DNA of 39,418 bases, from positions 1-39,418 of the forward strand of contig CALCCB010000168.1 in the NCBI GenBank assembly GCA_937899625.1, read 5' to 3'. The stretch comes from an uncultured Bacteroidota bacterium. GTDB taxonomy: Bacteria > Bacteroidota > Bacteroidia > Flavobacteriales_D > Crocinitomicaceae. Made by a program: the position numbers and the translations under genes. Position 1 is the stretch's first letter; every line of letters begins with the position of its first letter. The notes beneath the pieces were generated by a model. The model was not told the DNA's origin, searched no databases, and saw nothing but the letters and a program-made list of their open reading frames with translations. This document shows, piece by piece, positions 1 to 39,418 of this stretch.

Positions 1-330
1 ATTGGTTTTGTGACCATTGGTGAAGGTATAAAAATACATCGATCAAACTGCAAAAACGCAATTTCATTGATGAGTCAGTATAGTTATAGGGTTATAAAAT
101 CGCATTGGGCAAGTGATAAATTATTGGTTCCTGATGAGGTGAGTGATGGATCTATTAATTTAAATTCACCCCTAAGAAAACCTCCTGCACCAAAACCAGA
201 TCCATCATCAGGTCCTGCAGAATACCTAATCCAGGCATTTCTGTTAATGATCGTACCAGCTGTGCTTCCCAGAGGGAAAATTGTGTATCCTGGGTCATCG
301 AACCCATTAACCACCATGTCATATTCATAG
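1..330 (+). pseudogene. Truncated RelA/SpoT (p)ppGpp synthetase/hydrolase, C-terminal fragment
   Basis: The plus frame is open from base 1 and its first 37 or so residues (GFVTIGEGIKIHRSNC..., then SQYSYRVIKSHWAS) match the conserved Zn-finger/RIS region just before the ACT domain of long RelA/SpoT proteins (E. coli RelA has GFITQGRGISVHRADC here). In an intact enzyme an ACT domain of about 80 residues should follow. Instead the frame becomes non-homologous near base 105-130 and runs through the antisense of the 84-2210 gene to a TAG at 328-330. The catalytic hydrolase/synthetase part would lie left of the window. The protein normally makes and degrades the alarmone (p)ppGpp; the lost domain takes part in regulation and ribosome contact. 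Family recognition is confident. Whether the truncation is biological or an assembly join cannot be decided here. Confidence 0.8.
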
Positions 331-2210
331 TACCGTTCAATGGGTCCAATAACACTCCCTGAAATCCAGTTTACATAACAAGGCCACCAAAACTCACCTA
401 GGACTAGTGGGTTCGAATCAAAGGTTTGTATATTACCGGAAATCATATCTAATTGATTGTACACACTGAACGGCGTTGAAAGTATAATACCAGGTCCTGT
501 CATTTCCGTTCTCATGTTGAACACCTGATTGTATCCGAGTGCGCCTCCAGAACCTCCAGCATTCTGCAGTACAGAACCGTTAAAAACAACGTAACCTCCA
601 GTATGATCGAGCCAACCATCATTCCAATAATCACCGCTGATGTACAATTCTGTTGAAAAACCATCAATCTTAAGTTCAGCGTCCGGAAGGATCGTCAGAT
701 TTTTAGTAAACGCATCTGTTGTGCTGTTTATCAACGGAGAAGCATTTGTACACCCTCCTAGTGGAGTTATGTAAACGTTAGTATTGGTCGTTGGAGGTAC
801 AGTTGCACTACTGTATAAAGTCGTTACTAAATCTACTGAATCAACAACCACCCAATTCGACGGTGTGAACCAGTTGTTGGTTTGACCTCTCCATACGTAT
901 GAATTGTCTAAAAATGCCCCAGCGATACTAGACGCTGTTATGGTCAATTCAAAATTACCCTGAGCACTCCCACTACCTCCAGCTCCTACAGAAATGTAAT
1001 AGTCTACACCCAATGCAGAACACCAGGAAACCGAAGAACAAGAGCCACTGGTGGAATTATCGTTACATGCCACCTCTGTACCTGAAGAACATCCTGTCAA
1101 TACATGGATTTCTGTGTCAAAGTTAGTTTGCGGATTACATGTGCTGGCAGTCATTGTTGTTCCTGTCCCTTCTACTACAAACCAAACGGTCTTGTTCGAT
1201 TGACCACATGAACCTCCAGGAATAATTGTATTATCAGCACTAGACCCTGCGTTGGTTTGCAAGCCGCTATTGTACGGAACTGTCACAGGAGTTGCATTTC
1301 CGCAAAGGTCATTAACCGGTGCAGTAGCGCATGTTACGTTCAGATTAAAGTTGAAAGTCGGCGTAAAAGTACTCCAAGAGAAAACCTTTATGTAGTAAGT
1401 CACTCCGGAAACTGAAGGCCATGCGTAACTTGAAGGCAAACCAGTACACGAAGGACCGTTATCATCGTTTGAACCATAACATACCGGAGCAGCACAAGTA
1501 CCCGTGTACACAGCTATTTCACTGTCATGACTGGTTCCACACAAACTCGCAGTGATGATATCACCGTTACCAACAATACTGTACCAAACACCTGGGGTGT
1601 TTTGTGTGTAAGCTCCACAACTACCAAGTTCACCCGCTCCAAAATTGGTAGCATTGATAGTTGTTCCAGCGGTTATAGTGTTACATGAAACTGGGATGGC
1701 ATTACAGATCAAGTCATTGGCTGGAGCTGCAGGTGGAACGGTACATGTCACGGCCAGGTTGAAGTTGAACTGCGGGGTCAATGTAGTCCAGGAAAAGACT
1801 TTCACCCAATACGTTTGCCCAACAACAGTGGTAATGGCAATACTCGAAGATAGACCACCACAAGCTGGGCCATTATCGTCATTAGCAGCATAGCACGATG
1901 GTGCTGTGCAAGTTCCTGTGTAGATGGCGAGCTCACTATCGTGTGCAGTTCCACACAAGCTGAATGTAACACTATTGCCATTACCGATGAACTTGTACCA
2001 TACACCGGGAGTATTTTGATTCCAAGACACACAAAAAGAGGATTCACCAGCTCCACTGTTCGTTGCACCAATAGTAGTTCCGGAATAAGCGTTGCCACAT
2101 GTTACTGTAACAGCGTTACAGATCAAATCATTTGCAGGTTGAGCAAATGACAATAAGCCTGTCAACATAAAAAACAGGACCGTAAAATATTTAGGATTGA
2201 AGGGTTTCAT
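84..2210 (-). CDS. Secreted Cys-rich protein with three tandem repeats; C-terminus probably truncated
   Basis: 708 aa. A signal peptide (residues 1-24, ending FAQ) is followed by three tandem modules of about 135 residues at roughly 25-162, 163-296 and 297-430. Each begins with PANDLICNA or PVNDLCGNA and contains a W-[YF] strand, a C-G-T-x-H-D-S-E or related segment, ND-rich turns and a final FNFNL/FELTI strand. Modules 1 and 2 are very similar; module 3 is diverged. From about 440 a second type of beta-rich region starts (VWRGQTNNWFTPSNW), as in many T9SS-exported surface proteins. Such proteins usually end in a T9SS sorting domain. None is present: the protein stops after SGTNNLSLAQCDFITL, whose last dozen residues are read from the antisense of the relA fragment. 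I infer loss of the native C-terminus. Exact function unknown; probably a cell-surface or adhesion protein. Confidence 0.75.
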   Translation of the reverse strand: MKPFNPKYFTVLFFMLTGLLSFAQPANDLICNAVTVTCGNAYSGTTIGATNSGAGESSFCVSWNQNTPGVWYKFIGNGNSVTFSLCGTAHDSELAIYTGTCTAPSCYAANDDNGPACGGLSSSIAITTVVGQTYWVKVFSWTTLTPQFNFNLAVTCTVPPAAPANDLICNAIPVSCNTITAGTTINATNFGAGELGSCGAYTQNTPGVWYSIVGNGDIITASLCGTSHDSEIAVYTGTCAAPVCYGSNDDNGPSCTGLPSSYAWPSVSGVTYYIKVFSWSTFTPTFNFNLNVTCATAPVNDLCGNATPVTVPYNSGLQTNAGSSADNTIIPGGSCGQSNKTVWFVVEGTGTTMTASTCNPQTNFDTEIHVLTGCSSGTEVACNDNSTSGSCSSVSWCSALGVDYYISVGAGGSGSAQGNFELTITASSIAGAFLDNSYVWRGQTNNWFTPSNWVVVDSVDLVTTLYSSATVPPTTNTNVYITPLGGCTNASPLINSTTDAFTKNLTILPDAELKIDGFSTELYISGDYWNDGWLDHTGGYVVFNGSVLQNAGGSGGALGYNQVFNMRTEMTGPGIILSTPFSVYNQLDMISGNIQTFDSNPLVLGEFWWPCYVNWISGSVIGPIERYYEYDMVVNGFDDPGYTIFPLGSTAGTIINRNAWIRYSAGPDDGSGFGAGGFLRGEFKLIDPSLTSSGTNNLSLAQCDFITL

Positions 2211-2362
2211 AGAGTGTTACGATAGTTTAAGTTTCGTTCGTTTATTTGGCGCGGTCGCGATAACACCTATTGCACCAAAAAGCGCATTTGATTGATACAG
2301 TGGGTTTTAATTCATTTTTTACATCGTTTTTTTCTCATATTGGGACATATTTTCTTATTTAT

Positions 2363-2376
2363 AGAATAAATATTCT
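2363..2376. promoter_or_regulatory. 14-bp dyad (AGAATA-AA-TATTCT) upstream of gpsA
   Basis: A perfect 6-bp inverted repeat with a 2-bp centre lies 25 bp before the TAnnTTTG box of gpsA, about where the -33 element would be. That position suits a repressor site, but this AT-rich 203-bp gap could produce a dyad by chance and I know no regulator for it. The rest of the gap shows only a second short palindrome, CGCG-GT-CGCG, at 2250-2259. Confidence 0.2.
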
Positions 2377-2401
2377 GGGTTATTTTTTAATGGATAATTT
2401 C

Positions 2402-2409
2402 TAATTTTG
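2402..2409 (+). promoter_or_regulatory. -7 box of the gpsA promoter (TAATTTTG)
   Basis: This matches the Bacteroidota -7 consensus TAnnTTTG exactly. It ends 4 nt before the GTG start of gpsA, so the transcript would be leaderless or nearly so. No clean TTG is found at the -33 spacing, so confidence is moderate. Confidence 0.45.
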
Positions 2410-2413
2410 GCAG

Positions 2414-3412
2414 GTGAATCCAAATCAGAAGATATCAGTCATTGGCGGAGGTAGTTGGGCTACGGCTTTAGTGAAAATCCTCTGCAATAATGTTAATTCG
2501 ATCAACTGGTGGATGCGCAATGAGGGTGCCGTTGCCCATATCTTAAAGTACAGACACAATCCCAATTACCTTCAATCTGTAGAATTTGATCTGAACAAGA
2601 TCAACGTCAGTACCGACCTGGAAGAGATCATACGTCCAGCGGATATTGTGATCATTGCAACGCCATCGGCATTTCTTGTTTCCATATTTGAGAATTTTCC
2701 AAAGGAGATACTGAAGGACAAGATCATCTTCTCTGCTGTTAAAGGAATTGTTCCTGAATACAATGCCATCCCTGCACGCTTCATTCATAAGACGTTTGGT
2801 ACTCCTTACGACAACATTGGGATCATCTGCGGACCTTGTCATGCTGAAGAAGTAGCAATGGAGAGACTATCTTATCTAACCATTGCTTGTGGTGAAGAAG
2901 ATCACGCAGAAGAAATGGCTGAATTGCTTGCTTGTCGATATATCAAGACCACCGTTTCAGATGATCTGTTCGGAACCGAGCTTTCGGCGGTTCTTAAAAA
3001 TGTATACGCACTCGCTTCAGGGATCTGTGCCGGATTAGGATATGGAGATAACTTTCAATCGGTATTGATCAGTAATGCCATCCAGGAGATCGAGAACTTT
3101 ATCGACGAGGTTAGTCCCATCCACAGAGACGTTAAATCAAGTGCTTATTTAGGTGACCTTCTTGTTACTGCATATTCGAAATTCTCCAGAAACAGAACCT
3201 TTGGATTCATGATCGGAAAGGGATACTCTGTGAAAACAGCTCAACTCGAAATGGACATGATCGCTGAAGGATATTACGCGACGAAATGTGTGATGGAGAT
3301 CAATAAAAAATTCCAGGTCGAAATGCCCATCGTTGAGGCAGTATACCGAATACTCTACGAAAGGATCTCTCCGGTGATTGAAATGAGACTCCTCACAGAT
3401 AAGCTTTCTTAA
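2414..3412 (+). CDS. gpsA: NAD(P)-dependent glycerol-3-phosphate dehydrogenase
   Basis: 332 aa, the usual length. Cytoplasmic enzyme that reduces dihydroxyacetone phosphate to sn-glycerol 3-phosphate, the backbone of phospholipids. The N-terminal Rossmann fold has GGGSWATA at residues 11-18. The C-terminal catalytic domain has the conserved ELSAVLKNVYALASG block with the catalytic lysine near residue 195, and IICGPCHAEEVA matches the family block that normally reads SGPSFAxE. The start is GTG: the Rossmann strand begins directly after MNPNQK, there is no in-frame ATG close enough to include it, and a TAATTTTG promoter box sits 4 nt upstream. It is followed after 60 bp by an aspartate kinase on the same strand that has its own promoter-like sequence. 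Confidence 0.93.
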   Translation: MNPNQKISVIGGGSWATALVKILCNNVNSINWWMRNEGAVAHILKYRHNPNYLQSVEFDLNKINVSTDLEEIIRPADIVIIATPSAFLVSIFENFPKEILKDKIIFSAVKGIVPEYNAIPARFIHKTFGTPYDNIGIICGPCHAEEVAMERLSYLTIACGEEDHAEEMAELLACRYIKTTVSDDLFGTELSAVLKNVYALASGICAGLGYGDNFQSVLISNAIQEIENFIDEVSPIHRDVKSSAYLGDLLVTAYSKFSRNRTFGFMIGKGYSVKTAQLEMDMIAEGYYATKCVMEINKKFQVEMPIVEAVYRILYERISPVIEMRLLTDKLS

Positions 3413-3439
3413 AAGCATTTATTTCACATCCTTAACGAT

Positions 3440-3468
3440 TTGTGAATACTTCTTTTGCATTAATTTCG
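3440..3468 (+). promoter_or_regulatory. Probable promoter of the aspartate kinase gene
   Basis: TTG at 3440-3442, an 18-nt spacer, then TAATTTCG at 3461-3468 (7 of 8 matches to TAnnTTTG). The box ends 4 nt before the ATG at 3473, again predicting an extremely short leader. Confidence 0.45.
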
Positions 3469-3472
3469 CCGT

Positions 3473-4744
3473 ATGAAAGTTTTTAAGTTTGGTGGTGCAT
3501 CGGTGAAAGATGCCAGCGCGGTGCGCAATGTATCAGATATTCTGAAAATGTTCAATGGTGAAAAGATCACGGTTGTGATCTCTGCCATGGGAAAAACAAC
3601 CAACAAACTCGAGGAAATTGTCAAAGCCTATCAAAACCATGATCGAAAAATGTTCATGGCACATGTGGACGACCTCTATAATTTCCACATGGACATCATG
3701 GGTGAGCTTTTTCATGAAAGACACTACACGATCTTCAATGAGGTAGAAGATCAATTTGAACTATTGAGAAAAAAGATCGATCAGCCATTTCCTGATAATT
3801 ACAGCTTTGCGTACGATCAGATCGTTTCGATGGGAGAAGTTATTTCGACCCACATTGTTGCTTCCTATTTGTTCGAAAACGGACTGCTTGCGGCTTGGGC
3901 AGATTCAAGAACGCTAGTCAGAACAGATAATCAGTATCAGGAAGGAAAGGTAGACTGGGATAAAACGGCATCGTTAATTTCCAGTCGATTTAAGCCATTG
4001 TTTGATACGAATGATATTGTCATCACCCAAGGATTTGTTGGACATACGCCCGAAGGTTTTACAACCACACTTGGTAGAGAAGGATCAGATTATACTGCTG
4101 CCATTTTTGCCTATTGCTGCGATGCAGAGAGTGTTACTATCTGGAAAGATGTTCCGGGAATGTTAAACGCAGATCCAAAATGGTTTGACAATACCATCAA
4201 GCTGGATAAGATCTCTTTCAAGGAAGCCATCGAACTATCATATTATGGAGCATCTGTTATCCACCCGAAAACAGTTAAGCCGCTTCAGAATAAGAATATT
4301 CCACTTTACGTAAAATCCTTTATCGATCCAAAAGCCGAAGGAACGGTTATCCAGGCATCTACAGATTATGATCATCTGGTTCCATCTTTTATCTTTAAAA
4401 TGGACCAGCTCCTGTTCTCCATTACGACAAAGGATTTTTCGTTTATCGTTGAGGAAAACCTTAGTGATATTTTTTCGCGCCTTTCCAATGCAAATGCGAA
4501 GATCAATCTGATGCAAAATTCAGCACTCAGTTTTTCTATTTTGCTCGATCATAGCAAAGTGGAGCCAGAAAAGATCCTTCAATTATTCAATGATACGTAC
4601 GCCGTGAAGTATAACGAAGGTCTCGAACTTGTAACCATCAGACACTATGATCAGGCGACCATCGATCGTGTAACGGAAGGAAAAGAGATCATTCTTGAGC
4701 AAAAAACGCGTCAAACGATACGGATCGTTATGAAGAATAAATAA
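3473..4744 (+). CDS. Aspartate kinase (monofunctional)
   Basis: 423 aa. Phosphorylates L-aspartate, the first step towards lysine, threonine, methionine and diaminopimelate. The amino-acid-kinase fold begins with KFGGAS at residues 5-10. Further family blocks are VVISAMGKTTNKLE, the substrate segment GFVGHTPEGFTTTLGREGSDYTA and the nucleotide-site block IWKDVPGMLNADP. The C-terminal ~130 residues form an ACT-type regulatory region, shorter than in enzymes of about 450 aa, so allosteric control may be reduced. It is not fused to homoserine dehydrogenase, unlike ThrA. I cannot tell which pathway end product controls it, so no lysC/thrA symbol is given. Confidence 0.9.
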   Translation: MKVFKFGGASVKDASAVRNVSDILKMFNGEKITVVISAMGKTTNKLEEIVKAYQNHDRKMFMAHVDDLYNFHMDIMGELFHERHYTIFNEVEDQFELLRKKIDQPFPDNYSFAYDQIVSMGEVISTHIVASYLFENGLLAAWADSRTLVRTDNQYQEGKVDWDKTASLISSRFKPLFDTNDIVITQGFVGHTPEGFTTTLGREGSDYTAAIFAYCCDAESVTIWKDVPGMLNADPKWFDNTIKLDKISFKEAIELSYYGASVIHPKTVKPLQNKNIPLYVKSFIDPKAEGTVIQASTDYDHLVPSFIFKMDQLLFSITTKDFSFIVEENLSDIFSRLSNANAKINLMQNSALSFSILLDHSKVEPEKILQLFNDTYAVKYNEGLELVTIRHYDQATIDRVTEGKEIILEQKTRQTIRIVMKNK

Positions 4745-4798
4745 TGTTCGCGGTATAAAATACCCTGAACAAGGTATATTCCTACGGCTTATTTCCCT

Positions 4799-4806
4799 TA
4801 TTTTTG
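4799..4806 (+). promoter_or_regulatory. -7 box of the feoAB promoter (TATTTTTG)
   Basis: Exact TAnnTTTG match ending 13 nt before the feoA ATG at 4820. No TTG at the standard spacing. A short dyad GGTAT-AAA-ATACC (4752-4764), followed by another GGTAT at 4773, lies 35-47 bp upstream and is a possible site for a metal-dependent repressor. That part is inference: the sequence does not match a classical Fur box. Confidence 0.4.
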
Positions 4807-4819
4807 TTCATTCTAAATA

Positions 4820-5071
4820 ATGACAGAAAGCCTGAATCATATTGCCCCAGGGGTGCGCGTTCAGATCCTTGAGATCTTGAATAACGAGCTCAAACCAAAA
4901 CTAATGGAAATGGGGTTGGTCAAAGACCGTCAGGTCGAGGTACTTTTCCGAGCTCCATTTGGTGATCCGATCGCAATTGACGTAAATGGCTATGTTTTAT
5001 CGCTGCGCTTGGAAGAAGCAGCACTTATTCAAGTTGAATCGATTAACGAACCTGTCAACTCCGCACTATGA
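4820..5071 (+). CDS. feoA: Ferrous iron transport protein A (FeoA)
   Basis: 83 aa. Small cytoplasmic SH3-like protein needed for FeoB-dependent Fe(II) uptake. The core GVRVQILEILNNELKPKLMEMGLVKDRQVEVLFRAPFGDPIAIDVNGYVLSLR pattern (mobility of strands, central LxxMGL, PxGDP and a final LRLEEA) is that of the FeoA family; only the pieces up to 20 residues long should be used as search words, for example LKPKLMEMGLVKDRQVEV. Its TGA overlaps the feoB ATG (ATGA, 5068-5071), so translation is probably coupled and the two proteins made together. Confidence 0.92.
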   Translation: MTESLNHIAPGVRVQILEILNNELKPKLMEMGLVKDRQVEVLFRAPFGDPIAIDVNGYVLSLRLEEAALIQVESINEPVNSAL

Positions 5072-7020
5072 AGATCGCTTTACTCGGAAATCCAAATACC
5101 GGTAAAAGCTCAGTGTTCAACATGCTGACCGGATTAAGGCAGCATGTGGGGAACTTCCCAGGAGTAACTGTAGACAAAAAGGTTGGAGAGATCAAAATTG
5201 GGGAAGAGACGCATATGCTGGTCGATTTCCCAGGTACATACAGCTTATACCCGAGATCCAAAGATGAACAAGTCGTTTATGATGTGCTGACCGATCCATC
5301 GAATCAGGATTACCCGGATCTGATCATGGTCATTGCTGATGCATCAAATCTGGAACGTAACCTATTTTTCTTTTCACAGATCTATGATCTTGGAATGCCC
5401 TGTGTTCTGGTATTGAACATGAATGACGTTGCTCAAAGAGCTGGCAAGCACATCAACATTGAAAAGTTGAAGGAAGCTTTCCCGGGGGCTTCAATTGAAG
5501 GAAGCAATGCCAGACTGGGAACCGGGAAAGAACGAATCCTTTCTCTTCTTGAAAACGCAGCTGACAAACGAACAGAAAGCAAGTTCTTAAAAGGAAGTGA
5601 AATCTGTTCACTTGATGATCTTCAGTGTCAGGAACAAGAGGCATCATTGCGCTATCAACAAATTAGCGGATTGATCAAAGAGATAGAAGAAATCAAAGAA
5701 ATTCCAAAAAAAGACATGAACAAGATCGATAAGATCCTGGTTCATCCTGTTTTCGGATATGTCATCTTTGCCGCCATTTTAATGGTGATCTTTCAGTTTA
5801 TATACTCCTTTGCGGCCTACCCAATGGACCTCATTGACGGTTGGTTTGCGGAGTTGAGTGGTTTTCTATCAAGATCGCTTCCTGAAGGGATCTTCAACGA
5901 TCTGATCAGTCAGGGTATTGTACCTGGAATTGGTGGAGTTGTCATCTTCATTCCACAGATTGCCTTATTGTTTTTCTTTATCAGCATTCTGGAAGAAACG
6001 GGATATCTGGCAAGAGTGGTTTTCATCATGGACCGACTCATGCGACCTTTTGGGTTGAATGGGAAAAGTGTAGTTCCGCTATTATCGAGTGTTGCCTGTG
6101 CAATTCCAGGGGTTATGGCGGCGCGAACGATCACAGACTGGAAAGAACGGATGATCACCATCCTCGTGGCTCCATTAATGAGCTGCAGTGCACGAATTCC
6201 TGTCTATACTTTGCTGATTGCTCTTGTTATCCCCAATGAGACTGTATTTGGTTTTATGAATCTTCAGGGACTGGTTCTTTTCTCATTATACGCTTTGGGA
6301 CTTGTCTCAGCGTTGGCGATTGCCTGGATCTTGAAAATCTTCATCAAAACAAGAGAAAAAGGCTTCCTTTTACTTGAATTGCCTGGATACAAGGCTCCTC
6401 AATTGAAAAATGTGGGACTTACCGTTTTGGAGAAAGTGAAAGTCTTCGTTTTCGATGCCGGAAAAGTCATATTAGCAATTTCGATCATCTTGTGGGCACT
6501 AGCGAGTTATGGTCCAGGCGATGACATGATCAATGCCGAAACTGAAGCAAGAAAAAGTGCCCTTACTCGTCAGCTCGATCAGGAGGAGACTGAACAACTT
6601 GTCGCCTCTGAAAAGTTGGAGCATTCCTACATCGGTGTTTTTGGAAAATCAATTGAGCCGGTTATTCAGCCATTGGGTTATGACTGGAAGATTGGGATTT
6701 CCCTCATTACTTCCTTTGCCGCCCGAGAAGTGTTTGTAGGCTCACTTGCTACTATTTATGCCGTTCATGATGACGGAGAAGAAAACAAACGGTTGATCGA
6801 TCGATTGAGAGAAGAAAAACGAAAAGACGGTTCACCTGTCTATTCCCTTGCAATGGGCTTGAGTCTTATGGTCTATTATGTATTTGCCATGCAGTGTATG
6901 TCAACTTTGGCTGTTGTAAAGCGAGAAACCAAAAGCTGGAAGTGGCCATTGTTCCAGTTAGTATTTATGGGAGTCCTTGCATACGTAGGAGCATGGATCG
7001 CATTCACAATTTTCAGCTGA
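5068..7020 (+). CDS. feoB: Ferrous iron transporter FeoB
   Basis: 650 aa, somewhat shorter than the 700-770 aa of many FeoB proteins. Inner-membrane Fe(II) transporter with an N-terminal G domain: G1 GNPNTGKS at residues 7-14, G3 DFPG at 53-56, G4 NMND at 117-120. A helical stretch of about 60 residues with many K and E (GLIKEIEEIKEIPKKD) links it to the membrane domain. That domain has the two Gate segments: SSVACAIPGVMAARTI, with the conserved Cys, and APLMSCSARIPVYTLL. About eight membrane helices follow, interrupted near residues 490-540 by a charged cytoplasmic/periplasmic loop. It overlaps feoA by 4 bp and the next gene by 1 bp, so this is a three-gene Fe(II) operon. Confidence 0.95.
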   Translation: MKIALLGNPNTGKSSVFNMLTGLRQHVGNFPGVTVDKKVGEIKIGEETHMLVDFPGTYSLYPRSKDEQVVYDVLTDPSNQDYPDLIMVIADASNLERNLFFFSQIYDLGMPCVLVLNMNDVAQRAGKHINIEKLKEAFPGASIEGSNARLGTGKERILSLLENAADKRTESKFLKGSEICSLDDLQCQEQEASLRYQQISGLIKEIEEIKEIPKKDMNKIDKILVHPVFGYVIFAAILMVIFQFIYSFAAYPMDLIDGWFAELSGFLSRSLPEGIFNDLISQGIVPGIGGVVIFIPQIALLFFFISILEETGYLARVVFIMDRLMRPFGLNGKSVVPLLSSVACAIPGVMAARTITDWKERMITILVAPLMSCSARIPVYTLLIALVIPNETVFGFMNLQGLVLFSLYALGLVSALAIAWILKIFIKTREKGFLLLELPGYKAPQLKNVGLTVLEKVKVFVFDAGKVILAISIILWALASYGPGDDMINAETEARKSALTRQLDQEETEQLVASEKLEHSYIGVFGKSIEPVIQPLGYDWKIGISLITSFAAREVFVGSLATIYAVHDDGEENKRLIDRLREEKRKDGSPVYSLAMGLSLMVYYVFAMQCMSTLAVVKRETKSWKWPLFQLVFMGVLAYVGAWIAFTIFS

Positions 7021-7130
7021 TGCAAACCATCCTTGTTGCCCTATGCGTTATTGGTGCCGTTGCATATATCGGATACATAATCTGGATACAGTTTTTCAAG
7101 AAGGATAAAACATGCGATAAGTGCAATTGA
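7020..7130 (+). CDS. Small FeoB-associated Cys-rich membrane protein
   Basis: 36 aa, too short for most gene callers. The ATG at 7020 overlaps the feoB stop (TGATG), so it is probably translated by reinitiation. One hydrophobic helix spans residues 3-24, followed by a basic/aromatic patch (WIQFFKKDK) and a C-terminal TCDKCN with a CxxC pair at 32 and 35. A single helix plus a short Cys tail directly after feoB is the signature of the FeoB-associated Cys-rich family, thought to play a FeoC-like accessory role. The CxxC could bind iron or sense redox state; that is inference. Confidence 0.8.
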   Translation: MQTILVALCVIGAVAYIGYIIWIQFFKKDKTCDKCN

Positions 7131-7137
7131 TTGATCA

Positions 7138-7226
7138 AAGAGCAAGGAACAAATGCCGTTTCATTGTAACAGCACAGACTAATTACAAATCACTGATCAC
7201 TATTCACTAGTCACTAGTCACTTAAT
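7138..7226 (+). repeat. Degenerate 7-bp (heptad) repeat tract, copy 1
   Basis: Starts with the purine heptads AAGAGCA (7138-7144) and AGGAACA (7145-7151). After a short linker come seven ACTnnTn-like heptads from 7178 to 7226: ACTAATT, ACAAATC, ACTGATC, ACTATTC, ACTAGTC, ACTAGTC, ACTTAAT. The last one reaches into the stop codon of the convergent transporter gene. The same layout recurs at 14021-14102, 14934-15059 and 15133-15248. It is non-coding and lies between the 3' ends of the feo operon and the MFS gene. Confidence 0.75.
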
Positions 7227-8982
7227 CAAAATCTACCCCTTGCGCTTTTAAGGACTTTTTCGCGAACCATGCATAGAAAGCCAGGTATGCAAAACAGATC
7301 ACACCAATAATAAACGAAGGCTGAATACCAATCACATCTGATAATTTACCTTGCAAAGGTGGAATCAAAGCTCCTCCAAGGATCATCATCACAAGAAATG
7401 CGGCTCCCTGAGGTTGATGTTTACCTAATCCACCCAAAGCAAGTGAAAAGATACACGGCCACATAATTGAGCAGAATAATCCTCCACTTAAGAATGCATA
7501 GATCGCAATGTCTCCTTTGGTCATCAATCCAACAAGAACTGCAATAACCCCAAGTACACCAAACACTCCCAGTGTAAGTGCAGGCTTATCCTTTGTCAAA
7601 TAAAACGCAACGATCTGAACGATAACACAGACAATATACCAGTACAACATATCGACCTTGTAACCGGCAGCCGCTGTCAAGCCAAGAACCACTCCGAAAG
7701 CGATTAGCGGAACGATGAAGCGAAGGACTGTTTTTGTCTGCTGAGAAAGATCAAAAGCGTTCACTGCTCCAGCCCATCTACCGATCATCAATGATCCCCA
7801 GAACATGGCCACATAAGGAGCAATCTCACTGGATGTGTGACTCCCAAAGTCCTTTTGTTTTAATAATTCACCAAGATTACTTCCAATGGCTACCTCCACT
7901 CCAACGTATACAAAGATCGCAAGCATTCCCAGGGTCAATTGAGGATATTTCATTGCTCCCCAGCCCTCGCTTTCCTTACTCTTACCCATGAAAAAAGCGA
8001 GAATCAATCCCAAAACAGTTACTGCTAATCCGGCAGAATACCACACCATTCGTTTTTGATCCAGTGGTTTTTTGATCTCCGAAATTTCTGTTTCGATCTG
8101 CGCTTTGGTCTCCAGTTGAACTGCCGTTAATTCAGTCAGTTCCTTTCCTTGTTCATCTTTGGTTACAAGATCCAGATCATGTTCGAGCTGAATGATGTTT
8201 TTTGCTTCATCACTTCGATAACTCATAAAAACCGGCGTAAAGCAAACAGCAAGTGAGAGTGTCATCGTCCATAACAGAATCATGGCCTTGCGAGAAGAAC
8301 CTGTTCCTTCCTGTGTCTTTTCTTCCACCTTACCGGATGGCAGTTTTTTGGAAAATGTAAGTAAGAGCGCCACACCTATAAATAATGCGCCAACACAAGC
8401 ATAAAGGATCATTACTTTGGATAAGCTTAATCCTTTGATCATTTCGTCAGAGATTGCCCCAGCACTTCCAAATAATGCAAGAGCCACGATCAATGGTCCA
8501 ATGGTAGTACCAAGACTATTAATTCCGCCGCCCAGGTTAATTCGGCTACTTCCGGTTGATTCATCCCCTAATGAGATCATGAAAGGATTGGCAGACGTTT
8601 GCTGAAGAGAAAACCCAAGTGCCACAATGAATAATCCAAGGAGCATTCCCGAAAACACATCCTTGTATACGGAAAAGATCATTACCCCTGCTCCTAATGC
8701 TGAAAACAACAGACCATATACGATCGACATTTTATATCCCCAGCTACCTACAAGGTCTTTTCCTCGAGCCGTACCGACAGTAAATAATACCAATGCACCC
8801 ATATAGTAGGCCAGGTAAAAAGCAAAGTCGATCAACTGACTCTGAAACTGATCCAGATGAAAATACTCTTTACAGAAAGGAATGAATACACTATTCCCTG
8901 CGGCAATGAAGCCCCAGAAAAAGAATACCGTGGTCAACGTCGCTAAAGCTCCGTAATTCGTATTTTTTGTACTTTCTACCAT
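7222..8982 (-). CDS. Sugar MFS transporter, FucP/GluP-like (FGHS family), with central insertion
   Basis: 586 aa, larger than the roughly 410-440 aa of FucP/GluP. Proton- or sodium-coupled sugar importer of the inner membrane. Family motifs are FFFWGF at residues 20-25, LQQTSANPF at about 126-134 and RINLGGGINSLGTTIGP at 147-163. The C-terminal half ends with the usual LPPLQGKLSD-like segment (PPLQGKLSDVIG). The excess is a central insertion at about 218-335: two extra hydrophobic helices (around 232-252 and 314-332) enclosing a charged, E/K/Q-rich loop of about 60 residues. I have seen no known domain in that loop. The gene ends against the feo operon and starts 95 bp after the dxs stop, so co-transcription with dxs is possible but not shown. 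Confidence 0.87.
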   Translation of the reverse strand: MVESTKNTNYGALATLTTVFFFWGFIAAGNSVFIPFCKEYFHLDQFQSQLIDFAFYLAYYMGALVLFTVGTARGKDLVGSWGYKMSIVYGLLFSALGAGVMIFSVYKDVFSGMLLGLFIVALGFSLQQTSANPFMISLGDESTGSSRINLGGGINSLGTTIGPLIVALALFGSAGAISDEMIKGLSLSKVMILYACVGALFIGVALLLTFSKKLPSGKVEEKTQEGTGSSRKAMILLWTMTLSLAVCFTPVFMSYRSDEAKNIIQLEHDLDLVTKDEQGKELTELTAVQLETKAQIETEISEIKKPLDQKRMVWYSAGLAVTVLGLILAFFMGKSKESEGWGAMKYPQLTLGMLAIFVYVGVEVAIGSNLGELLKQKDFGSHTSSEIAPYVAMFWGSLMIGRWAGAVNAFDLSQQTKTVLRFIVPLIAFGVVLGLTAAAGYKVDMLYWYIVCVIVQIVAFYLTKDKPALTLGVFGVLGVIAVLVGLMTKGDIAIYAFLSGGLFCSIMWPCIFSLALGGLGKHQPQGAAFLVMMILGGALIPPLQGKLSDVIGIQPSFIIGVICFAYLAFYAWFAKKSLKAQGVDFD

Positions 8983-9077
8983 AAGTCAATTTTCGGGAAA
9001 GATAATAATTATTCGAAACTAATAGGCTTGAATAAAAGTAGAAAAATGACGTATCGAAAAACGTGAGGCTGAACGAA

Positions 9078-11039
9078 TTATTTCTCAGCTACCTTTTTTA
9101 GCTCTTCAGTGCCCAGATTCACCATCTCTTTAACTGTCTTCACAATAGATGCTTTATCAAAGCCGCAATCTGCCCAAAGTTCTTCCTGCGTACCATGGTG
9201 GATATACTGATCTGGAATTCCTAAACGAACCACTTCAGCCTGGTATTTCTGGTCGACCATGAATTCAAGAACAGCTGAACCAAATCCACCCATCAGACAA
9301 CCATCTTCAACAGTGATCACTTTCTTGAACTTTGAGAACACTTCATGAAGCATCACTTCATCGATCGGCTTCACGAAACGCATATCATAGTGCGCTACCG
9401 AAACTCCTGAACCCTTCAGTTGTTCGATGGCGGCTTTCGCAAAATTACCCGGATGACCAATCGTCAGGATCGCAACATCGTCTCCATTGGTCAGCTTTCT
9501 TCCCGTACCAACTTTAACGGCCTTCATAGCAGTTTTCCATTCTGTCATTACACCGTTTCCTCGCGGATAACGAATGGTGAATGGACCCATATTTTCCTGC
9601 TGTGCAGTAAACATAAGATTTCTCAATTCAGCTTCATCCATTGGTGCTGAAACGATCATGTTCGGGATATGACGCATGTACGCAAGGTCATACGCTCCAT
9701 GGTGTGTTGCTCCATCTGCTCCAACGAGTCCACCTCTGTCCAGACAGAAAACTACGTTTAGATTCTGAAGTGCTACATCATGCAAAACCTGATCATAGGC
9801 ACGCTGCATGAATGAAGAATAAATATTACAGAACGGAACCAATCCCTGAGTAGCTAATCCTGCAGAGAAAGTAACCGCATGCTGCTCAGCGATCCCCACG
9901 TCAAAAGCACGATCCGGCATAGCTGCCATCATGATATTCAACGAACATCCGGAAGGCATTGCGGGTGTAACACCCATGATCTTCTCATTCTTCTCTGCCA
10001 GCTCAACGATCGTATGACCGAAAACATCCTGGTATTTAGGCGGCTGAGGAGATTTGGGAAGGATCTTAACGATCTCCCCAGTTTCTTTGTTGAAAACCCC
10101 AGGTGCATGCCACTTGGTTGGATTTCCTTCCTCTGAGTATTTGTATCCGGCTCCTTTGCGCGTTATACAATGCAGGATCTTTGGTCCCGGAATATCTTTC
10201 AGGTCTTCCAGCACTCTTGCCAATCCGACTACATCGTGTCCGTCAACCGGACCAAAATAACGGAAATTCAGAGATTCAAAGAGGTTGCTTTGTTTGAGCA
10301 ATGAGCCTTTCAACGCATGAGATACTTTTGAGGCGATCGTCTGGGCATCAGGTCCAAATTTGGATATTTTCCCAAGAAGCTGCCAAACTTCATCCTTCAC
10401 TTTGTTGTACGTGTGAGATGTCGTTATGTCCGTCAAATATTCTTTCAGCGCACCCACGTTCGGATCGATCGACATACAGTTGTCGTTCAGGATCACCAAC
10501 AAGTTGGCATCTTTTTCAAATCCTGCATGATTCAAACCTTCAAAAGCCAAACCTGCAGTCATGGCACCATCACCGATCACCGCAATATGCTGACGATTCT
10601 TTTCACCTTTGTAACGATTCGCTACTGCCATTCCCAGCGCTGCAGAGATCGAGGTTGATGAGTGTCCAACACCGAATGTATCGTACTCACTTTCTGATCT
10701 TTTTGGGAATCCCGAAATTCCACCTTTCAATCTATTCGTGTGAAAACGCTCTCTCCTACCGGTTAAGATCTTATGGCCGTAGGCTTGATGTCCAACATCC
10801 CAAACCAACTGATCGTCTGGCGTATTGAAGACATAATGCAAAGCAACGGTCAACTCAACAACACCCAGTGATGCTCCGAAATGCGAATTTCCGATCTCGG
10901 AGATCACATCAACGATATACTGACGTACCTCGTCTGCCAACTGCGGCAGATCATCCGTAGTGAATTTCTCTCGCAGATCCGCCGGAATGGTGATCTGAGA
11001 AAGCAAAGGTCCAGCCTCGTAGTTGTGTTTTTGTGCCAT
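9078..11039 (-). CDS. dxs: 1-deoxy-D-xylulose-5-phosphate synthase
   Basis: 653 aa from the ATG chosen here (MAQKHNYEAG). Thiamine-diphosphate enzyme condensing pyruvate and glyceraldehyde 3-phosphate, the entry step of the MEP isoprenoid pathway. Visible blocks: SHFGASLGVVELTVALH with the active-site His, the ThDP/Mg motif GDGAMTAG...LNDN, the transketolase pyrimidine-binding part (VGIAEQHAVTFSAGLA) and a C-terminal transketolase domain (ITVEDGCLMGGFGSAV). An in-frame TTG at 11048 would add three residues but overlaps the promoter -7 box, so the ATG at 11039 is preferred. Confidence 0.95.
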   Translation of the reverse strand: MAQKHNYEAGPLLSQITIPADLREKFTTDDLPQLADEVRQYIVDVISEIGNSHFGASLGVVELTVALHYVFNTPDDQLVWDVGHQAYGHKILTGRRERFHTNRLKGGISGFPKRSESEYDTFGVGHSSTSISAALGMAVANRYKGEKNRQHIAVIGDGAMTAGLAFEGLNHAGFEKDANLLVILNDNCMSIDPNVGALKEYLTDITTSHTYNKVKDEVWQLLGKISKFGPDAQTIASKVSHALKGSLLKQSNLFESLNFRYFGPVDGHDVVGLARVLEDLKDIPGPKILHCITRKGAGYKYSEEGNPTKWHAPGVFNKETGEIVKILPKSPQPPKYQDVFGHTIVELAEKNEKIMGVTPAMPSGCSLNIMMAAMPDRAFDVGIAEQHAVTFSAGLATQGLVPFCNIYSSFMQRAYDQVLHDVALQNLNVVFCLDRGGLVGADGATHHGAYDLAYMRHIPNMIVSAPMDEAELRNLMFTAQQENMGPFTIRYPRGNGVMTEWKTAMKAVKVGTGRKLTNGDDVAILTIGHPGNFAKAAIEQLKGSGVSVAHYDMRFVKPIDEVMLHEVFSKFKKVITVEDGCLMGGFGSAVLEFMVDQKYQAEVVRLGIPDQYIHHGTQEELWADCGFDKASIVKTVKEMVNLGTEELKKVAEK

Positions 11040-11045
11040 GCTGAG

Positions 11046-11076
11046 CAAAGTTAAGTGGAATTGCTGTCTATAACAA
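11046..11076 (-). promoter_or_regulatory. dxs promoter (TTG - 20 nt - TAACTTTG)
   Basis: On the minus strand, TTG (11076-11074), a 20-nt spacer and TAACTTTG (11053-11046) match the full Bacteroidota vegetative consensus. Only 6 nt separate the -7 box from the dxs ATG, so the mRNA should have almost no leader. This also fixes the start codon. Confidence 0.7.
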
Positions 11077-11126
11077 ACAAGCGGTAGGTTTATTTTGTTC
11101 GAGTTTCTAATAAAAGTTAATTAAAA

Positions 11127-11200
11127 CCTCCCCCCACTTGAGGGGGAATCAAGAGGGTGACACTGAGTGATCAGTGATGAGAAAATAGTGATCCGTTTTC
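11127..11200 (+). repeat. G/C-rich hairpin repeat (GGGTGAC family) plus inverted heptad remnant
   Basis: CCCCC...TTGAGGGGG forms a hairpin at about 11129-11146, followed by AATCAAGAGGGTGAC (11147-11161), the conserved tail of the hairpin family also seen at 15875-15956 and 16416-16579. Directly after it, the minus strand reads ACTGATC-ACTCAGT, a two-unit remnant of the heptad repeats. The rest of the 11049-11369 gap holds the dxs promoter, about 140 bp without recognisable signal (11200-11340) and the terminator of the next gene. Confidence 0.65.
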
Positions 11201-11340
11201 GGTAAATCTATTTACAAGCATTTTCCAACATGTTTCAGGGATCTTCGGACATTACGTCATGAAGTTATCAAAGGTATTAATAGCCTTATTGACATTTGTT
11301 CCCCGAATCATCCAAAAGATTTATAAAACTTTATGAAAAC

Positions 11341-11364
11341 AAAAAAAGGGAGCCGAAGCTCCCT
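11341..11364 (-). terminator. Rho-independent terminator of the T9SS protein gene 11370-13706
   Basis: On the minus strand: a GGGAGC-TTCG-GCTCCC hairpin (stem 11348-11353 with 11358-11363, stable UUCG-type loop) followed by a run of seven T (11347-11341). It lies 6 bp after the TAG stop of the upstream gene. Confidence 0.88.
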
Positions 11365-11369
11365 GATGT

Positions 11370-13706
11370 CTAATTTAATTTTATGAAACGCTGACAGTAT
11401 TTAAAATCTCGATAGACAAATTCGACATGATAAATCCCTGAGCTAAGCTCAGAAGTATTTACTTTGTGAACTTTTGTCTCATTGGAATTGATTACATACT
11501 CTTGAACCAACTTGCCATAGTTATCACGTATAGCGAGTTCAATTGGTTCATTGGCAAGGTCATCTCGGACCATGAAAGAAAAATCTTCAGTTGAGGGGTT
11601 CGGATAGATTTCAGAAACAATTTCTTCAATAAATCCTTCACGATTTACCTCAGCAATTCTGGAAAAATTTTCAGTGCCATCAAAATCAACCTGGATTAAT
11701 CTGTAATAGGATATGGGAATAATAGGTTGTTCATCCCTGAATTGATAGTAGTGTTCGGATGTTGAACTTCCATTCCCTTGAACAATTCCAATTTGTTGCC
11801 ATGCCAATCCATTTTCGCTTCTTTGAACAATAAAGTAGTCATTGTTCCTTTCATTGCTTGTAATCCAATTTAAAAAATTAGATTTTCCATCTTGTATTGC
11901 ATTAAATTTTTTCAAAGTTACACCAAGAACAACCGGATTACAACTCAATGTTCCTGTTCCACTTATTCCTAAAGTTATTACTGGCTGTGGACCTCCATTC
12001 TGAAAAATATTCACCAACAAAGCATACGTTTCACCAGCTGTAACTTGTAATGGTGCAACCCATCCATCACCACCGGCTTCTTCATAATAGTCAGCAGCAC
12101 CATTCCCAATACCTACAGGATTTGCCGCCGCCGAATAGGAACATCGGATTGGAGAAATACCTGAGCTTGGGCACGGTATGTAATTGTCCGTTGTCGGGCC
12201 ATACACAGCAAAATCGTAATCTTGTCCGGCTGGGCCATCAAAACTAAGCTCTATTGATCCTGTATTTTCTGCCTGAAAATAGTACCAGTTGGATGATACC
12301 TCATAAGAATTTAAAAAACAACCATTGGTTTGAGAAGACAACTCATGACCGCCAACTGAAACTGAATTGGTAGCGGGAAGCTGTCCATCTGAACAAATCC
12401 ATATCCCACATCCACCACTACAATCTTGCTGGGAGCAAAAATTAGTATTATTTCCGGGTGTTGAAGAACAAGTTACGTTCGCAGTCCACCCACTGCTTAC
12501 AATTGAGCTATTCGAAACAAAGGAAAACTGTAAGCAGCCATCTGTAGATGAGGATGTAATGGTCGATTGAATAGTTGTTCCTGAACCTTCATAAATTATT
12601 GGTGCTTGACTGGATGAACCATTCATCACAACTAAGTAGTCACCAGAACCTAGGCTAAAATTGGTAAAATTCACTGAAACATATTGTCCTGGAGTACTCG
12701 GGCAAAGTGTATAAAAAGCTGAAGTATTCACTGAATAATTTCCATTTCCTCCCGGATCACTGAATGTATATGAAGATCCACAATTAATCTGGGTATTACC
12801 AGTAACGATCTGAGATGCCAAATTTGCATGAGTACTGGCACAAATATTTATTGAGCCCATATTGTCCTGGTAGTCCCAAACTCGGATGTAAATGGTTTCT
12901 CCTGGTGTCCCTGTATAGGTAGCACTTGATGGTGTAACCGTACTTAATGTGTATGCACATTCCTGATGAACCAAAGAAGAACAACTTCCGGAGTATACTG
13001 CTATCCCCGGATACATGGTTCCCGCCGCTGGTGCATCCACAGCCTGAATAGTTAATATCCCATTAGCAGGAACAACTGCTGAATACCATATATCCTCTGA
13101 TGCTGTTTGACTGAAGCTTCCACATCCAGGTTCGGGCAATACAGTTGATACAGAGCCAAATAAATTCGAAACTGTGGAATAGGTACAAGACCCAACTCCA
13201 ACCGGTAAAGCGATGGCACCACAAGGTTCATCATTTGAAGGAGGGGACAAACAATTCATAGTCGCAATCCAGTTTGTGATTGTATTATAAGTACCATTCT
13301 CTATATAACGCACAGTAATGCATGAACTTGGAGAAGCACTATATATTGTGGGAGCCGAACCAGAACTGATGGTAGTCCATGTAACACCATTATCTAGGCT
13401 ATATTGAAATGTTTCTTGGTTCGCTCCTTGTCCGCTATTGTTATATGCAACACTACTGAAAACTAACTGAGCATATTGGCCTGACTGAGGACAAATTGTT
13501 ACTGTAAGATTTTCATTATCAGCTCCTCCAGCTGAAGCTCCTCCAGAATCATAAAAAGTTCCCCCACAGGAGATTGTTGAACCAAGAGTAAAGGTACCAT
13601 TTTGCATGTTTAGATTCTGCCCCCATCCCAAGGACGAAAGCAAAAATGAAAGGATAAAGAACAGTGAATACGAGCGACTCAGCAGTTTAGGTAGGTAAAG
13701 TTTCAT
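11370..13706 (-). CDS. Secreted CUB-like protein with T9SS type A sorting domain
   Basis: 778 aa from MKLYLPKLL (an alternative ATG lies three codons upstream at 13715). Signal peptide to about residue 30 (ends SLGWGQ). Two CUB-like modules, each with a CGGTFYDSGG / CGSSYTFSDPGG start and a CP-x-G-QY strand, are separated by a PPC/DUF-like domain opening with SNDEPCGAIALPVGVGSC. A Cys-rich segment follows (SQQDCSGGCGIWIC). The C-terminus has the T9SS type A sorting domain: EIYPNPSTEDFSF, then GKLVQEY, LSSGIYHVEF and a basic/hydrophobic end (CQRFIKLN). The protein is expected to cross the outer membrane through the T9SS and be anchored or released after removal of that domain. No catalytic motif was recognised; an adhesion or matrix role is likely. 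It has its own promoter (13806-13836) and terminator. Confidence 0.85.
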   Translation of the reverse strand: MKLYLPKLLSRSYSLFFILSFLLSSLGWGQNLNMQNGTFTLGSTISCGGTFYDSGGASAGGADNENLTVTICPQSGQYAQLVFSSVAYNNSGQGANQETFQYSLDNGVTWTTISSGSAPTIYSASPSSCITVRYIENGTYNTITNWIATMNCLSPPSNDEPCGAIALPVGVGSCTYSTVSNLFGSVSTVLPEPGCGSFSQTASEDIWYSAVVPANGILTIQAVDAPAAGTMYPGIAVYSGSCSSLVHQECAYTLSTVTPSSATYTGTPGETIYIRVWDYQDNMGSINICASTHANLASQIVTGNTQINCGSSYTFSDPGGNGNYSVNTSAFYTLCPSTPGQYVSVNFTNFSLGSGDYLVVMNGSSSQAPIIYEGSGTTIQSTITSSSTDGCLQFSFVSNSSIVSSGWTANVTCSSTPGNNTNFCSQQDCSGGCGIWICSDGQLPATNSVSVGGHELSSQTNGCFLNSYEVSSNWYYFQAENTGSIELSFDGPAGQDYDFAVYGPTTDNYIPCPSSGISPIRCSYSAAANPVGIGNGAADYYEEAGGDGWVAPLQVTAGETYALLVNIFQNGGPQPVITLGISGTGTLSCNPVVLGVTLKKFNAIQDGKSNFLNWITSNERNNDYFIVQRSENGLAWQQIGIVQGNGSSTSEHYYQFRDEQPIIPISYYRLIQVDFDGTENFSRIAEVNREGFIEEIVSEIYPNPSTEDFSFMVRDDLANEPIELAIRDNYGKLVQEYVINSNETKVHKVNTSELSSGIYHVEFVYRDFKYCQRFIKLN

Positions 13707-13805
13707 AATATACATATTAGTTACAACATATTTTTATATGAAGTAGCCGTGTAATTTTGGTGTTTTGTGGTTCAATGAAATGATCAAAAAATCTTTTCAG
13801 TGGTG

Positions 13806-13836
13806 CAAAGCTATAACTTAAAATACTAAAAACCAA
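13806..13836 (-). promoter_or_regulatory. Promoter of the CUB-like T9SS protein (TTG - 20 nt - TAGCTTTG)
   Basis: On the minus strand, TTG at 13836-13834, 20 nt, TAGCTTTG at 13813-13806. All conserved positions match. Unlike the short-leader genes nearby, it leaves about 95 nt of AT-rich 5' leader before the start at 13706. An imperfect AT palindrome (ATATTTTTATAT) lies within that leader. Confidence 0.65.
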
Positions 13837-13961
13837 AAAAATAACTTTCGATAAATGAAAATTAATTATCTAATATCGAGTAAATTCTTGGACTCTTAGA
13901 ATATTTATAATTTACCATTACATTCATGAAACGAGAGACAAGGGGAAAAGGTTGCCCTTTT

Positions 13962-14141
13962 AAAGTGAAAAGTGAAAGTATCGAGAATAAGCCGCCACTC
14001 GAACTGACGTTGTTGGAATAAGGAGCAAAGAGCTGAGACTGTTTCGCTGTGAGAGTAGAGACTAATTACTAATCACTGTTTACTAATTACTAATTACTGA
14101 GATGCACAAGTCCTCAATTTCGACTTTGAACTTTTCACTTT
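13962..14141. repeat. 180-bp MITE-like repeat block with 12-bp inverted ends
   Basis: The block starts with AAAGTGAAAAGT (13962-13973) and ends with its exact inverse complement ACTTTTCACTTT (14130-14141). Inside are GAAAGTATCGAGAATAAGCC...CACTCGAACTGACGTTGTTGG (13974-14016, repeated at 15092-15134 with one mismatch; search words should be cut to 20 bases), two purine heptads AGGAGCA-AAGAGCT (14021-14034), and six ACTnnTn heptads (14061-14102). No ORF and no obvious target-site duplication. It fills the gap between the T9SS protein promoter region and the hydrolase stop; bases 13837-13961 are AT-rich with nothing else recognised. Confidence 0.65.
14061..14102 (+). repeat. Heptad tract, copy 2
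   Basis: Six uninterrupted 7-bp units: ACTAATT, ACTAATC, ACTGTTT, ACTAATT, ACTAATT, ACTGAGA. They are in the same orientation as copy 1 and are the most regular example of the family in the window. Confidence 0.8.
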
Positions 14142-14145
14142 GGTT

Positions 14146-14907
14146 TCAGCGTAAGCAGAAACCAAGAAGTGTATCAATAAACAAGTCCGGTGCCTCTGCA
14201 TGCACCCAGTGACCGGCGTTGGGAACGGTGACTAATGTGGAGTCCGGGAAATAATCTTCCAGCTGATCGATGTCTTCGTCGAGGATGTAATTGGAAAGCT
14301 CGCCGCGAATAAACAAGGTGGGCGTAAATACTTCGGCTTCAGGAATTGCTCCCAAAATGTCTTTCATCTCGCGTTCCAGCACCTTCAGATTCATGCGGAA
14401 AGCCAGCTTTCCTTTCTCTTTCCAATACAAGTTCTTCAATAAAAACTGAATTACTCCTTCGGAATCGATGTACTTTCTCAATACTGCATCTGCCTCACTT
14501 CTGGCTTTCATATGCTCTAGATCCAACGCATGTAAACCGGCCAGAATATGTTGGTGATGCATCGGGTATTCTTTGACTCCTATATCCACCACAACCAGCT
14601 TCTCTAATAACTCTTCGTGTTGCTGTGCAAACAACATCGCCACCTTTCCTCCCATGGAATGCCCGACCAGTATAAACTTCTCTAATCCCAGATCTATTGC
14701 GAGCTCGTGAATGTCATCCGCCATCAGCTGATAGGAAAACTCTTCACTCCAATCGGAATGACCGTGATTGCGCAGGTCAACGAGAATTACACGATAATAC
14801 TCAGACAGCTTCTTGGCATGCGTCTGCCAGTTGTCAGAAAAACCAAACAATCCATGCAGGATTATCATTGGCTGACCCTCGCCCATCTCACGGTAGTGCA
14901 ATTTCAT
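14146..14907 (-). CDS. Alpha/beta-fold hydrolase (YbfF-like esterase)
   Basis: 253 aa from MKLHYREMGEG. Cytoplasmic esterase/hydrolase of the alpha/beta fold. Visible are the oxyanion strand ILHGLFGFSDNW (about 16-27), DLRNHGHSDW, the nucleophile elbow GHSMGG with Ser84, an acid-bearing strand around LFIRGELSNYILDEDID and the catalytic His233 in AGHWVHAEAP. The pattern is that of the YbfF/acyl-CoA esterase group; the substrate cannot be read from sequence. An upstream in-frame start would run through the promoter and repeat DNA, so the ATG at 14907 is used; its promoter box ends 4 nt before it. The gene is bracketed by the two near-identical 43-bp repeat copies at 13974-14016 and 15092-15134. 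Confidence 0.9.
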   Translation of the reverse strand: MKLHYREMGEGQPMIILHGLFGFSDNWQTHAKKLSEYYRVILVDLRNHGHSDWSEEFSYQLMADDIHELAIDLGLEKFILVGHSMGGKVAMLFAQQHEELLEKLVVVDIGVKEYPMHHQHILAGLHALDLEHMKARSEADAVLRKYIDSEGVIQFLLKNLYWKEKGKLAFRMNLKVLEREMKDILGAIPEAEVFTPTLFIRGELSNYILDEDIDQLEDYFPDSTLVTVPNAGHWVHAEAPDLFIDTLLGFCLR

Positions 14908-14911
14908 GATG

Positions 14912-14941
14912 CAAATGTACCGAACAAGAAACAAAGAGCAA
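14912..14941 (-). promoter_or_regulatory. Hydrolase promoter (TTG - 19 nt - TACATTTG)
   Basis: On the minus strand, TTG at 14941-14939, 19 nt, TACATTTG at 14919-14912. The box is 4 nt from the ATG. The -33 TTG is formed by the first AAGAGCA heptads of the neighbouring repeat, so the repeat supplies part of this promoter. Confidence 0.6.
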
Positions 14942-15283
14942 AGAGCAAGGAGCAAGGAGCTGAGACCGTTATACTGCGAGACCGTTTCACTGAGGGAGTC
15001 GAGACTAATTAGTGATCACTGTTCACTAATTACTATTCACTGATTACTCGTTCTCGATACAACGACCGTCAATTCGAGTTTTCTTTTTAAAGAAAGTATC
15101 GAGAATAGGCCGCCACTCGAACTGACGTTGTTGGAGAATGGAGAATGGAGCTGAGACCGTTTAACTGAGAGCGCCTAGAACAGAGCGTAGAGACTAATTA
15201 CTAATCACTGTTTACTAATCACTATACACTGATTACTCGTTCTCGATATATTCCGACAAGTCGGAACACACGAACTGACGAGG
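14934..15283 (+). repeat. Composite repeat block: two heptad tracts alternating with TCGAGAA/CGAACTGACG elements
   Basis: In order: four purine heptads AAGAGCA, AAGAGCA, AGGAGCA, AGGAGCT (14934-14961); ACTnnTn heptads at 15004-15052 ending ACTCGTT-CTCGATA (to 15059); ACCGTCAATTCGAG; a hairpin TTTCTTT-TT-AAAGAAA (15080-15095); TATCGAGAAT...CACTCGAACTGACG (to 15127); heptads GGAGAAT, GGAGAAT, GGAGCTG (15133-15153); a second ACTnnTn tract at 15193-15241, again ending ACTCGTT-CTCGATA; a hairpin TTCCGAC-AA-GTCGGAA (15251-15266); and CACGAACTGACGAGG to 15283. It fills the gap between the hydrolase and the HMA lipoprotein; no ORF is visible. Bases 15284-15365 are an AT-rich leader. Confidence 0.75.
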
Positions 15284-15365
15284 CTGGTTTTCAATTTTTT
15301 AACAATCAAATAAACTTTGCTGTAACTATTTTGTTGTTACTTTGTCTTACAGCCAAAACATCTTT

Positions 15366-15869
15366 ATGAGATCATTTGCCATTTTGACGTCTGGAATTCT
15401 TCTACTAAGTGCATGCTCGCATGAGCCTAATGAAGTATTATTAAGAACCGAGAAAGGCGCTGGGGACAAAGTAACCGTAAAGGTTACACCTACTGCCATG
15501 ATGACGATCGATGTTGAAGGAATGACTTGTGAAATGGGATGTGGTGGAAGTATCCGTAAAGAATTAAAAGGTACGGGTGGTGTTTCCAGAGTGAAATTCG
15601 ATTTCGAAGAAGGCCGTAAAGTTCAAACAGCATATATCTATTTCGATGAAACTGTCATTCGTCCGGAAGAGATCAAGAACATCATGACCTCCATGAACGA
15701 CAAGCAGTTCACTGTTTCGAACGACAAGGTAGAAGAGCTGGAAACCGTGGCTTCATTAAATGAAGAGTCAGCTCCTTCCAAAGAAGAAGAATCCAAAGTT
15801 CAAATGGATGAAACTTCAGTTAAAGTTCCGAATCTGATTGGAATTTTAAAGGATTTGGTGGTTAATTGA
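15366..15869 (+). CDS. Lipoprotein with heavy-metal-associated (HMA) domain
   Basis: 167 aa from MRSFAILTSG. A lipoprotein signal peptide ends in the lipobox LLSAC with Cys17, so the protein should be membrane-anchored in the periplasm or at the surface. An HMA-like ferredoxin fold spans about residues 43-115 (MMTIDVEGMTCEMGCGG...). The metal motif is GMTCEMGC: Cys55 and Cys59 are three residues apart, where classical copper chaperones have CxxC. A short acidic/Ser tail (VASLNEESAPSKEEESK) and a hydrophobic end (VPNLIGILKDLVVN) follow. I infer binding of a soft metal such as copper, or loss of metal binding. A start upstream at a TTG would spoil the signal peptide. A weak promoter (TTG 15317, TTACTTTG 15337-15344) precedes it. 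Confidence 0.82.
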   Translation: MRSFAILTSGILLLSACSHEPNEVLLRTEKGAGDKVTVKVTPTAMMTIDVEGMTCEMGCGGSIRKELKGTGGVSRVKFDFEEGRKVQTAYIYFDETVIRPEEIKNIMTSMNDKQFTVSNDKVEELETVASLNEESAPSKEEESKVQMDETSVKVPNLIGILKDLVVN

Positions 15870-15874
15870 TATTT

Positions 15875-15956
15875 TCTCCCGAGAAGACCAAGAGGGGTGA
15901 CTCATTTATAATTCTTTCCATTTCTCCCCTTGAGGGGAGATCAAGAGGGGTGACTC
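15875..15956 (+). repeat. Two hairpin repeats of the GGGTGAC family, plus orientation
   Basis: Copy a (15875-15903): TCTCccGAGA hairpin then AAGAGGGGTGACTC. Copy b (15923-15956): an 8-bp perfect stem TCTCCCCT-TG-AGGGGAGA, then TCAAGAGGGGTGACTC. They start 5 bp after the lipoprotein stop and end 26 bp before the stop of the DUF559 gene. The stems could act as terminators, but no T tract follows. The GTGAC ends face the DUF559 gene. Confidence 0.75.
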
Positions 15957-15982
15957 CCAGTTAAGCTTGAGACTGTATTTTT

Positions 15983-16360
15983 TCAATGACCCGATAGACA
16001 ATCAACGATGTGAAGCAACTTTGCTTCTGTATCCTTCAATTGAAACAGGACTTCACTCTCAGTTAAACGGACAACCGTATAACCCATTTTTTCAAGTTCC
16101 TTCTGACGATTCATATCTTCTAACCCTTTATTCAGGTGAGCATTTCCATCTATTTCGATGATCAAAAACAGTTCTGGACAAAAGAAATCTACGATGTAGT
16201 TTCCAATAGGTCGTTGTCTTAGAAATCGAAGTTCTTTGAGCTGTTTATTCGATAATACTCTTTTCCAAAGCAATTTCTCTGCTATAGAAACTGATTTAGT
16301 CCGAAGTTTTCGTGAGAGTAATTTTAAATCTTTGTTGTAATGATGGTTCGAGTAACGCAT
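15983..16360 (-). CDS. DUF559 / Vsr-like endonuclease-domain protein
   Basis: 125 aa, full length for the family. A basic N-terminus (LSRKLRTKSVSIAEKLLWKRVL) is followed by the family core RFLRQRPIGNYIVDFFCPEL, then FLIIEIDGNAH. The likely PD-(D/E)XK-type residues are Asp58, Glu69, Asp71 and His75, and a C-terminal GYTVVRLTESEV strand follows. DUF559 proteins belong to the restriction-endonuclease-like/Vsr superfamily; most are uncharacterised single-gene nucleases. There is no methylase, mutL or toxin partner nearby. It stands alone between two sets of inverted hairpin repeats (15875-15956 and 16416-16579), which suggests that it travels with them. Confidence 0.85.
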   Translation of the reverse strand: MRYSNHHYNKDLKLLSRKLRTKSVSIAEKLLWKRVLSNKQLKELRFLRQRPIGNYIVDFFCPELFLIIEIDGNAHLNKGLEDMNRQKELEKMGYTVVRLTESEVLFQLKDTEAKLLHIVDCLSGH

Positions 16361-16415
16361 TTACTGAATTTACGAAAAATTGGGTAGGATTAGAACTTAA
16401 TTCTGCACATTATTA

Positions 16416-16579
16416 GTCACCCACCCTGCCCTCCCTCAAGGGAGGAAGAGTATTTGATATTTCGATTCTCGGGGATAATTGCGTCACCCTCCCTGCCCTC
16501 CCTCAAGGGAGGAAAAGTATTCAAAAGATATTTTCAGGTGCAACAATAGTCACCCACCCTGCCCTCCCTCAAGGGAGGA
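16416..16579 (-). repeat. Three 31-bp hairpin repeats of the GGGTGAC family, minus orientation, 66-67 bp period
   Basis: Copies at 16416-16446, 16483-16513 and 16549-16579. On the plus strand each begins GTCACCC[A/T]CCCTGCC and ends CCTCCCT-CA-AGGGAGGA (7-bp stem, 2-base loop); copies 1 and 3 are identical and copy 2 differs at one base. The 36- and 35-bp intervals are not identical but share AGTATT and GATATTT words, as expected of a duplicated 66-bp unit that has drifted. The last copy ends 6 bp before the -33 element of the Kazal-protein promoter. The rest of the 16361-16640 gap shows nothing else. Confidence 0.85.
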
Positions 16580-16585
16580 GGAAAC

Positions 16586-16618
16586 TTGGATTTACCGAAA
16601 AAATAAAGCGTATTTTTG
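16586..16618 (+). promoter_or_regulatory. Promoter of the Kazal-domain protein (TTG - 22 nt - TATTTTTG)
   Basis: TTG at 16586-16588, 22 nt, TATTTTTG at 16611-16618: a full match to the Bacteroidota consensus, with a leader of about 15-18 nt before the ATG at 16641. Confidence 0.65.
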
Positions 16619-16640
16619 ATGCGATCCAACAACTATTCAC

Positions 16641-17297
16641 ATGAAAGCTATCATTACATTTACGATGGTTTGCCTTATGGCAATTTTACCGGTGTTCTCA
16701 TTCGCTCAACCGTGCGTTGACCCCACATTGATCGATCTTGATGCAGTATGCATCCAGGTATATGACCCAGTTTGTGGCTGTGATGGAATTACATATACCA
16801 ACAGCTGCTACGCAGTGAACTATGGTGGCGTAACCAGTTATACTGCTGGTGAATGTCAAACGACAATTGCACCGGAATGTACTGATCTATCGAATGTTGA
16901 TTTTGGAGCTTGTGCTGCTGTTTTAGGTTTTGGGATCGTCAATGGGAATTGTGCACTGATCTCTGGCTGTGGTGAAGTCGTGAACAATGTAGACTATTCA
17001 TTATCCCTCACGCCAACCTTGGCACAATGTGAAGCATGTTTAGGGGCTAATGTACCTGAGGAAGTTCTTTCCAATATTGCGCTCTATCCTAATCCTGCGA
17101 ATGAAAAAATTATGGTTCAGTTCGCTGGATCAGAACAAATCACCTATTCGATCCTGGATATTAGTGGAAGAATACTACTAAAAGGAAAGATCAATCCTCA
17201 AGATGAGATCAACGTCTCTTCTCTTCTATCAGGCAATTATCAGATCGTATTTGAAACAAATGATGATCGCGTAGTTAAATCGCTGAGAAAGCTTTAA
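16641..17297 (+). CDS. Secreted Kazal-domain protein with T9SS type A sorting domain
   Basis: 218 aa. The signal peptide ends FAQ at residue 23. A Kazal-type domain covers about 25-72 with six cysteines (C25, C37, C45, C47, C56, C72) and the family core PVCGCDGITYTNSCYA. A second Cys-bearing segment (about 80-135: CTDLSNVDFGACAAVLGFG, NGNCALISGC, QCEAC) is of unknown type. The C-terminus has a T9SS type A sorting domain: IALYPNPANEKIMVQF, then DISGRILLKG, LLSGNYQIVF and a basic end (KSLRKL). Kazal domains inhibit serine proteases. A secreted, T9SS-exported inhibitor could protect the cell surface from proteases; the target is unknown. It converges on ileS with 8 bp between the stops. Confidence 0.88.
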   Translation: MKAIITFTMVCLMAILPVFSFAQPCVDPTLIDLDAVCIQVYDPVCGCDGITYTNSCYAVNYGGVTSYTAGECQTTIAPECTDLSNVDFGACAAVLGFGIVNGNCALISGCGEVVNNVDYSLSLTPTLAQCEACLGANVPEEVLSNIALYPNPANEKIMVQFAGSEQITYSILDISGRILLKGKINPQDEINVSSLLSGNYQIVFETNDDRVVKSLRKL

Positions 17298-17305
17298 TCT
17301 GACTT

Positions 17306-20300
17306 CTATCCTTTGATCAGATCGATCTTTGTATCGCCTTCTACTTCCAAGTCTGTAACCAAAGCTGATGTGCTTACACCGTCAAAGGTGATATCGTTGG
17401 CAAGGACCTCATTGCATACATACTGCATGTTTGCTTTGATCGCCTCGCGGATTGCTTCATTGGTTTCAACCTTCAATAAAATGCGGTCGGTTACTTCAAG
17501 ACCAGAATCTTTTCTTAAATTCTGAACTCTATTTACCAGCTCTCGAGCAATACCTTCTGCTTTTAATTCATCCGAAATCGTAATGTCCAGAGCAACCGTT
17601 AATCCACCCTCCGTAGCCACTAACCATCCTGGAATATCCTGAGCTGCGATCTCGAAATCATTCATATCTAGCTCAACTTCAACACCATCGATCTCACCTT
17701 TCCATCCGCCATTCGCTTCCACAGCCGAGATCTCATCTCCAGACATTTGCCCTACCATGGCAGCGATCGATTTCATCTGCTTTCCGTATTTCGGTCCGAT
17801 CGTTTTAAAGTTAGGCTTGATGCTTTTCACCAGCATATTACTTCCTTCTTCAAGTAATTCGAGTTCTTTCACGTTCACTTCTGACAAGATCAGATCTTTC
17901 ACGTGTAAAATGTTCTCAGCAAACGTTTTATTCAACGCTGGAACCATGATCTTCTGCAAAGGCTGACGAACACGGATCTTTTCCTTCTTTCGCAAAGCAA
18001 GGATCAGCGAAGAAGTGCGCTGTGCGATATCCATCTGATCTTCAAGTGAAAGATCGATCATGCTTTCATTTACTGCAGGAAAATCAGCCAGGTGAACTGA
18101 ATCCACCGAATGACGACCTGAAACTGAATTCAGATCACTGAACAGCTGATCCATAAAGAATGGAGCAATTGGAGCACTCAATATGGCAACAGTTTCCAGA
18201 CACGTATACAATGTTTGGTAAGCTGACTGCTTATCCTGAAGGTCATCTGATTTCCAGAATCGTCTTCTGCACAAACGAACATACCAGTTCGACAATTGAT
18301 CATTCACGAAATCCTCGATCAAACGTCCTGCCTTCGTAGGCTCATAATCGGCATACGATTCATCTACTGCTTTGATCAATGAATTCAGCTTGGAGAGTAC
18401 CCAACGGTCGATCTCAGGTCTGTCTTGTAAAGCAATCTCACCCTGACTATAATCAAACCCATCAATATTCGCATATAAAGAGAAGAAAGAGTAGGTATTG
18501 TATAGTGTTCCGAAGAATTTGCGCTGAACTTCAGTCACGCCATCCAAGTCAAATTTCAGGTTATCCCATGGCTGTGCATTCGTGATCATATACCAGCGGG
18601 TGGCATCCGGTCCATATTTCGATAACGTTTCGAATGGATCAACAGCATTCCCTAAACGCTTGGACATTTTCTGTCCGTTCTTGTCCAGTACCAATCCGTT
18701 TGAAACCACATTCTTGTAGGCTACAGAATCAAAGACCATGGTTGCGATCGCATGAAGTGTATAGAACCATCCACGCGTCTGGTCCACTCCTTCAGCAATG
18801 AAGTCGGCAGGATAAGAATTCCCTCCATCGATCAGCTCCTTATTTTCAAAAGGATAATGCCATTGTGCATAAGGCATCGCCCCTGAATCGAACCATACGT
18901 CGATCAGATCAGATTCACGTTTCATTGGTTTTCCGGAAGGTGATACCAACGTGATCTGGTCCACATAATTCTTGTGCAGATCGATCTGCGCATAATTCTC
19001 CTTTGACATATCACCGGCAGTGAATCCAGCGAGAGGATTAGAAGTCATAAATCCTGCTGCAACTGCCTTATCACATTCTGCTTTCAGCTGTTCAACTGAA
19101 GAGATACAAACTCTTTCGTCTCCTTCTTCTGTCGACCAGATCGGAATTGGAATTCCCCAATAACGCGAACGCGATAAGTTCCAGTCGTTGGCATTTTCCA
19201 ACCATTTCCCAAAGCGACCTGAACCTGTAGATTCCGGTTTCCAGTTGATGGTATTGTTCAATGCGATCATTTTGTCCTTGACGTCAGTCACACGGATAAA
19301 CCATGAATCCAACGGATAATACAATACAGGTTTATCTGTTCTCCAGCAATGTGGATAGCTGTGGACATATTTCTCAACCTTGAACGCTTTGTTCTCAGTC
19401 TTTAGTTTTATAGCGATCTGAACATCCACCGACTTTTCAGGAGCGTCTCCATCATTGTAGTATTCATTCTTCACATGCATTCCGGCAAGCTCACCCATTT
19501 CAGGTCTGAACTTCCCTTGAAGATCTACCAAAGGAACCAGATTTCCTCTCTCGTCTTCTACCAACATGGCAGGCACTCCGGCATCTGCTGCTACTCTGGC
19601 ATCATCTGCTCCAAAAGTTGGTGCTATATGTACGATCCCGGTACCATCTTCTGTAGTCACAAATTCACCTGAGATCACATGGAATGCTTTTTCAGGAGTT
19701 TGAGCCGGAAGTGTATATGGTAACAATTGTTCGTACGCAATACCCACAAGGTCAGCTCCATGGCACTCTCCTTCAACAAAGAATGGAATGGTTTTGTCTC
19801 CTGCTTTATAATTCTTTAATTCTTCGTCATTTTCAACTTGCTGATATCCTTTTCCGAACTGGTAGTTCAACAGGTTCTTCGCAAGGATCACTCTGATCGG
19901 TTCAAACGTATATTGGTTGAAAGACTGTACCAAGACATATTCGATCTTCGGTCCGACACAAAGTGCAGTGTTCGAAGGAAGTGTCCAAGGGGTTGTCGTC
20001 CAAGCCAGGAAATGCACCGATCCATCAGCATCACATAGATGGTTTCTGAATTCAAAAGGCAATGCCTGATCATCCTTGATCTTAAACTGAGCAACAACAG
20101 TCGTATCCGACACATCTCGGTAACATCCCGGTTGATTCAATTCATGCGAAGAAAGTCCTGTCCCTGCCTTTGGCGAATATGGCTGAATTGTATATCCTTT
20201 GTATAACAAATTCTTCTCATACAGCTGACCCAGCAACCACCAAACCGATTCCATGTATTTTGGTTCATAGGTGATATATGGATCATCCATGTCGACCCAA

Positions 20301-20725
20301 TACCCCATTTTCATAGTCAGGTCGTTCCAGATATCCGTGTAACGCATCACCGCCTCACGACAAGCCTTGTTATACTCATCCACTGAAATCTTGGTGCCGA
20401 TATCCTCTTTGGAAATGCCCAATTCTTTTTCCACGCCCAACTCAACAGGTAGACCATGGGTATCCCATCCGGCCTTTCTTTTTACCTGGTATCCTTTCAG
20501 CGTTTTATATCGGCAAAAAATATCCTTGATGGAACGGGCCATCACGTGGTGAATACCCGGTAATCCATTTGCAGATGGCGGACCTTCAAAGAAAATATAC
20601 GGGGTCTTACCCTCTCTTGTTGAGATCGACCTTTCAAACACTTTGTTGGTATTCCACTTCTCCAGAACTGCACTAGCTACATTCGGCAGATGAAGTCCTT
20701 TGTATTCAGGATATTTTTTCTCCAT
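17306..20725 (-). CDS. ileS: Isoleucyl-tRNA synthetase
   Basis: 1139 aa, in the range of the longer IleRS type. Charges tRNA-Ile with isoleucine in the cytoplasm and edits mischarged valine. The class I signature HIGH appears as PSANGLPGIHH at residues 50-60 and KMSKR at 686-690 (DKNGQKMSKRLGN). The editing domain lies between (GWDTHGLPVE, then SGEFVTTEDGTGIVHIAPTFG). The anticodon-binding domain follows KMSKS (DRWVLSKLNSLIKAVDE), and a C-terminal extension replaces a Zn-binding end. There are no frameshifts. A SGNH hydrolase gene lies 64 bp upstream on the same strand. Confidence 0.97.
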   Translation of the reverse strand: MEKKYPEYKGLHLPNVASAVLEKWNTNKVFERSISTREGKTPYIFFEGPPSANGLPGIHHVMARSIKDIFCRYKTLKGYQVKRKAGWDTHGLPVELGVEKELGISKEDIGTKISVDEYNKACREAVMRYTDIWNDLTMKMGYWVDMDDPYITYEPKYMESVWWLLGQLYEKNLLYKGYTIQPYSPKAGTGLSSHELNQPGCYRDVSDTTVVAQFKIKDDQALPFEFRNHLCDADGSVHFLAWTTTPWTLPSNTALCVGPKIEYVLVQSFNQYTFEPIRVILAKNLLNYQFGKGYQQVENDEELKNYKAGDKTIPFFVEGECHGADLVGIAYEQLLPYTLPAQTPEKAFHVISGEFVTTEDGTGIVHIAPTFGADDARVAADAGVPAMLVEDERGNLVPLVDLQGKFRPEMGELAGMHVKNEYYNDGDAPEKSVDVQIAIKLKTENKAFKVEKYVHSYPHCWRTDKPVLYYPLDSWFIRVTDVKDKMIALNNTINWKPESTGSGRFGKWLENANDWNLSRSRYWGIPIPIWSTEEGDERVCISSVEQLKAECDKAVAAGFMTSNPLAGFTAGDMSKENYAQIDLHKNYVDQITLVSPSGKPMKRESDLIDVWFDSGAMPYAQWHYPFENKELIDGGNSYPADFIAEGVDQTRGWFYTLHAIATMVFDSVAYKNVVSNGLVLDKNGQKMSKRLGNAVDPFETLSKYGPDATRWYMITNAQPWDNLKFDLDGVTEVQRKFFGTLYNTYSFFSLYANIDGFDYSQGEIALQDRPEIDRWVLSKLNSLIKAVDESYADYEPTKAGRLIEDFVNDQLSNWYVRLCRRRFWKSDDLQDKQSAYQTLYTCLETVAILSAPIAPFFMDQLFSDLNSVSGRHSVDSVHLADFPAVNESMIDLSLEDQMDIAQRTSSLILALRKKEKIRVRQPLQKIMVPALNKTFAENILHVKDLILSEVNVKELELLEEGSNMLVKSIKPNFKTIGPKYGKQMKSIAAMVGQMSGDEISAVEANGGWKGEIDGVEVELDMNDFEIAAQDIPGWLVATEGGLTVALDITISDELKAEGIARELVNRVQNLRKDSGLEVTDRILLKVETNEAIREAIKANMQYVCNEVLANDITFDGVSTSALVTDLEVEGDTKIDLIKG

Positions 20726-20789
20726 GGATCTATCAAAAATTGAAGCGCGAAGATAAGGAAACAGCTGAAAGACAGCAAGGATTCTTTGT

Positions 20790-21506
20790 CTAGAATAGCG
20801 TATTACTCAATACATGAAAAAGTTTTTGATACCCAAGGCTGTTCAAATGCAATCTATCCGAATGATACAATGAAGCATTTATTCCCTCTTCCGAAAGAAA
20901 TTCGGGAGATACATCAATAAAATGAAACCCATTCTTAATGCAAGACTTTTCAAGCCATTTATTCATCCTAATCACCTCTTTTAAAGCAGATGATTCCCGG
21001 TTTAATATTGTTCTATCAGAAGGAATGATGCTAATGAAATAAACCTGTGTAGAAGTTACATTGCGCTTAATCGAATCAAAAAGGACACTGAATTGATGCT
21101 GAATGTCTTTTATTCTGTATCCGTCTATAATATCATTGATCCCAATTTCAATAATTAACTTTTTTGGGGAGGACTCAAGTACATTAACAATTCTATTTTT
21201 CAATCCATTGACATTATCTCCAATAATTCCCCTGTTGGAAATATTCACATCGTGAAAATGCTCATTAAGATTGCATAACTGAATATGAGAATCACCCATG
21301 AAAATGACTGAATTAGAATCTATTGTCAACGATTCCAAATATTCATTTCTGTTCAGCCAATAACCTTGAACTGCAGAATATTTCGGTGTTTTAACTTGAT
21401 TTTTATAGGGCAAATAAAAGCTGAAAATTAGCTTATAGATTACATAAATTGCTGTACACAAATGCAACAAAAGTGAAATCTTCCAATAAACAGGTTTTAT
21501 TTTCAT
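20790..21506 (-). CDS. Membrane-anchored SGNH/GDSL hydrolase
   Basis: 238 aa. An N-terminal hydrophobic helix (about 8-31) anchors the protein; the rest should face the periplasm. All SGNH blocks are present: block I FMGDSH with Ser73, block II NRGIIGD (91-97) with the Gly, block III GIND (122-125) with Asn, and block V with Asp217 and His220 (SDRLHLN). The family deacylates or deacetylates sugars, lipids or peptidoglycan; the platelet-activating-factor acetylhydrolase-like subgroup fits best, but the substrate cannot be named. The gene is more AT-rich than ileS next to it. It is divergent from the outer-membrane protein gene at 21618. Confidence 0.85.
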   Translation of the reverse strand: MKIKPVYWKISLLLHLCTAIYVIYKLIFSFYLPYKNQVKTPKYSAVQGYWLNRNEYLESLTIDSNSVIFMGDSHIQLCNLNEHFHDVNISNRGIIGDNVNGLKNRIVNVLESSPKKLIIEIGINDIIDGYRIKDIQHQFSVLFDSIKRNVTSTQVYFISIIPSDRTILNRESSALKEVIRMNKWLEKSCIKNGFHFIDVSPEFLSEEGINASLYHSDRLHLNSLGYQKLFHVLSNTLF

Positions 21507-21617
21507 TCATCTAAAAGTAGGAGAAATCCTGAAAATTTAATTCCAAAAGAAGTATACATGTAACTTTTCATTCACACTAATTGTCTTTAGATTACGTTTC
21601 GTAAAAAAACATGCGCC

Positions 21618-22460
21618 ATGAAATATTTTGGAACCCTTTTCTTCATCATGTTAATATTCACCTCTTTTGCACAGGAAGAAAAGAAGGTTAGTATTCACAA
21701 CGTTTATCTTCTAAACGGATCTAACTATATGACTGCTCCTTTTGAAGATCCTTCTGTATTTCAAGGTATGGCATCTGAATCTCAAATTCTGGCGCAAGAT
21801 TTAACTGGCTTTACTTCATCCGTTCTTTATCCGGGAATGAGCGGAGAGAACAGTACCACATCATTATTGATTGGATTATCCTTTAAAGACAGGGAAAATC
21901 AAATACTTAGGCTTGGCATTAATCATCGAATTGGAATGTATGCCCACACCAATTTGAGTAAAACGACAAAAACGCCATACGATACTTTAACCTCCTCGCA
22001 AACCGGGGAACAGTATTTCGTGGACTCCATTGAAACCACCTATATTCAGGGAGATGCACACTCCGAATACCTGGGAATCGAAGCCTCTATGATCTTTCAA
22101 ACTGCAGACGAATACCGCTGGTCTTTCTTCGGAGGATTTGGTATCGGACTCGGAATAGCATTCAACAATGAGATCAGGATCAATGAATTCAATTATAACT
22201 ATGCCTCCGGATTTCAATCCTCTTATTACGAATCGAATAGTCAACGATCTGAGATTTTCAAAGCTGACAGTTATCTTTCTTCTACCCTCTTTTTCCCACT
22301 TGGAATTGACTTCAGGATAGGGAAAAATCGTCCCTTCTGGCAAAGAGTTCATCTCTTGCTTGAGCTGCGTCCAAGTCTTACGGTTGCGAGCATTCCGGAA
22401 TACACCACTGTCGTGAACCCTGCCATGAACGGAAACGTCGGATTACGCATTAACTGGTGA
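21618..22460 (+). CDS. Predicted outer-membrane beta-barrel protein
   Basis: 280 aa, function not recognised. The signal peptide ends TSFAQ (residue 19). The mature part is rich in alternating aromatic/hydrophobic strands and Tyr/Ser/Asn turns (for example FFGGFGIGLGIAFNNEIRI, then LLELRPSLTVASIPEYTT) and closes with GNVGLRINW. A final aromatic residue on a C-terminal beta strand is typical of Bam-inserted barrels. Possible 8-10 strand barrel of the OmpW/PorT size class. The start is set by the signal peptide; another ATG two codons upstream is out of frame. It is followed after 50 bp by fumarase, which has its own TACCTTTA box (22482-22489). Confidence 0.7.
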   Translation: MKYFGTLFFIMLIFTSFAQEEKKVSIHNVYLLNGSNYMTAPFEDPSVFQGMASESQILAQDLTGFTSSVLYPGMSGENSTTSLLIGLSFKDRENQILRLGINHRIGMYAHTNLSKTTKTPYDTLTSSQTGEQYFVDSIETTYIQGDAHSEYLGIEASMIFQTADEYRWSFFGGFGIGLGIAFNNEIRINEFNYNYASGFQSSYYESNSQRSEIFKADSYLSSTLFFPLGIDFRIGKNRPFWQRVHLLLELRPSLTVASIPEYTTVVNPAMNGNVGLRINW

Positions 22461-22510
22461 TTATCATTTCCTGAAAAAAAGTACCTTTAGGCCATTCAAA
22501 AAAACATTTT

Positions 22511-24118
22511 ATGGCCGAATTCTTCTATGAGGATCCTTATCCGATCCAGCGAGACAATACGGAATACAGAAAAATATCTTCCGAATATCTAAGAGTTGAA
22601 CAATGTGGTGATCGTGAGATCCTTCGTATTGACCCAAAAGCACTTGAAGTTCTTTCGGAAGTAGCGATGAGTGATGTCTCTTTTTATCTGAGAACATCCC
22701 ACCTAGAAAAACTAAGAAGGATCCTTGATGATCCGGAAGCTACAGATAATGATCGTTTCGTGGCCTATAATCTTCTTCAGAATGCCGTTGTTGCAGCTGA
22801 AGGTCAGCTACCAAGCTGTCAGGATACAGGAACTGCGATCGTGATCGGTAAAAAAGGTGAAAGTGTTTTCACCGGAGCTACAGATGCTGAATACCTTTCA
22901 AAAGGAATCTTCAATACCTATCAGAATCGAAATCTCCGTTACTCGCAGATCGTTCCATTAAACATGTTTGAAGAAAAGAACTCTGGATCGAACCTACCCG
23001 CTCAGATCGATATTTACGCGAAAAAAGGGGCTTCTTACGAATTCCTTTTCCTTGCAAAAGGTGGAGGTTCTGCCAACAAAACTTTCTTATACCAGCAGAC
23101 AAAATCTTTACTGAACGAGGCGTCTTTGGAGAAGTTTATTCGAGAAAAGATCAAAGATCTTGGTACTGCGGCATGTCCTCCTTATCACTTAGCATTGGTC
23201 ATTGGAGGTACTTCGGCGGAAGCAACTTTATCTGCTGTGAAAAAAGCATCTGCAGGATATTTTGATGAGCTTCCAACAGAAGGAAGTATGGGCGGACAGG
23301 CATTCCGTGATCTGGAGTGGGAGGCACGAGTTCATAAGATCTGCCAGGAAAGCATGATCGGAGCCCAATTTGGAGGAAAATACTTTACACATGACGTTCG
23401 TGTAATTCGTTTGCCACGTCACGCGGCTTCGTGTCCGGTTGGACTAGGTGTTTCTTGTTCAGCAGACCGAAATATCAAAGCAAAGATAACAAAGGAGGGG
23501 CTTTTCGTCGAGCAGCTGGAAATGAATCCACGAAAGTTGCTTCCTGAAACAGCACCTCATCTTGAACCACCGGTTGAAATCGATCTTGACCGACCGATGA
23601 AGGATGTATTGGCTGAATTGAGCAAGTATCCAATCAAAACACGATTGAAATTGAATGGTACGTTAATCGTTGCGCGTGACATTGCTCACGCAAAGATCAA
23701 AGAACTATTGGATGCCGGACAACCAATGCCGGATTACTTCAAAAATCATCCGATCTATTATGCAGGTCCGGCAAAGACCCCAGAAGGGATGCCTTCAGGA
23801 TCTTTTGGACCAACCACAGCAGGACGAATGGACCCATATGTTGATTTGTTCCAGAGTCATGGCGGTAGCATGATCATGCTGGCAAAAGGAAACCGTTCGA
23901 AGGATGTGATGAACGCATGCGAAAAACATGGTGGTTTCTATCTGGGATCGATCGGTGGACCTGCAGCCATTCTTGCGAAAGAGAATATTGAATCTGTTGA
24001 AGTGGTGGATTTTGAAGAGTTGGGCATGGAAGCCGTTCGAAAGATCAAAGTGAAGAACTTCCCTGCGTTTATCATTACCGATGATAAAGGGAACGATTTC
24101 TTCTCCAACTTGAAATAA
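22511..24118 (+). CDS. fumA: Class I (iron-sulfur) fumarate hydratase
   Basis: 535 aa, the usual class I length. Interconverts fumarate and malate in the TCA cycle with an oxygen-sensitive [4Fe-4S] cluster. The three cluster cysteines are visible: Cys103 in [11 protein letters not shown], Cys222 in [16 protein letters not shown] and Cys316 in [10 protein letters not shown]. The C-terminal beta domain has the family block [13 protein letters not shown] and a final [20 protein letters not shown]. The domain order (alpha then beta in one chain) is that of FumA/FumB and not of two-subunit enzymes. Transcription should end at the strong hairpin 24123-24147. Confidence 0.95.
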
Positions 24119-24122
24119 AAAC

Positions 24123-24150
24123 AAAACCCCGGTCTCCCGGGGTTTTTCTT
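24123..24150. terminator. Bidirectional rho-independent terminator between fumarase and gldM
   Basis: Perfect 10-bp stem AAAACCCCGG (24123-24132), TCTC loop, CCGGGGTTTT (24137-24146), then TCTT on the plus strand and an A-run/T-run on the other side. It starts 4 bp after the fumarase stop and its 3' arm abuts the gldM stop at 24150, so it can serve both convergent genes. Confidence 0.9.
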
Positions 24151-25892
24151 TACAGCTTAAAAGAGGCGGTTTTGTTTCTGCGGATCTTGTCTTTTCCTTC
24201 TATCTGTAAAAAGAACGTTACTGTCGTTCCTGGTCTTGCTTGTCTGAGTAAGGTTTGAGCCTCTGATGACAATACATTTCCAGCTCCCTTTGGAGGTGCC
24301 CCTGGTAAACCTGAGATCACCATCTCCCATGATTTCACATCAAAAGTTGCATTCAACGGCACGTCTGGAGTATATTTTGCGAATAGATTCTTTTCTCTTG
24401 AACTAGCTCTTTCTCCATCTTTTGCGGCACCGAAGTAGATCGTCGGATCAGGTAATCTGCTCACTCTGAAATTGTAGGTGCCAAGAGATACTTTTTTACC
24501 ACTTACATTGTTCTTCCCCCATACTGTGATGGTAGCGTTCCTTACTTTATGCGGATCAGCAATCCAACGATTACCTGACTTTCGAAGATTCACTCCCGTT
24601 CCACTTAGAATAGTCTCATCGTAACCGGAAGCCACTCCTTCTACCTCATTGTCATACCCAAGGTACAACATGTTCAAGTTAGGTAAGGAAACAGTTCCAG
24701 ATGGCTTCATGATCCTCACAGTCTTTTCCCAGTTTTCTGATTTGGGAATGCCTGATTTGTTCTTGATCGTGATCTTTCCCGACAATTTCATCTCACCTCC
24801 TGATCCCGCTTTCATTCGGATGAATCCTTTTCCATCACGAACTTCACTCACACTACCACTATTGATCACTACTTCAGGCTGACGATCACTGTCATACGCT
24901 GCCATCAGCACTTGCACCTCGAATTCTTCACCCTGATTAACTACATCCGGTCCGTAAGCCAGCGCCATGATCCTGTTGAACGAGTATTCACCTCCTCCTA
25001 CACGATTTCTGATCAGCGCGATCGCATCCGCCCTTGCCGTCAGGATCTCTTTCTGCATCGATGTCAAGGAGGCAATTGCTGCTACGGCCGGTGCATGATC
25101 AAAGGTCTTTCCGATCCAGTGCACATTCGGCACTTCATTCACGGTCCAGCGTTCTCTTTTGGTCAGCGAAGCATAGATCTTTTTGATCGCTTCCTTATCA
25201 TCCTGATTGACATTGGATGAATTGATCGCTTTATCGATCATTGCGTTAAGATCCTTAAAATCCTTGAACTCATTAATGCTTGGTGCTTTGAAAAAGAACT
25301 TCTTCTGCCCTTTGTCAAGCACCCATGAACCTGCGATCAGCTCGGTTAGCTCCTTTCGGTACCCGTTATATCTGTTCCATAGGTCCATCCCTTTACCTTT
25401 CGGTGCCGTCAGGTCCTCGCCGATCATCAGGAACATCGGTTCATCATACTTGTCTTTGCCATTCACATTGGCCAAATTCATTTTTGTAGGTTTCAGCGGA
25501 TCTTTTGCTGAATAAGCTTTCACAATGATACTTTCCGGAGCACCTACACTTGACAGGTCCTCTCCGATTGCTTCCAGGATCTCCAGTTTCAAGTCATCAA
25601 TGAATTTGATCTCCTCCGCAGTGATCTTATCGATCTTGTCTACTTCTTTCAGGTATTTTTTTGCTTTGGCACTGAGCTCCTTGTTGTCTTTGTCTTCAGA
25701 TGCCTCTTTCAATGCAAAGTATTTCTCCTGACCTCTTACATGTTCGTTCTCATTCGCCACCTGCATGTTCTCCTCGATCGCCACAAAAGCATCCAATATC
25801 GATTTTGAGACATTCAATGCAAGTAAAGCGGTAAGCACGAGATACATCATGCCGATCATTTTTTGTCTGGGTGTTTCTTTTCCTCCTGCCAT
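24150..25892 (-). CDS. gldM: GldM, gliding motility / type IX secretion core protein
   Basis: 580 aa, slightly longer than the usual 510-530. With GldL, GldM forms the inner-membrane proton-driven motor that powers T9SS secretion and gliding; its periplasmic part reaches the GldKN ring. The highly conserved N-terminus is intact: MAGGKETPRQKMIGMMYL, then LTALLALNVSKSILDAF with a single membrane helix (about 12-30). Four periplasmic domains should follow: a helical first domain (about 35-230, with LNRYNGYRKELTELI-like helices) and beta-rich domains containing PNLNMLYLGYDNEVEGVASG and NFRVSRLPDPTIYFG. No gldK, gldL or gldN is adjacent: the neighbours are fumarase and a desaturase cluster. It is either a relocated only copy or a paralogue. 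Confidence 0.93.
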   Translation of the reverse strand: MAGGKETPRQKMIGMMYLVLTALLALNVSKSILDAFVAIEENMQVANENEHVRGQEKYFALKEASEDKDNKELSAKAKKYLKEVDKIDKITAEEIKFIDDLKLEILEAIGEDLSSVGAPESIIVKAYSAKDPLKPTKMNLANVNGKDKYDEPMFLMIGEDLTAPKGKGMDLWNRYNGYRKELTELIAGSWVLDKGQKKFFFKAPSINEFKDFKDLNAMIDKAINSSNVNQDDKEAIKKIYASLTKRERWTVNEVPNVHWIGKTFDHAPAVAAIASLTSMQKEILTARADAIALIRNRVGGGEYSFNRIMALAYGPDVVNQGEEFEVQVLMAAYDSDRQPEVVINSGSVSEVRDGKGFIRMKAGSGGEMKLSGKITIKNKSGIPKSENWEKTVRIMKPSGTVSLPNLNMLYLGYDNEVEGVASGYDETILSGTGVNLRKSGNRWIADPHKVRNATITVWGKNNVSGKKVSLGTYNFRVSRLPDPTIYFGAAKDGERASSREKNLFAKYTPDVPLNATFDVKSWEMVISGLPGAPPKGAGNVLSSEAQTLLRQARPGTTVTFFLQIEGKDKIRRNKTASFKL

Positions 25893-25980
25893 GATTTCCT
25901 AGTTTTTGGTTTCATGGAGGGAATGGAAAGAAAAAAAGAAAGTAACAGGAAAGGTTCAAAAAAACCTCACTTGAAAATTC

Positions 25981-25995
25981 TTTCCCGTAGGGAAA
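25981..25995 (-). terminator. Weak hairpin after the 76-aa membrane protein gene
   Basis: TTTCCC-GTA-GGGAAA directly abuts the TAG stop at 25996. On the minus strand it is followed by GAATTTT, a poor T tract. A second small dyad, AGGTT...AACCT (25952-25967), lies just beyond. It could be a weak terminator before gldM or only an RNA 3'-end structure. Confidence 0.4.
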
Positions 25996-26226
25996 CTATT
26001 TTTTAGCGTAACGGATCATTCGTCTGACAGACAAGGTGATCAACAAAATCCATGGAGCTCCATGCATCGCCAGATCGATCCAGTCCATGCCTAACATGGT
26101 ACGCCCATGATACAAATTCATGAGCTGTTTCCAAATGTGTGCGTGAGGAAAAAAGGGTGCTAACCCTAAGGTCAATGAACTAATAATTGCCAATCGGAAC
26201 AAGTCCTTTTCGGTTAAATTTTTCAT
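25996..26226 (-). CDS. Small conserved-looking membrane protein
   Basis: 76 aa, function not recognised. Two hydrophobic segments (about 12-28 and 50-67) flank a loop with PHAHIWKQLMNLYHG and MDWIDLAMHG. The His, Trp and Asp residues in and next to the loop look conserved in character. It begins 2 bp after the desaturase-family gene stop, so it is almost certainly co-transcribed and translated with it. It may be a subunit or modulator of that enzyme; that is inference from position only. Confidence 0.65.
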   Translation of the reverse strand: MKNLTEKDLFRLAIISSLTLGLAPFFPHAHIWKQLMNLYHGRTMLGMDWIDLAMHGAPWILLITLSVRRMIRYAKK

Positions 26227-26228
26227 GC

Positions 26229-27107
26229 TTATTCCCTGTCTTTAAATGGTTTGATCTGCAATTCAAAAAAGCCTTCCGGATAGGTTTCTATCCCTTCAAA
26301 TCCCAACTCGATATCTCTTCCGGAATGAGGAATATGATCGGTCTTGAACAGATAATCCCAGATGCTCAAAGTGATCCCGAAATTGATCCCGTAAGGATGC
26401 TTAGAAGGCATGTGTTTAGCATGATGCCATATATGCATTTTTGGGTTGTTCAGGATGTATTTCAGGGGACCATAATCCCAACCCACATTCGCATGGTTCA
26501 AGTGTCCGACAAGGATGGTGAACGCATGCATGAAAAAGGCGTATTCCAGCTTGAAATTGAGCACCCAAGCCATGAAAATATACAATGCTGTTTTGTAGAC
26601 AAAGGTTTCCATGAAGTGGTATCTCAAATGGGCTGCAAATCCCATCTCACGAACGGAATGGTGAACTTTATGGAATTTCCATAACCACGGCACTCTATGC
26701 AGCATCACATGCACCGACCATTGCACAAAATCAGCCAAAATGAAATAGATTGGAAACTGGATCCAAAGTGATAATCCGCTCAGATCGATCAACCCTTTTT
26801 TCGGCAGTCCAATAGCCTGCATCATTTTGCCAAAGTATTCCTCTGTAACGGAAGATAAGGCGATGTAAATGATCAGGTTAAAAATGAAAAAGTTGAAGAA
26901 CATCCAGAAGGCATCCAACCAGAAATCCTTACGGAATATCGACTGGTTCTTTCTCCAAGGCAACATCAGCTCAAGGATCCATACTGCAAGCGAAACGTAG
27001 ATGAGATAATAGAAATAATTGTCGTAACGGAAGGGATCTGAAATTGTACCCCAGAGGTATTTTGCATACCCGGTGTAGATGTTCACTACATGATCGAAAA
27101 AAGCCAT
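26229..27107 (-). CDS. Sterol desaturase / fatty acid hydroxylase family protein
   Basis: 292 aa, integral membrane diiron oxygenase of the fatty-acid-hydroxylase superfamily. The His clusters that bind the two irons are present: HVMLH at 133-137, HKVHH at 146-150, further His in HLRYHFME (160-167), HLNHANVG, and HIWHHAKHMPSKHPYG near 220-235. Four or more membrane helices surround them, and DFVQWSVHVMLHR is the usual lead-in. Bacterial members hydroxylate or desaturate lipids such as fatty acids, carotenoids or hopanoid-like molecules. The substrate here is unknown, and no carotenoid genes are adjacent. It shares a transcript with the 76-aa protein downstream. Confidence 0.88.
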   Translation of the reverse strand: MAFFDHVVNIYTGYAKYLWGTISDPFRYDNYFYYLIYVSLAVWILELMLPWRKNQSIFRKDFWLDAFWMFFNFFIFNLIIYIALSSVTEEYFGKMMQAIGLPKKGLIDLSGLSLWIQFPIYFILADFVQWSVHVMLHRVPWLWKFHKVHHSVREMGFAAHLRYHFMETFVYKTALYIFMAWVLNFKLEYAFFMHAFTILVGHLNHANVGWDYGPLKYILNNPKMHIWHHAKHMPSKHPYGINFGITLSIWDYLFKTDHIPHSGRDIELGFEGIETYPEGFFELQIKPFKDRE

Positions 27108-27125
27108 ACCTCAGAATTTATTTTA

Positions 27126-27133
27126 CAAAATTA
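27126..27133 (-). promoter_or_regulatory. -7 box of the desaturase operon (TAATTTTG)
   Basis: Exact TAnnTTTG on the minus strand, ending 18 nt before the ATG at 27107. No TTG at the expected spacing, so support is partial. Confidence 0.4.
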
Positions 27134-27172
27134 ATTCAGTTCTATCCCTTCGATGTAACTGAAGTTGCTTTA

Positions 27173-27496
27173 CTATTTCTCGTTCTTACGATTCTTTTTG
27201 CCCAAATGTACACGGTAAGCAGCTAAAGCAGGTATTCCAAAAATGAATAAGAATGCCAACAAGTATCCCTCCGGCAAAAGATAGAATCTCTTGATCCCGA
27301 TCATGTCTTCTTCGTTGTATCCGAGTCCGAAAAAGTAGGATAAACTCATTGGAGCTTTCACCACTTGTTCAGAAATCCCATTTTCAAGAACAATCTCTCC
27401 CTGAAAGAGATTCACAGGAAAAATGCACAGTGGAACAGCAATGATCAAAAGCATTAGAATGAATACTTTGACCGGATTTCTTAACAGCTTTTTCAT
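27173..27496 (-). CDS. Hypothetical membrane protein, two transmembrane helices
   Basis: 107 aa, function not recognised. A basic start (MKKLLRNPVKV) leads into a first helix (about 11-31); a periplasmic segment of about 45 residues follows (GEIVLENGISEQVVKAPMSL, then SYFFGLGYNEEDMIGIKRFY), then a second helix (about 76-95) and a basic tail (HLGKKNRKNEK). The periplasmic segment, with SYFFGLGY and KRFYLLPEGY, looks like a folded, family-specific motif and not a random loop. It is divergent from the glycosyltransferase gene, 28 bp apart, and 65 bp from the desaturase gene start. It could be transcribed with the desaturase cluster. Confidence 0.7.
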   Translation of the reverse strand: MKKLLRNPVKVFILMLLIIAVPLCIFPVNLFQGEIVLENGISEQVVKAPMSLSYFFGLGYNEEDMIGIKRFYLLPEGYLLAFLFIFGIPALAAYRVHLGKKNRKNEK

Positions 27497-27524
27497 ATGG
27501 TGTAAAGTTAGCTATTTTTACAGG

Positions 27525-28634
27525 GTGAAGATCAAGCTTGGTTATATCTGTGGCACGCAATCCTGGGGAGGATTAGAAATGAACCAATTCAGAAATGCGC
27601 TCTGGATGAAAGAAAGGGGTCATTCTGTGGTGATGTTCTGTCAAAAGAACAGTCCAGTTGAAAATGCCTGCCTCGAGAACGGAATTGATGTGATCACCAT
27701 TCAAAAACACAAGAAGTATTTTGATTTTAAAAATGGGAAAATACTCGCCAAGCTGATTACAAAAAATAAAGTAACTCACCTTATCGTTCGCGCCACCTAT
27801 GACATGAGCCTAACGGCAATTGCCAAGCGAAAACTTGGCGAAAAACTTCATCTTTCTTACTTTATGGAAATGCAGCTAGGTGTTAAAAAGACGAACTTTT
27901 TGCATACACTTCGTTACCGAAACTTCGATCTCTGGTCTTGTCCATTGCCTTGGTTGGCAGAGCAAACACGGACGATGACCCGTTTTCCTCATGATCGCAT
28001 CGTTGTGATCCCTTCAGGGTTGGATCTATCACAGTTTTCTTCGCCTATGGATAGAACTGAGGCAAGAAAGATCATGGAGCTTCCGGAACAAGGGCTCATG
28101 TTTGGTTTGATAGGACGTTTTGATCCACATAAGGGACAGGTTTTATTGCTGGAGGCAATGCATTTATGCAAATCAAAAGATTTTTCAGTCGTATTGCTTG
28201 GAGAACCTACTAAAAACGAAGGGACAGCATACTATGACGAGATGCTGAAACTTATTGAAGAAGGTCAATTGGAGGACCGCGTTTTTGTTCGTCCTTTCAG
28301 AAAGGATACAGAACCTTTTTACAAAGCGATCGACTGGTTTGTTATGGCTTCAAGAGCTGAGACATTCGGTATGGTGACCATCGAAGCAATGGCTTGTGGA
28401 ACTCCTACGCTGGGCAGTAATGCTGGAGGAACCCCTGAGATCCTGGATCAAGGAAAATACGGTGTGCTGTTTGAACCCATGAATGCAACTGATCTTGCTC
28501 TAAAGATCGATCAGATCATCGAAGAAAAAATCTCGATTGACCCTTTATTGCTCAAAGAAGGAGTAAAGCTCTACGATCATAATGCTGTGTCTGAACAGTT
28601 AGAAAGAACCCTTGGATTGATGGGTCACAATTAA
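27525..28634 (+). CDS. Family 4 glycosyltransferase (GT-B fold)
   Basis: 369 aa from the GTG at 27525 (VKIKLGYICGTQSWGGLEMN). Cytoplasmic or membrane-associated transferase moving a sugar from a nucleotide-sugar donor, probably in surface polysaccharide or glycolipid synthesis. The N-terminal GT4 domain has the GGLEMNQFRNAL acceptor-side start. The C-terminal Glycos_transf_1 domain has LIGRFDPHKGQ, the donor-site motif ETFGMVTIEAMACGTPTL (E-x7-E) and SNAGGTPEIL. Starts further upstream would overlap the divergent 27173-27496 gene. The GTG lies 4 nt after a TATTTTTA box (27513-27520) and just before the first Rossmann strand. Confidence 0.87.
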   Translation: MKIKLGYICGTQSWGGLEMNQFRNALWMKERGHSVVMFCQKNSPVENACLENGIDVITIQKHKKYFDFKNGKILAKLITKNKVTHLIVRATYDMSLTAIAKRKLGEKLHLSYFMEMQLGVKKTNFLHTLRYRNFDLWSCPLPWLAEQTRTMTRFPHDRIVVIPSGLDLSQFSSPMDRTEARKIMELPEQGLMFGLIGRFDPHKGQVLLLEAMHLCKSKDFSVVLLGEPTKNEGTAYYDEMLKLIEEGQLEDRVFVRPFRKDTEPFYKAIDWFVMASRAETFGMVTIEAMACGTPTLGSNAGGTPEILDQGKYGVLFEPMNATDLALKIDQIIEEKISIDPLLLKEGVKLYDHNAVSEQLERTLGLMGHN

Positions 28635-28670
28635 CTCTGAAAAAATCCGTTATTTTAGCAATTAAGCGAA

Positions 28671-30230
28671 ATGGCAGTAAATCTATATTCGAACAAACAA
28701 AAGTGGAAGATCGCATTGATGCTTCTGGCTTTTCTTATGGTTGCTGCTTTCCTGTTTGTTTCGAATACCATTGTCTCAAAAGTAGGTGAACGCGAAAAAG
28801 AACGTGCTCGTCAATGGGCGGATGCGATCAAGAAGAAGCTGGAGCTGGTGCAATTGACCAATCGAACTTTCTCCCAGCTTAGAGATAAAGAACGAAAGGA
28901 AATGACCTTGTGGATCGATGCTACGAAGGAGGTCTCTAAAGCGAGTCCATTGGACATTGATCCCAATCTTGATTTTCCTTTTAAGATCATTAACGATAAC
29001 AAGGATATACCTGTGATCTTATTAGACGATGAAGATCAAGTTTCTGGATTTATCAACCTTGACATGGACACTGCAGGTTATCGCGCTGAGCAAGGAACAA
29101 TGGATTCTAAAGATTTTAATAAACTGCTCAACGATTCACTTGTCAAACTTGCTAATTCATGGAAAATGAACAATCCACCATTTTCGGTTGAAGTATTCGA
29201 AGATTTTTTCATGACCTACTATTACAACGATTCGAAAGAGATCGTGAGACTGGAATCAGAACGAGATTCACTTTTGAATGCCTTTAATCGAGAGTTGATC
29301 GACAATAAAGGATTGGTGCCGGTATTACTGATCGATGCAAAGGACAGCTCGGTCATTGGAAGTAACTTAGATAAAAAAGAAGTAGGAGAAAAATCACTTC
29401 GGGCAACTATTGCCAGACTTGCGGCTGAAAATGAACCGTTGATCATCGACTTCCAGGATGGACAAAAGAACTTACTGTACTATGATGATAGTCCGGAATT
29501 GAAACAGCTCCAATATTTCCCTTACATCCAGTTTATTATCATTGGCCTTTTCGTACTCATCGCCTACCTCATCTTTAGTACCTTCCGTAAGGCAGAACAA
29601 AATCAGGTATGGGCAGGTATGGCAAAAGAGACAGCTCACCAGCTCGGAACTCCGTTGTCTTCCTTGATGGCCTGGATCCAGTTGCTGGAAGCTCAAGAGA
29701 TCGATCCGATGATCCCAAGAGAAATGCAAAAAGATGTCGAGCGCCTCGAAAAGGTGACCGACCGCTTCTCCAAGATAGGTTCAGGAGGAAAATTGGAAGA
29801 GCTCGATCTGGTGGCCACTACACTTGGTGTTGTTGATTATCTCAAACTGCGAGTTTCAGATAAAGTACATTTCGTTTTTGAGGCAGAAAATCCATTGGTT
29901 GTTAGACACAATGCCTCGCTAATGGAATGGGTGATCGAAAATATTTGTAAAAATGCCGTTGACGCTATGGAAGGAAACGGAACCCTGACGGTGACAGTTC
30001 ATAGCAGTCCGGAATGGGCACATATTGACATAAAGGACACCGGTAAAGGAATTCCTGCCAATAAGTTGAAGACCATTTTTGAGCCAGGTTATACTACTAA
30101 ACAACGCGGTTGGGGACTCGGACTTTCTCTCGTTAAGCGCATCATCAAAGAATATCACAAAGGAAAGGTTTTTGTCCTTGAATCTCAGGTTGATTTAGGA
30201 ACTACCTTCAGGATATCTATTCCACTATAA
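28671..30230 (+). CDS. Sensor histidine kinase, membrane-bound, orphan
   Basis: 519 aa. Membrane helix 1 at about 13-35, a sensor region of about 245 residues outside the cytoplasm, with a coiled-coil-like beginning (EREKERARQWADAIKKKLEL) and no known domain, and membrane helix 2 at about 282-304. The dimerisation/phosphoacceptor helix is WAGMAKETAHQLGTPLSSLM with His323; the motif is HQLGTP where most kinases have H-E-x-x-x-P. The ATPase domain has the N box ENICKNAVDAM, the G1 box DTGKGIP, the F box FEPGYTTK and the G2 box GWGLGLSLVK. No response regulator is next to it, so the partner is elsewhere. It starts 36 bp after the glycosyltransferase gene and is probably co-transcribed. The signal is unknown. 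Confidence 0.9.
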   Translation: MAVNLYSNKQKWKIALMLLAFLMVAAFLFVSNTIVSKVGEREKERARQWADAIKKKLELVQLTNRTFSQLRDKERKEMTLWIDATKEVSKASPLDIDPNLDFPFKIINDNKDIPVILLDDEDQVSGFINLDMDTAGYRAEQGTMDSKDFNKLLNDSLVKLANSWKMNNPPFSVEVFEDFFMTYYYNDSKEIVRLESERDSLLNAFNRELIDNKGLVPVLLIDAKDSSVIGSNLDKKEVGEKSLRATIARLAAENEPLIIDFQDGQKNLLYYDDSPELKQLQYFPYIQFIIIGLFVLIAYLIFSTFRKAEQNQVWAGMAKETAHQLGTPLSSLMAWIQLLEAQEIDPMIPREMQKDVERLEKVTDRFSKIGSGGKLEELDLVATTLGVVDYLKLRVSDKVHFVFEAENPLVVRHNASLMEWVIENICKNAVDAMEGNGTLTVTVHSSPEWAHIDIKDTGKGIPANKLKTIFEPGYTTKQRGWGLGLSLVKRIIKEYHKGKVFVLESQVDLGTTFRISIPL

Positions 30231-30260
30231 AAGAGCCTGTTTTAAAGGTTACTTCCAACT

Positions 30261-33200
30261 TTAATTCAGTCCCATGTTCTGCAGATCGACCATACGCATC
30301 GCGATAAACGATTTTACGACCTTCTCACCAATCCCAGGAACTTCTACATGGATCAAATACACACCTGATGCGATCGGGATATTCTCATGGTTCGTCAATG
30401 TCCAGTCTTGATACGTTATCGGGCTGTCCTTTTTGAACTGCTTCACGAGCTTCCCTTGCATATCATAGATGCGGATCGTGCACTTTTCTGGAAGGTTTAT
30501 GATCTTGATCCTACTATCGAGTTTGTTGTTCTCATATTCTGAATAGGCCGCATATGGATTCGGAACCACATTGATCATATCCAGTGCTTCTGCCAATGCA
30601 TCGGCACGATCGGTCTGCGTAGCAATATCATCCATACTCCAGGAATACATTGGCAAACCGCCATTTTCATTCGTGACAACCAAATTCTTATACTCTTTAT
30701 TTATTCGAAGCTTGATCGTAACATCAGTGGATAAATGTGCCTGTCCGCTGGTCAATAAAGGATATGAAATCCACGATAAACTTCCATAGAATTCACGTTT
30801 CGAAGCAGAGTTATTTGCTTCTACTTCTAACATTTTCTGATAGGCAAAATTCCCTGAATTGTTTTCTGCAACGGTTGGTTCATAATAAGGGAAATCAAAC
30901 CCCTGAGAATAATTGTTGATGGTTTTCTGATGGTGACTGAAAACATAGAAAGGTTGAACTCCTCCCATTAATGGATTTCCCAGGTCATCGACAATTCTAT
31001 CTGAAGGATTCCAGATCATATCTGCACCATTCTCTGCACCCAAAAATGAATTCTCACCAAACGCCAAGTACAAGCGAGCACCAGTTTCCAGATCGATCGC
31101 ATACCCAGGGAACCATCCCATACCGGTTCCTGATCCGTCCGGATTTCCATACTTATCTACACTTTGGCTCTTTCGAAGCTGACCAGGTGATGCTCCACCA
31201 ACGTTCAGATTGACCTCTCGTCCCAACTCGATCACCGGACACCTCGTCCATTTGGATTTATCGGATGTAATGACAATGTCTACACTTGGCAAGAAAGAGA
31301 TCGACGCATTGGTTTTGGCTGAACCAGGTGACGTTAGGTTGTAATAGGCCAAAGGCATGAAGTCACATTGATATCCAACGAGTCGATGAGGTGCTATACC
31401 CCCATCCAAGAGTTTTGCAAAATTTTTATCATCATCCTGCCCTGCTTCATCCCGATAATTACAAGGATCCTGATAGCTTAGACCCGTATTATCACATTCA
31501 TCAGTTCCAGGAGCATAATCCCCTGACCTGATCCAGTTCGTCGGATAAAATGCATCATTGTCCTTGACAAAAGTCATCCAGCGTTTTGAAGAATCGGCAA
31601 ATTCGATCGACGCATCGATTATATCTGTCACCTTCACCGATGCATTTCCGGACTGACCATAATACTTGGTTTGCAGGATCTGAACAGAAACTCCCCACTT
31701 CGGGATCAACTGTTCATTGTCGTGATCGATGGTCTGCTGTGATGTCACTGAATCGAGAATGGATCCATTCTCAGTTGTTCTTCTATAGATCACCCAACTG
31801 GCAGTATCAGCTCCATTCGATGTTGAGGTCCCATAGTCTCTGAATCTTAGTTCAAAGTATCCTTGAGACACATTGAGCGGATCGACCACCTTGACATTGA
31901 TCGGTCCATTTCCCTGAGTATAAGTGATCTTTTCCCCGATTCCATTCTGAAGAATATACGAACGGGTAGCTGAAGTAAAATCAAGGTATCGTTCACCATT
32001 ACCTGTTCCATCGTGGCGTGTGATCTCAGGAGTCATTCCATATTCGAGATAATGCAATGTTCCATTTGCTTCGGGCATTGGATTGTGTGGAATACCCTCC
32101 AGTGTGCGAACTTCACCTGCGGCAGCCTTTCTTGATGGTAAATATCTTTTCTTCTGACCATCAAGTGCATCCGGATCATTTGGATCGTAATTCTTGTAAT
32201 TGTTGTAGGCATATGCTACAGCCAGGTAATAATACCTTTTGAAATTCACCAGCTCAGTATTCCCTTGGGCAAACAAGTCGTTCTTAACAGAAAAACTATG
32301 CTTGATCCCTTTGTTTTCTCCATTAACTCTTTCCACTGGAATACTGGCGCCTAGATCCTCATCAAATTCAAAGTTGATGATCTTTGAAACACCATCTTCA
32401 ATGTCGCATTGAGCTACTAATCTAGCTTTTGTAGGATCTCCAATGTCAGAAAGTGTTGATTGCTTATTGGCCATCTGAAAGATCTGATATCCTTGAAAAC
32501 GATAGAATTTATCTGCATTTGGATCACTGGCAACAATAAAAGGATCGAATTCCTCGTATTCTTCATTGTAATTGTTGCTATTCGAAAGATTACTCAGGGT
32601 GAGGATCAGCTCGTTGTTCAATTCCTGAATCTCCAATTCCGGAGCATGAGGTCCATCCAGAACTTTAAAGCAATTCTCAAACAATGCTTGTGCTTTGTCA
32701 TCTGCTCTCTGAAGTACTTCAACTGAAGCGAAAGGATCGCCATCGGTACTTCTCGCCCAAACAACTCCAACAGTAATGTTGTTGACTGCTCCCGGCTTCA
32801 GGATAAATGGTCCTGCTGATTGTACAAATCGTCTATCGTTCGGTGGGTTATTCGAAGTCTGTTCTGTCCATGGATCTTGAGGAACACCTCCTGTTCCCCA
32901 ACCAAGAGGATCTGTATCTCCCGGAAACATGAATTCACATGGGATTGCCGGATTGGCATCGGGATCTGAAATGTGACCACTCCCTCCATAGTAAAACGGT
33001 GAACCGTCCTTCCAGAATCCTCTCAGATAATTGTAATAATCTGACGCATTGATCGGATCGGTCTGGTTCGGATTTGCTCCGTTCGTTGTGTTGGAATAAT
33101 ACAAGAAACGACGCATTCCAAAACGTTCATTATCGATAATCCCATCTCCATAACCTATTCCATTGAGCGCCTCATTCTCTCCAATGCCAAATGCGTTATC

Positions 33201-34295
33201 AAGACCGTCATCATCCTGATAAGGACCCTCAAAGAAATCCACTCCAACAGCAGGGGGCGCATACCCGTATCCCTTGAACCCGAGATTTTCGCCATCATAA
33301 TTATCACCATTGTAGTAGTATCCAAGTCCTCTGTTTACATCACACCCGACATAATCGTCAAAAGGATCACCCAACGCACCATCGGTAAAGAATCCGAAGT
33401 AGGTATTGTATAAGGTTTGTGTCCCACGATTGATCAATTCATAATTGTAAAAGGTCATGTTGTTGATCTCATCATTGGATGCAAACGCAAAGGCCTGAGC
33501 TCTGATCTCCATTCCGATCGGATCTGCACCTGTCTCCGTATGGATGTTCCCTTTGTCGTTCATTACCCACCAGTAATTCATGTCGCCATACAACAATACC
33601 TTACGGTCCGTCTTACATTCCTTTGTTTTATTGATGTCGTACCATGGGAAATCACCCTGCTCCCAATTGTAGGTGCCATCTTCATCATTATCATAGAAAG
33701 GAGCCAGATAATAGTCCTGACCCTGTGATACATCTCCATGTGCGGGCCATTCTTTCACGATGTTCGGCACTTTGTAATCCGGAAAGAGTTCAGATTGAGT
33801 ATTCGTTCCATTCTGTTGATCCTCTACTCCAGCCTGATACCAAGCATAGAATTCTCTGATCTCATCCTGCGTAGAGACAAAATGTTTATCGTATTTCGAA
33901 CAATTCTCGTATGTCGTTTCAGCAAATACCTGAGAAAGAGGGCCGGTCCAGTAATCCTGTCCATCACGATATCTTAATGCTGCCAGCTTCAACTGGTTGT
34001 TGACATCTGTACCTCCCAACCAAAGTGCTGATGTAAATAGGCACATGATTCCCGAATTTTTAGGGACTTCGTATTGTGAGAAATTCTGATTCGGTACCTG
34101 CCATAAGTTTCCAGCGGTGTGGATCATGGCGCGTACATTATTCAATTCCAGATAGGTCGTTGTAGTTGGAGGCGTACATTGGGCACCTTTCGTTAGATCG
34201 CTTTTCTTCAGAACCGGTTTTCCTGAACCTGCATATGGCTGAGCGAAAGCTCCGATGCACGAAATAAGGAATAACAATGTCAGTAAGCCCTTCAT
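30261..34295 (-). CDS. Very large secreted protein with T9SS C-terminal sorting domain
   Basis: 1344 aa from MKGLLTLLFLISC, whose signal peptide ends GAFAQ; an ATG 10 codons upstream would place charged residues before it. Most of the sequence is an Asp/Asn/Tyr/Gly-rich beta region (for example YKVPNIVKEWPAHGDVSQGQ, FYDNDEDGTYNWEQGDFPWY, GNPDGSGTGMGWFPGYAID) with repeated short Asp-rich loops (DNDEDG, DDDGLD, DANPD) of the kind that bind Ca2+. The C-terminal 100 residues form the sorting domain (MINVVPNPYAAYSEYENN, IRIYDMQGKLVKQF, IASGVYLIHVEV, KSFIAMR). A full TAAATTTG box on the minus strand (34400-34393) may be its promoter. Function unknown; this type of large surface protein is common in Flavobacteriales. 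It converges on the histidine kinase with 30 bp between the stops. Confidence 0.85.
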   Translation of the reverse strand: MKGLLTLLFLISCIGAFAQPYAGSGKPVLKKSDLTKGAQCTPPTTTTYLELNNVRAMIHTAGNLWQVPNQNFSQYEVPKNSGIMCLFTSALWLGGTDVNNQLKLAALRYRDGQDYWTGPLSQVFAETTYENCSKYDKHFVSTQDEIREFYAWYQAGVEDQQNGTNTQSELFPDYKVPNIVKEWPAHGDVSQGQDYYLAPFYDNDEDGTYNWEQGDFPWYDINKTKECKTDRKVLLYGDMNYWWVMNDKGNIHTETGADPIGMEIRAQAFAFASNDEINNMTFYNYELINRGTQTLYNTYFGFFTDGALGDPFDDYVGCDVNRGLGYYYNGDNYDGENLGFKGYGYAPPAVGVDFFEGPYQDDDGLDNAFGIGENEALNGIGYGDGIIDNERFGMRRFLYYSNTTNGANPNQTDPINASDYYNYLRGFWKDGSPFYYGGSGHISDPDANPAIPCEFMFPGDTDPLGWGTGGVPQDPWTEQTSNNPPNDRRFVQSAGPFILKPGAVNNITVGVVWARSTDGDPFASVEVLQRADDKAQALFENCFKVLDGPHAPELEIQELNNELILTLSNLSNSNNYNEEYEEFDPFIVASDPNADKFYRFQGYQIFQMANKQSTLSDIGDPTKARLVAQCDIEDGVSKIINFEFDEDLGASIPVERVNGENKGIKHSFSVKNDLFAQGNTELVNFKRYYYLAVAYAYNNYKNYDPNDPDALDGQKKRYLPSRKAAAGEVRTLEGIPHNPMPEANGTLHYLEYGMTPEITRHDGTGNGERYLDFTSATRSYILQNGIGEKITYTQGNGPINVKVVDPLNVSQGYFELRFRDYGTSTSNGADTASWVIYRRTTENGSILDSVTSQQTIDHDNEQLIPKWGVSVQILQTKYYGQSGNASVKVTDIIDASIEFADSSKRWMTFVKDNDAFYPTNWIRSGDYAPGTDECDNTGLSYQDPCNYRDEAGQDDDKNFAKLLDGGIAPHRLVGYQCDFMPLAYYNLTSPGSAKTNASISFLPSVDIVITSDKSKWTRCPVIELGREVNLNVGGASPGQLRKSQSVDKYGNPDGSGTGMGWFPGYAIDLETGARLYLAFGENSFLGAENGADMIWNPSDRIVDDLGNPLMGGVQPFYVFSHHQKTINNYSQGFDFPYYEPTVAENNSGNFAYQKMLEVEANNSASKREFYGSLSWISYPLLTSGQAHLSTDVTIKLRINKEYKNLVVTNENGGLPMYSWSMDDIATQTDRADALAEALDMINVVPNPYAAYSEYENNKLDSRIKIINLPEKCTIRIYDMQGKLVKQFKKDSPITYQDWTLTNHENIPIASGVYLIHVEVPGIGEKVVKSFIAMRMVDLQNMGLN

Positions 34296-34415
34296 AAGTT
34301 GCAGTTTAAAAACCAAATTACTCATATTTTGTCAATTTGACTTTATGGTTCAAACCATTGTTCAGGAAAAACATACATGTCTATTAGAGGGCCAAATTTA
34401 CATTTTGAGGTAAGT

Positions 34416-35690
34416 TTATTTTGAAGTCAGCTTCTCGGCGAAGTGCACCAGCATATCCGTCATGTCTATAACTTCTGCGAAGCTCAGATTTTCGTAGGAG
34501 TCAAACACATCATGGTAATTCTTATTCGGCCCCATCGTGTATATGAAGAATGCCGGCACACCCATCTGTGTAAACCAATAATGATCTGAATTGGCAGCCG
34601 GTCCTCTGCTCTTGATCTGAGTCAGATAATTCTTTTCCTTATTGATCTCCTGAAGTAAGGCAAATTCTTTTTCGAATAAAGTTGCATTTACGACAGTGAC
34701 GCCCTCTTCTCCTGACCCCATTATATCCAGATTGATGAGGAAATCGATCTTTTTTAAATTGTATTGCGGATTCTCAGTAAAATACTTTGATCCAAGCAAA
34801 CCAGCCTCTTCTCCAGCAAAAGCGATAAACAACACGTTGAATTTTGGCGGATGCTCCTTGAAGTATTTTGCCATGACCAACAGCATCGCTGTTCCGCTTG
34901 CATTGTCGTTTCCACCTGGGAAATAAGTATCTGAACCCATTCGTCCGAGATGGTCATAATGGGCAGTGAAGACGATCGTTTTTTTCGAACAACCTTTCCC
35001 TTTGATCATGGCCATGACGTTTCGGGAGTTGTAGTTTACCTTGAACTGTTGATCAATGTCCAGTATGATCGATTCTCCTTCATTCCAGGTTCCTGGCTTC
35101 AATAGGATATATGGGGCTAACAAAACCTCATCTGATACAGACCACGTAAACTTATCTTCTGTAACAAGAAAAACCGGCATTTTCGAAACCGTAATAAAAT
35201 CCCTTGAAAATTTTATAAAATCCTTTACACTGTCTTTTGGAGCCGAAGAAAAATCAAAAACAAAAGCATCATGAGTTTTATCTTTTAAAACATGTTTTAT
35301 GGTCCAGATGAATTGCGGCTCATTTTTAATGAGCTCATAATTGACCAGAATTGGATTTAAGGTTTTATTGCCTCCCGGTGATGATGGATCGATCAGAAAA
35401 TCGATCCCCGGTTGTAAAAGACGATCCCCGGTTTTCACTTCCATCTTCCCCGGAAAGGTGTTGACATTATGCGTAAAGGATTGAAAATAATTTCCTTTGA
35501 TCGGGTCCAGTCCTAGCTTTTGGAATTCAGCCGCAATAAATTCAGCGGCAATGGAATCACCTTGATTGACATAGCCTCTCCCATGAAATTCAGGAGAGCA
35601 GAGTGTTTGTGTGATCCGTCTGGCCTCTTCCAGCTGAGCAAAGAAGGTGAGCGGAACAAACAGGAGAAGGATCAACAACAATTTATGCAT
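34416..35690 (-). CDS. Exported M28-family zinc metallopeptidase
   Basis: 424 aa. Signal peptide about 1-19 (MHKLLLILLLFVPLTFFAQ). The N-terminal part (20-225) includes a PA-like or lid region (DAFVFDFSSAPKDSVKDFIK). The peptidase domain has every metal and catalytic residue of family M28: His244 and Asp246 in TAHYDHLG, Asp262 in GGNDNASG, Glu294/Glu295 in FAGEEAGLLGS, Asp322 in LINLDIMGSG and His393 in YHDVFDSYE. It probably removes N-terminal amino acids from peptides in the periplasm. There is no T9SS domain. Its ATG lies inside the last codons of the upstream gene (8-bp overlap), so the two are translationally coupled. Confidence 0.93.
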   Translation of the reverse strand: MHKLLLILLLFVPLTFFAQLEEARRITQTLCSPEFHGRGYVNQGDSIAAEFIAAEFQKLGLDPIKGNYFQSFTHNVNTFPGKMEVKTGDRLLQPGIDFLIDPSSPGGNKTLNPILVNYELIKNEPQFIWTIKHVLKDKTHDAFVFDFSSAPKDSVKDFIKFSRDFITVSKMPVFLVTEDKFTWSVSDEVLLAPYILLKPGTWNEGESIILDIDQQFKVNYNSRNVMAMIKGKGCSKKTIVFTAHYDHLGRMGSDTYFPGGNDNASGTAMLLVMAKYFKEHPPKFNVLFIAFAGEEAGLLGSKYFTENPQYNLKKIDFLINLDIMGSGEEGVTVVNATLFEKEFALLQEINKEKNYLTQIKSRGPAANSDHYWFTQMGVPAFFIYTMGPNKNYHDVFDSYENLSFAEVIDMTDMLVHFAEKLTSK

Positions 35691-36435
35691 AACGACGGCT
35701 CACTTTGGCAAGAAAATCGGCAACCACTTCACTGTCTTTGTCCCAGTTATAGGTTGCAGCCATCTGAGCTACCTTTTCACCCGCTTCAGATTTTGTGGAA
35801 AGTGCATCAAGTACTCTCACTCCTTCTGCAAAATTCTCAGATGAACCGCCGAACAATTCATTGATGAACTGTAGTCGCTCATTTAATCCAAAAGCTCCGA
35901 CCAAAGTATCCAACGGCATATTTAAACCTGATTCCGAATGCGCTTCCATCATGATCTTCTCGAATGCAGATGCTGAACCCGATGAAACATGGGTGGATTC
36001 AATTTTAGTATGGACCATCTCCACTGTTTCCTGATGGATTCCATCTTCTTCCTTCTCGGTATGTGATAAAGAGATGTGTTCTTGGATCTCTGGCTCATCG
36101 GTGCTTTCATTTGGGGTGTCAAACAAACTGAAGTCAAAAGCTGGCTCTTCTTCTTTTTCCTCTTCCTGCTCCTCAGCTATTTCCTCTTCCTTGGTTGGTT
36201 CCTCTGCTACTACAACAGGTTCCTCAACTTTCTCTTCAACAACCGGTTGAGGGGCGTTTCCAAATACTTTTTCTTCGAATGATTTGTATTGTAGGATCAC
36301 ACTTCTTTCGTACAATTCACGGGAGATATTCACCAGATCCTCCACTTCAGAAGATGAAAGTGTTCCTTTTTCCAATTTCCCGATCAATGCTTTGATCTCT
36401 TCGATCTTGTTTCCCAGATGGTGTAGATTTGCCAT
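35683..36435 (-). CDS. Acidic low-complexity protein with conserved-looking C-terminal domain
   Basis: 250 aa. Three parts are visible: a helical N-terminus (about 1-55, MANLHHLGNKIEEIKALIGK, with Glu/Leu/Lys heptad character), an extremely acidic linker (about 60-150, VEEKVEEPVVVAEEPTKEEE and similar) and a C-terminal globular domain (about 165-250) with LVGAFGLNERLQFINELFGG and RVLDALSTKSEAGEKV. The GLNERLQFINELFGG segment is typical of an uncharacterised Bacteroidota protein family. There is no signal peptide, so it should be cytoplasmic. The shape (coiled coil, long charged tether, small domain) suggests a scaffold or binding protein; that is inference. It overlaps the M28 peptidase gene downstream by 8 bp. 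It is divergent from tdk across a 175-bp gap in which I see no clear promoter. Confidence 0.75.
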   Translation of the reverse strand: MANLHHLGNKIEEIKALIGKLEKGTLSSSEVEDLVNISRELYERSVILQYKSFEEKVFGNAPQPVVEEKVEEPVVVAEEPTKEEEIAEEQEEEKEEEPAFDFSLFDTPNESTDEPEIQEHISLSHTEKEEDGIHQETVEMVHTKIESTHVSSGSASAFEKIMMEAHSESGLNMPLDTLVGAFGLNERLQFINELFGGSSENFAEGVRVLDALSTKSEAGEKVAQMAATYNWDKDSEVVADFLAKVSRRYA

Positions 36436-36610
36436 AGCTCAATTGCGATTTTTCAACATTTATTTGAAGTTGCTAACGTGGACTTTGACTTCATTTTCAA
36501 AATGACCACTTTTAGCATTGTAAAATTAACGAATCAACTCGGCGTCGTAACAGAAAATGTCAGAAACTTCTTCTCGCTGCGATGTTGAAAACCAAAACTA
36601 ACGCAATACC

Positions 36611-37186
36611 ATGTTTCTTGAACAGTTTCCAGGCGAAGGAAGACAGCACGGATGGATCGAAGTGATCTGCGGATCGATGTTCTCCGGTAAAACGGAAGAA
36701 TTGATCCGAAGAATGAAAAGGGCTCAGTTTGCCAATCAGAAGCTGGTACTCTTCAAACCGATCATAGATGATCGTTACCATGAGGAAAATGTGGTAAGTC
36801 ATCAAGGAACTTCTTTGAAAGCGGTGCCTGTAAATGATTCCCGAGAGATTCTTGAAAACTGGAAGAACGAGCGAGTGGTTGCCATCGATGAGGCTCAATT
36901 CTTTGATGAAGGGCTGATCGATGTGTGTAACACACTTGCCGAGAAAGGAGTTCGTGTCATCCTTGCCGGACTGGACATGGATTATCTGGGAGTTCCGTTT
37001 GGTCCGATGCCGCAATTGCTTTCGATCGCAGAATATGTGACGAAGGTTCACGCTATTTGCGTTTCTTGTGGTAACTTAGCTCAGTTTTCGCACCGTACGA
37101 CGGTAGAAAAGGAGCAGGTGCTGGTTGGTGCAGTTGAAAAATATAAACCTCTCTGTCGTGCGTGCTACAATAAAATAGCACATTGA
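36611..37186 (+). CDS. tdk: Thymidine kinase (type II)
   Basis: 191 aa, full length for the type II (TK1-like) family. Phosphorylates thymidine to dTMP for nucleotide salvage in the cytoplasm. P-loop GSMFSGKT at residues 21-28, Walker-B-like [10 protein letters not shown], lasso region around [17 protein letters not shown], and a structural zinc site with two CxxC pairs (CVSCG and CRACY). The start ATG at 36611 gives the standard N-terminus. Its TGA overlaps the TTG start of the murF-alr fusion (TTGA, 37183-37186). Confidence 0.96.
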
Positions 37187-39418
37187 GACTGAACATCAAC
37201 GTAAATGAACTTGCTGCAGCTGTTAACGGGAAGATCCTCCAGGGTCCTTCTGATGCTATAATTCAACAGGTTCAATACGACAGTCGAAACATACATAACG
37301 GTGCACACAGTGCGTTCTTCGCTTTACAAGGTTCTCACCGCAAAGGCAATGATTTCATCCATGATGCTTACGATAAAGGAGTAAGATGCTTCGTAGCACA
37401 GGCATTTCCGAATGTTCACGGACTGGAAGAAGCAACACTGATCCTGGTTGAAGACAGTTTGGATGCTCTACAAGCACTGGCTGCCAGTCATCGGGAGCGT
37501 TTTTCATATCCAGTGATCGCCATTACAGGAAGTTCAGGAAAAACAACGGTCAAAGAATGGTTGTACCATCTACTTTCTGGACAGGTTCGCGTGATCCGAA
37601 GTCCGAAATCTTACAATTCTCAGATCGGTGTTGCATTATCGTTACTGGAGCTTAACGAAGACTGTGATGTTGCTCTGATCGAAGCGGGAATCTCACAACC
37701 CGGAGAGATGGAACGACTGGAAAAGATGATCCGACCAACCTATGGGATCTTTACTTCTTTTGGTCGAGCACACGAAGAAAACTTTAAAAGCACCGAAGAG
37801 CAGCTCAATGAAAAACTCAAGTTGTTCAAAGGAGTTCAAAAGACTTATTATCCGGCTTCGATCAATTTGAATCCTGAAATTCAAGAGAGCATAAATGCTG
37901 TTCCGCTTTCAGAGAAAGAATTCAAAACGGAGCTCTCACATTTACCTTACGATGATGCAGGGAGCAGGCAAAATGCCGTAACGGTGATCGGAACTATCCG
38001 AAAACTATTTCCCGATCTTTTGATCACACCTGAAAGTATTGTTTCCTTGCCGCGCCTTGCACTTCGCTTGGAGACCTTTGAAGGTATCAACGGATGTACC
38101 ATCATCAACGATACATATAATCTTGATCTCGATGCGCTGACACAATCGCTGGAGTACCAGCTGCGTGTGGCAGAAGGAAGAAAACGAGTTGTTTTACTAG
38201 GGTTGGATAAGGAAAGCGAAACGATTCGAAAGAAAGCAGATGCGATCGTTCAGCAATATGCGCCTGATCATTACATCGTGCTGGAGGACGGACAAGAAGC
38301 ACCAACGAATTTCAAGGATGCAGTGATCCTTTTGAAAGGAAGTCGACAAGCCGATATGCAGCGCTATGTGCGCACTTTCCGTTTGAAGAACCACAAGACC
38401 TTTGTGGAGATCGATCTAAGTCATCTGAAGCACAATCTGGATGTCTATCGTTCTTTGCTGCCTGCATCGACAAAGATCCTGGCTATGGTCAAGGCACAAT
38501 CATACGGTTCAGGAATTGAGAAGGTCTCTGCCTTCCTGGAACGCAACGGGATTGATTACCTAGGCGTTGCATATGCCGACGAAGGAGTAGAATTGAGGAA
38601 ACAGGGAATTCAGTGTCCGATAGTAGTTATGAATACTGAAGAGGAAGGCTTTGAGGATTGTATTCACTATCAGCTGGAGCCTGCGATCTACTCGTTCAGA
38701 CAGCTTGATGCCTTCATTCATGAATTGATCCTACACCAGAAAACAGCTTTTCCGATCCATTTGAAACTTGATACAGGCATGCGCCGACTTGGGTTTGAAA
38801 TGCAGGATATACCACGGATCTGTGAAATGATCCAAGCGCAACCTGAAGTCTGGGTGAAAGGAGTGTATTCGCATCTGGCAGATTCAGACAATCGCCGCGA
38901 TAAACGATTCACGGATCATCAGATCAGTCATTTTGCCCATGCCGCTTCTTATCTGGAGGAACGTTTACAATACAAACTGATCAAGCATCTATCAAATTCG
39001 GAAGGGATCATCAATTATCCTTCTGCGGCTTTTGATATCGTCAGACTGGGCATCGGGATGTATGGGATCACCTCTCATCCACAATTGCACAAGCGCCTGA
39101 AGCCGGTTTTGAGCTGGAATAGCTCCATTTCGCAGATCAAATCGATCCGGAAAGGAGAAAGTGTCGGTTACAGCCGAACGTTCATTGCAGACAAGGAAAC
39201 ACGCATTGCAACCATTCCTGTGGGATATGCTGACGGTTTCAGAAGATCGTTGTCCAATGGAAAAGGAGTCGTGATCATCAACGGTAAAAAGTGTCCTACG
39301 GTAGGACGCGTTTGTATGGACATGATCATGGTGAATATCACTGGAGTAGATTGCCGCGAAGGAGACCGTGTGGAGATCATCGGGAAGACCCAGACCATCG
39401 ATCAATTGGCGAAAGCGA
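37183..39418 (+). CDS. murF: MurF-Alr fusion: UDP-MurNAc-tripeptide D-Ala-D-Ala ligase / alanine racemase (partial, right edge)
   Basis: 745 codons are visible and the frame runs off the window. The N-terminal MurF part (about 1-400) has the ATP loop [13 protein letters not shown] (GSSGKTT at 116-122), [19 protein letters not shown] and the family block [19 protein letters not shown]. The C-terminal alanine racemase part begins near [12 protein letters not shown] (about 405). It has the PLP lysine in [10 protein letters not shown] (about residue 437), then [23 protein letters not shown] and VGYSRTF with the second catalytic Tyr region. Together they make D-Ala and attach D-Ala-D-Ala to the peptidoglycan precursor. 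The fusion is characteristic of Bacteroidota. The start is TTG (4-bp overlap with tdk), because no in-frame ATG lies near the N-terminal strand [13 protein letters not shown]. The C-terminal beta domain is cut at the window end. Confidence 0.93.

Follow-up and report, generated by a model that had tools for sequence, protein, structure and literature searches.

Within the window (the whole 39,418-base stretch of DNA that we analysed), a small DUF559 nuclease gene sits among short hairpin repeats, raising the question of whether gene and repeats are chance neighbours or parts of one mobile element. The gene encodes 125 aa on the minus strand (15983-16360) and belongs to a Vsr-like nuclease family (PF04480; Pfam E 1.2e-27). 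On its left are two plus-strand hairpin units. Unit 1, at about 15877-15902, was recognised by eye (direct repeat D17) and has a short degenerate stem, with the tail AAGAGGGGTGAC facing the gene; unit 2, at 15920-15956, consists of TCTCCCCTTGAGGGGAGA and a tail (covariance model R1, E 3.5e-4). Three inverted units on the minus strand lie to the right, at 16414-16449 (unit 3; CCTCCCTTGAGGGAGG and a tail; R1 E 1.7e-4), 16480-16516 (unit 4; R1 E 8.5e-4) and 16547-16582 (unit 5; R1 E 2.2e-4). The inverted layout described in the earlier note is real: every ...GTGAC end points toward DUF559. The tail that the note had described as shared, AAGAGGGGTGAC, is present on both left copies and absent from the rest of the genome; the right-hand copies end in GGGTGACTA (two copies) or GGGTGACGC (one copy).

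A first hairpin pattern gave 4 forward and 3 reverse matches, versus 2 and 3 for the control, which was insufficient by itself. We trained R1 on 31 units from other loci, with the window excluded, and its best four matches in the window were the four good copies (E 1.7e-4 to 8.5e-4). Across the whole 2.9-Mb genome, with 150 of 249 first-look candidates scored, these copies accounted for four of the six matches at E<=0.1. A further copy at 11127-11163 (+), from which dispersal of the family had been argued, is only a weak and distant relative of the unit (R1 11.6 bits, E 0.18; D12 88% over 24 nt). Hence, in the window's genome the hairpin family is nearly restricted to the DUF559 locus, and the gene itself occurs once; dispersal is clear in relatives of this genome, as described below.

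The window's own cassette is intergenic, with genes for a heavy-metal-associated-domain protein and a Kazal/Por-tail protein as neighbours (Pfam). Pfam found no cognate methylase gene among the neighbours. As previously noted, no transposase gene was seen among the ORFs listed for 10000-22000, of which four were scanned by family and six were not. Rfam at gathering scores returned no match for 14000-17300, and hence no intron family. We then compared the site with those of two sister species that have no DUF559. Homology stops at 15878 and resumes at 16598 in one of them (G125; 97% and 95%), and stops at 15877 and resumes at 16598 in the other (G140; 90% and 87%). These breaks delimit a variable block at 15878-16597 that comprises hairpins, the DUF559 gene and hairpins. 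At the same site both sisters have about 1.28 kb of other DNA. Because the sisters carry other inserts, the site is better described as a variable hot spot than as a clean empty site.

The window protein scored 96.3 bits against PF04480 (gathering score 20.6), with residues 11-117 covered. We modelled it with AlphaFold2 (mean pLDDT 85.1) and searched the model with Foldseek. The top match was 3hrl, an endonuclease-like protein of N. gonorrhoeae, followed by the catalytic domain of the homing endonuclease I-Bth0305I (E 4.3e-4); Vsr ranked eighth (E 0.013). A profile search returned the same first two relatives (I-Bth0305I E 0.0056). The kinship to Vsr-like nucleases proposed from the sequence alone is borne out by the PF04480 match and by the presence of Vsr among the Foldseek matches. 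Residues E28, D58, E69, D71, H75 and D82 are invariant across 45 aligned DUF559 sequences, and the alignment with these presumed catalytic residues takes in eight copies embedded in other genes. The same kinship, in Pfam and in fold, to Vsr and restriction-like nucleases would suit a defence or repair enzyme whose hairpins are bound decoys, regulatory sites or self-marks rather than mobile ends, a reading to which we return below.

To survey the association across bacteria, we took the best 80 of 172 DUF559 loci found in a scan of genome contigs; 77 of the 80 are spread over 21 phylum-level groups. After leaving out nine loci with <200 bp on one side, C-rich hairpins lay within 200 bp on both sides of DUF559 at 52 of 71 loci, versus 2 of 356 other ORFs at the same loci, under a motif rule fixed after inspection of 20 loci and 54 of the other 60. 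For hairpins on any side the counts were 67/71 versus 58/356, and hairpin density in noncoding DNA was 7.0 versus 0.72 per kb in the same comparison. Four of the 71 loci have no hairpin by the motif rule. Because the rule had been set after the loci were viewed, we examined a later set of stand-alone DUF559 genes from the window's family, with flank windows 30 bp wider than in the first survey. All 25 genes have a hairpin on at least one side, and 15 have hairpins on both sides; this set excludes 5 of 30 loci (L099-L102, with open frames of >200 aa, and L128, without a flank) and includes one DUF559 copy with a stop. At eight loci for Vsr, a nuclease of kindred fold, in seven genomes of the window's family we found no hairpins. 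Hairpins are thus not equally common near all genes, and DUF559 genes elsewhere do have them. The tails are biased in orientation: 81 of 110 readable units point to the gene and 29 point outward.

Phage records yielded no relative, and plasmid records yielded 34, of which we examined seven. Scored hairpins flank the gene on both sides in Azospirillum and Pseudanabaena, on both sides but with tails outward in Deinococcus (L096), and on one side only in Neisseria (L094) and Sinorhizobium (L095). We scored no hairpins in P. aeruginosa (L097), and the seventh record, from E. coli, has C-rich repeats on one side by eye.

Another explanation for such hairpins would be that they are ordinary bidirectional transcription terminators that lie near the gene by chance, and their GC-rich stems and mostly intergenic position in the window's relatives fit that description. 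However, their tails are G-rich with no T run, few other ORFs have them (2 of 356 on both sides, 58 on any side), the repeat accompanies genomes that carry DUF559, and units occur in frame within queA and other ORFs. We dropped the generic terminator explanation because of the units within open frames, and regard it as very improbable.

We next asked how gene and repeat are distributed over whole genomes. DUF559 is patchy in the window's family (79 of 200 genomes), and some copies there are decayed, with stops. A hairpin-plus-tail pattern was found in 69 of the 79 genomes with DUF559 versus 47 of the 121 without (Fisher 4.3e-12), a count that takes in overlapping matches as well as copies at the gene's own locus. 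After removal of weak DUF559 hits, the pattern occurred in 61 of 66 genomes with the gene versus 47 of 121 without, and none of 5000 genus-stratified permutations was as high as the observed value. The reversed-pattern control matched in 11 of the 200 genomes; in one of the genomes (G013) control matches outnumber true ones (28 versus 10). In a second family, mostly gut and rumen alphaproteobacteria, a somewhat different pattern, counted with the same inclusion of overlapping matches and copies at the locus, was found in 34 of 54 genomes with DUF559 versus 9 of 59 without, leaving 20 of the 54 as exceptions; its reversed control matched in 3 of 113 genomes. Among 26 genomes of the window's genus, R1 matched in all 12 that have DUF559 (119 matches in total), with 82 of the 119 matches on contigs lacking a DUF559 hit, and 8 of the 14 genomes without DUF559 have 18 matches. 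These contig counts indicate that part of the correlation between gene and repeat is due to copies at DUF559 itself. Exceptions to co-occurrence, in both directions, are genuine.

The units fall into two classes. Both begin with a C-rich stem and end with a G-rich tail, of the GGGTGAC or GGGGTG type by reading, and the second class has an extra small stem in between. Pairs could not be counted in the alignment of class-B units, which was too ragged, and a script was used to count stems instead. A second stem of at least 4 bp is present in 81% of 47 distinct cores, versus 7% after shuffling, and these cores have 31 different 5′ arms, so that the sequence varies while pairing is kept. GNA loops occur in 29 of the 47 cores, versus 6% after shuffling. 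Such loops form very stable DNA mini-hairpins, which suggests that single-stranded DNA may be the working form of the units. We also mapped hairpin class onto a DUF559 tree. Class changes 6 times over 68 rows, compared with a mean of 22.3 and a minimum of 16 in 300 shuffles; resolution of the tree is poor, with 36 of 78 inner branches open, and 13 of its 81 rows, which have no hairpin class, were left out. Judged from this tree, we conclude that hairpin class is inherited together with the DUF559 gene.

In alphaproteobacteria, apparent neighbours of DUF559 proved to be a single gene, queA, in which Queuosine_synth is split by DUF559 (10/10 tested, Pfam). The cassette lies in frame at either of two alternative places, of which the first is empty in L030, L060, L084, L085 and L087, and the second in L043, L046, L065, L066 and L076. 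These alternative sites and the patchy distribution of DUF559 both count in favour of the earlier note's interpretation. In L057 and L051 a lone hairpin unit occupies the other queA place, and L057 has an additional lone unit elsewhere in queA. Altogether, frames read by eye place 29 of the 80 surveyed loci inside, or in fusion with, a named host gene (queA for 20 of them); several of these loci are cut by contig ends, and 19 of the 29 were checked with Pfam. Other hosts checked in this way are ispG, hsdR, hydF, and methylases of the type ISP or Eco57I-like kind; for L063, Pfam gave no host family. In the window's family, DUF559 is in frame in metH, in leucyl-tRNA synthetase (leuS) and in a SpoIIE-domain gene, with scored hairpins on one side, one side and both sides, respectively. 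At the queA sites we saw by eye no clear target-site duplication or exact insertion boundary; the relatives compared are different, too diverged species.

Translational bypass and RNA splicing of the queA inserts were considered as alternatives. The reading frame stays open through the inserts, with no stops, and they contain no Rfam intron, which makes plain translation the simpler explanation. Pfam found no Hint family in 23 ORFs running through DUF559, and Rfam at gathering scores found no intron family in 14 embedded DUF559 loci. An AlphaFold2 model of a QueA-DUF559 fusion reached a mean pLDDT of 45.7 and was set aside. Separately, we observed a queA gene in L075 (4534-6684) with two in-frame DUF559 domains, one per site, which by eye differ strongly in sequence, and in L063 (5678-6000) ten tandem hairpin units ahead of DUF559 and inside one open frame.

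The main rival to the account that we prefer is strict homing, in which a double-strand break in an empty allele is repaired by gene conversion that copies the cassette, while the hairpins serve just as ends or for protection and spread passively. Homing would accord with the I-Bth0305I matches in both searches, with in-frame cassettes in conserved genes, and with the recurrent hits to queA across species. It would also accord with the distribution of the queA sites: the site label, with L067 excluded, changes 6 times over 19 rows of the poorly resolved DUF559 tree, compared with a shuffled mean of 6.6 and a minimum of 3. Changing about as often as shuffled labels, the queA site does not appear to track the DUF559 tree. 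However, the many dispersed lone units without a gene are not a product of simple homing, and different host genes are used in different lineages. We consider strict homing unlikely, though a good deal less so than the defence or repair reading introduced above. The latter can point to cassettes inside restriction-modification genes, but the alternative insertion sites, decayed copies with stops, genome-wide dispersal of units, and insertion into the housekeeping genes queA, leuS and metH all favour a selfish element, and we regard a defence or repair role as improbable.

We think it probable, with some confidence, that DUF559 and the hairpins together make up a single mobile system that resembles REP/RAYT and uses an enzyme like a homing endonuclease. 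The idea of a nuclease-linked mobile cassette, put forward in the earlier note, is supported by the checks that we ran, except for an empty site at the window locus. The product of the DUF559 gene would be a nuclease acting in trans, and the hairpin units would serve both as cassette ends and as non-autonomous copies. The gene would travel in cassettes that have inverted hairpins at their ends, and units, alone or in pairs, would disperse without the gene in the manner of REPs and RAYT. The nuclease, which in fold is close to Vsr and to the EDxHD homing endonuclease I-Bth0305I, would recognise the folded unit, probably in single-stranded DNA, and nick the DNA beside it; repair would then put a copy of the unit at a new site. 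Stop-free units would be tolerated in frame within protein genes. Recognition, cleavage, the copying route and transposition of the hairpins by DUF559 are what we infer from the patterns described above.

REP/RAYT systems (TnpAREP, REPtrons), as described in PMC8266576, have small dispersed palindromes with a conserved unpaired end and a small enzyme gene, and their enzyme and repeat co-evolve, features that the DUF559 system shares. Inverted repeats likewise flank DUF559 and disperse in genomes with the gene, with the exceptions given above. However, RAYT belongs to the HUH superfamily whereas DUF559 has a Vsr-like fold, and DUF559 units lack the GTAG tag. With both the HUH enzyme and the tag missing, we conclude that the DUF559 system works like REP/RAYT but is not a REP/RAYT system. 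Compared by description, Rickettsia palindromic elements resemble the lone units of the L057 queA gene in being palindromic units in frame within protein genes; these elements are about 150 bp, with no enzyme named in the passages of PMC10969869, whereas DUF559 inserts can hold the partner nuclease. I-Bth0305I has a similar catalytic fold and is a selfish mobile gene. According to passages of PMC3943268, it is a phage enzyme whose DNA-binding part is long and multi-domain, and it is filed as a mobile-intron protein; DUF559, in contrast, consists of a single small domain bounded by hairpins, for which we found no intron or intein.

A C-rich unit also lies beside the E. coli DUF559 gene ycjD; 5357 of 5426 genomes contain a match to it, at a median of 14 places. 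This unit is probably BoxC, which passages of PMC2267715 present as a dispersed repeat family of 50-56 bp. E. coli BoxC likely belongs to the DUF559 repeat system.

The pairing of hairpins and DUF559 in many phyla, sometimes in frame within genes, suggests a kind of mobile element that has gone largely unnoticed. In the open-access literature, our scope here to the exclusion of subscription papers and preprints, we found no report linking DUF559 to repeats. For DUF559, a widespread uncharacterised nuclease family, the link to a structured repeat provides a testable role; repeats such as BoxC gain a candidate enzyme, and the REP idea is extended to a second enzyme class. Repeats of the REP kind are found in a great many genomes, and some families are without a known spreading enzyme, among them the CGTC-tagged REPs, dispersed palindromes of several phyla that passages of PMC3733652 say lack a dedicated transposase. 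In-frame cassettes in queA, leuS, metH, ispG and hydF bear on how proteins acquire inserted domains. We are evenly balanced on a broader proposal: that mobile palindromes across bacteria may be driven by small DUF559-type PD-(D/E)XK nucleases acting on folded single-stranded hairpins, may ride in frame in essential genes without splicing, and may be the source of old families such as E. coli BoxC. The proposal includes a possible sister system in which GIY-YIG nucleases are coupled to CGTC-type repeats, so that repeat families regarded as enzyme-less would have nuclease partners.

The stem and tag of CGTC-tagged REPs, as given in those passages, differ from the C-rich units, and their possible partner here is a GIY-YIG nuclease and not DUF559. 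At the site of one sister we observed a small GIY-YIG nuclease ORF (L139 1176-1463, +; Pfam E 5e-15) bracketed by inverted CGTCAGTTCG-type palindromes, which are CGTC-type repeats. A CGTCAGTTCG-type motif lies within 400 bp at 7 of the 10 best GIY-YIG loci and at none of 20 others (30 fetched, L141-L150 among them), and none was found in 27,771 nt farther from GIY-YIG loci. On these motif positions, CGTC-type repeats may have the GIY-YIG nuclease as their partner. At the site of the other sister, a 23S_rRNA_IVP (four-helix bundle) ORF (L140 1853-2239, +) is bracketed by AATTCCTAATTCC tracts (AATTCC). Both sisters have a 259-aa ORF ahead of the Kazal gene (L139, reverse complement, 2462-3241; L140 2282-3061) that is methylase-like by eye, with no Pfam match at E<=0.001; the window lacks it and has the DUF559 block in that position. 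Near the cassette, at 13974-14141 and 14930-15290, the window contains repeats of the GTTCTCGATA...CGAACTGACG and ACTAATTACTAATCACTG families, apparently relics of the GIY-YIG/CGTC and 23S_rRNA_IVP systems.
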